Assembly: GCA_029907715.1 (NCBI GenBank)
Contig: JARYLI010000004.1
Coordinates: 62,001-126,000, forward strand
From: Methanothrix sp.
GTDB lineage: Archaea; Halobacteriota; Methanosarcinia; Methanotrichales; Methanotrichaceae
DNA: 64,000 nucleotides
Direction of reading: 5' to 3'
Shown here in pieces: positions 1 through 64,000 of the stretch; within the stretch, counting starts at the first letter, position 1; every line of letters starts with the position of its first letter. The translations under genes and the position numbers were made by a program. The notes beneath the pieces are model-generated. The model was not told the origin of the DNA, made no database searches, and saw only the letters and a program-made list of their open reading frames with translations.

Positions 1-2
1 TT

Positions 3-1289
3 TCAGAGCTTCTCCCATTTCTTCAGCTTTGCGACCTCGGACAGCGTCCTCCCTCTTCTTATCTCCTCGAAGAGTCTGCTCTCGTTCTTCTCGACCTCTT
101 TAGCTCTTCTCGCGATCTCGTAGGCCCTCTCCTTCGGTATCACCACGACACCGCAGTCATCCCCCACGATGTAATCCCCCGGACGCACAACCTGCCCTCC
201 GCAGACGATCTCCACATTTATCTCCCCCATTCCCTTCGGCTCTCCCGCAGTGGGGGCTATGGCGCTTGCGAACACAGGATAATTGAGCCTGCGGATCTCG
301 TCCACATCTCTGACAGCTCCATCGATCACGACCCCCTCAACACCCTTCTGCATGCAGCTCAGCGTCGCCAGCCCTCCCCACGGCGCGATGTGGCGGCTGC
401 CGTTGTAGATTACAATGACCTTCCCCGGCCCGGCCTCATCTATTGCCTCCACAGTTTTCGCCCAGTCGCCCTCGAAGGTCTGAACTGTCACCGCAGTGCC
501 CACGATCTTAGTTCCTGGAATTATCGGGAGTATGTCGCGCATCGCGCCCTTGCGGTGCATCGCATCAGTTATGTTCGGCGTGGAGACCTCTCTGAATATG
601 GAGATCATCTCCTCCTCCAGGCTCCTCCGGGAAGTGCCAGCGCCCTCGACATGGTCTATCGCCTCTCTGATCCTCCGGGCAGAGCCTGTGACATCCGCAG
701 ATCTTGTTATGTTGCCTCCGACTATCACTATCGATGCACCGTAGAAGATCGCATCTCTTCCAGAGGACGCATCTATGCCTCCGGCTGCAGCCACCGGAAT
801 GCTGACTACCTGGACGACCTCCCTGAGGAGATCTATGGTGCTCTTTCCGATCATCTGCTGATCTATGCCGACATGCACGCAGATGTAGTCCACCCCGAGA
901 TCCTGAAGCTCCTTCGCACGCTTCACCGGATCCGGTGTGGAGAGGAGATCGACCATTATCTCAACTCCGTACTTCCTCGCGGCACGGAGCGCGTCCTGTA
1001 TGGTCGAATCATCGGATATCGCAAGCAGCGCCACGATATCTGCGCCGGCCTTCGCCGCCATCTCGACCTCCATGGCGCCGGTGTCTATTGTCTTCATGTC
1101 AGCAACAATCCTGACGCCGGGGAGAGAGCGCCGGAGCTCGCGAACAGCATCCATTCCCTCGCTCTTGATCAGCGGCGTGCCCGCCTCGATCCAGTCCGCT
1201 CCGCCCGCTATCGCCTCCCTGGCAATCTCAACCGCCCGATCGATCTCGAGAAGATCCAGAGCAACCTGCAGAATCGGCCTGATATCCAT
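3..1289 (-). CDS. Bifunctional 3-hexulose-6-phosphate synthase / RraA-like protein
   Basis: A 428-residue two-domain protein. Residues 1-205 are a 3-hexulose-6-phosphate synthase barrel ([11 protein letters not shown] near the start and the DMKTIDTG metal/phosphate loop). Residues 225-428 are an RraA/demethylmenaquinone-methyltransferase-like domain ([21 protein letters not shown]). In archaea Hps handles the formaldehyde/ribulose-5-phosphate interconversion of the ribulose monophosphate pathway; the RraA-like half has no proven activity here. I place the start at ATG 1289 because the Hps barrel begins at MDIRPILQ; two GTG codons lie directly upstream and a longer reading is possible. A second Hps domain is fused to Fae at 50.1 kb. 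It is divergent from dapF, 58 bp away. Confidence 0.9.
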
Positions 1290-1316
1290 CACCACCCTGA
1301 TACCATTCTGGGAAGA

Positions 1317-1327
1317 GGGATATAAAG
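1317..1327 (+). promoter_or_regulatory. TATA-like box for dapF
   Basis: GGGATATAAAG lies about 28 bases ahead of the dapF ATG, in the short divergent gap. Spacing fits an archaeal promoter with a very short leader. Inferred from position and sequence only. Confidence 0.5.
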
Positions 1328-1347
1328 GGAGGTCCCATGGAGAAGAC

Positions 1348-2187
1348 ATGAATCAGCTGGAGTTCGTGAAGCTTCATGGGAATGGGAATGATTTCATACT
1401 CATAGATGAGCTGAACAGGGAGAGGATACCGGAAGATGCGAAAAGCGAGGCTTCCAGGATTCTGTGCCATCGCAACTTCGGCATCGGCGGCGATGGTGTT
1501 CTCTTTCTGGTGCCCTCAGAAAAAGCGGATATCGGCATGCGTCTCCTCCAGCCGGATGGCTCTGAGGCTGAGATGTGTGGAAATGGTATACGCTGCCTAG
1601 CAAAGCACGCATGGGAGAGCGGTTATGTGGGGGAGAGCTTCTCTGTTGAGACGCTGGCTGGCGTGATACCAATCCATGTCAGAATGGATGGCAACAGATT
1701 CTGGGCGAGGGTTGAGATGGGCATCCCCAGATTCGAGCGCTCTGAGATTCCCGCTGAGGGCGAGGGGCTGTTTCTGAAGGTGCCGATCCACGGCTTCGAG
1801 GTATCTGCGGTGAACACAGGCGTCCCGCACGCTGTGATATTCGTCGATGATCTCGATCTTCCTGTGGAGCGGATGGCCCCAAAGATCAGACACAGCTCAT
1901 GCTTCCCGGAGGGGGCGAATGTGAACTTTGTCAGGCACGGGGATCATCTGGAGGTCAGAACGTTCGAGCGCGGGGTCGAGGCCGAGACGTTATCATGCGG
2001 CACGGGCTCTGTGGCAGCAGCTGCAGTCGCCCGCAGGCTCGGCCTTGTGGGTGACTCGGTCGAGGTCAGAACCAGAGGCGGGCCCCTGCTGATCTCGTTT
2101 GTGGGAGAGAAAGCCTTCATGGAGGGCCCAGCTGTGACCGTGTGCAGGGGCGTTGTCTCCGATGAGATTCTGCAGACGCTGCAGTAG
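1348..2187 (+). CDS. dapF: Diaminopimelate epimerase
   Basis: A 279-residue protein that interconverts LL- and meso-diaminopimelate in lysine synthesis. Both catalytic cysteines are visible: C77 in EMCGNGIRC and C217 in LSCGTGS; the N-terminal LHGNGNDF motif is typical. The reading frame is open further upstream, but homology starts at ATG 1348, which has GGAG (1339) five bases ahead. An earlier ATG at 1337 is out of frame and closes at once. A TATA-like GATATAAAG at 1318 sits about 28 bases before the ATG, so the message may have almost no leader. Length is normal for the family. Confidence 0.95.
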
Positions 2188-2217
2188 CATGCGGCCGACC
2201 GCCCAGAAAGAATGCAT

Positions 2218-3162
2218 TCATCTGATGTTGCCCACGACCGCGCCGGATGCCCTCCAGTTGCCGTCCATAAGCGCGGCCCTGTAGCCCATCAGCCTCAGGC
2301 AGTAGTACATGATGCTCGCATCCGGCATATCCCCGTACACGATCTGCAATCTTCCTCTGTCAAGGCCGCGGCCTGAGAATATCGATTCCAGTGATGCCGC
2401 GTCCCTGACGCTATTGTCTGCGATCACCGTTGAGATCGGTATCTGTATAGCCCCCTGGATCCTGGATCTGCCGAAGTCTGCAAAGCTCTCCCGCGTGTCT
2501 ATGATCTGAGCGGCACCGATCACATCCTCGAGATCCTCTGGCTTTATGAGGAGATCCTCACTGATAATCCCGCTGTAGTCGGATCGAGGCATCGATGGGG
2601 AGTTCCGCACCAGTGCTCTGCCTGTTTTCGCCCATGCGTCAACTCCGCCATTCAGCAGGCTGACGTTTCTGTGCCCGATGTACTCCAGAGCCCAGAAGAG
2701 GTATGATGCATCGCCTTCCTCTCCGTAAACCACGATTCTGTCTGTGGTGTTCACGCCGTTCTCCCTCAAGGCCTCGACGAGCGCGGATGCGTTTATGCTC
2801 TCTCCAGATCTCACAGATCTCCACCAGATGTTCCTGGCCCCGGGTATATGGCCCGCTGCATACTCCTCAGGCGAGCGGGAATCGACGGGCACAGCACCTG
2901 CAAGATCCCCAGCATCTGCTGCGATCTCCTCCACCTCGTATCTCTTCTCTGCGCTCTTGACCTGAAGCGTCTCGTTCTGCTGCGCAGTCCTGAGCGCGGG
3001 AGGAAGCTGCGATTGCGAGTACGCCTCCTTCTGCCTGTACCATCCATCAAGGTTCGTCCAGTCAGGGCATGTCGGGCAGAACGAGCCGTCCTCTGTGCCA
3101 GCCAGAGCGCCGAAGAGCGCTGGGAGGAGGAGCAGGATGAGAACCGATGTGATCAGACGCAT
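2218..3162 (-). CDS. Exported tandem rhodanese-like protein, no catalytic cysteines
   Basis: A 314-residue protein with a signal peptide (MRLITSVLILLLLPALFGAL) and two rhodanese-fold domains (about 75-185 and 205-314). The first keeps the family signature DSRSPEEYAAGHIPGA. The cysteine expected in each active loop is absent: the loops read VVYGEEGDAS (G147) and IVYGDMPDAS (G277). A CPTC pair (C29, C32) just after the signal peptide could be redox active or bind metal. Rhodaneses normally transfer sulfane sulfur; this one probably binds or scaffolds instead, which is inference. Starts at 3180 and 3168 are also possible; I prefer 3162 because it opens the signal peptide and follows GTGAT. A TATA-like TTTTATGA lies near 3188. 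Confidence 0.8.
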   Translation of the reverse strand: MRLITSVLILLLLPALFGALAGTEDGSFCPTCPDWTNLDGWYRQKEAYSQSQLPPALRTAQQNETLQVKSAEKRYEVEEIAADAGDLAGAVPVDSRSPEEYAAGHIPGARNIWWRSVRSGESINASALVEALRENGVNTTDRIVVYGEEGDASYLFWALEYIGHRNVSLLNGGVDAWAKTGRALVRNSPSMPRSDYSGIISEDLLIKPEDLEDVIGAAQIIDTRESFADFGRSRIQGAIQIPISTVIADNSVRDAASLESIFSGRGLDRGRLQIVYGDMPDASIMYYCLRLMGYRAALMDGNWRASGAVVGNIR

Positions 3163-3298
3163 TGACATCACTGTATTCATCGAATCATAAAAGATTTACC
3201 CAGGCAGCTTGGAGAACAACCGCAAAGGCACTGCTACGAGCATCGCTGGTTGAGCGGAGCCCCGTCATCACGCAGGGATTGTGAGGCTCAGGTCAATG

Positions 3299-4021
3299 TT
3301 AGACTGCCCGGTTCCTGAGCAGGCCTATCCCCTCTATCTCGACCTCAACGATGTCGCCGCTCTCGAGCCTTCCAACCCCTGGAGGTGTGCCTGTTGCTAT
3401 GACATCTCCTGGCTCCAGCGTCATTATGGAGCTCACGAACTCCACCAGCTCTGCGACCCCGAATATCAGGTCAGAGGTGTTCGATCTCTGTCTTGTCTCC
3501 CCGTTGACCCTGGTGGATATGCTGAGGTCCTCCGCATCCTCAACGCTCATCTGAGCCACCCATGGCCCCACAGGAGCGAATGTATCGAAGCTCTTCGACC
3601 TGGTCCACTGGCCGTCCTTCTGCTGGAGATCGCGGGCTGTGACATCGTTGAAGCATGTGTATCCCAGAATGTAATCATCAGCTTCATCTGCGGAGATCCT
3701 CCTGCACCTCCTGGAAATGACAACAGCAAGCTCGCCCTCGTAGTCGACGCGTCTGCTCATCTCCGGCAGGATTATCTCATCGTCGTGGCCCACAACAGCG
3801 GATGGCGGCTTTAAAAAGATGATCGGCTCATCTGGCAGATCCATCCTGAGCTCCCGCGCATGCTCCAGGTAGTTCAGACCCACGCAGACAACCTTTGTGG
3901 GGACTGATGGCGGGAGAAGCTTCACCTCCTCCAGCTCGTATGAAACGCCGTCTGATACAATGCGGTCACCATCAACATCTCCATTAAACACACGATCTCC
4001 GTATCTGAAACGTGCTATCAT
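3299..4021 (-). CDS. Fumarylacetoacetate hydrolase family protein
   Basis: A 240-residue FAH-superfamily enzyme. Visible motifs: VCVGLNYLEHARE, the metal-binding acidic set in RRVDYEGELAVVI, and the closing GDVIATGTPPGVG. Family members are metal-dependent hydrolases, decarboxylases or isomerases of short keto acids (fumarylpyruvate and acylpyruvate hydrolase, oxaloacetate decarboxylase); the substrate cannot be read from sequence. It follows pyrK by 10 bases with its own GAGGT site six bases before the ATG, so it is co-transcribed with pyrDK. No link to pyrimidine synthesis is known to me; it may repair or remove a keto acid. Confidence 0.85.
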   Translation of the reverse strand: MIARFRYGDRVFNGDVDGDRIVSDGVSYELEEVKLLPPSVPTKVVCVGLNYLEHARELRMDLPDEPIIFLKPPSAVVGHDDEIILPEMSRRVDYEGELAVVISRRCRRISADEADDYILGYTCFNDVTARDLQQKDGQWTRSKSFDTFAPVGPWVAQMSVEDAEDLSISTRVNGETRQRSNTSDLIFGVAELVEFVSSIMTLEPGDVIATGTPPGVGRLESGDIVEVEIEGIGLLRNRAV

Positions 4022-4031
4022 AGCAAAACCT

Positions 4032-4805
4032 CTAGTAGCAGCTCTCCCTCATCCCGGATGGGCCGCGCCTGTACCTCCCGAACTCGCTCTCGAGGAGCCT
4101 GTCCCCTGTGATCACAGGCCCCTCAACACACACCCTTATCCCATCAGGATCGAGGCAGCACGATCCACAGATCCCCACGGCGCACTTGAAGTACCGGTTG
4201 ATGCTCGCCTGGATCCTCGAGGCGTGCTCTCTGCATCTCCTTATTATATCGATCATCATCATCTCAGGGCCGCAGAGGTATATCTGACTGTAATCCTCAG
4301 GATCGATCTCGCTCAGGCCTGCTGAGGCCCTCCCCTCGATTCCAGCACTTCCATCGTCTGTGGTGAGTATCACATCCCCAAGCCGCCTGAACCTGTCCAA
4401 AAATATGATGTCTTCTCGGCATCTGAACCCTATCAGGGAGGTCACCTCGACCCCCCTCGCCCTGGCATCCTCCCCGAGAAAAGCGAGCGGAGCCACCCCG
4501 ACACCCCCACCGATGAGCAGGATCCTCTCGCCGGTGAGCCTGAAGCCATTTCCGAACGGACCCCTGCTGCCAACGCTATCCCCCGGCCTGAGCGCGCAGA
4601 GAGCTCTTGTTGCATCACCCACCGCGTGCACTGTGATCGAGTCCGGGGCGGAGAAGCTCATCGGTATCTCGTCCACTCCCCTAACCCACACCATGATATA
4701 CTGCCCCGGTGTGGGGTCAAGCGATCTGTCGAAGCGTATAGTGCTGACAGATGCTGTCTCACGCACCACATCTTTTATAACAAGATTCGCCGGCCTGAAC
4801 CTCAT
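4032..4805 (-). CDS. pyrK: Dihydroorotate dehydrogenase electron transfer subunit
   Basis: A 257-residue FAD and [2Fe-2S] protein that passes electrons from PyrD to NAD. The N-terminal half is a ferredoxin-reductase-type FAD barrel, the middle has the nucleotide motif LLIGGGVGVAPL, and the C terminus holds the cluster cysteines C208, C213, C216 and C226 (CAVGICGSCC then RVCVEG), the PyrK spacing. It overlaps pyrD by four bases (ATGA), so translation is coupled and the two form the usual 1B-type enzyme. Confidence 0.95.
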   Translation of the reverse strand: MRFRPANLVIKDVVRETASVSTIRFDRSLDPTPGQYIMVWVRGVDEIPMSFSAPDSITVHAVGDATRALCALRPGDSVGSRGPFGNGFRLTGERILLIGGGVGVAPLAFLGEDARARGVEVTSLIGFRCREDIIFLDRFRRLGDVILTTDDGSAGIEGRASAGLSEIDPEDYSQIYLCGPEMMMIDIIRRCREHASRIQASINRYFKCAVGICGSCCLDPDGIRVCVEGPVITGDRLLESEFGRYRRGPSGMRESCY

Positions 4806-5791
4806 GGAACCTCCTTGTGCGTTTCGACTTCGTCGAAACTCTTCGACGTAGTCGAAGATGCTGAGAGGGGATATTCCTTCGAAGGTGCAGTCGATCCACG
4901 CCTCCGCGCGATTCCCCGTATCTCCTCCAGGCTCCAGCCCTTTCTATCGAGAAACCTGATGATCCCACTCGTGATATCCCTTATGACCTCAAGCCCGCCC
5001 ATGAGCGCTGTTCCGATCTGGACGCCAGCTGCTCCGGCCATGATCATCTCAACAGCATCCTGCCAGCATGAGACGCCGCCGACTCCGATGACTGGTATCT
5101 CAAGAACGCCGGAGAGCTCGTACACGCATCTAAGGGCGACCGGCTTGATCGCCGGCCCCGAGAGACCGCCGATCACGTTGCCCAGTATCGGGTATCCGGA
5201 TTCGACGTCTATCGCCATCGCCTTCAGGGTGTTTATGGCGACGACTGCGTTCGCACCACCGCGCTGTGCCGCGATCCCGAGGACCCTTATGTCCGTCACA
5301 TTGGGGGTGAGCTTGACCCATACAGGAACATTAACAGCTCTCCTCACAGCTCTCGTGATCTCCTCGACGTTCGCGGGATCGCAGCCGATCTCCATCCCGT
5401 AGCCCTCTGCATGCGGACACGAGAGGTTCAGCTCGAACCCGTCTACATCCAGAGCAGAGGCGATCTCTGCGAACTCCTCCGGGGATGAGCCGAAGATGCT
5501 CGCGACCACAGGCACCCCGCCCTCCCTCGCGATATCGATCTCATCCTGAAACGATCTGTATGAGGGATTCGGGAGGCCCATCGCGTTTATGAGGCCGACG
5601 CCCAGCCTGACAACTGTCGGCCCGGGATGGCCGTCCCTGGGCTCCACTCCGATGGATTTTGTCACCACAGCCCCTGCGCCTTCGAGCGCGACCCTGCGCA
5701 TTGATGCGCCTGTAGTTCCAAGAATGCCGGCCGCCAGTATCAGAGGATTCTCAAGCCTCAGGCCGCCAACATCTCCCGAGAGGGATGACAT
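4802..5791 (-). CDS. pyrD: Dihydroorotate dehydrogenase catalytic subunit (class 1B)
   Basis: A 329-residue FMN barrel enzyme oxidising dihydroorotate to orotate. Class 1B is shown by the catalytic cysteine C125 in NLSCPHAEG and by the partner pyrK. The last 30 or so residues are not family sequence: they are encoded by a palindromic TCGAC repeat (4822-4859) that reads as SSTTSKSFDEVET in frame, so the C terminus was extended or replaced by a repeat insertion. No Shine-Dalgarno site precedes ATG 5791; a TATA-like CTTTTATCT lies about 28 bases upstream, suggesting a leaderless message. Confidence 0.95.
   Translation of the reverse strand: MSSLSGDVGGLRLENPLILAAGILGTTGASMRRVALEGAGAVVTKSIGVEPRDGHPGPTVVRLGVGLINAMGLPNPSYRSFQDEIDIAREGGVPVVASIFGSSPEEFAEIASALDVDGFELNLSCPHAEGYGMEIGCDPANVEEITRAVRRAVNVPVWVKLTPNVTDIRVLGIAAQRGGANAVVAINTLKAMAIDVESGYPILGNVIGGLSGPAIKPVALRCVYELSGVLEIPVIGVGGVSCWQDAVEMIMAGAAGVQIGTALMGGLEVIRDITSGIIRFLDRKGWSLEEIRGIARRRGSTAPSKEYPLSASSTTSKSFDEVETHKEVP
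4822..4859 (-). repeat. TCGAC double-hairpin repeat, copy 1 (inside pyrD)
   Basis: A 38-bp element made of two adjacent palindromes, each with a TTCGAC/GTCGAA stem and a 3-nt loop. On the minus strand it matches the copy at 54993-55030 at 36 of 38 positions. It lies inside the 3' coding end of pyrD and stays in frame. Confidence 0.85.
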
Positions 5792-5827
5792 GTGGGGGGA
5801 GATCTTGCTGCAGAGATAAAAGGCTTC

Positions 5828-7843
5828 TCAGCTTCCCTGGAACAGACCCAGATGCTCCTGCTCCACGATCCTGCTTAGGGATTCAGGCGTGATGTCGGTG
5901 ATGGGATAGTATCTGCCACCGGCTGCCTCTGCGAGGTCCCTGCAGTATCCCAGCCTCATCTCCATGAACGATGACCCCACGACCTCTGTGTCTATGACAA
6001 CGGTATGGACCCCGAGCCTCCTCGCCTCCTCGGCGAGCTGAACGATCTCCCTCTTCGGGTCCCCTGAGATCGAGACGTTCGCCCGCCCGTCAGATATGAG
6101 CACCATCATCGGCCTGATCTCCCTGTTCTTCCTCAGCTCACCCTGTATGACCCTTAGAGCCTTTGAGAGTCCTGCAGAGAGCGGAGTCCTGCCGCCGGTA
6201 GGAAGCTCTGAGAGCCGTTTCAGCGCCAGATCGACGCTGGAGCACGGGGGGAGGAGAAGATCTGCATCGTTCCCCCTGAATGCAACCATTCCTATCCTGT
6301 CCCTCTTCTGGTAGGATTCCATGAGCAGCGAGAGGACTGCGCCCTTTGCACTCTCCATCCGGCGCATCGCGCCCATGGAGCCGCTAGCATCGACCACGAA
6401 CAGCACCGTGGCAGATGTCTTCCTGACCCGCTCCTTCTCCCTTATATCCTGCGGGAGGATGCTCACCGCGAACCTTCTCTCGCGCAGGTGCTGGTAGGGT
6501 GCAGCCGCCCTGATCGTCGCATCGAATGCGATGTCCTTCCCGTCCACGGGCAATTTTGATCTCAGGTATCTGCCAGATCTGCGCATGCTCAGACTGCTCA
6601 CCCTTCGTCCCCTGGGCATCCTTCTCAGCACCCTGTCGCGCCTCAGGCTGTTCCTGAGCTGTCTCACATCTATCGGGGAGCCTATCTCGAAGACCCTCTC
6701 ATCAGGCGTTGATTCTGGCTGCTCGCTGGGGGCCTCAGAGCTTTCCTCCTGTGGTGTATCGTGATGCTCGTGGTGGTGTTCATGCTGATGCTTCTGCTGG
6801 TGTTTCTGCTCCTGGTGTTTTGAGATCGCCTGCTCGAGCTTCTCCTGGGCCATCGATGGCGGCTCGAAGGGCTTGCTCCTCATCCTGTGGGGCAGCGCCA
6901 GGATCATCGCCCTCCTCACATCCTCCTCCGTGACATCGTTCCTGCCCTCGAATGCAGCTATTGTCCTGGCAGTTCTGGCAGTGACTATCTCAGCCCTGTG
7001 AGTTCTGACCCCCATCTCGATGCATGTCCGGGCTATGAGCCTCAGGAGAGAGTCGTCCATCACGACCCCTGGAAGCATCTGCTTAGCCCTGCGGATCCTC
7101 TCGCGCAGGAGGTTCTGCTCATCGCTCCACTCCGAGATGAACGCCTCAGGATCGGATTCAAAACGTTCGGCCCTCTTTGCGATCTCAACTCTGAGATCGA
7201 CATCTGAGATAACCTCGACGTTGACCTGGAGGCCGAAGCGGTCGAGAAGCTGCGGACGGATCTCACCCTCCTCAGGGTTCATGGTGCCGACGAGCATGAA
7301 CCTCGATGGGTGCGCAACCGACACCCCCTCCCTCTCGACGATGTTCACCCCCATTGCCGCTGCATCTAGAAGAACATCAGCGACATGGTCGTCGAGAAGG
7401 TTCACCTCATCTATGTATAAAATGCCCCTGTTTGCTGCAGCCAGTATCCCAGGCTCCAGCGCCTTTATCCCCTCCTTTATCGCGCGCTCCACATCCAGAG
7501 AGCCTACAACCCTGTCCTCTGTGGCTCCGAGCGGCAGGTCCACCACAGGCATTCTCCTCATCAGAACCTGCAGATCGCCATTCTGGCTCTTCTGATAGCA
7601 GATATCGCACATCTCATCCTCGCTGAATGGGTTGCAGTTGAACGGGCAGCCATCGACGACCGGTATCTCATCGAGAAGATCTGCGAGGGCCCGAACTGCA
7701 GTCGATTTGGCGGTGCCCTTGTCTCCACGTATGAGAACACCGCCTATCCTCGGGTTGATGGCATTGAGCACAAGGGCCAGCTTCATCAGGTCCTGGCCAA
7801 CGATTGATGTGAACGGAATCGTGCGCCTCTTGAGATGATGCAT
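5828..7843 (-). CDS. Fused AAA+/VWA magnesium/cobalt chelatase subunit (ChlI-ChlD type)
   Basis: A 671-residue protein joining the ATPase (ChlI/BchI-like) and the VWA (ChlD/BchD-like) parts of a metal chelatase. The AAA+ half has Walker A GDKGTAKS (about 40-47) and Walker [13 protein letters not shown] His/Gln/Glu-rich linker (around 350-390, [11 protein letters not shown]) could hold metal ions. The VWA half (about 480-670) begins with the MIDAS motif DASGSMG. Such subunits drive insertion of Mg or Co into a tetrapyrrole together with a large H/CobN-type subunit; the CobN-like partner is encoded 8 kb away at 16.1 kb. In methanogens the product is unproven (cobalt chelation is the usual guess). 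ATG 7843 has GAGGT six bases upstream; ATG 7870 is the longer alternative. Confidence 0.9.
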
Positions 7844-8165
7844 CTTTATACCTCTTTGGGGTTTGATCATATCTTGTCATATAAGTAGATTTTTGGTATT
7901 AAGATATGAAACCAATCTTGGATTGTAGATTGATTATCTGATAAAGTGTCAATAATATGAGATTGAATGCAGCTATCGTATCGTGGTCCCCAAGTTGTCG
8001 TCGACCAGCTAAATGCATCAATGATACAGAGATTGAGCACATAATCCTCGTCAGGTGAGGCACTTGAGCACTTGAAGGCAAGGTTCCCAGACAAGAAAGA
8101 TTAAATAGCACTTAATGTTACTGAAAATGAAAAATATCTATTTAAGTAGGATGCGGGTGATAAAA
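7844..8165. promoter_or_regulatory. Divergent promoter region between chelatase gene and ABC importer 1
   Basis: 322 bases, AT-rich, without a convincing gene. Leftward, ACTTATATGA (about 7877-7886) fits a TATA box for the chelatase gene with a 10-15 base leader. Rightward, GATTAAATAG (about 8099) and TATTTAAG (about 8138) are candidate boxes for the binding-protein gene. Both operons being metal-related, a shared metal-responsive operator is plausible, but I see no clear palindrome. Confidence 0.5.
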
Positions 8166-9203
8166 ATGCATAAAATATCCGTGGTTGCAGCTTTTGCATG
8201 CCTTGTTCTGGCTGTATCTGCTGCATGCTGCGCGGAGATCACAATAAAAGACGATCTGGGCCGTGAGGTGAAGATCAACTCCCCGAGCGAGCGTGTGGTT
8301 TTCATGATGGAAAACGCGCTTAAGACGTACTATGCTGTGGGAGATCCTGAGAACATCGTGGCTCTGAAGGACGACAAATGGATGCGAAAGCTGCTTGAGG
8401 ATATATTCCCGGTGATAGATCCTGACTTCGAGAAGAAGCTCACGGTCAGCATGACAGGCGATCGTGTCGATCTCGAATCCCTGGCCAGGGCAGATCCGGA
8501 TCTTGTGGTTCTATGGGCAACCACCCCAGATGATGTAAACATCAAAGCGATCGAGGAGACGCTTGGTGTTCCGGTCTTTGCGATATTCGTCAGATCGATC
8601 GATGACGTGCTCCACCAGGTCGATACAATGGGGGCGATATCCGACAGAATGGAGCGGGCTGCGGAGGTTAAGAAGATAATGCACGATTATATGAACATAA
8701 CAACTAATGTGACCAGCAACATCCCGGAGAGCGAGAGACCTAAGGTCTATTGGATGTGGACCGATGTTCTGGGGACAGCAGGCGTTAATAGCGGGATAAA
8801 CGATCTCATAGAGCTCGCTGGTGGTGTCAATGTGATGAAGTTCGCTGAGAACGAGACCGCCATGACGATGGAGCATCCGGTAGTAAACCTGGAGACTCTG
8901 ATAAAGCTCAATCCTGATGTGATATACATGTGGTACAACGAGAATCTCGATCCAGAGGATATACTGACTGGTGATGATTTCAAGGGATGGAAGGATATAA
9001 ACGCTGTTAAGAACGGTCGGGTTTACGAGATCAGGAATCCGTATCTATTCGACGCGTTCTCCCCACGCATGCCTCTAGCGCTACTGCACGTGGCAATGGA
9101 TCTCCATCCAGATAAGTTCAGGGATGTGGATATGAACAGGACCATCGATGACTTCCACGTGGACATGTGGGGAGTGCATTACCCGAGCATGGAGAAGGCA
9201 TGA
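8166..9203 (+). CDS. ABC importer 1, substrate-binding protein (iron/corrinoid type)
   Basis: A 345-residue exported binding protein of the helical-backbone TroA/BtuF superfamily. A signal peptide is followed by the characteristic IKDDLGREVKINSPSERVVF strand. It would capture an iron complex, corrinoid or similar chelate and hand it to the permease encoded next. ATG 8166 is preferred over the upstream codons because it opens the signal peptide and has GGTGAT six bases ahead. Its stop overlaps the permease start (ATGA). The substrate cannot be told from sequence; the neighbouring chelatase genes favour a metal or tetrapyrrole. Confidence 0.88.
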   Translation: MHKISVVAAFACLVLAVSAACCAEITIKDDLGREVKINSPSERVVFMMENALKTYYAVGDPENIVALKDDKWMRKLLEDIFPVIDPDFEKKLTVSMTGDRVDLESLARADPDLVVLWATTPDDVNIKAIEETLGVPVFAIFVRSIDDVLHQVDTMGAISDRMERAAEVKKIMHDYMNITTNVTSNIPESERPKVYWMWTDVLGTAGVNSGINDLIELAGGVNVMKFAENETAMTMEHPVVNLETLIKLNPDVIYMWYNENLDPEDILTGDDFKGWKDINAVKNGRVYEIRNPYLFDAFSPRMPLALLHVAMDLHPDKFRDVDMNRTIDDFHVDMWGVHYPSMEKA

Positions 9204-10222
9204 TGGTTGCGGGTCGGTCGAAATACAGAAATCTAATTTATTTTTTTATTTTAATATCCCCTTTTCTGGCGGCTGGTCTATCGCTCTTCATAGGCAGATA
9301 TCCCATAGATCCTGTGGATCTGTTTCATATTATTATATCCAATCTCACAGGCACTGAGGTGCGGTACCCAACGGCATACAGGACTGTCATCTTCGAGGTC
9401 CGTCTCCCGCGAATAATTCTCGGGCTGCTCGTTGGCGCTTCTCTATCTGCAGCAGGTGCGACCTTCCAGGGAATATTCAGAAATCCGCTTGTGAGCCCCT
9501 ACATACTCGGCATCTCGTCAGGGGCAGCATTCGGCGCCGCGCTTTCGATAGCGATCGTGCCTCAGTTTCCTGTTCAGATATCAGCATTGCTATTCAGCCT
9601 CATAGCCGTCGGTTTTGCATACTACATAGCGAGCTCCCGGGGCAGCACACCGGTGATATCCCTCATCCTGTCCGGTGTTATAGTATCGGCGATCTTCGAC
9701 TCAATGCTCTCGATAATCCAGATAGCAGTTAACGAACGGGCGTTGCAGAGCATAGTCTACTGGCTGATGGGCAGCCTTGGAGCCGCGAGCTGGTCCAGGG
9801 TAAACAGCGCGCTTCCGCTTGCAGCTGCTGGTATGATGATAATTTTTCTGCTGCGATGGAGGCTGAATGTCCTGGCACTTGGTGATGAGGAGGCCAGAGG
9901 TGTCGGCATGAACACGGATCTTTACAAGGCTCTCTTTGTTTTGGCCGCGGCACTTGCTGCTTCTGCAGTCGTCTCAGTCGTCGGGATAATCGGCTTCGTG
10001 GGGCTTGTTGTGCCGCACATGATCCGGATGTTATTCGGACCCGATCACACGCATCTGATTCCCCTATGCATGGCATTCGGAGCCACATTCATGGTGCTGG
10101 TGGACGACATCGCACGTGCTGGCATGGGCTTTGAGGTGCCCGTGGGCGTTATAACCACTCTTATAGGCGCGCCGTTCTTCGCATATCTCCTGAGAAGCAC
10201 ACGCAGCGGGGGATGGGAATGA
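9200..10222 (+). CDS. ABC importer 1, permease (FecCD/BtuC family)
   Basis: A 340-residue polytopic membrane protein with about ten hydrophobic segments. Family landmarks: LPRIILGLLVGASLSAAGA, the RNPLVSPYILGISSGAAFG loop, and GFVGLVVPHMIRMLFGPDH near the C terminus. It forms the channel of the importer as a dimer. ATG 9200 overlaps the stop of the binding-protein gene and has GGAGAAGG upstream. The ATPase gene overlaps its end (ATGA), so the three genes are one translation-coupled operon. Confidence 0.92.
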   Translation: MMVAGRSKYRNLIYFFILISPFLAAGLSLFIGRYPIDPVDLFHIIISNLTGTEVRYPTAYRTVIFEVRLPRIILGLLVGASLSAAGATFQGIFRNPLVSPYILGISSGAAFGAALSIAIVPQFPVQISALLFSLIAVGFAYYIASSRGSTPVISLILSGVIVSAIFDSMLSIIQIAVNERALQSIVYWLMGSLGAASWSRVNSALPLAAAGMMIIFLLRWRLNVLALGDEEARGVGMNTDLYKALFVLAAALAASAVVSVVGIIGFVGLVVPHMIRMLFGPDHTHLIPLCMAFGATFMVLVDDIARAGMGFEVPVGVITTLIGAPFFAYLLRSTRSGGWE

Positions 10223-11019
10223 CATCAAGCTGCGGGATCTCGATAGAGGGGCTCTCACTCAGCTACAACGGCAGGATCGTGCTGAATAATATCTTCATGC
10301 ATCTTGAGAGAGGCAAGGTCATAACATTTGTTGGGCCAAACGGCTGTGGCAAGACAACCCTGCTCAAGCTCATCAATGGCCTGCTTCCACCCACGAGCGG
10401 GAAGGTCTATGTGGACGGAAGAGATACGGGCTCGCTCAGCTCCAGAGATCTTGCAAGGCTGATCGGGCATGTGCCGCAGGCTCAGAGGGCGACGTTTCCA
10501 TTTACAGTTCTCGATGTTGTTCTGACCGGCCGTATGCCCCACCTCTCCCCGCTCTCCAGGCCGGGGAAGCGTGATCTTGAGAAGGCCTACAGGGCACTTG
10601 ATATGGTTGGCGCTCTGCATATTGCGGATCGCCCTTACACAGAGGTGAGCGGCGGAGAGCGCCAGCTTGCGATGATCGCAAGGGCGCTTGTTCAGGAGCC
10701 ATCTTTTTTGCTGCTGGATGAGCCGACATCGTACCTGGACTTCAGGAACCAGATAAGGATACTGAAGATAGTGACCGGGCTTGCAGCTAACGGCAGAATG
10801 ACCGTTGTGATGACCCTTCACGATCCCAACCATGCGCTGATGTTCTCAGACAGAATAGTCCTCATGAGGAAGATCGATGGCAACCCCTCGGATATGGAGA
10901 ATGTCGTTGCGATGGGCGAACCCCGAGATGTCATGACGCCTGATAACATCAGATCCGCTTACGGGATAGATGTCGAGATGCTCGAGATAAAGGGCAGAAT
11001 GCTTCTCTTCCCCCTCTGA
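10219..11019 (+). CDS. ABC importer 1, ATPase
   Basis: A 266-residue ABC ATPase of the FepC/BtuD class: Walker A GPNGCGKTT, signature VSGGERQLAMIAR, Walker B FLLLDEPTSYLD, switch histidine in MTLHDPNHA. ATG 10219 overlaps the permease stop; ATG 10213 is an equally possible start. The 3' end of this gene has been partly duplicated just downstream (11034-11093). Confidence 0.92.
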   Translation: MTSSCGISIEGLSLSYNGRIVLNNIFMHLERGKVITFVGPNGCGKTTLLKLINGLLPPTSGKVYVDGRDTGSLSSRDLARLIGHVPQAQRATFPFTVLDVVLTGRMPHLSPLSRPGKRDLEKAYRALDMVGALHIADRPYTEVSGGERQLAMIARALVQEPSFLLLDEPTSYLDFRNQIRILKIVTGLAANGRMTVVMTLHDPNHALMFSDRIVLMRKIDGNPSDMENVVAMGEPRDVMTPDNIRSAYGIDVEMLEIKGRMLLFPL

Positions 11020-11536
11020 ACCAAGCAGCAGATCGAGATACTCGAGGGGATCGGCATCGATAAAGGGCAGAATGCATCTCTCCCCCTGAAAAGTGCTGAA
11101 GGCGCTCTCCAGAGGTGCTGCAGTGCTCGATTCGGATCGGCGGGAACAACCGTGATGTTGAAAGACCAACCTGGATGGAAATTGCCAGCGTGCTCACAGC
11201 CCATCAAAGGGCTGTCGCATAAAAGTCCCACCAGCAGCACCCGCCCTTGTGTAATCTACGCGGATTTGGGATAATCGGATTGAGGCGTATGGATTGCTGA
11301 GGCGCTATTACAATCCCAAATCCTGAATCAGCCTCATTCTTTTGGCATGCCTCTGCCGTTGACATGCAGGGTTTTGAGATGTCCTCAGGATGCTTCCAGA
11401 GTTCATCCCAAACCACAGGGCGCAGTTAGTAAATATTTTAAATTAATCTACATACTCTAAGCCCATAACTATATTCTATTTCGATCAAAATTATATTCTC
11501 TGAGAGAAATCGACGCTCTGAGGTATCTGAGTGAGG
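11020..11536. other. Gene-free stretch with a duplicated ATPase 3' end
   Basis: About 517 bases. Positions 11034-11045 and 11060-11090 repeat the last codons of the ATPase gene (10975-11018): GAGATRCTCGAG and ATAAAGGGCAGAATGC recur in the same order, followed by TCTC and CCCCCT tracts and TGA. The rest shows no gene. From about 11420 the sequence becomes AT-rich (AAATATTTTAAATTAATC) and probably holds the promoter of the now broken phosphatase gene. Confidence 0.6.
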
Positions 11537-11900
11537 ATGTTACTATATACACTTCTGAGCCTGATGGTTGCACTCTCGTGCACATCTGCCAGTGCTGGAT
11601 AAAGATGATCTCGGGGATTCTCATGCCAGGAATGTGATTCTGATGATCAGGGATGGCATGGGGCTTTCACATGAGACGATGGCCAGGATTGAGAGGGCCG
11701 ACTGGAACCTCTCCAGATACTCAGAGACACAGCTCCAAATGGACAGCATGGAACACACTGGATTTCTGAGGACATTCAGTGCGAACTCCTTTGTCACCGA
11801 CTCCGCACCGGCATCGACAGCAATGGCCACAGCTCGCAAGACAAACATCTGTTCCGAGAACCTGAGAGCTGTGGATATCAACGCTTTACAGCGGAACTGA
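11537..11900 (+). pseudogene. Alkaline phosphatase, frameshifted and truncated
   Basis: The start codon at 11537 opens a signal peptide (MLLYTLLSLMVALSCTSASA) that runs into a stop after 21 codons. Alkaline phosphatase sequence continues in another frame (ARNVILMIRDGMG, then the nucleophile motif VTDSAPASTAMATARKT) and ends at 11900, where the family would continue for some 300 residues more. So one frameshift lies near 11595-11600 and the C-terminal two thirds are gone. In the motif the usual TG is TA before RKT. The product cannot be functional. Confidence 0.75.
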
Positions 11901-12008
11901 AATCACATCTATAATCCAAAACAACAGACTTTTTTAGATCCAGTAATGCTTAAATAATACATTATCTCATGATATGTAAAAATAGTATTAAAAAGAGGGA
12001 GGACGAAA

Positions 12009-13040
12009 ATGAATCATCTGAAAAGAAAGATGATTGTAATCTCCTTAGTACTATTATTTGTACTGGGAAGCACATATGCAGGTCCATGGGATCTCAACCC
12101 CGGAAAGGAGGCGCTGAAGCACACGCATCACTCGGAGGGGGATGTGACAGGAGAGGGCTTTGTGATGGTGTATCAGAACATCAACACCAATAACCTCTCA
12201 GCTGTCGAGTACATGCACGGCAGCGGATCATTCGATGTGGCGGATATAATAGACTCGCAGCAGAAGACTGGACATGGTGGGTCTTACTACTATCAGAGTC
12301 TTGCAAATGGGAAGATAGTGCCTGAGTGGAAGCAGCAATGGACCGGCGCGAACAGTGTCATCAAGCTCACCAGGCAGAGCGACATGACACAGTCGCCGAT
12401 GACCTTCGCATACGGCACAGGATGGTATGCATCACATCCGATAACTTACAACTCCCTTCTTAAGGACAGAACCGTCGCGAAGAGCTACCAGGAGGGGAGC
12501 ATGATGCTCCACCAGCTCGAGTACGCACGTGGATTCGTGGGCGATATGGCTGTCGAGCTGAACTGCACCGGACCCACGGAGACTAAGGATGGATACGGCC
12601 TCGCGAGCATGAAGCTCGAGGACAAGGTCATCCAGGGCACTGTGCAGATCGCGGAGCTCCTAACGAATCCACAGACTTTAAAGTCGGCTTCTAAGAAGGT
12701 AGATAAAACTACAAAAACGTATTACACACCATCTTCATCGATGAAGGCTCTGGGTGTGAAGGGTGCTCTCATCGAGATCGATGAGAACTACATCGGCAAC
12801 TTCGATATACAGAGGAACATGAAGCTGGAGGTCACGAAATCCAAGGCGGTGACGATGGAGGACTGGCTCCCGTGCTGCATGGGCGGGTTCTTCGATGTTC
12901 CTGATTACAGCAAGGCGAACAAGGGGCAGATAGGTATCTTCGACTGCACATGCAGGAATACCTCAATAAGCACCTTCAAGCCAGCCTGGAACGGCACGAT
13001 CGCGCAGTTCCCCACAGGAAAGTATCAGTACGTCCCCTGA
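12009..13040 (+). CDS. Exported protein of unknown function
   Basis: A 343-residue protein with a signal peptide (residues 1-24, ending STYAG) and no transmembrane anchor. I do not recognise a family. Visible features: a histidine-rich start of the mature chain (KHTHHSEGD), a Tyr/Gly/Ser-rich middle, and cysteine pairs near the C terminus (PCCMGG and DCTCRN) that could form disulfides or bind metal. GGGAGG lies about 7 bases before the ATG. It stands between two metal-type ABC importers, so a role as surface receptor or metal-binding partner is conceivable, but this is only guilt by association. Confidence 0.75.
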   Translation: MNHLKRKMIVISLVLLFVLGSTYAGPWDLNPGKEALKHTHHSEGDVTGEGFVMVYQNINTNNLSAVEYMHGSGSFDVADIIDSQQKTGHGGSYYYQSLANGKIVPEWKQQWTGANSVIKLTRQSDMTQSPMTFAYGTGWYASHPITYNSLLKDRTVAKSYQEGSMMLHQLEYARGFVGDMAVELNCTGPTETKDGYGLASMKLEDKVIQGTVQIAELLTNPQTLKSASKKVDKTTKTYYTPSSSMKALGVKGALIEIDENYIGNFDIQRNMKLEVTKSKAVTMEDWLPCCMGGFFDVPDYSKANKGQIGIFDCTCRNTSISTFKPAWNGTIAQFPTGKYQYVP

Positions 13041-13147
13041 GGGGATCTCAATTTATTTTTAATTGACACAGAATACAAAATACTTATTAACTTAAACAGC
13101 AAATGACGCATTGGGTGATAATAATATCGAATAAAGGGGAATATGTT

Positions 13148-14218
13148 ATGATTAAATGGATCTCATATTCAGTATTGCTTTTACTGATTGTTACATCGTT
13201 CTGCTCAGGCGCCGAGTATCCGATGACCATCACCGACTCCGCAGGGCGTGAGGTCACCATACAGATGCCTGTGGAGAGGATCATAGTGCTGAACTCCGAC
13301 GCGGCAGAGGCTGTGACCATTCTGGGGGCAGCAGATAAGATCGTGGGGATATCGGACAGCGTGAAGAACAAGGCGTACTACTTCCCCGCCCTGAAGAACA
13401 GGCAGAGCGTGGGAAAGTGGAACGAGCCTGACTACGAGATGATAGGGGAGATCGCAAGGAGCGGTGATAGGATCGTTCCAAACATAATCGTGATAAGCTA
13501 CACGTATCCGGATAAGCCCTACGGCATAGTGGAGGTGGCAAAGAGGCTGGAGCCATTCGAAGGCATCACTGCAATCGGCCTGGACTTCTACAAGCCGGAG
13601 AACATGACGAAGGAGATAGAGCTCCTCGGCAGGATCCTCGGAAAGGAGGCGGAGGCGCAGCGCTTCATAGAGTGGTACGAGGAGAAGCAGGCGGATGTTG
13701 AGAACGCTGTGGCGAACAGGAACGTTCCAAAGGTCTACGTGGAGTGGACATCGAAGGGTGGAGAGCTCACAACGATGGGCACCGGCTCAGGCGCAGCGCA
13801 GCTTGTCTCAATGGCGAGGGGCTACAGCGTAGCGAATGATCTGAAGGATGCGTATCCAAAGATCGGGTGGGAGTGGGTGATCTCAAAGAATCCTGATGTT
13901 ATAATAAAGAGATCGACATCCACCCAGCTCGGCTGGGAAAAACCGCCATCGACCGATTCGGTGAATCTGGAGAACACGCTCAACGAGATCCTCGGAAGGA
14001 GCGGTGCAGCAAGCGTGAACGCTGTGAAGAACAACAGGGTCTACGTGGTCAACTGGGAGATCATGGCCGGACTGGATGATGTTGTCGGTCTCACGTATCT
14101 TGCGAAGATCCTCCATCCTGAGGTGAATCTGGATCCGGAGGGCGTTTACAGCGAGTACCTGGAGTTCCTGGGTTTGAAATATCCGGAGAACAGGATATTC
14201 GTGTACCCTGAAGTGTAA
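13148..14218 (+). CDS. ABC importer 2, substrate-binding protein
   Basis: A 356-residue exported protein of the same iron/corrinoid binding family as the one at 8.2 kb: a signal peptide followed by ITDSAGREVTIQMPVERIIV. The two proteins are clearly related but diverged, so the importers probably have different substrates or affinities. The start at ATG 13148 opens the signal peptide and has AAGGGGA upstream; the frame remains open to 13103. The permease gene follows after 18 bases. Confidence 0.88.
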   Translation: MIKWISYSVLLLLIVTSFCSGAEYPMTITDSAGREVTIQMPVERIIVLNSDAAEAVTILGAADKIVGISDSVKNKAYYFPALKNRQSVGKWNEPDYEMIGEIARSGDRIVPNIIVISYTYPDKPYGIVEVAKRLEPFEGITAIGLDFYKPENMTKEIELLGRILGKEAEAQRFIEWYEEKQADVENAVANRNVPKVYVEWTSKGGELTTMGTGSGAAQLVSMARGYSVANDLKDAYPKIGWEWVISKNPDVIIKRSTSTQLGWEKPPSTDSVNLENTLNEILGRSGAASVNAVKNNRVYVVNWEIMAGLDDVVGLTYLAKILHPEVNLDPEGVYSEYLEFLGLKYPENRIFVYPEV

Positions 14219-14236
14219 CGGAGACTCTTGACATAA

Positions 14237-15304
14237 ATGGACTGCATGCAATCGAGAATCGCCCTGAAGGAGGAATACACCAGATTCGTGGGGAGAAAGC
14301 TGCTGTTTCTGGCAGCGATCTCCCTTTGCATAATAGCAGTCGCGGGCGTCTCCGCGACGCTGGGATCTGCGAACCTCTCTGTCTTCGAGGTCTACAGCGC
14401 GATACTCGCCAGGGCATTCCCCGGGCATTTCGAGACGACGTGGTTTGCGGATACGATCGTGTGGGGGCTGAGGCTCCACAGGATCATGATGGGGGTGGTG
14501 GCGGGCGCCGGGCTCGGGATCGCAGGGGCTGTGATGCAGGGCATACTGAAGAATCCACTGGCCAGCCCGTTCACGCTCGGCATATCATCCGCAGCCTCAT
14601 TCGGCGCAGCGCTCGCCATAATCCTGGGAGCCGGGTTCGCGGGCGGCGAGTACCTCATAATAGGAAACGCGTTCGTCTTCACACTTCTTGCGACCTTTGC
14701 GGTTTACGGTCTGGCCAAGTACAAGGGGATAACGCCCGAGACCATGATCCTCGCGGGCATCGCGATCATGTACTTCTTCTCGGCGATGACCTCCTTTCTC
14801 CAGTATGTCGGGAGAGCAGAGCAGGTCCAGGAGGTCGTATTCTGGATGATGGGCTCTCTCGGAAGATCGTCGTGGGAGAAGGTCTATGCATCAGCGCTTG
14901 TAATTATCATCTGTCTTCCGTATCTGATCCTGAAGTCGTGGGACATAAACGCGATAGGCGCAGGTGACGAGACAGCGAAGAGCCTGGGCGTGAACGTCGA
15001 GCGGACGCGCGTTCTTTCCATGGTCTTTGCGTCTCTCATAACAGCGAGCGTTATATGCTTCACGGGCACCATCGGATTTATAGGCCTCGTGGCGCCACAC
15101 ATGACCAGGATGGTCCTAGGCGGGGATCACAGGTTTCTCCTCCCGGGATCCGCGCTCATGGGCGCTCTCCTACTTCTCGCCGCGGACACGCTCGCCAGGA
15201 CTGTTCTGGCGCCCGTGATACTGCCTGTTGGCATAATGACATCGTTCCTGGGGGTGCCGTTCTTTGTTTATCTGTTCCTGAAAAGGAGGAAGGAGTTTTG
15301 GTGA
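14237..15304 (+). CDS. ABC importer 2, permease (FecCD/BtuC family)
   Basis: A 355-residue membrane protein with the same landmarks as the first permease: LGIAGAVMQGILKNPLASPF, LGISSAASFGAAL and GFIGLVAPHMTRMVLGGDHR. About ten transmembrane segments. ATG 14246 is an alternative start. Its TGA overlaps the GTG start of the ATPase gene, so the two are translationally coupled. Confidence 0.92.
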   Translation: MDCMQSRIALKEEYTRFVGRKLLFLAAISLCIIAVAGVSATLGSANLSVFEVYSAILARAFPGHFETTWFADTIVWGLRLHRIMMGVVAGAGLGIAGAVMQGILKNPLASPFTLGISSAASFGAALAIILGAGFAGGEYLIIGNAFVFTLLATFAVYGLAKYKGITPETMILAGIAIMYFFSAMTSFLQYVGRAEQVQEVVFWMMGSLGRSSWEKVYASALVIIICLPYLILKSWDINAIGAGDETAKSLGVNVERTRVLSMVFASLITASVICFTGTIGFIGLVAPHMTRMVLGGDHRFLLPGSALMGALLLLAADTLARTVLAPVILPVGIMTSFLGVPFFVYLFLKRRKEFW

Positions 15305-16083
15305 AGATCACCATACAGAATGTATCATTCAGCTACGGCTCCAGTCTGATTCTGAACGACCTGAACCTGGTCGTCGGGGATTCCGAGATTCTGGGCCTCG
15401 TCGGCCCAAACGGCTCCGGCAAGACCACCCTGATAAAGTGCATCGACAGGATACTGAAGCCGAGGGGGAGCATACTCCTCGACGGCAGGGATCTCACCTT
15501 GATGAGCAGGGGTGAGATCGCAAGGGAGATAGGCTACGTCCCGCAGTCGGGAAGCGGCGCGATGGGCACCACAGTCTTCGAGACGATACTCATGGGGAGA
15601 AAGCCTCACATCAGCTGGCGGGTATCTGATAGAGACCTGGAGATCGTAACAGAGGTCATAGAGCTCCTCCATCTAGAGGATCTTGCGATGCGCGAGTTCG
15701 GCCAGCTCAGCGGCGGTCAGAGGCAGAAGGTCCTCATAGCGCGAGCCCTTGCCCAGGAGCCGTCCGTCCTTCTTTTAGATGAACCAACATCAAATCTGGA
15801 CATGAAGCACCAGCTGGAGGTCATGGAGATCATCAGGGAGATGGTTCAGAGGAAGAGGATCTCCGCGGTCATGGCGGTCCATGATCTCAATCTGGCTGCC
15901 AGATTCGTCGACAAGCTCGCAGTGCTCAAAAATGGCAGGATATGGGCTGCCGGCGACGCATCATCCCTCCTCACACCTGAGATGCTGCGTGAGGTCTACA
16001 GCGTGGAGGCGGTGGTCATGCAGCTCGAGCGGCCCTTTGTAATCCCCATAAGATCACTCAACGGAGGGTTTGCATGCGAGTGA
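15301..16083 (+). CDS. ABC importer 2, ATPase
   Basis: A 260-residue ABC ATPase: Walker A GPNGSGKTT, signature LSGGQRQKVLIAR, Walker B VLLLDEPTSNLD, switch region AVHDLNLAARF. The open frame extends 246 bases upstream inside the permease gene, but homology begins at VKITIQNVSF, so I use GTG 15301, which overlaps the permease stop (GTGA) and follows an AAGGAGG-type site. Its end overlaps the cobN-like gene by ten bases, tying importer 2 to the chelatase large subunit in one operon. Confidence 0.92.
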   Translation: MKITIQNVSFSYGSSLILNDLNLVVGDSEILGLVGPNGSGKTTLIKCIDRILKPRGSILLDGRDLTLMSRGEIAREIGYVPQSGSGAMGTTVFETILMGRKPHISWRVSDRDLEIVTEVIELLHLEDLAMREFGQLSGGQRQKVLIARALAQEPSVLLLDEPTSNLDMKHQLEVMEIIREMVQRKRISAVMAVHDLNLAARFVDKLAVLKNGRIWAAGDASSLLTPEMLREVYSVEAVVMQLERPFVIPIRSLNGGFACE

Positions 16084-19000
16084 GGGCGCTGACATGGGCT
16101 AGCGACAAAGCGCTGCTTGTCCAGGCCGGCGCAGAGCTCGGGATTGATCTAAAAGCCTGGTCTGTCCAGGAGCTGTTAGATCCGGATACCCTGGAGGAGT
16201 GCAGGAGATCTCTGAACGAGGCGGATGTCATCCTCGTGCATCCAACGCATGATGGCAGGTTTGATGAGCTCCTGGAGACCGGGAAACCGGTCATAGCGTT
16301 CGGCTTCGATCCTGCGCTCTGGTCTTTCTCCCGGGGTGTCTCTCAGAAGGTCGTGGCCACTGTGAATGCGTATGTGGTCTACGGTGGCCTGGAGAACATC
16401 AGGAACATGCTTCTCTACATAGGCAGAGAGGTCCTGGGTCTCGATCTCCCCTGCAGAGAACCTCAGGAGACGCTCTGGCAGGGGATATACCATCCGGATT
16501 CCGGGAAAGCGTTCAGCACGATCGAGGAGTACCTGGAGTGGAGGCCGTTCAGACATGAGCACACCGTGGGGATACTGTTCTTCAGGACATACTGGGCGAA
16601 CGGGGATCTGGAGATCGTGGATCATCTCATAAGATCCCTGGAGAAGGAGTTCAATGTGATCGCTGCCTTCGGTCTCGGCAGCGTGGGATCAAAGCAGCCG
16701 GATGCGAAGCCAATAGATCAGGTGGTCAGGGAGTTCCTCTCAGGGCGCGTGGACCTGATCATAAATCTCCAGTCCGTCTTCCATGCTGGAAGCGTTGAGG
16801 TTTCAATAAGATCTCTGGAGGAGATCGATGTGCCCGTACTGCATCCTCTGACGCTGTATCACAAGACAGAGGATGAGTGGAGGGAGGACATAAAGGGGAT
16901 GGATCCGGCAGAGATCGGATGGTCCCTGGCCCTACCGGAGTTCGAGGGGCTTATAGAGAACATACCGGTGGGTGTTGCAGCCAGAAGGGAGATGTGGGGG
17001 GACGAGGTCGAGATTCATTATCCTGTAGAGGAGCGTGTTGAGAAGCTTGTCAGAAGAATCCGCTCATGGATACGACTCAGATCGAAGCCCAGGTCTGAGA
17101 GAAGGATAGCGTTCGTACTGCACAACAGCCCCTGCGCCTCTGTGGAGGCCACGGTGGGAGCGGCAGCGCATCTCGATTCTCTTGAGAGCGTGGCGCGGAT
17201 AATTTCCAGACTCGCAGAGCTCGGATACACGCTGGATTCCTTTCCGAAGAGCGGTAAGGAGCTGATAGAGGACATACTGAATCACAAGGCGATCTCTGAG
17301 TTCAGGTGGACGACTGTTCAGGAGATAGTGAGCAGGGGCGGAGCGCTGGCGCTTGTGGATCAGGAAAAGTACAGCGAATGGTTCAGCGAGCTCCCGGAGG
17401 AGAGCAGAACTCGGATCTGGAGCGCATGGGGAAGGCCGCCGGGCGAGCCCAGGGATGGGGTGCCGGTGCCCATGGTTTATCAGGGAAAGATCGTCGTCAC
17501 CGGAAGGAGGTACGGGAATGTCGTGGTCTGCGTCCAGCCGAAGAGAGGGTGTGCAGGGGCGAGATGCGATGGCCAGGCGTGCAGGATCCTCCACGATCCT
17601 GAGATCCCGCCGCCGCATCAGTACCTGGCGACATACAGGTATCTTCAGAAAGATTTCGGCGCAGATGTCATAATACACGTGGGAACACACGGAAACCTCG
17701 AGTTCCTCCCGGGAAAGTCTGTTGCTCTGTCTCAGAACTGCTTCCCCGATATCGCGATAGGCGATACACCGCATCTCTACATCTACAACTCCGATAATCC
17801 TCCGGAGGGGACCGTTGCGAAGCGCAGGAGCTACGCGGTGATCGTGGATCACATGCAGACCGTGATGACAACCGCTGGTCTCTACGGCGAGCTCAAGGAG
17901 CTGGACGAGAGGATAGCGGAGTACAGAAAGGCTGAGGATCACGGGAGAAAACACGCTCTGAAGCACATAATCCTGGAGCTTCTGGAGAGATCAAATCTCG
18001 CAGAGGAGCTTGGGGCTGATCCTGAAGATCACAATTTTGAGGAGATCATTGAAAGAGCGCATGCAAAGCTCTCTGAGATATACAGCTCATACATTCCAGA
18101 TGGCATGCACATCTTCGGCGAGGTTCCGCAGGGCGAAAAGAGGGTGGAGATGATAAGCGCCATCACAAAGCCGCTGGTTAAGAGCGCTGCAGATCTCAGA
18201 GATGCTGTCAGGGCTGTTCTTAGCGGCGAGGATGCAGATCCTGAGGTGAGGGAGATCGTCCTGGACATATCCAGGCGGATGGATGAGTCAGATGAGATGG
18301 GGAGCTTGATGCACGCGGTCGATGGCGGGTTCGTCAGGCCAGGCCCATCAGGACTGATCACAAGAGGTAGGCCGGAGGTGCTGCCGACCGGCAGGAACAT
18401 GTACTCACTGGACCCGGGGAACATCCCGACGCAGGCAGCAGCTCTTGTGGGCAAACAGCTCGCTGAGAAGCTTCTGGAGAGATACAGGAAAGAGCACGGG
18501 AGATGGCCTGAGAACGTGGCGATGTACTGGATGGCCAGCGACATAATGTGGTCTGACGGGGAGCAGCTGGCACAGATGTTTTATCTTCTGGGCGTGGAGC
18601 CGGTGTGGAGGGGCGGAAGGGTAAGCGGGTACAGGATAATGCCTCTGGAGGATCTCAAACGACCCCGTATAGATCTCACTGTCCGCGTATCCGGCATCAC
18701 GAGGGACTGTTTCATGGGATGCATAGAGCTTCTCGATTCTGCGATACAGGATGTGGCATCTCTGGATGAACCGCCTGAGATGAATTATGTGAGAAAGCAC
18801 ATGATCGAGAGCGGGGATGGGAGGGCTCTGAGGATCTTTGCAAGCCCCCCTGGGACCTACGGGAGCGGCGTGAACCTGGCGGTGTATGCCTCGGCATGGA
18901 AGGACGATAAGGATCTTACGGATGTGTTCATGCAGTGGAACAGCTATGCCTACGGGAAGGACATCTTCGGAGATCCAGCGCCAGGAGCGCTGAAGAAGAT

Positions 19001-19652
19001 GCTGAGCTCGGTGGATGTGGCGTTCAACAAGACCGTCACCGATGAGTACGATCTCCTGGGTTGCTGCTGCTACTTCGGCACATATGGGGGGTTGACGAAC
19101 GCTGCTGAGAGCCTCTCAGGGCACAAAATCTCCACGTACTACGGGGATACCAGGGACAGTGAGAGGATCGAGATAAGGACGCTTGCCGATGAGATAAGAA
19201 GGGTCGTGAGAACAAAGCTTCTCAACCCCAAATGGATCGAGGGCATGAAGCGACACGGCTACAAGGGCGCAGGCGACATCTCTAAGAGGGTCGGCAGGGT
19301 CTACGGCTGGGAGGCCACGACGAGGGAGGTCGATGACTGGATCTTCGATGATATAGCGAGGACCTTCGTGCTCGATGAGGATATGCGCAGGTTCTTTGAG
19401 GAGAGCAATCCGTGGGCGCTCGAGGAGATCGGGAGGAGGCTGCTGGAGGCCCATCAGAGGGGACTGTGGGATGCGGACCCTGAGGTTCTGGACTCGCTCA
19501 GATCCGCGTACCTCGAGATCGAGGGGTGGATCGAGGAAAAGGTCGGAGACGGCGGGTTCCAGGGCGGCTCGATAGATGTGATGACGATGAAGGACATCGC
19601 AGAGTGGCGCGAGAAGGCAGCGAGGATACTGCGGGAGGCGGGGGTGGAGTGA
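16074..19652 (+). CDS. cobN: CobN/BchH-type chelatase large subunit
   Basis: A 1192-residue protein of the CobN/ChlH family, the porphyrin- or corrin-binding subunit of ATP-dependent metal chelatases. The family motif HVGTHGNLEFLPGKSVALS lies near residue 535, and the length is typical. It should work with an I/D-type ATPase, and the fused ChlID-like gene is at 5.8-7.8 kb. GGAGGG stands before ATG 16074 and the gene overlaps the upstream ATPase gene by ten bases. Operon position with an importer suggests that uptake of a metal or tetrapyrrole and metal insertion are coordinated. Whether it makes cobalamin, F430-related or another compound is not decided by sequence. Confidence 0.92.
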   Translation: MRVRALTWASDKALLVQAGAELGIDLKAWSVQELLDPDTLEECRRSLNEADVILVHPTHDGRFDELLETGKPVIAFGFDPALWSFSRGVSQKVVATVNAYVVYGGLENIRNMLLYIGREVLGLDLPCREPQETLWQGIYHPDSGKAFSTIEEYLEWRPFRHEHTVGILFFRTYWANGDLEIVDHLIRSLEKEFNVIAAFGLGSVGSKQPDAKPIDQVVREFLSGRVDLIINLQSVFHAGSVEVSIRSLEEIDVPVLHPLTLYHKTEDEWREDIKGMDPAEIGWSLALPEFEGLIENIPVGVAARREMWGDEVEIHYPVEERVEKLVRRIRSWIRLRSKPRSERRIAFVLHNSPCASVEATVGAAAHLDSLESVARIISRLAELGYTLDSFPKSGKELIEDILNHKAISEFRWTTVQEIVSRGGALALVDQEKYSEWFSELPEESRTRIWSAWGRPPGEPRDGVPVPMVYQGKIVVTGRRYGNVVVCVQPKRGCAGARCDGQACRILHDPEIPPPHQYLATYRYLQKDFGADVIIHVGTHGNLEFLPGKSVALSQNCFPDIAIGDTPHLYIYNSDNPPEGTVAKRRSYAVIVDHMQTVMTTAGLYGELKELDERIAEYRKAEDHGRKHALKHIILELLERSNLAEELGADPEDHNFEEIIERAHAKLSEIYSSYIPDGMHIFGEVPQGEKRVEMISAITKPLVKSAADLRDAVRAVLSGEDADPEVREIVLDISRRMDESDEMGSLMHAVDGGFVRPGPSGLITRGRPEVLPTGRNMYSLDPGNIPTQAAALVGKQLAEKLLERYRKEHGRWPENVAMYWMASDIMWSDGEQLAQMFYLLGVEPVWRGGRVSGYRIMPLEDLKRPRIDLTVRVSGITRDCFMGCIELLDSAIQDVASLDEPPEMNYVRKHMIESGDGRALRIFASPPGTYGSGVNLAVYASAWKDDKDLTDVFMQWNSYAYGKDIFGDPAPGALKKMLSSVDVAFNKTVTDEYDLLGCCCYFGTYGGLTNAAESLSGHKISTYYGDTRDSERIEIRTLADEIRRVVRTKLLNPKWIEGMKRHGYKGAGDISKRVGRVYGWEATTREVDDWIFDDIARTFVLDEDMRRFFEESNPWALEEIGRRLLEAHQRGLWDADPEVLDSLRSAYLEIEGWIEEKVGDGGFQGGSIDVMTMKDIAEWREKAARILREAGVE

Positions 19653-19848
19653 GGACCAGCATCTCTGACCGCCTGTGTATCAGTTCGGACAGCCTTAATC
19701 AGCAATGAGCTCACTTGCCGGCATGTCTATATCTTGAAAAGCGCGGCTGGATGTGCCCGGCTGGGAGCATCCCACTCAGGCTGAGACCCGCCAGGCATCT
19801 CGACAATCTTAAATCCCTCGATTCTCAATTTGATCAGAGGTCTTTGCG

Positions 19849-20223
19849 ATGGAGAGCGGTAAGAAGGACCTGGAGGGGCTTTACGATCTTGCCATACCTC
19901 CGGGCATACCCGTGAGCGTCATAAGGGAGCTCGTGGAGAAGTTCGAGGTCGATCTTGTGAAGAGGCGCGCCAGGGTCGATGTGATCGGGGAGGTCGACGA
20001 GCGGGAGATACTCGTGCTGCGTGGAGATCTCGATACGATCAAGCAGGCCGAGAAGTACATGTTCGAGGCGCTGGACAGAAAGCTAGAGGAGTGGAAGAGG
20101 GACGAGAGGGGCGAGAAATACAGAAAGATGTACAAGCCCCTCAGCAAGGAGGAGCGCGAGAAGAAGGCCGCAGAGGACGTCGGCGGGAGCGCTCTGGATT
20201 CCAGCACCGGCATGATGCGCTGA
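19849..20223 (+). CDS. Conserved-looking small protein, function unknown
   Basis: A 124-residue soluble protein with an acidic/hydrophobic N-terminal part (about 1-75, predicted alpha/beta, VDVIGEVDEREILVLRGD) and a strongly charged, probably coiled C-terminal tail (KLEEWKRDERGEKYRKMYK). I do not recognise the family. GAGGT lies before the ATG and a TATA-like CTTAAATCC at about 19808. Codon use is like its neighbours. It stands alone between cobN and queE. Confidence 0.75.
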   Translation: MESGKKDLEGLYDLAIPPGIPVSVIRELVEKFEVDLVKRRARVDVIGEVDEREILVLRGDLDTIKQAEKYMFEALDRKLEEWKRDERGEKYRKMYKPLSKEEREKKAAEDVGGSALDSSTGMMR

Positions 20224-20342
20224 AAACGCCTCTTATGCCCCACAACCTCTTTCATTTGGGAACACCTTGCTGAGCGTCAGCTGGTCTGACTTGAGGACAT
20301 TGATTTACACGGTGCATCCTGGCATCCCCTGATTCCGGATCT

Positions 20343-21077
20343 TCACATCATGCCCAGGGCTTTATGCATCTGCGGGATCACCATCGCCCTGTCCGCTCCA
20401 AGATGCCTGGATGCGATGCTGTGGAGCGCCAGAAGCTTGAGCTCGCTCATACACTGACCTGTGGCCGGCTGTATCACGATGGCGTCCACGGATGGCATCT
20501 CACGGCAGATGCGCTCCAGGTCGCGCTCGCCGGTCTCCTGCAGCACCACCACCTTTGCTATCGTGTGTATCCCCATCTCGGATGATCTCCTCAGGCAGGC
20601 GAGCTCATTTTCTATCAGACGGTCGCTTTGATCTCTGCTGCATCGAACTGTGCCCGGCAGCTTCACATCGATCGCCGCGATATCGATGTGCTCTGCGATG
20701 CGCGAGAAGAGATCGCATGAGAAGCCGTTCGTCTCCAGATAGACCCTCATCCCCAGGCTCTTCAGCTCTCCTGCGAGGGTCTCTGCGAACTCCGGCTGTT
20801 CCAGCGGCTCTCCCCCGGTTATCGATACGCTGTGTACCTCTGGAGCCGCATGGAGCTTCACGCACTCGATGACCATATCCACGCTGAGAGGGTTTCTGAT
20901 TCTGATAAACATGCGCGAGCCCGGAGCGGCCTCGAGCTGGCAGCTCTCTGTTCGCCTCAGATACGCCCGTGTATCGCAGTAGCTGCATCCGAGGGAGCAT
21001 CCGGAGAACCTCACGAAAACCTGCCTGCGACCCAGAAGCGGCCCCTCTCCCTGCAGGCTGGTGAAGATCTCTCCCAC
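20343..21077 (-). CDS. queE: 7-carboxy-7-deazaguanine synthase (radical SAM)
   Basis: A 244-residue radical SAM enzyme that converts 6-carboxytetrahydropterin to 7-carboxy-7-deazaguanine on the way to archaeosine. The cluster motif CSLGCSYC (Cx3CxxC) follows EIFTSLQGEGPLLGRR; SITGGEPLEQ is the SAM GGE motif. The frame is open to 21326 but that part overlaps queC out of frame. The best start is GTG 21077, giving VGEIFTSLQGEGP, eight bases after the queC stop; no ATG is in frame there. Confidence 0.9.
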   Translation of the reverse strand: MGEIFTSLQGEGPLLGRRQVFVRFSGCSLGCSYCDTRAYLRRTESCQLEAAPGSRMFIRIRNPLSVDMVIECVKLHAAPEVHSVSITGGEPLEQPEFAETLAGELKSLGMRVYLETNGFSCDLFSRIAEHIDIAAIDVKLPGTVRCSRDQSDRLIENELACLRRSSEMGIHTIAKVVVLQETGERDLERICREMPSVDAIVIQPATGQCMSELKLLALHSIASRHLGADRAMVIPQMHKALGMM

Positions 21078-21084
21078 ATATCCA

Positions 21085-21759
21085 TCAATGCCGGTACTCT
21101 GTCGGGTCAGGGACCCCAGCCTCCACGAACCCTCTCCTGCGGTGCTGGCAAGACTCGCATGTGCCGCAGTGGATCTCTCCATCAAGGTAGCAGGACCATG
21201 TGAGCTCCAGAGGTGCCTTGATCTCGGCGCCGAGACGTACGATCTCCCTCTTACGCATATCCACAAGCGGCGCCACGACCTTCGGCGGACGGCTGAACGA
21301 TGCGACCGCTCTTTCAAGAAGCGCATTGAACCGCTCTACGAACTCCCTCCTGTTGTCTGGGTATGACATCGCCTCCTCGGCATTGAACCCGACGTAGATG
21401 CTCTCAGCTCCGAGGTATTCAGCGTATGCTGCAGCCATCGAGAGCAGCACGGTGTTGCGGCAGTAAACCCATGTCGGCGGTGTGGAATCAGAATCCAGTG
21501 AGACATCTCCACCCGTCGGTATCCTGGCGCCCTGGGTGGTCAGTGCCGAGAGGTTCCTGAACAGATCGATACGGGCGCGCATCAGATCCAACGCGCCTAT
21601 GGCATCTGCGATCCTCTCGATCGCCTCGATCTCCCGCCGCTCGGCCTGCTGTCCGTAGCTCACGTGTATCAGACAGACATCCATGCCGGATCTGCGCGCG
21701 ATCGTCGCGGCGACGGTCGAGTCCAGGCCACCGGAGCAGAGGCATACAGTTTTACCCAT
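21085..21759 (-). CDS. queC: 7-cyano-7-deazaguanine synthase
   Basis: A 224-residue ATP-dependent enzyme making preQ0 from 7-carboxy-7-deazaguanine. Visible: the PP-loop CSGGLDSTVAA at the N terminus, VYCRNTVLLSMAAAYAEYLG, and the zinc ligands in HCGTCESCQHRR. It overlaps queD by eight bases and is followed eight bases later by queE, so queD-queC-queE form one operon supplying the tRNA base archaeosine. Confidence 0.95.
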   Translation of the reverse strand: MGKTVCLCSGGLDSTVAATIARRSGMDVCLIHVSYGQQAERREIEAIERIADAIGALDLMRARIDLFRNLSALTTQGARIPTGGDVSLDSDSTPPTWVYCRNTVLLSMAAAYAEYLGAESIYVGFNAEEAMSYPDNRREFVERFNALLERAVASFSRPPKVVAPLVDMRKREIVRLGAEIKAPLELTWSCYLDGEIHCGTCESCQHRRRGFVEAGVPDPTEYRH

Positions 21760-22108
21760 CCACCATCACCCACTTGTCGCGACCCTCCCAGAGCCTTACT
21801 GAGAGCAGGGTTGCCCTTCCGGATACACCGGACAGCTCCTCACGCAGCCTTCTCTGTATGTGAGATGCGATCATCTCAGCGGTCGGGTTCTGGAGAATGC
21901 TGTTGAGATCGTTATGATCGAGCTCTTGGATCACACTGCCAACGATCTTTTTCAGCATAAAGAAATCTATGATCATGCCATCGTCTCCTGGTTCTCCCTG
22001 CAGAACCACCTCCACCCTGTATGTGTGGCCGTGGATCCGGGAGCATCTGCCCTCATGCATGGGGAGGTGGTGAGCCGCATCGAACTCCATCGATATGCCA
22101 ATCTTCAT
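21752..22108 (-). CDS. queD: 6-carboxy-5,6,7,8-tetrahydropterin synthase
   Basis: A 118-residue PTPS-fold enzyme. The zinc histidines lie in DAAHHLPMHEGRCSRIHGH; the catalytic cysteine is C22 in GRCSRIHGH. It catalyses the first committed step from dihydroneopterin triphosphate to preQ0. The start overlaps the stop of a small ribbon-helix-helix gene (ATGA). Confidence 0.95.
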   Translation of the reverse strand: MKIGISMEFDAAHHLPMHEGRCSRIHGHTYRVEVVLQGEPGDDGMIIDFFMLKKIVGSVIQELDHNDLNSILQNPTAEMIASHIQRRLREELSGVSGRATLLSVRLWEGRDKWVMVDG

Positions 22109-22272
22109 TCAAGGCGTCCCCGCATCCTGTCTATCTCATCGAGCTGATCGAGCATCTTTCTGAGAGCAGTGCGCACCGCATCTGAGAAGCTCACGAACTT
22201 CTTTCCATCGCCCACATGCCTGTTCACATCATCTATGATGTGCTGGGGGATCTCAACTGTGACCTTCGGCAT
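22105..22272 (-). CDS. Small ribbon-helix-helix protein
   Basis: A 55-residue protein (begins MPKVTVEIPQHIIDDVNRHV, ends RMRGRLE). It has the CopG/Arc-type layout: a short beta strand (KVTVEIP), helix A, a turn with GKKFVSFSDAV, and helix B (RTALRKMLDQL). Such proteins are dimeric DNA binders. GAGG stands seven bases before the ATG and the stop overlaps the queD start as ATGA, so it is the first gene of the queDCE operon. It may regulate that operon; a metal- or ligand-binding domain is absent. Confidence 0.75.
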   Translation of the reverse strand: MPKVTVEIPQHIIDDVNRHVGDGKKFVSFSDAVRTALRKMLDQLDEIDRMRGRLE

Positions 22273-23001
22273 GGTATTCCTCTGGTGTTCTTTTGGTATT
22301 CCTGGAAGAATCCTGGGATATGAACTTATCCCTCTATGCAGTGAGCCTTGACGTATCTCTGAGGATCCGTCGGGATAGATCAGCCGGCAGCCAGCCTGTA
22401 ATGTGTGGATAAGCGCAAAAGCAATAATTGCAGGCGATTATGGCCATCAACCAAGCAGTGGGCGTTGTACAAAATTAACAGCCCAATGGATATCGGTTTC
22501 GATGCCGATACCTTTCAGAATAAACACATTTTGGGGAGCCAACCTCATCGGATCAACCCAACAAAGGTATGCTACCGATCAGCCTGCTGCTGACCATGAT
22601 GACAATATGAGCTCATGTGGTCACATGTATAGAAATAAAATTAAATTCGCATGGGATCAAATTTACGGAGAAACATATAAGATAAGTTTAAATAGTTTGA
22701 TGCCAGAGATTGGCTGTATCTTTTGGAGGTGAAATGCCCATCTGTATAACTGCAAAATATATATTAAAATGAAATCCATCGCAAAAAAGTTTGAACTACC
22801 TATCGCTTAGTGGCAAGGGGAGTTATTCCTGCAGTGACTGAATCTGATAGTCATCTCTCAGTGGGAAGTGCGCGCGGGATCAATCAGAACGTGGTGGTTT
22901 TAAAGCTTTTTCCAGCATGTATCTCCATATTTTGAATCGTGTAACGTGCTGCACAATTTTATGCAGATTTGAACTTCGAAGGCAGTTTTGGAGTTGAGAA
23001 A
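22273..23001. other. Long gene-poor stretch
   Basis: 729 bases without a convincing gene. The left end carries the promoter of the queDCE operon (GGATAAGTTCATATCC region near 22315-22330, minus strand). From 22620 on the DNA is AT-rich, with a TATA-like AACATATAAGATAAG (about 22672) and a strong GGAGGTG site at 22725 that leads only into two overlapping reading frames of 12 and 13 codons (22734 and 22769). This looks like the wreck of a gene or a leader peptide. Confidence 0.5.
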
Positions 23002-23562
23002 ATGGCTAACGCAAAATTGGATATATGGCTGAGGGATGAGAAGTGCAGACCCTACCCGATACTCGCGCCAGGTTTTCCCACCTTCGACTGGGTACGTGTC
23101 TATAACTGCATGGGCGAAGCAGTTACTGATAAGCTTCCGATTCCAAAGGATTCTGCACATGTGGTTACAGAGGTTCCACCAGGATGTTATATTGTTGAGG
23201 GCAAAGTGTGTGAAAATGACCGCAGAGGATACAGAAACGGCCCTACCGATCGAGCAATAGTAATAGTGGGCTGCGGACAGATGGAATGCGTGAATCTGTT
23301 TGTTCCCCCCGTAATACACTGTGTTAGACGCGACATAAATGCGATTCTTGGGGCAGCACGCCGCCTGGTTCCTGAGGAACATCTTGCAATCACCGCGCGA
23401 ACCATGCTGGCTGCAGGAAATCTCCGGGAGGACGAAATTTTACACGAGATGACGCAGGGGGCCGAGGCGATTGCAAATGTCCCAGAGCTGGCCGACATAA
23501 GGGAGTCTCTGAATAAAAACATCGATACAATAAGAAAAATTCCAAAAATAGATAAAAAATAA
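23002..23562 (+). CDS. Soluble protein of unknown function
   Basis: A 186-residue protein without signal peptide or membrane segment. Residues 1-105 look like a beta sandwich resembling carboxypeptidase-regulatory or prealbumin-like folds (WVRVYNCMGEAV, VVTEVPPGCYIVEGKV); residues 110-186 are helical and charged. Six cysteines, including KCRP, NCMG, GCYIVEGKVC and CGQMEC, are notable for a cytoplasmic protein. I do not recognise the family. GGAG lies about nine bases before ATG 23002. Surroundings are gene-poor. Confidence 0.65.
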   Translation: MANAKLDIWLRDEKCRPYPILAPGFPTFDWVRVYNCMGEAVTDKLPIPKDSAHVVTEVPPGCYIVEGKVCENDRRGYRNGPTDRAIVIVGCGQMECVNLFVPPVIHCVRRDINAILGAARRLVPEEHLAITARTMLAAGNLREDEILHEMTQGAEAIANVPELADIRESLNKNIDTIRKIPKIDKK

Positions 23563-24123
23563 ATTAAATAATTTATGTCGCCCTGCAAAATACATCAAAA
23601 GATATTTTTTTTAACTTATATAAATAATTTACGGGCGGTCTACCAAGACCACTCTGTTATTTAGACATACGTGGCTACAGCGTATCGATTTATGCGGGCA
23701 ATGATGACAATTCCATTTGAAGTAAAAGCGACCGCTACCTCCCCTTTTCGTCGCTTGGTCGACTGGCGATGAGGATCTCAGGATAATGTGAGTTATGAAG
23801 AGAGATGCTGCTTTGGGTCTGAGCTTTGTACAGGAGGGCCAGATCCATAGCCCACGCCCGTATTTGCGGATTCGAGCCAAATCTTTAATATACGAGGCGC
23901 GCACAACTTCCATTAAATTTGTCTCAAAAATACGCTTGCAATCTGGGGAAGATAAAGGAATCCCCACGACTTCAGGATCGTGGCATAAGGGGCATCTGCG
24001 GATGCTGGCTGTTTTGAGACAGGATCATTGAGAAGACGGTTGTCAGAGCAGGGTGCAAAGAGCATGAGACGGTTCGTTACGACTGAAATAGAGTTCATCA
24101 CGAATTTTTTAACAGTTTCTCAC
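23563..24123. other. Gene-poor stretch before the thioesterase gene
   Basis: 561 bases. A minus-strand reading frame (23629-23967) contains a WNCHHCPHKSIRC-like stretch that could be the zinc-finger remnant of a transposase, but no catalytic part is present and I do not call a gene. The right end holds GAATTTTTTAAC (about 24100) as a candidate promoter element 20-25 bases ahead of ATG 24124. Confidence 0.4.
23605..23612 (+). terminator. T-run after the unknown gene
   Basis: Eight consecutive T residues 43 bases downstream of the stop, in an AT-rich spacer. Archaeal RNA polymerase terminates at such runs. Confidence 0.45.
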
Positions 24124-25470
24124 ATGGAGAGAACTCTTCTGTGTTTTATCCTTATCGGGAGCATGCTTATCCCGGGTTTCGCTGCACAGGATGAGGGTGT
24201 TATGAGACTGGATGTGGAACCACAATATGTGCTGATCGGCGATCCGATCAGCATAAGGGCGAGCGGGCTTGATGCGGGGCAGATTGCCACGCTGCGTGTT
24301 TCTGGCCAGGATGTCTTAGGAAACACCTGGCAATCGGAGGCGTCTTTCCGGGCGGACGATGCGGGAACGATAGACACCTCACGTGACGCGCCGGTGGAGG
24401 GCTCGTACCACGGGATCGATCAGGCTGGGCTTTTCTGGTCCATGAGTGTCAATCAGACAGGAGAATTTGTTTCTGCGTTCCCGGTGATACACAACCTCAC
24501 TGTGGGGTTGTATGTTGACGGCCGGGAGGTGGACAGCAGGGTGGTCCAGCGGATCGCCCAGATCGATCTTGAGAGGGAGAATGTGACAGATCCCATCGTG
24601 GGTGTTTTCCTGATACCAAAAGAGATCACGGAGCCCACGCCGGCGATCATAGTGCTGGGCGGCTCCGAGGGCGGTTACAAGGAGGGCTGGGCGAGCGTGA
24701 TCGCCTCCAAGACGCGCATGCCCACGCTGGCGCTCGCCTACTTCGGCGCGCCGGGATTGCCGCAGACCCTTGAGAACATCCCTGTGGAGACAGTGGGAAA
24801 GGCCATCGAATGGCTGAATCAGCAGCCTCTGGTTGCCAGAGACCACATCGGAATCGTCGGGGCATCGCGTGGTGGTGAGCTGGCCCTTCTCGCAGCCTCG
24901 ATATATCCAGAGATCAAAGCTGTGGTGGGGTACACACCGAGCGGAGTCATCTGGTCTGGCATCGGAGAGAACCCGGATGCACCGGCATGGACCTACCAGG
25001 GCAGGGCGTTTCCGTATCTGAAGGCGATGATGAGTGAGGAGCAGGGGAGGCAGTTTCTGGAGGCTCAGAAGAATGGCACACCCTATCTGGATGCGCCATC
25101 CTTCCTCTACAGCCTGGAGATGCAGAGATCCAGGGTCGGGGAGGCCACCATACATGTGGAGGACTCGCAGGCGGCCTTTCTGCTCATAGGCAACCCTGGG
25201 GACGGGGTCTGGCCATCTGATATGCTCTCACAGATAGTCATCGACAGGCTGCGATCCCACAATCACTCCCGCACGTACCAGCTTCTCTCCTACGATCAGG
25301 GAGGGCACATGCTGATCACGTATCCCTATTACCCGACAACGATGCGTCAGTTCTATCTGCCAACCGTAAACGTCTGGGAGGGGCTGGGAGGAACAGCTGA
25401 GGGTGCTGCGAGGGCTGCAGAGGATTCCTGGCCGAGGGTGATCGAGTTCCTGAAGCGTGAACTGGCCTGA
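24124..25470 (+). CDS. Exported BAAT-type acyl-CoA thioesterase/acyltransferase family protein
   Basis: A 448-residue alpha/beta hydrolase with the two-part layout of the BAAT/acyl-CoA thioesterase family: an immunoglobulin-like N-terminal domain (about 25-150) and a C-terminal hydrolase. The nucleophile elbow is GASRGGELAL (serine in place of the cysteine of the bile-acid enzyme), the acid lies in LLIGNPGDGVW and the histidine in GGHMLITYP. A signal peptide (MERTLLCFILIGSMLIPGFA) sends it out of the cell, where acyl-CoA is not expected; the true substrate may be another ester or peptide. ATG 24064 would give a longer protein with GGTG upstream; I prefer 24124 because it opens the signal peptide. 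Confidence 0.8.
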   Translation: MERTLLCFILIGSMLIPGFAAQDEGVMRLDVEPQYVLIGDPISIRASGLDAGQIATLRVSGQDVLGNTWQSEASFRADDAGTIDTSRDAPVEGSYHGIDQAGLFWSMSVNQTGEFVSAFPVIHNLTVGLYVDGREVDSRVVQRIAQIDLERENVTDPIVGVFLIPKEITEPTPAIIVLGGSEGGYKEGWASVIASKTRMPTLALAYFGAPGLPQTLENIPVETVGKAIEWLNQQPLVARDHIGIVGASRGGELALLAASIYPEIKAVVGYTPSGVIWSGIGENPDAPAWTYQGRAFPYLKAMMSEEQGRQFLEAQKNGTPYLDAPSFLYSLEMQRSRVGEATIHVEDSQAAFLLIGNPGDGVWPSDMLSQIVIDRLRSHNHSRTYQLLSYDQGGHMLITYPYYPTTMRQFYLPTVNVWEGLGGTAEGAARAAEDSWPRVIEFLKRELA

Positions 25471-25667
25471 TGGGGTTCTGCTCCCCGGGCAGCCCCAACT
25501 TTCTGGGGGGGGCGGATGGCGCAACACTGCCAAAATATGATGGTTTGCGCAGCACCGAAATCCGCGCCATCCGCTCAACAGATCCGTGAAAGAATCGATC
25601 CGACGGCCGGTTTCGCTTAACCACCCGCTGATCGAGGCATACAGTCCAGGGTGGTATTAAATTAAAA
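25471..25667. other. Spacer downstream of the thioesterase gene
   Basis: About 200 bases, including a G run at 25504-25511 and an AT-rich end (ATTAAATTAAAATTAATTATG) that could serve as terminator for both converging genes. No gene seen. Confidence 0.4.
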
Positions 25668-25814
25668 TTAATTATGAAATTTCGGGTTGCACATGATGGA
25701 CAGCAGAAGAAGCAGCAGCCATGCTATTAATATTATTATGTGATGCATTATCGTCTCCCTGTTATAGGAAACTCCAAGCTTCGTCAGGAGAGCGGGTATC
25801 AGCTTCTCTGCCAT
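25668..25814 (-). CDS. Small single-pass membrane protein
   Basis: A 48-residue reading frame. The first 22 residues (MAEKLIPALLTKLGVSYNRE...) are amphipathic; residues 25-42 form one very hydrophobic segment (HIIILIAWLLLLLSIMCN), with a short polar tail. A TATA-like AATTTATTAAC (about 25850-25860, minus strand) precedes it by about 40 bases, and AAGTGAAGG lies before the ATG. A shorter 26-residue form could start at the internal ATG 25748, which has GGGAG six bases upstream. Function unknown; small membrane proteins of this size often adjust a transporter or enzyme complex. Confidence 0.5.
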   Translation of the reverse strand: MAEKLIPALLTKLGVSYNRETIMHHIIILIAWLLLLLLSIMCNPKFHN

Positions 25815-26041
25815 AGGCCTTCACTTTATTATTACCACCGATTGTTAATAAATTTTCCTAATAGATCGCTCGATCTGGATTTTACTGCATTTGTATGTAT
25901 CGATCGCTCTCATGCATCATGATTGGCCATACAGGTCTGGTGCTGAACGCACGTATTCGTCAGATCCCGTGGCCGGATCGTCGAGGAGATCAAGCTGACA
26001 GGGGCGCACTTTTTTATTGTATCGCCCACCACAGTCCCTCC

Positions 26042-26578
26042 ATGGCCTGGGCAGTATGGTTCACCGGACTTCCCGGTTGTGGCAAGACCACGATCGCCAG
26101 AAGGACAAAGGAGCACCTCTCGAGGATGGGCGTCGAGGCAATGATACTCGAGCTCGACGAGATACGGAAGGTGATAACGCCAAACCCGAGGTACACGGAT
26201 GAGGAGAGGGATATCGTCTATGCAAGCCTCGCCTACATGGCGAAGCTGCTCTGCGATGCAGGGGTCAATGTGATCATCGATGCGACCGCAAACCGCAGGA
26301 GGTACAGAGATCTTGCGAGAGAACTCGTGAAGAACTTCGCGGAGGTTTACATAAAGGCCCCCCTCGAGCTGTGCATTGAGCGGGAGGCTTCCAGAAAGGC
26401 AGAGTTCGCGCCGAGGGGCATATACAGAAAAGCCGCCTCTGGAGCCAGGGTCCCAGGCGTGGGGGTGGAATACGAGGAGCCGATGAGCCCGGAGATAGTT
26501 GTGGACACCACCACGATGGATCCTGACAGCGCGGCGGAGTTCGTCTCAAGAAGGATACTTGAGCTCTTCGCTGTGTGA
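26042..26578 (+). CDS. Adenylylsulfate-kinase-like P-loop kinase
   Basis: A 178-residue P-loop protein close to CysC. Walker A is GLPGCGKTT (residues 8-16); VNVIIDATANRRRYRDLAR and FAEVYIKAPLELCIEREASR match APS kinase. The usual DGDxxR substrate motif is changed to LELDEIRK, so the substrate may not be adenylylsulfate. Homology begins at MAWAVWFTG, ATG 26042, although the frame is open upstream. No sulfate-assimilation genes are near. Confidence 0.8.
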   Translation: MAWAVWFTGLPGCGKTTIARRTKEHLSRMGVEAMILELDEIRKVITPNPRYTDEERDIVYASLAYMAKLLCDAGVNVIIDATANRRRYRDLARELVKNFAEVYIKAPLELCIEREASRKAEFAPRGIYRKAASGARVPGVGVEYEEPMSPEIVVDTTTMDPDSAAEFVSRRILELFAV

Positions 26579-26731
26579 GCATGTGATCAGATCGTGCTCT
26601 CCACTGTAGAACATCAAGATGGTTCTCTGGCCTTCGCCGGCACTCACATCCGCAATCATGATATCGCCGGAGTTCAGGATCCAGACCGAGATCTCATATA
26701 GATGTGTGTCATCCTTTAAAAAGGTGATACG

Positions 26732-27319
26732 ATGGCGATGGTGCTTGGAATATCTGGAAGCCCGAAGAGCGGACGGAACACAGAGTACCTTCTCCAGAGG
26801 GCGCTGAGGGTGGCCTCGGAGAGGGGGTACAGGACAGAGAGCGTGCTCTGCTCCCGGGTCAGGGTGGAGTTCTGCACCGACTGTGGCGAGTGCGGCAAAG
26901 GGAAGAAATGCCCGATCGATGATGACATGCCAAAGATCTGCGAGCTGCTCCAGAGCGCGGACGGGATCGTGGTCGCCTCTCCTGTCTACTTCGGCTCTGT
27001 CACAGCGCAGCTCAAGGCGATTTTCGACCGCACTCTGCCCCTCCGTCGGCAGGGATTCAGGCTCAAGGACAAGGCCGGTTGCGCGATAGCCGTCGGGGGA
27101 TCGAGGAACGGGGGTCAGGAGAAGACGATAGATGTGATACATTCATGGATGCACATCCATGGGATGATTGTTGTCGGCGACAACAGCCACTTCGGCGGGA
27201 TCGCGGTCAGGCCCGCGGAGAATGATGATGTGGGCATCTCAACAGTGGAGGCGACCGCGAGCAAGCTCTGCGATCTGCTGGACCTCAAAAAGAAGGGCGG
27301 ATGCTGGAGCAGCGAATGA
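26732..27319 (+). CDS. Iron-sulfur flavoprotein
   Basis: A 195-residue flavodoxin-like protein of the Isf/NADPH-dependent FMN reductase family. Phosphate-binding loop GISGSPKSGRNTEYL; compact [4Fe-4S] motif C48, C51, C54, C60 (Cx2Cx2Cx5C in CTDCGECGKGKKC), the spacing known from the methanogen flavoprotein Isf, which takes electrons from ferredoxin and reduces oxygen or peroxide. VVASPVYFGSVTAQLKAIFDR is the second family motif. The stop overlaps the start of the RNase H gene. Confidence 0.9.
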   Translation: MAMVLGISGSPKSGRNTEYLLQRALRVASERGYRTESVLCSRVRVEFCTDCGECGKGKKCPIDDDMPKICELLQSADGIVVASPVYFGSVTAQLKAIFDRTLPLRRQGFRLKDKAGCAIAVGGSRNGGQEKTIDVIHSWMHIHGMIVVGDNSHFGGIAVRPAENDDVGISTVEATASKLCDLLDLKKKGGCWSSE

Positions 27320-27741
27320 TCACTGTATTCTTCGATGGCCTATGCAGTCCAAGAAATCCGGGCGGCGTGGCGGCATACGGTTACCTCATCTATCGCAACG
27401 GCGAGCTGCTACACAGAGGGTGGGGTGTGGTGGGCGAGGGCAGGGGCATGACGAACAACGTGGCTGAGTACGAGGCACTGCTCGCTGCGATCCGGTGGAT
27501 CCAGAAGAACGCCCACGGGGAGAGTGTGGTGTTCAAGGGTGATTCCAGGCTTGTCATAAAGCAGATGAGCGGCGAATGGAAGGTGAGGTCAGACACATCC
27601 AGGCGGTACGTCCCCTTGATAAAAAGCATGCTGGAGGGGATCGATCACAAGTTCGTCTGGATACCAAGAGAGGAGAATGTGGAGGCCGATGCCCTCTCCA
27701 AACACGCTTACGAGATGCACAGGAGAGGGCGCCAGGAGTGA
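27316..27741 (+). CDS. rnhA: Ribonuclease HI family protein
   Basis: A 141-residue type 1 RNase H. The four acidic catalytic residues are in FFDGLCSP, NNVAEYEALLAAI, FKGDSRLVIKQM and ENVEADALSKHA. It removes RNA from RNA-DNA hybrids. The basic loop of the E. coli enzyme is missing, as in other archaeal members. ATG 27316 overlaps the upstream stop (ATGA); the frame is open to 27301. Confidence 0.9.
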   Translation: MITVFFDGLCSPRNPGGVAAYGYLIYRNGELLHRGWGVVGEGRGMTNNVAEYEALLAAIRWIQKNAHGESVVFKGDSRLVIKQMSGEWKVRSDTSRRYVPLIKSMLEGIDHKFVWIPREENVEADALSKHAYEMHRRGRQE

Positions 27742-27744
27742 AAG

Positions 27745-28863
27745 ATGACCGGGAGCACATTCGGAACGGTCTTCAGGGTCACAACATGGGGAGAATCGCA
27801 TGGCAGAGCCGTCGGAGCTGTGGTTGATGGATGCCCTGCAGGGCTGGAGCTAAGCGAAAATGACGTGCAGAGGGAGCTCGACCGGAGGCGCCCCGGGCAG
27901 AGCACAGCGACAACGGAAAGGAGAGAGGCGGACGTGGTCGAGATCCTGAGCGGTGTGTTCGAGGGGCTCACAACCGGCACGCCCATATCGATGCTGGTGT
28001 GGAACAAGGACGCGAGAAGCTCCCATTACGATTCCATTCGCCACACCCCCCGTCCCGGGCATGCTGATTACACGTACCATGCGAAGTACGGGATCAGGGA
28101 CCACCGTGGCGGTGGGAGGGCATCTGCGAGGGAGACCGTGGGCAGGGTCGCGGCAGGGGCTGTGGCGAGGAAGCTTCTATCAGAGTTCGGAGTGGAGATC
28201 ACCGGATACGTCATCGAGCTCGGCGGCATCAGGGCGTCTCTCCCAGGATGGACCTCGAGGGGGAGCGTGGATAGAGAGGAGCTTCTGAGCATCAGAGAGC
28301 GAGCGGAATCGAGCCCCATCAGATGCCCGGACGCCGATGCGTCTTCAAGAATGCTCTCGCTCCTGGAGTCTGTGAGATCAGATGGGGACAGCATCGGTGG
28401 GGTGGTTGAGGTTGTCGCTATCGGCGTGCCCCCCGGACTTGGTGAGCCAGTCTTCGACAAGCTGGACGCAGATCTCGCCAAGGCCCTGATGAGCATTGGC
28501 GCGGTAAAGGCAGTCGAGATAGGGGCGGGCTTCGAGAGCGCCCGGCTGAGGGGAAGCGAGATGAACGATCCTATTCTTTACAGGAACGGCAGGATATCGT
28601 TTGAGAGGAACAACGCCGGTGGGATACTCGGCGGCATATCCACAGGCGCTCCGATCATATGCAGGATAGCCGTGAAGCCCACCCCGTCCATTGCCACCTC
28701 CCAGAGAACTGTGGATCTGCAGTCCGGAGAGGCTGTGGATATTTCTGTCAGGGGGCGGCACGACCCGGCGATACCTCCGAGAATTGTGCCTGTTGCAGAG
28801 GCGATGATCGCGCTGGTTCTTGCTGACCATCTCCTCCGCCAGAGGTCAGCGAGGCTGAGGTGA
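27745..28863 (+). CDS. aroC: Chorismate synthase
   Basis: A 372-residue enzyme making chorismate from EPSP with reduced FMN. Motifs: [26 protein letters not shown] and [19 protein letters not shown]. Full length. It starts three bases after rnhA and its stop is five bases from the next gene, giving a run of four tightly packed genes. Confidence 0.96.
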
Positions 28864-28867
28864 TGCT

Positions 28868-30655
28868 GTGCACATGTTCCACAGGCTCATACCTTTGGAT
28901 AAAGCGATCGAGCTCGTGCTTGAAGATGCTCCGGCTCCAAGGGTGAGGAGCGTTCATCTGAATGATGCGCTCGGCCGGGTCCTTGCCGGGAATGTGATCG
29001 CGGAGATCGATGTTCCTCACTTTGATCGAGCCGCCATGGACGGATATGCTGTGAGATCTGAGGACTGCATCGGCGCATCCGAACTCTCCCCTGTCAGGCT
29101 CAGGATCGCGGGATCGGTCTCAGCTGGCAGCATTCCCGGTACATCTGCAGGCCCTGGCGAGGCTGTGGAGGTATCGACGGGCTCTGCCATGCCTGAGGGT
29201 GCTGATGCTGTCGTGATGGTCGAGCATGCTGATGCGGTTGATGGTTATGTTATGATAAGAAGACCTGTGCACCCCTATGAGAACGTCCAGAGAAGGGGCG
29301 CTGATGTCTCTTTGGGAGAAAGGGTGCTGAGCGCGGGCACGCAGCTCGGCCCGAGGGAGATAGGCATGCTCGCAGCCCTGGGCATGAGCAGAGTGAACAT
29401 CAGGTCTCTCAAGGTAGGGGTGGCATCGACGGGAAATGAGATCCTATCGCCTGATGAAAATCTCGTGCCGTGCAGGATCTATGATGTGAACACATACACG
29501 ATCTCAGCCGCTCTCTCACAGCTCGGCGCAGAGCCTGTGGTATATGGCGTCGTTCCGGACAGCTACGATGCGCTTGCAGAAACGATCGCCACCGCTCTGA
29601 TCGATTGCGATATGGTGATTCTGAGTGGATCGACATCTGCAGGCCGGGGTGATATGCTCTACAGGGTTGTGAGCGATCTGGGGGAGCTGATCTTCCACGG
29701 GTTGAACCTCAAGCCGGGGAAGCCAACGCTCTTCGGCATGGTGGGAGGAAAGCCTGTGATCGGTCTGCCGGGGTATCCGACGAGCGCGCTGACCGTCTTC
29801 TGGCAGCTTGTGGCACCGATGATACAGCGCTCGCTCGGCCTGAGATCAGGATCTGTCTCCGTGAAAGCAACACTTGCCAGGCCGTTCAGATCCGAATCCA
29901 GGAGGCAGATGCTTCCTGTTATACTTCACAGGGGCAGGGCTTATCCGTTCGACAGGGGGAGCGGCGCTGTCACGACCCTGGCAGCATCTGATGGCATCGT
30001 CGACATCCCCGCGGAGCGGGAGTACCTGCAGGCAGGGGAGGTGGTTGATGTTTATCCGCTTTCACGGGATGATATCGATCTCATCATCAGCGGGGAGAGC
30101 TGCCCTCTGCTGGAATCTGCTCTGGATCGGATGAATCTGCGGTTCAGGTACATGGTAAGGGGATCCCTGAGAGCATTATCAGATCTCCAGGACGGGCTGG
30201 CGGACATCGCGTCTGTCACAGCCACAGGAGAAATACCGGATGATCTCAGGGTCGTTGCGTCCTACAGAAGAGAGCTCGGTCTCCTCTCCAGGAATCCTGA
30301 TCTTCTTCTGAATCCAGATGGTGCAACATTCGCAGCATGGAGCATGGAGTCCTGTGTACGATCCATCGTGGATTCGATGCTGCCTGGAGTGAGGAGGTCT
30401 CTGGAGGTCAGGACACACACAGGCGCGGCTCTGGCAGTGCTCCAGGGAAAGGCGGATCTCGCAATCGCGATCAAAGAATCTGCTCAGATGCTGGGGCTGC
30501 AGTTCAAGCATCTTGCTGAGGATGAGATCTCAATCGTTGCGAGAATGGATGACACGAGGGATATCATAAAAGGCATCGCTGATGCGCTCAAAGAGAGGTC
30601 TCAGAATGCGTCAGTGGGCATATCGATGGATGAACCGAATTCATTTCTGAGGTGA
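28868..30655 (+). CDS. moeA: MoeA-type molybdopterin molybdenumtransferase with C-terminal binding-protein-like domain
   Basis: A 595-residue fusion. Residues 1-410 are MoeA (PHFDRAAMDGYAVRSEDC, TGSAMPEGADAVVMVE, LSGSTSAGRGD, KPTLFGMVGGKPVIGLPGYP), which inserts molybdate or tungstate into adenylylated molybdopterin. Residues about 415-595 are a periplasmic-binding-protein-like domain (DGLADIASVTATGEIP, GAALAVLQGKADLAIAI) of the kind fused to MoeA in archaea, presumably sensing or holding the oxyanion. Useful here for the formylmethanofuran dehydrogenase at 60 kb. GTG 28868 has GGTGAT five bases ahead; ATG 28874 is an alternative. Confidence 0.93.
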   Translation: MHMFHRLIPLDKAIELVLEDAPAPRVRSVHLNDALGRVLAGNVIAEIDVPHFDRAAMDGYAVRSEDCIGASELSPVRLRIAGSVSAGSIPGTSAGPGEAVEVSTGSAMPEGADAVVMVEHADAVDGYVMIRRPVHPYENVQRRGADVSLGERVLSAGTQLGPREIGMLAALGMSRVNIRSLKVGVASTGNEILSPDENLVPCRIYDVNTYTISAALSQLGAEPVVYGVVPDSYDALAETIATALIDCDMVILSGSTSAGRGDMLYRVVSDLGELIFHGLNLKPGKPTLFGMVGGKPVIGLPGYPTSALTVFWQLVAPMIQRSLGLRSGSVSVKATLARPFRSESRRQMLPVILHRGRAYPFDRGSGAVTTLAASDGIVDIPAEREYLQAGEVVDVYPLSRDDIDLIISGESCPLLESALDRMNLRFRYMVRGSLRALSDLQDGLADIASVTATGEIPDDLRVVASYRRELGLLSRNPDLLLNPDGATFAAWSMESCVRSIVDSMLPGVRRSLEVRTHTGAALAVLQGKADLAIAIKESAQMLGLQFKHLAEDEISIVARMDDTRDIIKGIADALKERSQNASVGISMDEPNSFLR

Positions 30656-30743
30656 ATGTCGGCGCGTCCCCGTTCCCGACTGCTCCCTGATGCATTGACT
30701 CCCGCTGGCTGAGATCGGGGGCACCTCCAGACCTCCACGGCCT

Positions 30744-31409
30744 CTACCCATCCGCCTGGATCCGTTTCAGCCTGGCTCGACCCTCGCTCTCGACTATGCT
30801 GAGCCCGAACCTCTCCAGCAGAGCCCTCGCCTCGCCGTTGCTGTGCAGCATTATCTCTATCAGATCCCCTGGCTCGTCTATGTCGCACCCCGCCCTGTAC
30901 GAGTAGTAGTATCCGGTCTCGATTCCCAGCTCCTCGGCCTCTCTCTGGTGCTTCGCAAAGCTTAGACCAATGTATCTTGTCCTGAACCTTCCATCCCTTA
31001 TCAGGATCATGTTGGTCCCGCCGCCGCGGCCCGGAGCCAGGACGACGTCGCCAGGAACTCTGATGATTCCGAGGACATCCTCCTCACAGATCAGGGGGAG
31101 ATCTGCCATGACTATGAGGAGATCCGCAGGCCATCCCGCTGCCGCGTTCTCAGCGATGAGCTCGTTCAGAGCATCACCGAGCTCCAGCTCTGAGAACCTG
31201 AGGGATGCGTTGAGATCTCCAATGAGATCCTCACTCATCCCGGGGCGCGCAAGGACAGTCACCATCTCGATCGACCTCAGCGCCCTGAGCACATCCCTGA
31301 GCATCGCCACTGCAAGAAGCCATCTCTGCTCGCTGGAGAGCAGGGAAGAGAGGCGTCTCTTGCAGCCGCTCGATTTGAATGGAACAACGCAGTGTATGGG
31401 TCTGGGCAC
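30744..31409 (-). CDS. cofC: 2-phospho-L-lactate guanylyltransferase
   Basis: A 221-residue nucleotidyltransferase that activates 2-phospholactate (or phosphoenolpyruvate) for coenzyme F420 synthesis. Visible: VVPFKSSGCKRRLSSLL at the N terminus, VMADLPLICEEDV, and APGRGGGTNMILIR. It begins with GTG; a TATA-like ATCATTTATC lies about 28 bases upstream (near 31437), so the message seems leaderless. cofE lies just upstream on the same strand, but with a 108-base gap and this separate promoter. Confidence 0.92.
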   Translation of the reverse strand: MPRPIHCVVPFKSSGCKRRLSSLLSSEQRWLLAVAMLRDVLRALRSIEMVTVLARPGMSEDLIGDLNASLRFSELELGDALNELIAENAAAGWPADLLIVMADLPLICEEDVLGIIRVPGDVVLAPGRGGGTNMILIRDGRFRTRYIGLSFAKHQREAEELGIETGYYYSYRAGCDIDEPGDLIEIMLHSNGEARALLERFGLSIVESEGRARLKRIQADG

Positions 31410-31517
31410 ACGCTGATCTTGGCTGATGGAGATAAATGATTTGCGTTGCTACATGGGGAAGCGGAACTCTCAGCGTCAATCGCTCCAGTACAGGAGCCTG
31501 CGCCATGAGTGCTTCAG

Positions 31518-32267
31518 TCAGGCTCTTCGGGATCCACGCCCTGAAAGTACAGCTCTTATCACATCCTGCTCCTCCGGCATGAAGACGCTGCCATCGCCAT
31601 CGAAGCGCGGCAGCCCTCGAACGACGACCACGGGCGTTGAATCCCCTGCCTCTCCCATCAGCAGGTTCGCCATCCCTGCTATCTCATCAGCCACTGCCTC
31701 CAGGGTTATCTCTAGCTTCCTGCCGTGGATATCAGAGGCACCTCTCCAGTCCCTGATGGGGGAGAGGCCGGACCAGCCGATCGCCACGCCAGCGACCCCG
31801 AACCTGAACGGTCTGCCGCAGGTATCTGTTATTATGACCGGACAATCCCTGCTCAGCTCTCTGCGTATCCGCTCAGCGCTCAGCGATGGGTTCTCCGGAA
31901 GGAGCAGTATCCTCCCTGCCGGCACGTTCGACTGGTCTATGCCAGCGTTGACGCAGACGTGACCGAACCTGGTGACGACCAGGAGAAACGGGCGCTCGAG
32001 GAGGATCTGAGCGGACTCCTCGAGAACCGCCTGAACAAACCTGGGGTCCTTTCCGAGATTTCCTGCAATCTTAAACGCCCTCTCTCCTGGCGTGTAAGAG
32101 CTCAGATCCCTGACCCTTCCCTCGGATTTTGAGACCACAGTGCTTGCAATGCAGACCAGATCGCCATCTAGTAGCTCGAACCTCGACTGGATCAGGTCCG
32201 CGAGACAGTCACCCTCCTTGATAACAGGAAGACCCCTTACGAGATGCAGGCTCACAGATTCAATCAT
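31518..32267 (-). CDS. cofE: Coenzyme F420:L-glutamate ligase
   Basis: A 249-residue enzyme adding glutamates to F420-0. Family motifs: [38 protein letters not shown], and [19 protein letters not shown]. Its ATG overlaps the stop of the upstream oxidoreductase gene (ATGA), so it is translated as the last gene of the 2-oxoacid oxidoreductase operon, an unusual partnership. Confidence 0.95.
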
Positions 32268-33676
32268 CGGACCATCTTCCGCACCCAGTCCGCCCCTGCC
32301 CCGAATATCTCCAGGTTCAGAGGCACCAGCTTCGGCTTCTTAGAGAAGGCGTCCTTTATCGCGCCCACAAACGAGTCCTCAGGGAGCCCAAGACTGCCGG
32401 AGGCCATGAGAGCGCCGAGCATCGCGGTGTTCGCAGCCTGCTGTGCTCCCTTCTGCGTGGCGATCTCCGTCGCAGGCACAGGTATGGAATTCATGCTTCC
32501 CTTAAACTCGCCCGCGAGCATATCATAGAGCACGAGCTCTCTGACACTGGACGAGAACTTCTCCAGCGACGGCCGGTTGAATGCCACCAGGATATCGATC
32601 TCATCCACGACAGGCGATGATATCGGCTCTCCTGATATCACCACAGTGCAGTTTGATGTGCCTCCCCTCTGCTCCGGCCCGTAGTCCGGGTACCATGAGA
32701 CGAACCTGCGCGAAAGATACGCGGCCTGGGCGAGCGCGAGCCCCATGCTGAGAACACCCTGCCCTCCGAAACCGGAGATCCTGACGCTTCGCGTGCCGAA
32801 CTCTGGATCAGGCACCGGCTCTATCGCCCCCTCTCCTGACACACCAAATATGCGGTCAAGCGCCTCCTTTGAGAAATCGCTCCTGCTCCTCACAATCGGC
32901 TCAGCCTCTGCGGATCTGTCCCTGAACCGCTTCAGAGGGAACTCCCTCTCCATCTCCTCATTTATGAAGCGCTCAACTCCCTTGGCATCCATCCTCAGTA
33001 TCGTCGGGCATGGCGAGAGGAACTCCACAAAAGCGTATCCCTTCTTGTCCCTCTGTATCTCAAGCGCCTTCCTCACCGCCCTTCTGGCCTTCCTGATGTG
33101 CTCTATATCAGAGAGAGAGACGCGCTCTATGTAAACAGGCGCCCTGAGCGTGTCCAGGATCTCGCAGATGTGCAGTGGGTAGCCCGCCTCTCTTGGATCT
33201 CTTCCAGTTGGCGTTGTGGATGTGACCTCTCCAACCAGTGTGGTCGGAGCCATCTGGCCGCCCGTCATCCCGTAGACCGTGTTGTTGACGAAGAAGACGG
33301 CCATCTTCTCCCCGCGGTTAGCGGCCTGTATCGTCTCGTTGAGCCCTATTGACGCGAGATCACCATCCCCCTGATATGAGATCACTATCGCATCGTCCTC
33401 AGCCCTTGAAATCCCTGTGCCTATTGCAGGAGCTCTGCCATGGGCTGCCTGGACATGGCCACAGTCAAGGTAGTAGTAGGCGAAGACAGCACACCCGACA
33501 GGACTCAGAAGGACGCATCTGTCCTGTATGCCGAGATCAGCCATCGCCTCGCCTATAAGCTTGTGCAGGATACCATGGCCACAGCCGGGACAGTAGTGCG
33601 TCGCTCCTGGTGCGCTTCCCCCCTTCCTGGGGTACTCGCTGTAAAGGCCCGGATGCCCGCCGAGATCTTTTCTCAT
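32264..33676 (-). CDS. 2-oxoacid:ferredoxin oxidoreductase, fused beta-gamma subunits
   Basis: A 470-residue fusion. Residues about 20-280 are the TPP-binding beta subunit ([48 protein letters not shown]); residues about 290-470 are the gamma subunit ([34 protein letters not shown]). With the alpha gene just upstream (four-base overlap) it makes an enzyme that oxidatively decarboxylates a branched or other 2-oxo acid, or runs in reverse, with ferredoxin. The substrate (2-oxoisovalerate type is the nearest) is not certain. Confidence 0.9.
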
Positions 33677-34716
33677 CTGCTCACCTCTCTGATCTTTCTC
33701 ATGATCTCCTCGCGTGTGATGAGATTGCCTCCGTACCTCGAGACAAGCTCAACATCTGCGCCTGTTGCGAGAATTATGTCATCCCTCATCTGGCCGTCGC
33801 TCATCTCCACAGATATGAACCTGCAGCCCCGGTCAGCGATCTCCTTTAACGCCCTGTCCGGGAACGGGAAGAGCGTTATGGGCCTGAACAGACCTGCCCT
33901 CACGCCATCCCGCCTGGCGGCATCGACCGCAGACCTGGCGATCCTGCTGCTTATGCCATACGACACAAGAACCACATTTGCATCGTCCATCCTGTAGGTC
34001 TCATAGGATACCTCTTTCTCCCTTATGCGCCTGTACTTCTCCTGAAGCCTGAGGTTGTGTCTCTCAAGTTCATCGAAGTTGAGAAAGATCGATGTTATAA
34101 CATTCCCTCTCGTCTCACGTGTCCCACAGACCGCCCATGATGTGTCTATCACCGGCGTGATCGCGCTCTCAGGGAACCTGAGCGGCTCGACCATGTGTCC
34201 CAGAACACCATCTGCAAGCACTACGGCCGGGTTCCTGTATTTGAACGCAAGCTCGAAGGCTTTTATGGTGTGATCGCACATCTCCTGTACGGAGTTTGGA
34301 GCAAGCACGATGTTCCTGTAGCAGCCGTGTCCCCCGCCTTTTGTGGTCTGGTTGTAATCCGACTGCTCTGGCCCTATGTTGCCCAGGCCAGGTCCTGCTC
34401 TGTTGATATCTACTATGACGCACGGGAGCTCGGCCCCTGCCAGGTAGCTCACGCCCTCCTGCTTGAGGCTCATGCCGGGTCCTGAGGAGGCGGCAAGCAC
34501 CCTGTGTCCGGCAGCAGCCGCCCCATAAACCATGTTTATCGCGGCCTCCTCAGACTCAGCCTGGACGAACTTCCTCCCAACCATCGGGAAGTACCTGGCT
34601 GCCTCCTGGAGGATCTCGCTTGCAGGGGTTATGGGGTAGCCGAAGAAGCAGTCGCAGCCCGCATACATCGCCCCGATCACAACAGCTGTATTGCCCGCTA
34701 CCAGCTTTGATGGCAT
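33673..34716 (-). CDS. 2-oxoacid:ferredoxin oxidoreductase, alpha subunit
   Basis: A 347-residue alpha subunit (pyrimidine domain of the TPP enzyme). Landmarks: [52 protein letters not shown] start at ATG 34716 ([12 protein letters not shown]), just after the stop of the synthetase-ferredoxin gene; ATG 34752 would overlap that gene. No separate ferredoxin (delta) subunit gene is present; the ferredoxin tail of the upstream synthetase probably fills that part. Confidence 0.92.
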
Positions 34717-34720
34717 GATC

Positions 34721-36619
34721 TCACTCGCCCTTCGATGGTATGTGAACAGCAAGCGCGTTTGGCTCGGGGCATGTGTAGTAGCATGCGCCGCATCCTATGC
34801 ATCCGTCGCCCAGGTACGTCGAGTATCTGTAGCCCCTGCTGTTCAGCTCCTCACTCATCCTGAGCACGTTCACAGGGCATGCTAGAACGCACCGCTCACA
34901 GCCCTTGCATTCCGTTATATTTATAATTGGATACGGCTTGTCCTTCTCCCTGATCTCCACTCTTCTTATCTTCCCGCTTATCGTCTTCGGGAGCTCCTCC
35001 ACGAACTCCACGATCCTGGGGTACTTGTATGGGGCTGTTATCCTCTTGACATGCTCCTGCAGCTCTCTCTTCAGCTCCTCTGAGGGAGTGTAGCCCTTAG
35101 TGAGAACCACAGTCGCCTTGATCACCTGCCCTCTTATGGGATCTGGAACGCCTGTTATGGCGCACTCCAGGACCGCGGGATGTGTCATCAGGGCGCTCTC
35201 GACCTCAAACGGCCCGACCCTGTAGCCGGAGGTCTTTATCATGTCATCTGTCCTTCCAACGAACCAGATGTATCCGTCCTCATCGACCCACGCGGTATCT
35301 CCCGTGTGATAGTATCCATCGTGCCAGGTGTTTCTCACCCTGTCTGGATCGAGGTGATAGTCGATGAAGAGCCCGACCGGCTTTCCTTTGTCTGTACGGA
35401 TGACTATCTCGCCCTCCTCTCCCACCTCGCATTGCCTGCTGTCCTTCAGGAGAACGATATCGAAGCCAGGTGCGGGCTTGCCCATGGATCCCGGCTTCGG
35501 CTCCATCCACGGGAAGTTCGCTATCGTCACCACAGTTTCAGTCTGGCCATAGCCCTCCATCAGCCTGAGGCCTGTGACCTCCAGAAACTTCTCATACACC
35601 GATGGATTCAGGGGCTCGCCTGCGGTGACCGCGTATTTTAATGTGGAGAAATCGTACTTCGACATATCCCCCTTGATCATGAACCTGTAGATCGTCGGAG
35701 GGGCGCAGAATGTTGTGACCTTATATTTTGATAGCTTCTCCATCATCCTTCCCGCATCAAACCTGTCGTAGTCGTAGACGAAAACCGCTGAGCCGGCTAT
35801 CCACTGGCCGTATATCTTGCCCCAGGCGCACTTCGCCCAGCCTGTATCCGCGACCGTGTAGTGCAGTCCATCATCCATGACGTTCTGCCAGTACTTCGCT
35901 GTGAGTATGTGTCCCAGCGGGTATGTCTGATCATGCTTCACCATCTTTGGATAGCCTGTGGTTCCGGAGGTGAAGTAAGCTATAAGCACATCCTCGTTCC
36001 TGGTGGCCTCCTCCCCAGCAGGTCTTGTGAAATCAGGAGATGCATCAGCAAGCGCGCGCCTGAAGTTTATCCATCCCTCCCTCTCCTGATCCTCTCTGCC
36101 CACAAATGCTTTTATGAGATGGATATCGCCGAGCTCTTTGTGAGCGAGATCGACCTCCTCAGGCACGCCATCCTCGATGATGCACACAACCATCTTCAGG
36201 TTAGCCTTTTTTATTCTGTAGACAATGTCCTTCGCCTTGAGCATGTGGGTCGAAGGGATGGCCACAGCCCCTATCTTGTTGAGCCCTATCATGCAGATCC
36301 AGAAGTCGTAGCGGCTCTTCAGCGTGAGCATCACAGTATCGCCTTTTCTGATTCCGTAGCTCCTGAAGAGACTGGCCGCTCTGTCGCTCCAGTGCTTCAT
36401 GTCCCTGAATGTGAATATCCTCTCCTCACCGTGATCGTTGCACCAGACCAGAGCGATCTTATCAGGCTGTTCATGAGCGTAAACATCGACGACATCGTAG
36501 GCGAAGTTGAAGTTCTCCGGAACTATTATTCTGAAGTTGTTCCTGAAATCCTCGTATGAGTCGAACTCGACCCTTGACACAAACTTGTGCAGAAGCGATG
36601 CCAAATAAAGCCCCTCCAT
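34721..36619 (-). CDS. Acyl-CoA synthetase fused to a 2[4Fe-4S] ferredoxin domain
   Basis: A 632-residue fusion. Residues 1-570 are an AMP-forming acyl-CoA synthetase: [45 protein letters not shown], and the acetyl-lysine site in TISGKIRR. The last 60 residues are a ferredoxin: [16 protein letters not shown] and [14 protein letters not shown]. Followed directly by the 2-oxoacid oxidoreductase genes, which lack their own ferredoxin subunit. The arrangement suggests a complex in which acyl-CoA formation and ferredoxin-linked keto-acid chemistry meet. The sequence is closer to medium/branched-chain (MACS) synthetases than to the abundant acetyl-CoA synthetase of Methanothrix. Start ATG 36619; GTG 36622 also possible. 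Confidence 0.9.
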
Positions 36620-37167
36620 CACATGACAATGACAAGCATCCTGGCAGGTCTGTTGTTGAGAGCCTCCATGGCATGATCATATGACGAATCGAAGAATATC
36701 GAATCTCCCTCGTTGAGGACGATCTCGTTGTTGTGAATGTATATCTTTATGGTCCCCTCGAGGATGTAGTCGAACTCCTGGCCGGGATGGCTGTAGACAG
36801 CTGGCTTTTCCGACCTCGGCTCGACGGTGACTATGAACGGCTCCGCCTTCTTATGAGCGAACCTCCCTGCGAGGCTCTGGTACCTGTACTGCTTCCTTCT
36901 CTCGACCTCAACGCCCTCCCCCTTTCTGGTCACAGTGAATATGCTCATCTTTGGCTCCTGGCCTGTGAGCAGAAGGCTCATATCGACATCGAGGCGCTGC
37001 GCGATCTTGAAAAGCAGACTCGCCGGTATGTCCAGATGGCCTGACTCGTACCCGCAGTAGGTCTCAAGCGGCACTTTGAGATAGCCGGCCATCTCCTCTG
37101 GTGATATCTTTGAGAGCTCTCGAAGCTCACGTATCCGCGATCCGATCTCCTCAAGCTTCTCGTTCAT
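36619..37167 (-). CDS. XRE-family regulator with cupin domain
   Basis: A 182-residue regulator. Residues 8-65 are a helix-turn-helix ([36 protein letters not shown]); residues about 105-180 are a cupin ([37 protein letters not shown]). Such proteins sense small carboxylates or CoA-related ligands. It overlaps the synthetase gene and is the first gene of the operon, so it probably controls it. TATA-like CTATATAC (about 37190-37197) lies 25 bases upstream of ATG 37167: a leaderless message. The frame is open to 37239 but the promoter lies within that part. Confidence 0.9.
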
Positions 37168-37374
37168 GGTGGTCAAGCAATATCTGCATGTATATAGAAC
37201 CTGTCGCTGAAGATGCGTTTCCTGGAACACCATTCTCAATCACACATCGCTGGTTGGACGGGGCACCAACCTGACCAACGCCATCACAGCTGTAAAGGGT
37301 ATCAGGCCTCGAAGGCACGAACGACGATCGCATGGCGTGCTTTATGCGCAACATCCGGACGCATTAACGGCAGA
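37168..37374. promoter_or_regulatory. Promoter region of the synthetase/oxidoreductase operon
   Basis: TATA box on the minus strand at about 37190-37197 for the regulator-first operon. The rest, up to the mobile element at 37375, shows no gene. ACGGCAGA at 37367-37374 is the left target duplication of that element. Confidence 0.6.
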
Positions 37375-37498
37375 CGCTCTTATCCATATTATGACTTGCC
37401 CATAGAAGTACTGGTTCTGCTATGCATTCCTGGTGAATGAATAAGTGCGTTCAGCAACCACATTGTATGACCCACAAGTTGCCAATCACATAAGAGCG
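37375..37498. mobile_element. MITE, intact copy A
   Basis: A 124-bp non-coding element bounded by perfect 9-bp terminal inverted repeats CGCTCTTAT and ATAAGAGCG. It is flanked by a perfect 8-bp direct repeat ACGGCAGA (37367-37374 and 37499-37506), the mark of transposition. The inner part is shared with the copies at 55 kb; 27 bases (37439-37465) are identical with 55247-55273. No transposase is encoded, so it must have been moved in trans. Confidence 0.88.
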
Positions 37499-37545
37499 AC
37501 GGCAGAAATCTCACTGCTGTGATCGTTGAACTCTAAGCTCTCCCG

Positions 37546-39966
37546 TCATTCGCCTGCCTCTGCCACGCCCCTGAGGAAATGGCCTGAGGTGATCCCTCCC
37601 ATGGCCATTCGCCGGACCATGCTTTTGAGCTCCTGTATCTCTGAATGCTCTCTGACAGCCCTCGCGTAGATCTCGGTCATCTCTCTGGCATACCTTCCGG
37701 TCCTCCATCTGGCATCTATTGCCACAGAATCCACACCCATCGAGGAGATCTGTGGAATGTGATCAAGCAGGCAGGTCTCCACGCTGTTCAGTATGTTCGT
37801 CACACCTGTGGAATCTCTCCTTACGGGAAAGACGCGCTTGCGGTCCCCGATCGCGCAGACATCGCCCTCGGAGATGAGCCTGTCCTCGGTCACTGCGATC
37901 ACGATGTTTCCCTGGGCGATCACCTCAAGATCAGGTCTGTTGCGGAGAGCAGCGATGGAGGAGATCTGGCTCGCGGAGAGCTCAGGTGAGAGCGTCAGGG
38001 CTCTCGCTCTGGAGAGCATGCACACGCTCAGCGAGTTCCAGATGTTCAGCCCCTGGCCTCCGAAGATCTCGCATCCGCATCGCTCTGCGGCCACAAGGGC
38101 GCCCAGGTTCTCCACCATGATCCCATCGACTGAAACATCGCGCAAAATGTTCCCGGCCATGCACAGAAAACGATCCCTGGTGATCCGGGGCCACTTCCAG
38201 ACCAGCTCTGCGCGTCCCTCACAGAGATCGGAAGCCTTCTCCAGGAGAGCGGCCAGATCATCTGCGATCAGCGGCTCGAAGTACACCCTATCTGCGCCGC
38301 CTGTCAGCGCTCCTTCGATAACCTCCAGGGTGTCGGCGTAAACCGATATCCTCAGCCTTTCAGCTCTCCTCTCAGCCCTCTCAAGGGCTGGTTTTCCTCC
38401 TCCGATGCACTCTCTTTTGTGCGCATCCACAAGAGCGGCCTCAGCAGCCCTGAGAATATCTCTTCTGAGCTGATTGAGGTTCGCCGGCGTGGTGTAAAGG
38501 CCCCCTGGATAATCGATTACCATCTCCCTGAAGACGAACTGAGTGCCCCCGGTTCTCCGGAGGTGAGACTCTATCTGTGAAACGCTCAGGGGAAGCGTTC
38601 TCGCCGACTCCATGGCAGTGCTCCCTCTCACAGAGACCTTTATCCGTCCAGATGGTCCATCAAGATACACATCCGCAACCGGCACACCATTGTCAAAGGA
38701 TATCCGCAGATCGAGCGGGATCGGATCTCTGCCCTTTCTGATTATCCTATCAGCATCATCCCTCAGCCTGGCGGATCGCGTTATGTAAACATCCATTCCT
38801 GCCCGGGCCCCCTCAGGCACCCTGAGCCTGAACACGCCGCCCCTCAAATGGATTCTCTCTCTCACAACGAATCCGATCTCCTCCCCTCCTGAGCGGAGCA
38901 CGACACCATCTCCAGGCTCTGGCAGGATCCCGCCTGTGTGAGATACGACTGCCACATTGCCCGAGCAGCGCAGGATCCTGCCCGCAATGACGCCCCTGTT
39001 GTCCGGCATCTCCCTGCCCATCACATCCGATGCGCCCAGGATGTATCCCTCTGTAAACCCCCTGTTGAACGCGAGCGCGAGCCTCTGGATCTCCCTCTCA
39101 TCCGGGGCCCATTCGCCTCGAGCTATGGCATCAAGAGCATCTCTGTAAACCCCAGTCACAACGGCAACGTACTCTGCAGACTTCATCCGACCCTCGATCT
39201 TGAGCGCGTCGACGCCGGTTGCGACGATCTTATCGAGGGAGGGATACGTGCAGAGATCACGGGTGGACAGGAGATATCCTTCCATTCCTGTCTTTCTCAG
39301 ATCTCTCAGCCTCCCGTATTCGTCCGCAGCGCCTCGGAGCAGGGTGTAGGGCTTCCTGCACGGCTGGGCGCACATCCCGCGGTTTCCGCTCCTCCCGCCC
39401 ATCGATGACGAGAGGAGACACTGTCCTGAGTAGGAGTAGCAGAGCGCGCCATGGACAAAGACCTCAAGCCCGACGCCCAGATCATCGGAAACTATTTTAA
39501 TATTTTTTATCTCGTCAACAGACAGTTCTCTGGCAAGCACCACACGTTTCAGCCCATTCCTCGCGGCCCAGACGACTCCCTCTGTGCTGTGGATCGTCAT
39601 CTGGGTTGAGGCATGAAGCTCCAGCTCCGGGACGATCTCCCTGGCGAGCCTGACGACTCCTGGATCCTGCACGAGTATTGCGTCTGCGCCGATCTCGCAG
39701 AGCTCTGTGAGGAGATCCCCCAGCTCATCAATCTCCCCATCATGAACGAGTGTGTTCACAGTCACATACACCCTCACACCTCTCGAGTGAGCGTAATCCA
39801 CCGCCTCCTCCAGGCTGGGAAAGTTCTCAGCGAACATCCGTGCGCTGAATCGTTTTCCTCCAAGGTAGACAGCATCAGCTCCAGCTGAAACTGCCGCGAC
39901 CAGCGCATCCCAGGAGCCTGCAGGGGCCAGAAGCTCCGGGATCTCATTCGATCTCTTCAAACGCAT
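37546..39966 (-). CDS. Peptidase U32 family protein, long form
   Basis: An 806-residue member of the U32 (collagenase-like) family, with a long C-terminal part as in the RlhA/YhbU type. N-terminal barrel: PELLAPAGSWDALVAAV, ADAVYLGG, QDPGVVRLAREIVPELELHA. Signature and cysteines: VFVHGALCYSYSGQCLLS then GNRGMCAQPCR, likely an iron-sulfur site. Studied bacterial relatives hydroxylate tRNA or rRNA bases, so an RNA-modifying role is more likely than proteolysis. A second barrel-like repeat (about 530-800) contains QGLNIWNSLSV. The gene stands alone. Confidence 0.85.
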   Translation of the reverse strand: MRLKRSNEIPELLAPAGSWDALVAAVSAGADAVYLGGKRFSARMFAENFPSLEEAVDYAHSRGVRVYVTVNTLVHDGEIDELGDLLTELCEIGADAILVQDPGVVRLAREIVPELELHASTQMTIHSTEGVVWAARNGLKRVVLARELSVDEIKNIKIVSDDLGVGLEVFVHGALCYSYSGQCLLSSSMGGRSGNRGMCAQPCRKPYTLLRGAADEYGRLRDLRKTGMEGYLLSTRDLCTYPSLDKIVATGVDALKIEGRMKSAEYVAVVTGVYRDALDAIARGEWAPDEREIQRLALAFNRGFTEGYILGASDVMGREMPDNRGVIAGRILRCSGNVAVVSHTGGILPEPGDGVVLRSGGEEIGFVVRERIHLRGGVFRLRVPEGARAGMDVYITRSARLRDDADRIIRKGRDPIPLDLRISFDNGVPVADVYLDGPSGRIKVSVRGSTAMESARTLPLSVSQIESHLRRTGGTQFVFREMVIDYPGGLYTTPANLNQLRRDILRAAEAALVDAHKRECIGGGKPALERAERRAERLRISVYADTLEVIEGALTGGADRVYFEPLIADDLAALLEKASDLCEGRAELVWKWPRITRDRFLCMAGNILRDVSVDGIMVENLGALVAAERCGCEIFGGQGLNIWNSLSVCMLSRARALTLSPELSASQISSIAALRNRPDLEVIAQGNIVIAVTEDRLISEGDVCAIGDRKRVFPVRRDSTGVTNILNSVETCLLDHIPQISSMGVDSVAIDARWRTGRYAREMTEIYARAVREHSEIQELKSMVRRMAMGGITSGHFLRGVAEAGE

Positions 39967-40049
39967 TCCGTATCAGTTCTGCCACGACATCATTAATATG
40001 CGTATCCCGCGCTGTCTCCGGAATCCAAGACAATCTCCGTACAGTGCCT

Positions 40050-40062
40050 GGAAAGGTTAATA
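40050..40062 (+). promoter_or_regulatory. Promoter of tRNA-Arg
   Basis: GAAAGGTTAATAA: a purine-rich BRE followed by a TATA-like box about 30 bases before the tRNA. The same AAAGGTTAATA pattern precedes fae-hps at about 50054. Confidence 0.6.
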
Positions 40063-40088
40063 ACAGAGGGAGCACGAGGTGATCACGC

Positions 40089-40176
40089 GGGCTCGTGGGG
40101 TAGAGGATATCCTAGCGGGCTTCGGAGATCTCATCGAGGAGACCCGCTGACCTGGGTTCGATTCCCAGCGAGTCCG
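40089..40176 (+). tRNA. tRNA-Arg (anticodon TCG) with 16-nt intron
   Basis: Acceptor stem GGGCTCG/CGAGTCC (one G-U pair), D arm GGGT/ATCC, T arm CTGGG-TTCGATT-CCCAG, discriminator G, no encoded CCA. The anticodon stem GCGGG/CCCGC is interrupted by an intron at 40126-40141, between positions 37 and 38. The precursor folds into an exact bulge-helix-bulge: CUUC/GAGG central helix, bulges GGA and AGA, intron hairpin GAU-CUC-AUC. Splicing yields the loop CTTCGGA with anticodon TCG. A GTTAATAAC box lies about 31 bases upstream and TTTT follows directly. Confidence 0.9.
40126..40141 (+). other. tRNA-Arg intron, canonical 37/38 position
   Basis: Sixteen bases (AGATCTCATCGAGGAG). Cut sites predicted after the second base of each 3-nt bulge (GG^A and AG^A), as archaeal splicing endonuclease requires. 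Confidence 0.85.
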
Positions 40177-40547
40177 TTTTGTGACATGCTGCTTCTTCCG
40201 GTTGTGCATGCATTTTGAGATCGGCATGTGGACCGGGAGTCATTATAGTCTGGTCCTTTGCATCACTTCATGTAAATCCATTTAAAATCTAGCGGATATC
40301 TCGCACTTCATAGATTATTTTTTTTTTTAACATAATATTATATCAACTTATGTGGAATACTATAATAACCGGATCCCTGAGAAACCATTCGGCGATCCGG
40401 GCTCACAACTTTTCTTTCGCAGGATGCCGCATCCTGCTGGTGCAGTAGCACACTCCCGCAATGCAGGGGCAGCGCCCGCCTTTATATCCTTTATATACTA
40501 CCTTTATATACCCCTACGTTTAAAAACCTCTCCAGGAGATGCGCGAT
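40177..40547 (+). promoter_or_regulatory. Spacer with terminator T-run and the tbp promoter
   Basis: Holds an 11-base T run (40318-40328) that can end the tRNA transcript, then the tbp promoter. Three TTTATAT cores follow each other at 40481, 40490 and 40503, and GTTTAAAAAC stands at 40518. The third core lies about 26 bases before a plausible start site at about 40533. No gene seen in the spacer. Confidence 0.65.
40318..40328 (+). terminator. Eleven-base T run
   Basis: A run of eleven T residues between tRNA-Arg and tbp, with AT-rich surroundings. Fits archaeal intrinsic termination. Confidence 0.45.
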
Positions 40548-41099
40548 ATGGAGTCCACAATAAATATCGAGAACGTGGTGGCATCCACAAAGCTTGCTGA
40601 TGAGTTCGATCTCGTCAAGATCGAGTCCGAGCTTGAAGGCGCTGAGTACAACAAGGAGAAGTTTCCCGGGCTTGTTTACAGGGTCAGGTCTCCAAAGGCA
40701 GCTTTTCTGATTTTCACATCCGGCAAGGTTGTCTGCACCGGCGCCAAGAACGTGGAGGATGTGAGGACCGTCATCACAAACATGGCCCGGACGCTGAAGT
40801 CAATAGGGTTTGATAACATCAACCTCGAGCCGGAGATCCACGTTCAGAATATTGTGGCCTCCGCAGATCTAAAGACAGATCTCAACCTCAACGCCATCGC
40901 CCTTGGCCTCGGTCTTGAGAACATAGAGTACGAGCCTGAGCAGTTTCCGGGGCTTGTTTACAGGATCAGGCAGCCCAAGGTGGTGGTGCTGATATTCAGC
41001 TCTGGGAAGCTGGTAGTGACAGGCGGAAAATCTCCTGAGGAGTGCGAGGAGGGTGTGAGGATCGTGAGGCAGCAGCTCGAGAACCTCGGACTGCTCTGA
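40548..41099 (+). CDS. tbp: TATA-box binding protein
   Basis: A 183-residue TBP with the two ~90-residue direct repeats of the saddle: [20 protein letters not shown] / [20 protein letters not shown] and [20 protein letters not shown] / [20 protein letters not shown]. It nucleates transcription initiation. ATG 40548 ([10 protein letters not shown]) matches the family start; ATG 40539 lies directly on the AGGAG site and is less likely. Its own promoter carries three TATA cores, which invites autoregulation. Confidence 0.97.
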
Positions 41100-41186
41100 T
41101 TAAAGAGCATATATCTCTCGCGGCCCTCAATCTCAGGTCATTCATCAGAACTCTGAGAAACAGCAGTCCCTGGAGGTTGTGATTCT

Positions 41187-42119
41187 GTGGATCTCTTCGG
41201 GAAAAAGCGATATCAGGAGCGGATTGCAGAGCTTGAACGTATGCTCCAGGACCTCACCCGGGAGAGAGAGGAGCTTGAGCACGCGCTTCAGAAGCGTGAG
41301 GAGCGCCTTAAGAGGATCACAAGCGCATATCAGGAGGCCAGGCGCGCCCTGAAGGAGGCGGAGCTCAGGCTCAGAGAAGCCTCAGAGCGCCCTTCTAAGG
41401 CTCACCCTTCTGAGGAGCATTCTGAGGCTCCTGGCGTTGAGAGGCTCTCTCCAAGGGCGATGAAGCGGCTGCTCAGGCGGCTCGATGACATAGAATCAGC
41501 TGAAGAGGTTATCCTCAGCGAGTATCGCAAACCAGGAGGGAACCTGGAGAGCATGCCTGAAGCAATCCTCCCGAGATCCCTGAAGGCACTGGCATCTGAA
41601 AGGGGCATCTCTCTTCTCAGCCTACAGGATGTCTTCACGCTCGTGATCGTGCCACCTCTGCCGTTCGGTTCTGAGAGCATGACCAGGGGCCGCAGGTTCG
41701 ATCTTGCTCCCATCCAGGAGATCATGGAGACTCCTGTGCTTCTCGTATCGGCACATGCCGGCGAGAGCATGATCATGGTCTCACTGGGAGCAGACCACAT
41801 CGAGACCTTTGAGATTGTGAAGACGCCTGTAAAGGAGAAGCACTCGAAAGGGGGATGGTCGCAGCGCAGGTTCGAGCGGCTGAGGGAGGAGGACATAAGG
41901 AGGCACGGCGAGCATCTCAGGGAGAGGGTGGAGAAAGCAGCTGAGCGATATGCTCCGCTTGTGAGATGCGTGACCGTGAGCGGCGAGCCTGAGCTCATCA
42001 GCTGTTTGAACCAGTGCTTCAGCCTGCCTGTGATCAGAGCCAGGCTGGGCAGGCATGATGAGCGGAACCCGGAGAGGACACTTGAGGAGCTGTACACATA
42101 CACGCTCTTCAGGATGTAG
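41187..42119 (+). CDS. VLRF1/Vms1-type release factor-like protein
   Basis: A 310-residue protein. Residues 5-70 form a coiled coil (many E/R/L heptads). Residues about 145-310 resemble the eRF1-like VLRF1 domain: the catalytic loop reads HSKGGWSQRRFERLREEDI, with G222, G223 and Q226, a tryptophan standing where the GGQ loop of release factors differs. Vms1/ANKZF1 relatives release peptides from tRNA on stalled 60S particles; a role in ribosome rescue is inferred. GTG 41187 has GGAGGT nine bases ahead. It follows tbp. Confidence 0.75.
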   Translation: MDLFGKKRYQERIAELERMLQDLTREREELEHALQKREERLKRITSAYQEARRALKEAELRLREASERPSKAHPSEEHSEAPGVERLSPRAMKRLLRRLDDIESAEEVILSEYRKPGGNLESMPEAILPRSLKALASERGISLLSLQDVFTLVIVPPLPFGSESMTRGRRFDLAPIQEIMETPVLLVSAHAGESMIMVSLGADHIETFEIVKTPVKEKHSKGGWSQRRFERLREEDIRRHGEHLRERVEKAAERYAPLVRCVTVSGEPELISCLNQCFSLPVIRARLGRHDERNPERTLEELYTYTLFRM

Positions 42120-42289
42120 TTGATGCGCTGTCAAAATCGGATCGATCCCGGAATACCGGAGCTGGACGAATCAGAATCAAAGCCCATGAAGCATGTGGAG
42201 CTGCATTCTGTGTATTCTGGTGATGGAAGTACACGGTCCAGAATCGTTGCTGTGGTGAGTATAAAAACTCTGCACGTATACCCACGATC

Positions 42290-43159
42290 ATGGAAGAGTT
42301 AGAGCTGGAGCGCAGGGCATCGTCACATGATACAGAGCCAGAGGTGCTAGAGGAGCTATCGAGATCGATCTCATGGCGTGTCAGGCGCGCTGTCGGATGG
42401 AACCCGTCGACGCCCGTACCGGTCCTGAAGGCCCTCTCCAGGGACAGGGTTCAGTGGGTCAGAGAGGCTGTCGCCGGTAACCCCAACACACCCCTGGATG
42501 TCCTGGAGATGCTCGCCAAGGATCCGGATGGCTATGTGAGGTCTGCTGTTGCTCTTAATACGGCAACACCGGAGAGCCTGCTGTCGGAGCTCTCAGAGGA
42601 TGAGATGGTCGAATTCGATTCCACAAATGAGCGGCTGCGCTACATAGTCATGGAGTCTGTGGCAAAGAACCCAAGGACTCCGGATAATGATATCGCCAGG
42701 CTCTCAGCCAGCCAGAGCGATGATGTGAGAGCCGCAGTCGCATCGAATCCGAGGGTGCCGGTAGAGATCATAGAGAAACTCTCCCGGGATCAGAGCTGGA
42801 TTGTGAGATACAGAGTCGCCCGGAATCCACTGACTCCGCCGGAGGTTCTCGGCCGTCTGGCGGACGACAGGATTACGGATGTGAGGGTTGCGGTCGCGGC
42901 AAATTTAAAATCACCTCCTGATTCGCTGATCGCTCTCTCCAGGGACAGAATGATCGAGGTCAGGCGCGCTGTGGCTGAGAACCCCTCCACCCCTGTGGGG
43001 ACGCTGGAGGCGCTGTCAGGACACTGGTCTTTTCTGGTTAGGGAAGCGGTTGCGAAGAACATATCCACGCCAGCGTCCATCGTGGAGAGGCTCAGCAGGG
43101 ATCCGGATCCAAGCGTGCAGAAGGCAGCCAGGGAGCGGCTTAGGGGTCGCACTGCTTGA
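42290..43159 (+). CDS. LRV/HEAT-like repeat protein
   Basis: A 289-residue solenoid made of nine repeats of about 24 residues with consensus VRxAVAxNPxTPxxVLxxLSxD, the leucine-rich repeat variant type. No N-terminal iron-sulfur cysteines as in the Azotobacter protein. It is likely a protein-binding scaffold. GTATAAAAAC (about 42257-42266) is a clear TATA box about 28 bases ahead of the ATG, so the message is nearly leaderless. carA follows, but with its own promoter. Confidence 0.85.
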   Translation: MEELELERRASSHDTEPEVLEELSRSISWRVRRAVGWNPSTPVPVLKALSRDRVQWVREAVAGNPNTPLDVLEMLAKDPDGYVRSAVALNTATPESLLSELSEDEMVEFDSTNERLRYIVMESVAKNPRTPDNDIARLSASQSDDVRAAVASNPRVPVEIIEKLSRDQSWIVRYRVARNPLTPPEVLGRLADDRITDVRVAVAANLKSPPDSLIALSRDRMIEVRRAVAENPSTPVGTLEALSGHWSFLVREAVAKNISTPASIVERLSRDPDPSVQKAARERLRGRTA

Positions 43160-43235
43160 ATGCTTCGCAGGAGTACCTTCTCCCCGGATCATCGAAACAT
43201 ATTTAGATCACCTCATTGCTTGTGGTGGCGATACT

Positions 43236-44321
43236 ATGATTGGGGTCTTAGGGTTAGAGGATGGCACTCTGGTAGAGGGCTACGGTTTTGGTGCCCCAGG
43301 GATCGTAACCGGAGAGATCGTTTTCACCACAGTGATGTCTGGATATGAGGAGGCGCTGACAGATCCATCATACAACGGGCAGATCCTGCTCTTCACATAC
43401 CCGCTACAGGGCAACTACGGCGTGAGCGGTGATGAGTTCCAGTCGGATCGCATGTGGCCCAGGGGGATGGTCTGCAGGCACATCTGGCCGAGCCCGAAGC
43501 ATCACAGGTCTACGAGAACGCTCGCGGAGTTTCTTGTCGATGAGGGCAGGCCGGGGATACATGGCGTGGATACCAGGATGCTCACAGTCAGGATAAGAAG
43601 GCTGGGTGCCATGAAGGCGGCTCTAGCTGTTGGTGAGTCTGAGGTGAGGGGGATCGACATCGTGCAGGTCGCCAGGGATCAGCCCTCGATATCGTCCCTG
43701 GATCTGCTGAGCGAGGTCACCTGCAGAAGCCCGTACAGGATAAGGGGACCGGGCCCGAGGCTGGCAGTAATAGACCTAGGGATAAAGCGGCACATACTGA
43801 AGAGCCTGGAGTGCCGCGGGTTCGATCTGCACGTTCTTCCTGCACATTCGAGCATCTCGGATATAGAGGCGATCGAGCCTGATGGTCTTTTCATATCGAA
43901 CGGACCCGGAGACCCTGAGAGGGCGGTGAGCGCCATAGAGGCTGTCAGGCATTTCGCAGGATCGATGCCGATATTCGGCATATGCCTCGGCCATCAGGTC
44001 ATCTCGCTGGCGCTGGGCGCGAGGACGTTCAAGCTGAAGTTCGGCCATCACGGAGGCAACCAGCCGGTGAAGGACCTCGAGAGCAGGATTGTCTACATAA
44101 CATCACAGAACCACAACTTCGCAGTTGTTCCCGAATCGGTTGAAGGTACAGATCTTGAGATAACACAGCTGAATGCGAACGATGGGACCGTCGAGGGGAT
44201 CAGGAGCAGGTACCTGAAGATCCTGGCGGTTCAGTACCATCCCGAGGCGCATCCAGGACCGATGTGCACAGAGGATCCGTTCTTCAGCTCTGTTTTAAAG
44301 ATCGCATCCGGAGGCGATTGA
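43236..44321 (+). CDS. carA: Carbamoyl-phosphate synthase small (glutaminase) subunit
   Basis: A 361-residue subunit. The N-terminal domain shows the family motifs [20 protein letters not shown] and [13 protein letters not shown]; the class I amidotransferase domain has [11 protein letters not shown], the nucleophile cysteine in [15 protein letters not shown] and the His/Glu pair in [10 protein letters not shown]. It supplies ammonia to CarB. The frame is open upstream to 43050 but homology starts at ATG 43236, which has GGTGG eight bases ahead; the TATA-like ACATATTTAG is at about 43197. Confidence 0.95.
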
Positions 44322-44322
44322 G

Positions 44323-47300
44323 ATGCCGAAGCGCCCAGACATCAAGAAGGTCCTCCTGATAGGATCCGGCCCGATTCAGATCGGACAGGCAGCGGAGTTC
44401 GACTTCTCCGGATCGCAGGCATGCAAATCCCTCCGCGAGGAGGGCGTGGAGGTAGTCCTCGTCAACTCAAACCCGGCGACGATAATGACCGACCCCGATA
44501 TGGCGGATAAGGTCTACATCGAGCCGCTGGTGCCGGAGATCGTTGCAAAGATCATAGAGAAGGAGCGCCCTGATGGTATAATAGCTGGAATAGGCGGCCA
44601 GACCGGTCTTAACATAACAAGCGAGCTCGCAGAGATGGGCGTTCTGGAGAGATACGGTGTCGAGGTGCTCGGCACGAAGGTGAGATCGATCCAGGAGGCA
44701 GAGGACAGGGATCTCTTCAAGAAGGCGATGGAGCGCATCGGAGAGCCTGTGCCCAGGAGCGTTGCCGTCACAAGCCTCGAGGAGGCGGAAGAGGCGATGA
44801 AGGAGCTCGGCCTTCCTCTGATAGTGAGGCCCGCATATACGCTGGGAGGAAGTGGCGGAGGGATCGCCAGGACGCGCGAGGATCTCATGCGGATATGCGA
44901 GATGGGCCTGAAGAGGTCCCGCATACATCAGGTGCTCCTCGAGGAGAGCGTCATAGGGTGGACAGAGGTGGAGTACGAGGTGATGAGGGACTCGAACAAC
45001 ACATGCATCACCATCTGCAACATGGAGAACATGGATCCCATGGGGATCCACACAGGAGAGTCGATAGTTGTCACGCCCATACAGACGCTCTCAGATCATG
45101 AGATACAGATGCTCAGATCTGCTGCGATAAACATCATAAGAGCTCTTGGCATCGAAGGTGGATGCAACATACAGTTCGCGGTCAGAAACGGCGAGTACAG
45201 GGTTATTGAGGTCAATCCCCGCGTATCGAGATCCTCAGCTCTGGCCTCGAAGGCCACAGGATATCCGATAGCACGTGTCACCGCCAAGATAGCCATCGGT
45301 CTAACTCTCGATGAGATCAGAAACGATGTGACCAAGGAGACACCAGCATCGTTCGAGCCCACCGTCGATTATGTTGTCATAAAGATCCCGAGATGGCCGT
45401 TTGACAAGTTCGTCAAGGCTGACAGGACGCTCACAACATCGATGAAATCCACGGGAGAGGTGATGGCCATAGGCAGAAGCTACGAGGAGGCGCTCATGAA
45501 GGCCATCAGGTCTCTTGACATCGATATAGATCTGGGATACAACGGCAAGTACACCCCGTGGAGCGATGACGATGTCAGAGAGCTTCTGAGAACGCCGACT
45601 GATGAGAGGCTCTTTGCGATATACCAGGCGCTCAGGCGTGGTTTCTCGGTGGATGAGATCTCGCAGCTGAGCATGATCGACCCCTACTTCATCGAGAGGA
45701 TTCAGAACATAATCAGGATGGAGGACGAGCTTAAGAAGGGCCTTACCCCCGACAGACTCAGGCGCGCGAAGAAAATGGGTTTCCTTGACAGCAGGATCGC
45801 AGAGCTTGTGGGATTGAGCAGAGAGGAGGTCACAGATTACAGGCTCTCTCTGGGGATAATACCCACATACAAGATGGTGGACACGTGTGCAGCCGAGTTC
45901 GCGGCATCGACTCCCTACTACTATTCGACATACGATGAGGAGTGCGAGCTGACCCCATCAGATAAGAAAAAGGTCCTGATACTCGGCTCAGGTCCGATAA
46001 GGATAGGACAGGGCATAGAGTTCGATTACTGCACAGTCCACGCGGTCACCGCCCTGAGGGAGATGGGAATCGAGGCTCACATAATCAACAACAACCCCGA
46101 GACCGTATCCACAGATTATGACACCTCTGACAAGCTCTTCTTCGAGCCCGTCACCCTCGAGGACGTGATGAATGTGATCGAGAAGGAGAACTACTGGGGG
46201 GTGATGGTGCAGTTCGGCGGTCAGACTGCTGTGAATCTCGCGGTTCCTCTGGAGAAAGAGCTGAAGCGGCGCGGCCTGAAGACCTTGATCCTGGGCACGT
46301 CTCCTGACAGCATAGACATCGCGGAGGACAGGGAGCGCTTCAACAGGCTCCTGAACACGCTTGGGATACCGCAGCCGAGGGCCGGCATAGCATACTCGCC
46401 GGAGGAGGCCAAGAGGGTCGCGAGGGGGATCGGCTACCCCGTCCTGGTCAGGCCGAGCTACGTCCTCGGCGGCAGGGCGATGGAGATAGTCTACGACGAG
46501 TCCGGGCTGGAGCTCTACATGCGTGAGGCTGTCCGCGTATCGCATGAGCATCCTGTGCTGATAGATGATTTCCTCCAGAACGCTGTCGAGATAGATGTGG
46601 ATGCTGTGTGCGACGGTCGCGATGTTCTCATCGGAGCAATCATGGAGCACATAGAGGAGGCGGGGATACACTCGGGCGACAGCGCATGCATGATCCCGCC
46701 GCAGACGCTTCCGGATGATGTCATCGCGACGGTGAAGGATTATGTGAGACGCATAGCTCTGGCGCTGGATGTCCGGGGAATAATCAACATTCAGATGGCC
46801 TACAAGGATGGCACCATTTACGTCCTCGAGGCGAATCCGAGATCATCCAGGACCATACCATTCGTGTCAAAAGCTGTGGGGCTGCCCCTGGCGAAGATCG
46901 CTGCAAAGGTGATGGCAGGAATGACTCTCAGGGAGATGAACCTCAACGTCGAGCCTGAGATACCGTATGTCGCTGTAAAGGAGGTGCTCCTGCCGTTTGA
47001 CAAGCTTCCAGGCGCAGATGTCCTCCTCGGCCCTGAGATGAGGTCCACAGGAGAGGTCATGGGAATCGACTACAACATGGGCCTCTCGTTCTTCAAGGCG
47101 GAGATGAGCGCTGAGAACAGCCTGCCGCTCGATGGAATCGTCTTCATCTCTGTGAGGGACGAGGACAAGGCTGAGATCGCAGAAGTGGCCAGAAGGCTTG
47201 CAAACGCCGGTCTCAAGATAATAGCGACAGGCGGCACATCTGAGTATCTGAGAAGATCGGGTGTTCCTGCGGAGCGCGTCAGGAAGATCTACAACGGCAG

Positions 47301-47547
47301 CCCGAACGTTCTGGATTACATCAGGAGGGGCGAGGTGAAGCTGATAATAAACACGCCCACGACAAAGCAGTCTGTGAAGGATGGCTTCCAGATACGCAGG
47401 AGCGCAGTTGACTACCATGTGCCGTACATAACAACGGTGCAGGCGGCGAAGGCTGCAGCCGAGGCGATAGAGAAGGCTCTGAGGGGAGAGCTGACGATAA
47501 AGGCGCTGGACGAGTACCACAGGGAGGTGCGCTACAGGACCCTTTGA
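44323..47547 (+). CDS. carB: Carbamoyl-phosphate synthase large subunit
   Basis: A 1074-residue synthetase with two ATP-grasp halves: [20 protein letters not shown] at the start and [20 protein letters not shown] near residue 555, and a C-terminal MGS-type domain ([29 protein letters not shown]). Full length and unsplit, unlike the halves found in some methanogens. Two bases separate it from carA, with GGAGG upstream. Feeds pyrimidines (pyrDK at 5 kb) and arginine (argF at 62 kb). Confidence 0.97.
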
Positions 47548-47736
47548 ATCCAGTAGCGTCTCAACCCTCATCAGCTCTTTCTCAGATGCATAAGCCACGC
47601 CCTCAAACATCAGGCTATTTCTGGCGCTTGCTGGTACAGACCAAACCATCGCCGTGTTTGTGGCCATGCTGGTGCCATGGGTTCGAAGTGGCATCAGGGT
47701 CAAGATTTATCTATCATGGGCGTGATGGGCCTGAGC

Positions 47737-48987
47737 ATGGCTGGTCAAACCCTCTCGGAGAAGATATTCTCAAGGGCCGCGAACAGGGAGGCCAGAGCGG
47801 GCGAGTTCGTCATGGCCTCGATAGATCGCGCGATGATACATGACATAACCGGGCCCCTTGCTGTCAGGGGCTTCTACGAGATAGCAGGCAGGGGGGCCAG
47901 GGTATGGGATCCCTCCAGGATTGTGATACTCTTCGATCACCAGGTGCCTGCAGACAGCATAAAGGCGGCTGAGAACCATCAGATGCTGAGAGCATTTGCA
48001 AGAGAGCAGGGCATCATAAACTACGATGTATTCAGCGGAATCTGCCATCAGGTCATGCCCGAGAACGGCCATGTGCTTCCAGGGCAGCTCATTGTTGGCA
48101 CGGACTCTCACACATGCACATACGGTGCGCTGGGAGCATTCGCGACCGGCATCGGCTCGACAGACATGGCCAGCGTCTTCGCCACAGGAAAGCTCTGGTT
48201 TATGGTCCCCCAGACCCTCAGGCTTGTGATAGACGGGCGCCTGCCAAGGAGAGTCACATCAAAGGATGTGATTCTAAGGATCATCGGGGATATCGGCGCG
48301 GATGGTGCGAACTACCTCGCATGCGAATTCGCCGGATCCGCGGTCGAAAGGATGAGCGTCGCAGAGAGGATGACCATGACCAACATGTCGATAGAGATGG
48401 GGGCGAAGGCAGGGCTTGTGGAGCCGGACAGGACGACCATGACGTACCTCAGGGAGTGGGTCACTGGGGATCCGATCAGGGGCGATGAGGACGCGATCTT
48501 CACAGAAAGACACTGGAACGTGAACGATCTCGAGCCACAGGTGGCCATGCCCCATCGCGTCGATAATGTTGTACCTGTAAGCAGGCTCCCCCACGTGAAG
48601 ATCGATCAGGTCTTCCTCGGATCGTGCACGAATGGTCGATTCGAGGACCTCAAGCTCGCCGCAGAGGTGATGGGCGATGAGCCGGTCGCACGGGGCGTCA
48701 GAATGATCGTCATCCCTGCGAGCAGGAAGGAGTACATGAGGGCTCTCAGGGCAGGACTCATAGAGAAGTTCGTGGAGGCTGGCGCGATCGTCGAGTCACC
48801 CTGCTGCGGCCCGTGCATGGGCGGGAGCTTCGGGCTGATCGGGCCTGGAGAGGTCTCGCTGTCGACATCGAACAGGAATTTCGTCGGAAGGCAGGGGAGC
48901 CCGAAGGGAGAGGTTTATCTCTGCTCTCCCGCAGTCGCAGGGGCAAGCGCCATAACCGGAGAGATCACGGATCCCCGGGAGATCTGA
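47737..48987 (+). CDS. leuC: 3-isopropylmalate / homoaconitate dehydratase large subunit
   Basis: A 416-residue aconitase-family large subunit. Substrate and cluster motifs: [36 protein letters not shown] and [11 protein letters not shown] (the cluster cysteines). It acts in leucine synthesis or, in methanogens, on homocitrate homologues for coenzyme B; the two cannot be told apart safely here. No small subunit gene is nearby. The frame is open to 47677; [15 protein letters not shown] at 47737 matches the usual N terminus, and a TATA-like GATTTATCTA about 28 bases ahead supports a leaderless start. ATG 47716 and 47725 remain possible. Confidence 0.88.
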
Positions 48988-49082
48988 TGGTGGTGGGACC
49001 TGCAAGGCCCTCATCAGAAGAGGCATGAGTCACTGAGCGGCGCAGGGGCGCGAATGGCCTCTGCGTGATCGTTTATGATACG

Positions 49083-49877
49083 ATGAAGGTTGCACTGAAG
49101 GTCGCATATCTCGGAGATCGCTACTGCGGATTCCAGAGGCAGCCGGGGCTCCGCACGGTGGAATCTGTCATAAGAGATGCTCTTCTGAGGATCGGGGTCG
49201 CAAATGGGGACTTCTGCTATGCGGGAAGAACGGACAGAGGCGTAAGCGCGCTCGGCCAGGTCATCGACTTCTGGATTGATGATGAGAGAGGGCATCTCGC
49301 ATTCCCCAGGGTGATCAACGGGTTCCTCCCATCTGATGTGTGGGCATGGGCCAGGGCTGTCGCGCCGGTCGGGTTCAGCGCCAGGTGGAGCGCCCTGTGG
49401 AGGGAGTACAGGTACTTTTTGTTCTCTCCGGATCTCGACCTGGGCTCAGTGAGAGCAGCTTCAGAGCATCTTGTAGGCACCCACGACTTCAGGAATTTCT
49501 CCACATCAAAGGTGGACACGATCCGCAGGATCATCTCCATTGATGTGAACGAGCGCGGTGGGATCGTCATGTTCGATATAAGAGCGGATGGGTTTCTCTG
49601 GAACATGGTCCGGCGCATCGTCGGAGCCCTCGAGCTGATAGGCATCGGCGAGAAGCCGGTGGGCTGGATCCGGGAGCTCCTCGATCCATCGACACCACAC
49701 GGCGCGCCAACAGCCCCGCCAGAGGGACTGATGCTCATGGACGTCGGCTACAGTGGTCTGGAGTGGGTTGAGGATCGCTACACAAAGCAGCGCATCTCGA
49801 GGGTGCTCATCAGCGAGGCGAGAAGGAGAGCAGCGATGTCCTGCGTTGTCCAGGAGATGCTCTGGCGGATGAGGTGA
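49083..49877 (+). CDS. truA: tRNA pseudouridine synthase A
   Basis: A 264-residue pseudouridine synthase for positions 38-40 of the anticodon arm. The catalytic aspartate is in CYAGRTDRGVSALGQ; VAYLGDRYCGFQRQPG and the RADGFLWNMVRRIVGAL motif are typical. GTG 49065 is a longer alternative start; the family begins at MKVALKVAYLG. Confidence 0.94.
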   Translation: MKVALKVAYLGDRYCGFQRQPGLRTVESVIRDALLRIGVANGDFCYAGRTDRGVSALGQVIDFWIDDERGHLAFPRVINGFLPSDVWAWARAVAPVGFSARWSALWREYRYFLFSPDLDLGSVRAASEHLVGTHDFRNFSTSKVDTIRRIISIDVNERGGIVMFDIRADGFLWNMVRRIVGALELIGIGEKPVGWIRELLDPSTPHGAPTAPPEGLMLMDVGYSGLEWVEDRYTKQRISRVLISEARRRAAMSCVVQEMLWRMR

Positions 49878-50050
49878 GATCTGTGATATCAACGAAGACC
49901 TAGCCGGAGAGATCTCCCATCAGGGATATCATGTGAATAATCATGGAGATGCATGCCAGGGGCGCTGCAAATGGCTGTTCTTTGAATCGCAAGACCCGTA
50001 GTGGGCGATTAAGCCGCCTGGAATACCACTCACAGCTCGACATCAGACAG

Positions 50051-50100
50051 GCGGAAAGGTTAATACGTCAGCAGCCTTCTTCGGGATGAGAGGTGTAGGA
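50051..50100 (+). promoter_or_regulatory. Promoter and leader of fae-hps
   Basis: GGAAAGGTTAATACG (50052-50066) gives BRE plus TATA, placing the transcript start at about 50085. The following leader includes AGAGGTG (50089-50095), a Shine-Dalgarno site five bases before a TTG start at 50101. Confidence 0.6.
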
Positions 50101-51279
50101 TTGTTTTTAGTAGGAGAGGCTCTTATCGGGAAGGAGCCCGAGGTAGCTCACATCGACCTGCTTATCGGGGATAAGAACGGTCCGGTGGGCATTGCGTTTG
50201 CAAATGGCCTCACGCAGCTCTCTGCCGGTCACACACCACTTCTCTCAGTCATAAGGCCGAACCTGCCGGCCAAGCCATCGACGCTGATAGTTCCGAAGGT
50301 CACTGTGAAGAGCATGGAGCAGGCGGCGATCATATTCGGTCCAGCCCAGAGTGCTGTGGCAAAGGCAGTGGCAGACGCCGTGGAGGAGGGTGTGATCCCA
50401 AAGGAGCGTGCTGAGGAGCTGGTGATCGTAGTATCTGTGTTCATACATCCGGATGCGAAGGACTACGACGCGATCTACAGGTACAACTACGGCGCGACTA
50501 AGCTGGCCATCCAGAGGGCGATGGAGGGATTCCCGGATGTAGATAAGGTCCTCTACGAGAAGGACAGATCCCTGCATCCGGTGATGGGCTACAGGGTGAT
50601 GAGGCTCTGGGATCCACCGTACCTGCAGATAGCATTTGATATCGTCGATCTCGCTGAGGTCAGGCGGGTTCTTTCCGAGATTCCTGATAGCGATCATCTG
50701 CTGATAGAGATCGGCACGCCGCTGGTGAAGATGCATGGTGTTCAGGTCGTGAGGGAGGTGCGGAGAGCACGGCCAGGATCGTTTGTCATACTAGATCTGA
50801 AGACCCTGGACACGGGGAATCTCGAGGTCAGGCTTGCTGCAGACGCATCCGCGGATGCTGTTGTCATCTCAGGACTGGCGCCCAGAAAGACGATCGAGCT
50901 TGCGATCAGGGAGGCGAAAAAGACCGGCATATACTCGATAGTGGACATGCTGAATGTGAGCGATCCGGTTGAGGTTCTCAGGAACCTTTCGGTGCTTCCT
51001 GATGTTGTTGAGCTCCACAGGGCGATAGATATGGAGAACAGCGAGCATGCGTGGCAGAGCATCCCTGAGATCAAATCTCTCGGGAAGAGGCTGCTCGTCG
51101 CGGTTGCTGGTGGGATCAGGGTGGACAATGTCGGGGATGCACTCCGTGCTGGAGCAGATATTATCGTGGTCGGCAGGGCGATAACGAGATCAAAGGATGT
51201 CAGAGACATGACGGAGCAGTTCCTGAGCCAGCTGAAGAAGAGCGAGATCGATCAGTACAGAATCATGACAGACTTCTGA
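50101..51279 (+). CDS. Formaldehyde-activating enzyme / hexulose-6-phosphate synthase fusion
   Basis: A fusion of Fae (residues about 1-160: [40 protein letters not shown]) and Hps (about 165-392: [22 protein letters not shown]). Fae condenses formaldehyde with tetrahydromethanopterin; Hps releases or fixes formaldehyde from hexulose 6-phosphate, so archaea use the pair for ribose phosphate synthesis. ATG 50086 opens the frame, but the Shine-Dalgarno AGAGGTG lies between it and TTG 50101, and a TTG start gives (M)FLVGEALIG, the family N terminus. I therefore prefer TTG. Confidence 0.88.
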
Positions 51280-52556
51280 TGCTGCCGCTCATCATTTTTC
51301 TTCTCATATCTCCTGCGATCTGCGCCAGCGATGGCGTATCTCCGGCCGGCGAATCGCTGCCCAGGGGAGCAGTCCTTCTCATCGTCGATGGACTCGGGTC
51401 GAGCTACATCTACCCTGAGCATATGCCGTACTCGGTGGATGGAAGAGTCCTGGATCATGCAGTGCTGTTCAACATCAGCGATGGCGCCAGGGTTCTCGAT
51501 ATCAGGGCATCAATCCCATCCACTGTTCCGGCGCACAGCACGATAGTCACAGGATGCTCAACTGCGGATGAGATCATGGTGGGAATGGATAACGCCACGA
51601 TATTCGATGCAGCTCGACGCAGTGGGTACATGTGTATCGCCATAATGCAGCGCGGTGATTTCATCAACATGCTTCTGAAGCAGGACGGGGTTCTTTATTT
51701 TGAGAACAACTCCCTCTCCGGGGATCCGACGATGGGATCCAGAGCCGGTCTCCCGGAGGATGTGCGTGAGATCATGGAGGAGTGGATGCATGCCTGCCAG
51801 TTTTACAGCTCAGGCTATGCCAGATACAACCGCTGGGGTCTCGACGCCGCCACAGACATGGTGAGAAGGCTGGACCGGCCATTTCTGCTCACAGTCAACA
51901 TCGGCGGCATCGACTCCGCCGGTCATTACAGAGGTTTTGATGAGTACATTAGGGTTGTGAGGGCGCTGGATGTGGGACTGGGAGAGCTCGTTCGCGCCTG
52001 CAGGGAGAGGGATGTGCTGCTCATCGTTACCGCGGATCACGGCATGTCATTCACAAGATCCCGCGGAGGACATGCCGGAGAGAACTACTCAAACCGCCTG
52101 GAGAGCCTGAGGATACCTCTGATGGCAGTCGGACCGGGCGTTGATGATGTGATCCTGGGCGGCAAATGGTCGCAGGCGGATATCGCTCCCACACTGCTTG
52201 CGCTGCTCGGGATCGAGAACGATCTGGCGCTCAGCGATGGAAGGAGTCTGCCGATAAGAAAGACGTACAGCCTTCGGGTGGAGCTGCCACGCCCGGGCGG
52301 TGTGGAGGTTCGCAGAAACGGCTCGGTTGTTGCAGCGGACAGCGGCTCCTCAAGCTACATCTTCCGTGGGCTGGAGAGAGGGATTTACGATCTGTATCTC
52401 GCCGGAGATCTGAGATCCACTGTTATATACAACGACACAACCCTGGATCTGCGCCAGCCCGGCTCAGGAGTCATCCCGAGATGGCTTCTGGGAGCTCTCC
52501 TGATACTGGCCATAAATGCATGTGGGGTCTTTGTGATCGTGAGGTTGCTCAGATGA
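51279..52556 (+). CDS. Exported, membrane-anchored phosphatase/phosphodiesterase-superfamily protein
   Basis: A 425-residue protein of the alkaline phosphatase superfamily. Signal peptide at the start; metal and nucleophile sites in LLIVDGLGSSY, STVPAHSTIVTGC, NIGGIDSAGHYRG and LLIVTADHGMSF, where the DHG histidine and the two aspartates are kept. A C-terminal transmembrane helix (WLLGALLILAINACGVFVIV) anchors it outside the membrane. It begins with ATG overlapping the fae-hps stop. The substrate is unknown; phosphoglyceromutase-like or ethanolamine-phosphate transferase-like activities are the nearest. Confidence 0.85.
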   Translation: MLPLIIFLLISPAICASDGVSPAGESLPRGAVLLIVDGLGSSYIYPEHMPYSVDGRVLDHAVLFNISDGARVLDIRASIPSTVPAHSTIVTGCSTADEIMVGMDNATIFDAARRSGYMCIAIMQRGDFINMLLKQDGVLYFENNSLSGDPTMGSRAGLPEDVREIMEEWMHACQFYSSGYARYNRWGLDAATDMVRRLDRPFLLTVNIGGIDSAGHYRGFDEYIRVVRALDVGLGELVRACRERDVLLIVTADHGMSFTRSRGGHAGENYSNRLESLRIPLMAVGPGVDDVILGGKWSQADIAPTLLALLGIENDLALSDGRSLPIRKTYSLRVELPRPGGVEVRRNGSVVAADSGSSSYIFRGLERGIYDLYLAGDLRSTVIYNDTTLDLRQPGSGVIPRWLLGALLILAINACGVFVIVRLLR

Positions 52557-52632
52557 GTGCGGTGGTTATTGAGAAAGACAGTAATGCCAGCCAGGTGTCG
52601 GAGTTCCTGCCATCCCCGCGCAATGGAGGGTT

Positions 52633-53814
52633 ATGACTGAATACATGAGAATCGCGGAACTGCTGAGCTCCAGTAGCAGGGACAGGATCAGCGCCATGGC
52701 ATCTCTTCTCAGATCGCTGTCTCCAGAGGAGATCTGCCCTGCGGTGCGGCTCCTGACAGGTGGCATAAGGCCCAGCTGGAGTCCTGGGGAGCTGAGTGGG
52801 AAGGATATTGTGATGGACGCCCTGCTCTCAATCTCGGATCAGATCGAGGGCGGCGACCTGGGGGAGATGGCAGAGCACGCGATCCGCCACAAACGCCAGA
52901 CTGGCATAGACGAGGCACCTCTCACCATCGGCCATGTCCAGAGCGTGCTTAGCAGTCTCATGATGTCGAAAGGGCGTGGCTCTGAGAGGAGGCGCAGGTC
53001 CATGCTGACAGGTCTGCTGCTATCATCAGCGCCGCTTGAGGGGAGGTACATAGCGCTAACAGCAACCGGTCTCAGATCCGGCATAGGGCCGGGGACGGTT
53101 GCATCGGCGGTATCAAGGGCCTTTGGAGTGGATATCAAAAAGGTATGGGCAGCATATTCGAGGCACCCGGAGATGGGGCTGGTGGCGGAAGCTGCATCCT
53201 CCGGTGCTCTGGACGATATAAGGCTCACGCCCGGTGTTCCTTTCGTCATGATGGACATCCCCAGGGTGGAGATCGCACCCGGGCAGCTCTCCCTTACCGG
53301 ATCGGATCTCATCTGCTGTGCGAGAAGGGGCATCAGAGTCCAGCTTCATGTATCTGAGGGGAGATCCTGGCTCTTCACCACCAGGCGAAGGGATATCAGC
53401 CATATCGTCAGTGGACTCAGAGCAGAGCTGATCGGGTCTGCGATGCTCGAGGGCGAGATGCGTGCGGGGGATGGTCTCTTCCAGATAACACGGCTGATCA
53501 ACCGGAGGAGGAGCTCAAGGCGGTCATCGATCAGGCCATCGATAATCATCTGGGATGCGGTCTGCACAGATAACAGGGAGATCGTCGATCTGGCATACTC
53601 GGAGAGGCTCCGCCTGGCATCAGAGGTCGTGCGGAAGATCGAGGGGGAGCCTCTCGAGCTCTCCATTGTGGAACCACTGGACCCTGCAGAGGCGCTTCAG
53701 GGCGGTCTTCCGGTCATGGCACGCTCGCCATCTGCCCCATATCTTCTGGGGAGGAGTAGCAGGGTGGACTTTCAGATTGTGCCTCGCCGAACCCAAGGCG
53801 TTCCACGGAGCTGA
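52633..53814 (+). CDS. Degenerate ATP-dependent DNA ligase-like protein
   Basis: A 393-residue protein related to archaeal LigA. The N-terminal DNA-binding domain is kept (LSPEEICPAVRLLTGGIRP, TGLLLSSAPLEGRYIALTATG). The adenylation domain follows, but motif I, EYKYDGAR in active ligases, reads CCARRGIRVQLH: lysine is A230 and aspartate is R232. The EGE motif survives (MLEGEMRA). The OB-fold and motifs IV-VI are missing; active archaeal enzymes have about 560 residues. The frame is intact and codon use normal, so it is either a recent relic or a retained non-catalytic protein. GGAGGG precedes ATG 52633; ATG 52645 is an alternative. Confidence 0.75.
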   Translation: MTEYMRIAELLSSSSRDRISAMASLLRSLSPEEICPAVRLLTGGIRPSWSPGELSGKDIVMDALLSISDQIEGGDLGEMAEHAIRHKRQTGIDEAPLTIGHVQSVLSSLMMSKGRGSERRRRSMLTGLLLSSAPLEGRYIALTATGLRSGIGPGTVASAVSRAFGVDIKKVWAAYSRHPEMGLVAEAASSGALDDIRLTPGVPFVMMDIPRVEIAPGQLSLTGSDLICCARRGIRVQLHVSEGRSWLFTTRRRDISHIVSGLRAELIGSAMLEGEMRAGDGLFQITRLINRRRSSRRSSIRPSIIIWDAVCTDNREIVDLAYSERLRLASEVVRKIEGEPLELSIVEPLDPAEALQGGLPVMARSPSAPYLLGRSSRVDFQIVPRRTQGVPRS

Positions 53815-53901
53815 CTGGCGAGAGCATTCTTCGATCAGGGGGAGCGTGTTGAAGCACCGTCCACGACCAGGTCTGAGCTCAGAGAACCAGATGCAGATCA
53901 A

Positions 53902-54753
53902 TCAGAACGGCCACACTCCTGAGAGCAGACATCCAGTGAGAAATCCGATCACAGCTCCGCCGTTGAGGAACGGCAGTCCAGCCTGCGGTCTCTCACCTGA
54001 GGTCACTGCGAGAACCATGAAACCCATGTACGTCCCGAGCATCGCGCCGATCGCCGGCAGGGCGACGCCGAAGACCTCATGACTCACTGGAAGAGACCAG
54101 TTCGCGGATACAACAAGCACTGATGGCATTATCGCATCCCCCAGCCCAAGGAAGTATGCGTCTCTCCCATCAGCTCCCCGAACCCGGAAGCTGTAGCTTC
54201 TGCTCTTCGGGATGACAAAGAGCAGAGGTGCCCTGATCTTTATTACGCTCTCAGCCAGCGTGACCATGTGTTTTGTTTTGTAGACGGATATCGCATCATA
54301 GACAGCAAGAATTGAGAGGAGAACGATCACAGGCAGAGCCTCCATGCTGATCCCGAAGAGAACACTGACTCCTGCGCTCACAAGAATCCCCAGTGAGTCC
54401 ACCACGTACCACTCTGGATAGTACAGCATCGCAAGCATGAGAACGAGGGAGATCGATAATGCCAGCATCCACGGCAGGTAGACGCCGAGAACGTAAAAGA
54501 CGCTTAGGAATAGGCAGAGCTGGATGGTCCCGGAGATGAGCCAGCTCCATCCGAGCTTCGTTGCCAGAAGCAGAAATCCTGTGAATACCAGCACCAGTCC
54601 GATGTAGAGTATGGCATTCGATGTCGCGGACGGATCCTCAAAGACCCGAACCTCGCTCGCCGAGAGCGCGGGCATCATGCCAAGCGAGAGGAGCTGAACC
54701 GCGATTATCAGAAGAAGCATCCACAGCATGGGACGCTCTGCTCGTCTTCCCAT
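53902..54753 (-). CDS. Presenilin-type intramembrane aspartyl protease
   Basis: A 283-residue membrane protein with about nine hydrophobic segments, of the archaeal presenilin/signal-peptide-peptidase family. The catalytic aspartates are in LAVYDAISVYKTKHM and LGLGDAIMPS (GxGD); the third motif reads QAGLPFLNGGAV, a variant of the PAL motif. It should cleave substrates inside the membrane. TTTTTAAAATATGAG (about 54769-54783, minus strand) is a TATA box 25 bases before ATG 54753, suggesting a leaderless message; ATG 54813 would lie upstream of that box. Confidence 0.88.
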   Translation of the reverse strand: MGRRAERPMLWMLLLIIAVQLLSLGMMPALSASEVRVFEDPSATSNAILYIGLVLVFTGFLLLATKLGWSWLISGTIQLCLFLSVFYVLGVYLPWMLALSISLVLMLAMLYYPEWYVVDSLGILVSAGVSVLFGISMEALPVIVLLSILAVYDAISVYKTKHMVTLAESVIKIRAPLLFVIPKSRSYSFRVRGADGRDAYFLGLGDAIMPSVLVVSANWSLPVSHEVFGVALPAIGAMLGTYMGFMVLAVTSGERPQAGLPFLNGGAVIGFLTGCLLSGVWPF

Positions 54754-54926
54754 GGTGAAAAGATGCAGCTCATATTTTAAAAACCCTCTCCCCTCAGATG
54801 TGCTCGGAAGCATGCTGCATCTGCAGTGGTCTCATTCAGCTGATTCAGCGATGCAGCAGATGGTGATGGAACAGGGGCCATGCTTCCCGCGTTAGGTCAA
54901 CGTCCGCTCTTCCATATTATAGAGAA

Positions 54927-55101
54927 CGCTCTTATCCATCTGATAACTTGCCCGAAGAGGCATCCAGTCCTGCTACGCGCTCGTTTCGACTTATCTTCGA
55001 CTGCGTCGAAGAGTTTCGACGAAGTCGAAGGCCTGGCGAGCGAATGAGTGCACTCAGCAACCGGCCTGCATGACCTCCAAGTTGCTGAATACATAAGAGC
55101 G
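54927..55101. mobile_element. MITE, copy B, carrying a hairpin insertion
   Basis: Terminal inverted repeats CGCTCTTAT (54927-54935) and ATAAGAGCG (55093-55101) are perfect, and the element is flanked by a perfect 8-bp duplication ATAGAGAA (54919-54926 and 55102-55109). It is about 50 bp longer than copy A because the TCGAC double hairpin sits in the middle (about 54981-55031). Confidence 0.87.
54993..55030 (+). repeat. TCGAC double-hairpin repeat, copy 2 (inside MITE B)
   Basis: Two adjacent palindromes with TTCGAC/GTCGAA stems and 3-nt loops, 36 of 38 bases identical to the reverse complement of 4822-4859. It lies within MITE copy B, so it inserted after that copy formed or travelled with it. 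Confidence 0.85.
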
Positions 55102-55532
55102 ATAGAGAATTACCAAAAGACTGCTTTTTATATAAAACATCACCTGTACTTAGTGACAGGGGCCGATCGTAGAAAAAGGGGTTAGTAGGAATACTCCATA
55201 AATCTGCCCGTAGAAGCACTGGGCCAGCCATGCATTCCAGGTTAGTGAATAAGTGCGTTCAGCAACCACATTGCACGACCCGCAAGCTGCCAAACACATA
55301 AGAGCGATCAAAGTCAACACAGACTTCCATAGCATGGGTACATGAGCCTGGCATTATTGGACATCCAGAGTCCAGTCCCTGCCGCATGTCGAATTTTATG
55401 TGAATGGGATTAAACAGACATTATTAAAATTATATTTTTATAATTAACTACTGAAGCTCTTACTCCATCCGTCACTGAGAATAGGGATAAAACTTAATAC
55501 AGTTGATGACATCTTAATTTCTGGTGGTGCTT

Positions 55533-55652
55533 GTGCCTAAGTTCAAGAAGCGCGAGACCGAGAGGAAGGGTGGCAAGAAGATGGAGAGCCTTGAGGAGAA
55601 GCTGCTGAAGACACACCTGGATGAGCTGAAGGGCGCAGGCGGTGAGGAGTAG
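55533..55652 (+). CDS. Small basic protein before the sulfur-carrier gene
   Basis: A 39-residue reading frame starting with GTG (MPKFKKRETERKGGKK...), rich in Lys and Glu and ending KGAGGEE. GGTGGTG stands just ahead of the GTG and a TATA-like box about 40 bases upstream. It ends five bases before the ThiS/MoaD-like gene, in the same orientation. Family not recognised; the operon position suggests a partner of the carrier protein. Coding status is likely but not certain given the length. Confidence 0.6.
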   Translation: MPKFKKRETERKGGKKMESLEEKLLKTHLDELKGAGGEE

Positions 55653-55657
55653 AGGTT

Positions 55658-55867
55658 TTGATATCTGTATCCGTGAGGATATTCGCTGATGTTGAGGCTG
55701 AGAGGAAGCTCGTCCTGCCTGAGGGGACCACATATTACGGGCTTCTGGATCTCCTTGGCATAAACCCGGAGACAGTGGTGATCACAAGGGACGGGGTACC
55801 CGTTCCGTTCAACGACTCAGCGCTTCCAGGCGAGATCGAGATCATCCGGGTTGTATCTGCTGGCTAG
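55658..55867 (+). CDS. ThiS/MoaD-like ubiquitin-fold sulfur-carrier protein
   Basis: A 69-residue beta-grasp protein (VRIFADVEAERKLVLPEGTT, VVITRDGVPVPFNDSALPGE, IEIIRVVSAG). The chain ends in SAG instead of the usual GG, so activation by an E1-like enzyme would need trimming or tolerate a single terminal glycine. It could supply sulfur for molybdopterin, thiamine or tRNA. It starts with TTG just after GAGG. The last 26 bases overlap the end of the converging regulator gene. Confidence 0.75.
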   Translation: MISVSVRIFADVEAERKLVLPEGTTYYGLLDLLGINPETVVITRDGVPVPFNDSALPGEIEIIRVVSAG

Positions 55868-56258
55868 ATCCCTTCAGGCTGATCTTTTTGCTCAGCTCCC
55901 TCAGCCTCTTTATGCTTTCCATTATTTTTGCGGCCTCTCTCTTCTTCTCCTCCTCGAAGTGCTTTATGATCTCATCAAGGCTCACAGTCAGCCTGTACAC
56001 CTTCATGGGCCTGCCCTTGCCGTCCTTCTTGAGCTCTCTCTCCTCGACCCAGTTGTTCGCTCTGAGCACCCTCATCGCAACTGAGACCTCTGGCTGTCTC
56101 AGGTTTGAGCCAATCTCGATCTCCCTGGACGTGGCCTCCTCAACGTTGGAGAGATACGTTATCATGGCGGCCACATTTCTGGGTATGCCCACGGAGACCA
56201 GCGTCTCCACAAACTCGGCGTCCCTCTCATCGAGAACCCTTACGGAGAACTGTCTCAT
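55842..56258 (-). CDS. Winged-helix transcriptional regulator
   Basis: A 138-residue regulator. The winged helix spans about 12-95 (SVGIPRNVAAMITYLSNVEE, LRQPEVSVAMRVLRANNWV, wing GRPMKVYRL), followed by a long charged helix (HFEEEKKREAAKIMESIKRL). It resembles archaeal TrmB/MarR-type regulators without a sensor domain. ATG 56258 follows GTGAT by four bases; ATG 56264 is also possible. TTTATATTATAAC (minus strand, about 56295-56307) supplies the promoter. Tail-to-tail overlap with the sulfur-carrier gene. Confidence 0.8.
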   Translation of the reverse strand: MRQFSVRVLDERDAEFVETLVSVGIPRNVAAMITYLSNVEEATSREIEIGSNLRQPEVSVAMRVLRANNWVEERELKKDGKGRPMKVYRLTVSLDEIIKHFEEEKKREAAKIMESIKRLRELSKKISLKGSSQQIQPG

Positions 56259-56719
56259 GCACATCACAATCTTCTTTTAGCATTGTGTATTGTTGTTATA
56301 ATATAAATACTTTATTTTGTGACATCATAATCTATATGTTAGTAATATTAATCTTACTTGTTTTGGTCTGCTGCAGGCGGTGCACTCGTGCTGTTGAAAT
56401 CAATAGCATGCGACCATGTGGAAGTCGTTTGGCATTATGCCAGTTCACGCTGATTCCTGACTGCATGTTCAACTATTCGAGCCCACGACCGCAGCGCTTG
56501 TATCTCAAAGAGAGAACTGCAGCACCATCGCCACACGGTGCATATGCATGATGCTCTTAACTGGCGATTGCAGCGCGCTGGAATTACGCGCTGGAATTAT
56601 TTACTGCACCTCATGATCATCACAGCCCCGCTTGGAGGAATGTTTAAGTATTAGTGACAGGTAACTATTTCGCCGATAACGGCTGCTCGTAAAACAGATT
56701 TGGCGTAGGAGGAAATCAG
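56259..56719. promoter_or_regulatory. Spacer ahead of hdrE
   Basis: 461 bases. The left end carries the regulator promoter. A 13-bp tandem duplication, GCGCTGGAATTAY twice, lies at 56575-56600. GTTTAAGTATT (about 56642-56652) is a candidate hdrE TATA box, giving a leader of about 50 bases that ends in GGAGGAAATCAG. No gene seen. Confidence 0.6.
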
Positions 56720-57472
56720 ATGGCGTTTTACACACTGGGCCTCACCTTCTCCATCGTGATAGCTTTGACAGTCGTTGTGCTGGCGGTCTGGCTCTATGGC
56801 ATGTACTTCAACTTCAAAAAGTGGGGCATTGGCTCCACAGGATACCAAGAGCCGCTCGCCCACAGCTTCTGGCTGTTCATTGCCACCTGGATTCATGAGG
56901 CATTCAAGGACGGAGTATGGGTCTTTATAAGAACACTTATACTGGATGTGCTTCTCCTCAGAAGAACTCTGCGAAGAAGCCCGGTCAGATGGGTCATGCA
57001 TATGGCCATCTTTTATGGATTTGTGACACTTGCTGCGCTTTCGGGTCTCGGTCTTTTCATGGATATTATAGAGCACTTTAACATTCTTGGCATGGCCCAT
57101 CAGGCTGAGATGGTGAAGAAGGCTATGGAGCTGCCCTTTGACATCTTTGGATATCTGTTGCTCTTCGGCTCCACGATCTCGATACTTCGCAGGATCCTCC
57201 TCAAGGAGGTCAGGGACGCGACAACAGCTTACGATGTGGTGCTGATTGGAGGCGTGTTCCTGATAACAATAACCGGATTCTACGCGGAGTGGATGCGCGG
57301 AAACGCATTCCTGGTGGGAGATGTCTTCGCAAATCCTGTTTATGCTCCACACTTTGCACTGATCCACACGATACTGGCGCTCTGTCTCTTCGCATTCATA
57401 CTCCCGTGGAGCAGGTATCTTCACGTCATAGCAGCACCGATGACGATCCTCGCAAACAGAGGAGGCGAGTAA
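56720..57472 (+). CDS. hdrE: Heterodisulfide reductase subunit E (cytochrome b)
   Basis: A 250-residue membrane protein with five or so hydrophobic segments and histidines for heme b (WVMHMAIFYGF, FALIHTILALCLF). In cytochrome-containing methanogens it takes electrons from methanophenazine and passes them to HdrD. The order hdrE-hdrD with two bases between them is as in Methanosarcina. GGAGG stands before the ATG. Confidence 0.94.
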   Translation: MAFYTLGLTFSIVIALTVVVLAVWLYGMYFNFKKWGIGSTGYQEPLAHSFWLFIATWIHEAFKDGVWVFIRTLILDVLLLRRTLRRSPVRWVMHMAIFYGFVTLAALSGLGLFMDIIEHFNILGMAHQAEMVKKAMELPFDIFGYLLLFGSTISILRRILLKEVRDATTAYDVVLIGGVFLITITGFYAEWMRGNAFLVGDVFANPVYAPHFALIHTILALCLFAFILPWSRYLHVIAAPMTILANRGGE

Positions 57473-57473
57473 A

Positions 57474-58844
57474 GTGGCAGATAACAAGCCCAACAATAAG
57501 CCTCTCATATCAGGGTTCCTGATGTCAACACAGCTCATGGAGCTGAACGCCTGTACGAGATGCAAGGAGTGCATGAACTGGTGCCCGACTTACGCTGTGA
57601 GGCCGGACAGGCCCGAGATAACCCCGATGTACAAGATCGCCAAGTTCAGGGAGATGCTCGACAGTCAATATGGATTGAGAGCAAAGCTCTTTGGTCCAAA
57701 GCCGCTCCATGAGGATGAGATCAACAAATACACAGAAGACACATACATGTGCACAACATGCGGTGTATGCGGCACAGTCTGCGAGTCCGCGATACTCACC
57801 GTGGAGCTCTGGGAGGCTATAAGACCGAATCTCGTGGTCAGAGGCAACGGCCCCTACGGAAAGCAGTCATTCTTCCCGAAGCTGCTCAAGACAGACAGGA
57901 ACCCATATCAGGCGAAGCAGGAAGAGAGGCTCTGCTGGGTTCCGAAGGACGCGAAGGTCGATGAGTCTGGGAAGATCGCCTACTTCGCAGGATGCACAGC
58001 GGCATACAGGCAGCAGGCTCTCGGCGTTGCGACGGTGAGGGTGCTGAACGCGCTCGGCGTGGACTTCTGCATGCTAGGCAAGGATGAGTGGTGCTGCGCC
58101 TCAGCGCTGGTCAGGACTGGGCAGAGGCCTGTGATGAAGGAGCATGCTGTTCACAACATAGACGCTCTGAAGGACAGAGGTGTCGAGACAGTCCTCTACG
58201 CATGTGCTGGCTGCCTCAGGGCAGCGACAATCGACTGGCCCAGATGGTATGAGGGATACATACCGTACAAGAACATGCCCCTGTCGGTATTCCTCAGAGA
58301 TAAGATAAGGGAAGGGGCGGTCGATTACAAGAGAACCGTGGATTACAAGGTCACATATCATGACCCCTGCCACAACGGTCGCCACCTGATGCACATAAAC
58401 GGCAGGGACTGGGCGTTCGAGGCTCCGAGAGATGTTCTCCAGTCCATTCCAGGCCTGAAGTTCATCGATATGGAAAGGAGCAGGGAGTTCCAGAGGTGCT
58501 GCGGCGCCGGAGGGGGTGTGAAGGCAGGGCTTCCTGACCTGGCGCTGGACTGCGCGGTTAACAGGCTCAGGGATGCCGAGCAGGTTGGGGCAGACATCAT
58601 AGCAAGCACATGCCCGTTCTGCAGGCGCAACATAATGGACGGCAGGAACTCGGTGAACTCTCCGATAAAGGTCCTGGATGTCGTGGAGCTCGTGGCAGCT
58701 GCGATGGGTCTCGATGTGACGATTCCGGAGAACCCCTACACCAAGTACCAGGAGCAGGATACGATCGTCTGCAAGGACGTCTGCAAGCTGGAGACTGTTG
58801 TTGGCAAGGAGGCAGGAAAGGACATCGTCGGCGAGGCCCATTAG
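57474..58844 (+). CDS. hdrD: Heterodisulfide reductase subunit D
   Basis: A 456-residue catalytic subunit reducing the CoM-S-S-CoB disulfide. Two [4Fe-4S] motifs near the N terminus (CTRCKECMNWCPT, CTTCGVCGTVCES), then two CCG-type cysteine clusters: C..CC..CAGC (YFAGCTAAY, EWCCASALV) and YHDPCHNGRH, FQRCCGAGGG, CPFCRRNI, the latter being the active-site cluster. GTG start at 57474 with GGAGG ahead. Terminal enzyme of the respiratory chain. Confidence 0.95.
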   Translation: MADNKPNNKPLISGFLMSTQLMELNACTRCKECMNWCPTYAVRPDRPEITPMYKIAKFREMLDSQYGLRAKLFGPKPLHEDEINKYTEDTYMCTTCGVCGTVCESAILTVELWEAIRPNLVVRGNGPYGKQSFFPKLLKTDRNPYQAKQEERLCWVPKDAKVDESGKIAYFAGCTAAYRQQALGVATVRVLNALGVDFCMLGKDEWCCASALVRTGQRPVMKEHAVHNIDALKDRGVETVLYACAGCLRAATIDWPRWYEGYIPYKNMPLSVFLRDKIREGAVDYKRTVDYKVTYHDPCHNGRHLMHINGRDWAFEAPRDVLQSIPGLKFIDMERSREFQRCCGAGGGVKAGLPDLALDCAVNRLRDAEQVGADIIASTCPFCRRNIMDGRNSVNSPIKVLDVVELVAAAMGLDVTIPENPYTKYQEQDTIVCKDVCKLETVVGKEAGKDIVGEAH

Positions 58845-59038
58845 GCCTCCTGCCACAATTTGTTGTCTGGCGTTTTTAAAGCAGAGATTTTGCACCGTGA
58901 GTGGATGCTCTGGACCGGCAAAGGGTTCTGTGGTATTGACCTCTTTACCGTCGCCGGCAGGGATCTTCTACGGTTGGTGGCGCTTTATGTTCATCACGAT
59001 GCTCTTATAGCTGAAGGGCAAAAGCCTGGTAGAGCAAG

Positions 59039-59506
59039 ATGACAGACATACCAGTACTGACCTTGTCAGAGATACAGCAGCGCGTTGTCGGATGGTGGCT
59101 TGGCAACTATTACGGGAGCATGGGCTACGTGGGAAAAAGGCTCGGGAAGAAGGGAGTCAGGGAGTTCCTGGAGCTCGGCGCCAGGCAGGTTGCAGCGACC
59201 TTCAAGCGTCTCGAGCTCACAGAGCCACTGGATGTGGCGGTGGCGATAGCGACAAACGAGAAGAACATGTTCGGCTCGGAGATTGAGGTGGCAGAAAGCG
59301 ACGGATGTGTGGATATAAACAGAAGACGGTGCGCGATCCTCGAGGGCGCTAAGGCCTTCTCAAGGCTCGGAGCATCACTTGTCGCCAGGGAGCACTGCAG
59401 GACATGCTCAGAGGTTCACTGGAAACTGGCATTCAGAGAGATGGGCATGAGCCTGGAGACCGAGCTCTCTGAGAGCGGATGCAGGATGCGCATAAGGAAG
59501 CTCTGA
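59039..59506 (+). CDS. Cysteine-rich protein, possibly ATC-hydrolase/DUF6125-like
   Basis: A 155-residue protein. The C-terminal part has a cysteine pattern (NRRRCAIL, EHCRTCSEVHWKL, SGCRMRIRKL) reminiscent of the thiazoline-carboxylate hydrolase/DUF6125 group, but the match is from memory and weak. No signal peptide or membrane segment. GTAGAG before the ATG and a TATA-like CTCTTATAGC about 35 bases ahead. It stands between hdrED and the fwd genes; function unknown. Confidence 0.6.
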   Translation: MTDIPVLTLSEIQQRVVGWWLGNYYGSMGYVGKRLGKKGVREFLELGARQVAATFKRLELTEPLDVAVAIATNEKNMFGSEIEVAESDGCVDINRRRCAILEGAKAFSRLGASLVAREHCRTCSEVHWKLAFREMGMSLETELSESGCRMRIRKL

Positions 59507-59809
59507 AGAGATATACCAGTTTTATATCAATCATGCTGCTTTCGGGTGTATTTGCTCAATATGGTGAGCGTGCTCGAGTTACTGATCAAGTGAAGCCGCT
59601 ATCATCGGGGCATAGTTGTTCATCCAGAAATCCGCCAAGAGGGCAATTTACCTCAACGTATTGAGCATGTTCTTTAGGGTGCAGAGTCCGCGGCTGGGAT
59701 CTGCAAATTCGAAGACAGGGCATGAATGTTCGAAGTGTGTCACACCATACACCAATGGATACTATTATTACAGATGGAAATAGAATCCCTGCAGGGCAGG
59801 TGATGTTTA
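59507..59809 (+). other. Spacer ahead of the fwd genes
   Basis: 303 bases with a TATA-like TTTTATATCA (about 59520), a second candidate ACTATTATTAC (about 59761) and AGGTGAT five bases before the next ATG. No gene recognised. Confidence 0.4.
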
Positions 59810-60268
59810 ATGGTCAGCGCTATGGAGATCTATCAGCTAACACCAAAGCTGAACTGCAAGAAGTGCGGCCTTCCGACATGCATGGCATTCGCTGTTGCCC
59901 TTCTTGCCAGAGAGAAGCAGATCGAGGACTGCACACCTCTGCTGGAGCCAAAATACGAGGCGAAGCTGAAGAAGCTCAGAGAGGTCATGGCGCCGGTTGC
60001 GGGCGCTACAGAGACCGGGCTGATAATCCACGAGGATCGGTGCTACGGCTGCGGCAACTGTGTGGTGGCCTGCCCGGTGAACGTGGCAAACGACCCGAAG
60101 GGATCTGCAATCGGGCTGGGGCCAAAGAGCGATAAGGTCATACTCATCGTGGAGGATGGTGTTGTGAAGTGCCTCAACCCCAAGGAGTGCAGGCGATTCG
60201 GCCCGAACAGGATATTGTGCAATCTGTGCACAGCGACCTGCCCGAGCAAGGCAATAGAGTTCGTCTAG
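59810..60268 (+). CDS. Formylmethanofuran dehydrogenase-associated iron-sulfur protein (FwdG-like)
   Basis: A 152-residue protein with two parts: an N-terminal CdhE/RnfB-like Fe-S domain (LNCKKCGLPTCMAFAVALL, IEDCTPL) and a C-terminal ferredoxin (CYGCGNCVVACPVN, CNLCTATCPSKAIEF). It precedes fwdB by nine bases and is presumably an electron-carrying subunit of the formylmethanofuran dehydrogenase complex. ATG 59810 follows AGGTGAT. Confidence 0.82.
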   Translation: MVSAMEIYQLTPKLNCKKCGLPTCMAFAVALLAREKQIEDCTPLLEPKYEAKLKKLREVMAPVAGATETGLIIHEDRCYGCGNCVVACPVNVANDPKGSAIGLGPKSDKVILIVEDGVVKCLNPKECRRFGPNRILCNLCTATCPSKAIEFV

Positions 60269-60277
60269 GGTGATCTC

Positions 60278-61498
60278 ATGGCTGTATGCACTGGATGCTC
60301 CCTTCTCTGCGATGATATCGAGGTCACGATTGATGGGAGAAGAATAACCAAGACGAAGAACCTGTGCAGAAAGGGATTCGGCAGATACAGGTCCCTCGCC
60401 TCCGACAGATCCGTGCGGAGGGTTGATGGGAAGCAGGTCGGCATCGATGAGGCCATCTCCAGGGCTGCAGAGATGCTGAGGGATGCGAAGAGGCCTCTGC
60501 TCTTCGGCTGGTCGTGTTCGACGCTGGAGGCGCAGAGGAAGGGCATCGAGCTTGCGAGGAGGACAAAGGCGATCATCGACGACACCTCTTCCATATGCCA
60601 GGGGGAGATCATGGATATGGTTATCCGCGAGGAGATCCCGAGCTGTACCCTGGATGATGTGAGGAACTACGGCGACACTCTGATCTTCTGGGGATGCGAC
60701 CCATCGAGCAGCCACCCGAGACACATGTCACGCTTCTCATACTTCCCACGCGGGGAGAAGCTCCAGAGGGGGCATGAGGAGGACAGGACCGCTTTTCTCA
60801 TAGATATCAGGGCATCCCCCACTGCGAAGATACTCTCCGGAAACTTTGTACAGATTCCTCCAGGCGGAGATGCTGATCTCATAGATGCGATGCTTGCGGT
60901 CCTCGACGGGAAGATCCCCAGGGTGAGAGACAAGAAGGCCATGATCTCCATGATGAACACACTGAAAAAAGCGGATATGGGCGTTGTATTCCCCGGGCTG
61001 GGGCTCGCATACTCCCTAAAGGGGAGGATGGATCGCCTGAAGATGCTGGTGGACAGGCTGAATGAGACCACCAAATACAACGTCATACCGATGGTGGGTC
61101 ATTACAACATGCGCGGGTTCAACCAGCTGCTGTTCAATGAGACTGGCTTCATAAACAGGGTATCGTTCGCTGATGGTGTTGATCACGGGCCGATGTACAG
61201 CGTGGTTGAGGCATCGAAGAGCTGCGATCTCGCCCTGGTTGTGGGATCTGACCCGATATCGTCCCTCCCCGCCGGGATCGCAAGGGCGCTCGCAGGGGTC
61301 CCGATGATAACCCTCGATCCGCACAGGACGCTCACCACCGAGCTCTCGAGGGTTGTTATACCCACGGCCCTGTCTGGCATCGAGGCAGGCGGAAGCGCTC
61401 TCAGGATGGACGGTGTGAGGATCGAGTTCGATCCGATCATGAAGAGCGAGTATCCATCAGATGAAGAGGTTCTATCGATGATCCTGGAGGAGATCTGA
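60278..61498 (+). CDS. fwdB: Formylmethanofuran dehydrogenase subunit B
   Basis: A 406-residue molybdopterin (tungsten or molybdenum) subunit. The [4Fe-4S] cysteines are C4, C7, C11 and C30 (CTGCSLLC ... NLC). The metal ligand is C107 in DTSSICQGEIMD, encoded as a cysteine, not selenocysteine. Catalyses formate formation from CO2 in the first step of methanogenesis from CO2, or in reverse. Runs into fwdD directly. Confidence 0.92.
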   Translation: MAVCTGCSLLCDDIEVTIDGRRITKTKNLCRKGFGRYRSLASDRSVRRVDGKQVGIDEAISRAAEMLRDAKRPLLFGWSCSTLEAQRKGIELARRTKAIIDDTSSICQGEIMDMVIREEIPSCTLDDVRNYGDTLIFWGCDPSSSHPRHMSRFSYFPRGEKLQRGHEEDRTAFLIDIRASPTAKILSGNFVQIPPGGDADLIDAMLAVLDGKIPRVRDKKAMISMMNTLKKADMGVVFPGLGLAYSLKGRMDRLKMLVDRLNETTKYNVIPMVGHYNMRGFNQLLFNETGFINRVSFADGVDHGPMYSVVEASKSCDLALVVGSDPISSLPAGIARALAGVPMITLDPHRTLTTELSRVVIPTALSGIEAGGSALRMDGVRIEFDPIMKSEYPSDEEVLSMILEEI

Positions 61499-61876
61499 AT
61501 GAGGGTAACGGTCGTGACATTCAGAGACATATTCCAGAGCGAGGCACAGGAGGTCGACAGGTTCGGCGAGGAATACAGAAAGATGAGCGCTGTTGTCTTC
61601 CTCGATAAAAGCGATGCCTCGAAGAGTGGAATAAAAGACGGATCGAATGTGCTGGTGGAGAGCGATAACGGGAGGGTCGTCGTGGTGGCCAGAATCTCAG
61701 AGGATGCGCATCCGGGTCTGGCCTTCATGCCGAACAGCCCCTGGTCGAACCGATTGGTCCCAGCGGAAACAGATGATACCCGGATACCCAGCTACAAGAG
61801 CATCAGCGCGACGGTAAGCGTGACAGACGATAAAGTTCCAACCGTTGAGGACCTTCTCAGGGAGCTGGTCTCATGA
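61499..61876 (+). CDS. fwdD: Formylmethanofuran dehydrogenase subunit D
   Basis: A 125-residue molydopterin-dinucleotide-binding domain (ASKSGIKDGSNVLVESDNGR, GLAFMPNSPWSNRLVP). It follows fwdB without a gap. fwdA and fwdC are not in this window, so the genes of the complex are split in this genome. argF overlaps its end by four bases. Confidence 0.92.
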   Translation: MRVTVVTFRDIFQSEAQEVDRFGEEYRKMSAVVFLDKSDASKSGIKDGSNVLVESDNGRVVVVARISEDAHPGLAFMPNSPWSNRLVPAETDDTRIPSYKSISATVSVTDDKVPTVEDLLRELVS

Positions 61877-62811
61877 GCAATCGCTCTCTGATATCGATAG
61901 CCGATCTCTCTCCTGAGGAGATCGTGGCACTCCTGGACAGGGCGGAGGATCTCAAGGCAGAGCGCTCCGGACGGGGTGGATGCGCGCTTGGCGATAGAAT
62001 GCCTCTTGCAGGAAAGAGCATTGCGATGATCTTCGAGAAGCCGTCGACGCGCACCCGCGTATCGCTGGAGGTCGCAGCATCAGAGCTCGGCGGGCACCCA
62101 CTGTATCTCAGCGCAGGTGAGCTGCAGCTCGGGCGCGGCGAGACGATCGGGGACACAGCGAGGGTTCTGTCAAGATATGTGCATGGAATAACCGCCAGGG
62201 TCTTCTCTCACAGGACTGTGGAGGAGCTTGCAGCACACTCGAGCGTGCCCGTGATAAATGCGCTCTCAGACCAGGAGCATCCGCTCCAGATCCTGGCGGA
62301 TCTGATGACGATCAGGGAGCGTTTCGGCCACCTGGAGGGTCTCCGGATAGCATGGGTCGGGGATGGAAACAATGTGTGCAACTCACTGATCCTGGCGTCT
62401 GCCATGCTGAATATGAGGATGATCGTGGCATCGCCCAGGGGTTATGAGCCAAAGGGCCAAATATTAGAAAGGGCCAGAGAGCTCGGCGGCGTCCCGGGGA
62501 TCACATATGAGCCATCAGAGGCAGCGCGTGATGCTGATGTTCTCGTTACAGACACATGGATCTCGATGGGTGATGAGGCAGAGGAGGCAGAGCGTCTCAG
62601 AAGCTTCAGCGGGTATCAGATAAACCAGAGGATTCTTGAGATTGCTGGAAGGGACGCGATAGTGATGCACTGCCTGCCGGCGCACAGGGGCCAAGAGATC
62701 ACGGATGAGGTCATGGACGGCCCGCAGAGTGTTGTATTGGAGGAGGCCGAGAACAGGCTTCACACATCAAAGGCTGTCCTGGAATGGCTGGTGGGGCGCA
62801 GGCCGCTCTAG
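61873..62811 (+). CDS. argF: Ornithine carbamoyltransferase
   Basis: A 312-residue enzyme of arginine synthesis. Carbamoyl phosphate site FEKPSTRTRVS, DQEHPLQILADL, ornithine side MHCLPAHRGQEI. Full length. ATGA overlap with fwdD makes it the last gene of the fwd transcript, an unexpected pairing; a tRNA-Leu gene follows after five bases. Confidence 0.96.
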   Translation: MSNRSLISIADLSPEEIVALLDRAEDLKAERSGRGGCALGDRMPLAGKSIAMIFEKPSTRTRVSLEVAASELGGHPLYLSAGELQLGRGETIGDTARVLSRYVHGITARVFSHRTVEELAAHSSVPVINALSDQEHPLQILADLMTIRERFGHLEGLRIAWVGDGNNVCNSLILASAMLNMRMIVASPRGYEPKGQILERARELGGVPGITYEPSEAARDADVLVTDTWISMGDEAEEAERLRSFSGYQINQRILEIAGRDAIVMHCLPAHRGQEITDEVMDGPQSVVLEEAENRLHTSKAVLEWLVGRRPL

Positions 62812-62816
62812 AGAAC

Positions 62817-62899
62817 GCGGGGGTTGCCAAGAGGTCAAAGGCGCAGGGCTTAGGACCCTGTCCCGAAGGGGTTCGCGGGTTCGACTCCCGTCCCCCGCA
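62817..62899 (+). tRNA. tRNA-Leu (anticodon TAG)
   Basis: Acceptor stem GCGGGGG/CCCCCGC, discriminator A, anticodon stem-loop CAGGG-CTTAGGA-CCCTG (TAG, reading CUA), a long variable arm with stem CCC/GGG typical of class II leucine tRNA, and T arm CGGG-TTCGACT-CCCG. No intron, no CCA encoded. It starts five bases after argF and an integrase gene follows. Confidence 0.93.
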
Positions 62900-62929
62900 C
62901 TCATGCATATCGATTTTTGATTCATAACT

Positions 62930-62950
62930 CCCAGAGAATTTATATCTGGG
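62930..62950 (+). promoter_or_regulatory. Palindrome around the integrase TATA box
   Basis: CCCAGA (62930-62935) and TCTGGG (62945-62950) flank AATTTATA. The layout (dyad around the TATA box) suggests repression by a protein bound there, perhaps the integrase itself. Confidence 0.5.
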
Positions 62951-62995
62951 ATGCAGGATTTTCTTTCACGCTCGCTGCTTCAGGGATGATGTGGC

Positions 62996-63874
62996 ATGTT
63001 CAGGAAGCGTATGAATGTGAACTGGAAGAGGAAGCGTGATGCTGAAGATCTCATGCCCGCTCTGAAGCGTTACAGGAGGTACCTGGAGGATAATGGGCTT
63101 CGACCGTCCACCATACCCATGTATGTGCTGCATGTGAGGAAGTACCTGGAATTCGCGGGAACTGATTCGCCGAGTGCAGATGATTTTGCCCGCTTCAGGG
63201 ATCATCTCCATGACATGAGGCTATCACGGAGCACGGTCAACAACTACTCGTTCTCGATACGGAAATACCACGAGATGCTCGGGCAGCATGTCAGCTTCAA
63301 GTTCATCAAGCCGAACAACACCCTCCCGTACTATTTTGATGAGCTGGATATCACAAGGATATTCAGTGTGTGCAGCAACATAAAACATCTTGCGATGCTG
63401 AAGACCATGTTTTATGCCAGTCTCCGTGCCAGCGAGCTGTGCAACCTGGACGATTCTGATGTGGATCTGAAGGCGTTGACAGTCTTCGTGCGTGGTGGTA
63501 AGGGTGGCAGGGACGCAGTGGTCTACATCACCGATGACTGCGCAAGGACCCTCAGGCGTTACCTTGAGGTCCGGCCTCCGCTCATGATTGAGGGGCGCAG
63601 ACAGCTCTTCTACACTGACTTCGGGAAACGCTGGGAGCGCCGTGGGGTTTACCGGATGTTCATGTACTACAAGAGGCTCGCGGGTATCGAGAAGCAGGGA
63701 GGCGTGCATGTGTTCTCGCGGCACAGCGTTGGGAGCCTCCTGGTGAAGCGTGGCTGCGATATCGTGACAGTCAAGGAACTCATGCGGCATTCTTATGTTC
63801 ACACCACCATGAGGTACATGCACATCTCTGATGCCACCAGGCGGGAGAAGTACGAGCAGTTCCTGAGACTGTGA
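62996..63874 (+). CDS. Tyrosine recombinase / integrase
   Basis: A 292-residue tyrosine recombinase with a SAM-like N-terminal domain (about 20-105) and a catalytic domain. Catalytic residues: R144 in ASLRASELCNL, H265 in LMRHSYVHT, and Y274 in TTMRYMHIS. The HxxR box reads VHVFSRHSVGS, so H238 and R242 are one residue further apart than usual. It could be an integrase of an element inserted at the tRNA-Leu gene or an XerA-like housekeeping recombinase; neither attachment site nor other element genes are inside the window. ATG 63011 is an alternative start. Confidence 0.85.
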   Translation: MFRKRMNVNWKRKRDAEDLMPALKRYRRYLEDNGLRPSTIPMYVLHVRKYLEFAGTDSPSADDFARFRDHLHDMRLSRSTVNNYSFSIRKYHEMLGQHVSFKFIKPNNTLPYYFDELDITRIFSVCSNIKHLAMLKTMFYASLRASELCNLDDSDVDLKALTVFVRGGKGGRDAVVYITDDCARTLRRYLEVRPPLMIEGRRQLFYTDFGKRWERRGVYRMFMYYKRLAGIEKQGGVHVFSRHSVGSLLVKRGCDIVTVKELMRHSYVHTTMRYMHISDATRREKYEQFLRL

Positions 63875-63877
63875 CAA

Positions 63878-63963
63878 CATGGGTCATATGGGCTGTTTGA
63901 CCCCACTCTATGCACTTATTTTATCATCTATGTATTGCATCGGATATGATAAAATGACCCATG
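63878..63963. repeat. Nested inverted repeats after the integrase gene
   Basis: CATGGGTCAT (63878-63887) pairs perfectly with ATGACCCATG (63954-63963), and TTTTATCAT (63919-63927) with ATGATAAAA (63946-63954). The right arms are contiguous; the left arms are separated by 31 bases. It may be a recombination site, an operator or a terminator. Confidence 0.7.
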
Positions 63964-64000
63964 TAAGGCATATGGGTGCTTCGCAAATGTAATGCGCTAT

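Follow-up and report, generated by a model that had tools for sequence, protein, structure and literature searches.

Copies of the element in the window

The window, a stretch of 64,000 nucleotides from a Methanothrix sp. contig, holds three copies of a miniature inverted-repeat transposable element (MITE), all on the forward strand and all recovered with a covariance model built on 41 copies. Copy 1 (37375 to 37498) is 124 bp long, too short for a gene, and shares 94% identity with copies from elsewhere. It begins CGCTCTTAT, finishes ATAAGAGCG and is flanked on both sides by ACGGCAGA, the left target duplication being at 37367 to 37374 and the right at 37499 to 37506. The imperfect 24 bp terminal inverted repeats are at 37375 to 37398 on the forward strand and 37475 to 37498 on the reverse strand. 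Copy 2 (54927 to 55101, 175 bp) belongs to another subfamily; its ends are identical to those of copy 1, and it stands between two ATAGAGAA sequences, at 54919 to 54926 and 55102 to 55109. Its extra length comes from a palindromic TTCGAC...GTCGAA insert of about 50 bp in its interior, placed by direct reading at 54984 to 55031 (approximate limits). Copy 3 (55192 to 55306) is degenerate, with a worn left end and no target duplication.

The preliminary description had reported the first two elements with their shared ends, and its positions are exact to the base, as are the perfect 8 bp duplications that it described. Its 9 bp terminal repeats are correct for the outermost bases of what is really an imperfect inverted repeat of about 24 bp. 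Across the aligned copies this repeat reads CGCTCTTATCCATNTGATRACTTG / CGCTCTTATGTNNNNRGCAACTTG, with the outer 9 bp nearly invariant. Most copies are 120 to 125 bp long, which leaves no space for a transposase gene. Mean column identity in the alignment is 80%, and nearest-neighbour identity among sampled copies has a median of 96% and reaches 99%.

Copy number and distribution

The genome-wide search for the end pattern that had been proposed earlier was conducted on the 2.0 Mb genome to which the window belongs. The pattern CGCTCTTAT-N90-120-ATAAGAGCG, with perfect 9 bp ends 108 to 138 bp apart, has 69 matches, and its reversed control has none in the same genome. The covariance model gives at least 150 matches in this genome (G000), making up about 0.9% of its 2 Mb. 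In the relatives there are at least 149 in G005, 135 in G004, about 101 in G002, 47 in G001 and 22 in G003, so the earlier reading did not founder on a want of further copies. Each of the six genomes of the genus carries the 24 bp end pattern. A search of 44 more genomes from the family Methanotrichaceae did not find it, and the MITE family is therefore restricted to the genus Methanothrix. No copies were found in viral contigs or in plasmids. At one place in G002 (C1:1640000-1658000), MITE copies recur three times at an interval of exactly 6885 bp, and their flanks are identical; this is a tandem triplication that carries one MITE per unit.

Mode of insertion

A total of 106 distinct copies were extracted from all fetched loci. 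Exact 8 bp duplications flank 60 of these and another 15 have one mismatch, giving 75 with one mismatch or fewer. When flanks were swapped between copies as a control, exact 8 bp matches occurred at a rate of 0.000095 (0.0095%), and no other duplication length is preferred among the 106. The target pattern is two-fold symmetric, WWWW-N4-WWWW, with the A/T positions being the two bases outside the duplication on each side together with its first two and last two. The copies avoid genes and are mostly intergenic, since only 18 of 98 (18%) interrupt an open reading frame of at least 120 codons, compared with 83% of points drawn at random from the window.

Unoccupied sites were sought in relatives, as had been suggested, and the site of copy 1 is one of them. 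The orthologous spacer in G002 is GTTAACGGCAGGAATTTCAG, which is element-free and has a single copy of the target (ACGGCAG). In G005, about 93% identical to the window around this site, the same spacer holds a different MITE of 171 bp. This one has a perfect duplication of its own, GCAGGAAT, which begins 3 bp from the position of the window's duplication. A different element with a separate perfect duplication 3 bp away means that two independent insertions have occurred in one spacer, in G000 and in G005. The 171 bp MITE (L187:4542-4712) also has a palindromic TTCGAC...GTCGAA module like that of copy 2. Copy 2 itself is absent from the corresponding spacer in G005, although that spacer is too rearranged to define an exact empty site. 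A MITE of G002 at 143295 has as its counterpart an unoccupied yet diverged place within 39,715 to 40,196 of the window.

Empty and occupied sites are also found within one genome. A repeat of about 200 bp in the window's genome has empty copies with one TTGGACTT and two occupied copies in which TTGGACTT is duplicated, the MITE being in opposite orientations in these two. This landing-pad repeat (L037:1869-2067, approximate limits; also in L013, L014, L034, L004 and L038) has inverted ends GTCATCGGTTAAG / CTTAACCGATGAC and is possibly another MITE family.

The copies have thus been shown to insert as separate units into short targets flanked by A+T, duplicating 8 bp. The reading of the locus as a product of transposition is borne out by the many genomic copies, the 8 bp duplications and the empty sites in relatives. 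Short, gene-less, bounded by inverted repeats, dispersed, with a duplication of fixed length and with empty sites, the family is like a MITE in all these respects.

Constant length and a mostly intergenic location would also be expected of an immobile repeat, conserved between genes as an RNA or a regulatory sequence, a reading to which we give hardly any credence. Target duplications, nested copies and empty sites speak against it, and as an account of the origin of the copies they refute it. There is also no sign of a structured RNA, since a compensatory change is seen at just one of the 16 pairs predicted by RNAalifold and Rfam has no match. Single copies may have taken on a regulatory role later.

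Relics of a probable transposase source of the IS1595 family

The window's genome has a single IS1595-family transposase gene, plus a second fragment elsewhere. Searching at the DNA level with the IS1595 element located relics in G000, G001, G004 and G005 and no trace in G002 or G003, the other two of the six genomes. An intact IS1595 transposase gene was not found in any of the six genomes of the genus. The relic transposase has a zinc-binding N-terminus and a DDE_Tnp_IS1595 domain, and two pieces of its reading frame give consecutive matches to NF033547, the model for the IS1595 family; as these pieces sit in different frames, the gene is broken. IS1595 relatives are absent from the viral contigs.

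The ends of the relic are sharp, CGCTCATCACCTCATAACAACTTA and CGCTCATATTGATTTAGCGACTTA. The left end is set sharply at CGCTCATCACCTCATAACAACTTATTTATTC by independent remnants whose upstream DNA is unrelated, and the right end, from two copies, is CGCTCATATTGATTTAGCGACTTATAC and CGCTCTTATTGATTTAGCGACGTATAC. These ends were scored with a weight matrix combining both MITE ends, with 126,986 window positions outside MITEs as background. The best background score is 0.3. The full-length relic scores 5.7 at its left end, and the right ends score 20.0 and 16.1. A diverged left end (L178) scores -1.6, a value also reached by one background position, and a worn right end (L163) has no score with the matrix. 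In addition, a MITE subfamily in G002 carries CGCTCATAT, as does the IS1595 right end. The duplication size agrees as well, 8 bp being usual in the IS1595 family (PMC8101967).

MITE and relic resemble each other only in the outermost 24 bp, where identity is about 60-70%, and the relic may therefore be a relative of the true parent, not the parent itself. No IS1595 copy with an 8 bp duplication of its own could be demonstrated in the genomes examined, and no ends could be defined for three distant, intact IS1595 relatives (L165, L166 and L168). Across 623 kb of fetched loci, no element longer than 455 bp has paired MITE ends and an 8 bp duplication with one mismatch or none. At L171, L182 and L167, nesting of the IS1595 relic and the MITE in each other is seen in both directions. 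The IS1595 relic also contains, at about L169:1380-1480, a short element GTGAGGATTCC...GGAATCCTCAT flanked by GTAT; this is probably a MITE of the IS5-family insertion sequence of L078 and L100, as the end motif is the same.

Other families make 8 bp duplications, and one of them could have mobilized the MITE, the IS1595 likeness then being coincidental. A candidate is a 988 bp IS5-type insertion sequence of G002, a genome with about 101 MITE matches yet no IS1595 trace. This candidate likewise makes 8 bp duplications, but its ends (TGCTGTGTTGGATAA) are unrelated to those of the MITE, as are those of two other G002 types, an 869 bp and a 534-aa insertion sequence, whereas no background position scores as high as either end of the IS1595 element. 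On the transposase families searched, mobilization by another family is considered unlikely. The 988 bp sequence is found in nine near-identical copies in G002 (L068, L072, L076, L080 and L082-L086), most with 8 bp duplications. ISL3 is ruled out as the parent family, its transposase not having been found in the genus.

An IS5-family gene at L078 also drew attention as a parent, since MITE ends of left and right type, 1269 bp from each other, bracket this transposase remnant. This insertion sequence has its own ends, GAGGATTCCTAT, flanked by two MITE halves, and the same sequence at L100 has the ends GAGGATTCCTAT without MITE ends. The locus is really a MITE split by a decayed IS5-family element (NF033581-like; L078:1168-2436), and the odds that its gene is the parent are negligible. 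Named records with related IS5 genes are from Methanosaeta/Methanothrix metagenome assemblies.

Proposed mechanism and present mobility

The transposase source is most likely an insertion sequence of the IS1595 family, as judged from the related ends. The preliminary description had posited a transposase acting unseen in trans and had proposed a search for an insertion sequence whose ends match. The former would most likely belong to the IS1595 family; for the latter, related ends are found on both sides of the IS1595 element, but only in decayed copies. It is thus very probable that the MITE family inserted with 8 bp duplication, having been moved in trans by the IS1595-family transposase of an insertion sequence that has since decayed. 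A DDE transposase of this family, coming from an insertion sequence roughly 1.02 kb long whose ends are related, would bind the MITE inverted repeats, excise or copy the element and join it to a target cut with an 8 bp stagger. That insertion sequence now carries frameshifts or truncations in each Methanothrix genome in which it is found.

Because this source is broken wherever it is found, the MITE is probably immobile or nearly so today, and its movement has probably largely stopped, unless another transposase recognizes the ends. With identities of up to 99%, part of the family has spread fairly recently, and a transposase source outside the assemblies examined is therefore conceivable. We doubt that the MITE is still moving through an unrelated or unknown transposase, with no partner of its own kind and with hot spots precise to 3 bp across species.

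Significance and comparison with known systems

The Methanothrix MITE is a new, unusually abundant archaeal family, its copy number being well above 34, the maximum in a table of archaeal MITEs (PMC3852290). Searches of the open-licence literature yielded no account of any MITE from Methanothrix or Methanosaeta, although an earlier listing in ISfinder is possible. It appears to be a non-autonomous family that has outlived its transposase source. Its copies offer presence/absence markers for Methanothrix strains, and they contribute unannotated intergenic variation to a major genus of acetate-using methanogens.

A survey of 30 archaeal genomes tied a MITE of Haloquadratum walsbyi to ISHwa6, of the IS1595 family (Table 4 of PMC3852290). 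By description it resembles the family reported here, being archaeal, with an IS1595 partner, 165 bp long, with 25 bp inverted repeats and 8 bp duplications. It differs in its host, in having 7 copies rather than at least 150, and in having an identified partner where Methanothrix has only relics (PMC3852290). The same survey found 19 orphan 'MITE-like' families, which share inverted ends, in some cases direct repeats, and have no autonomous partner found; the Methanothrix MITE is unlike these in that its likely partner family can be traced through decayed relics (PMC3852290). The eukaryotic kin of the IS1595 family is Merlin (PMC8101967). The likeness to the IS1595 family lies in the 8 bp duplications and in the zinc-binding N-terminus and DDE_Tnp_IS1595 domain of the relic transposase, whereas the Methanothrix MITE differs from both in being gene-less, and its ends start CGCTC where GG has been described for Merlin (PMC8101967).
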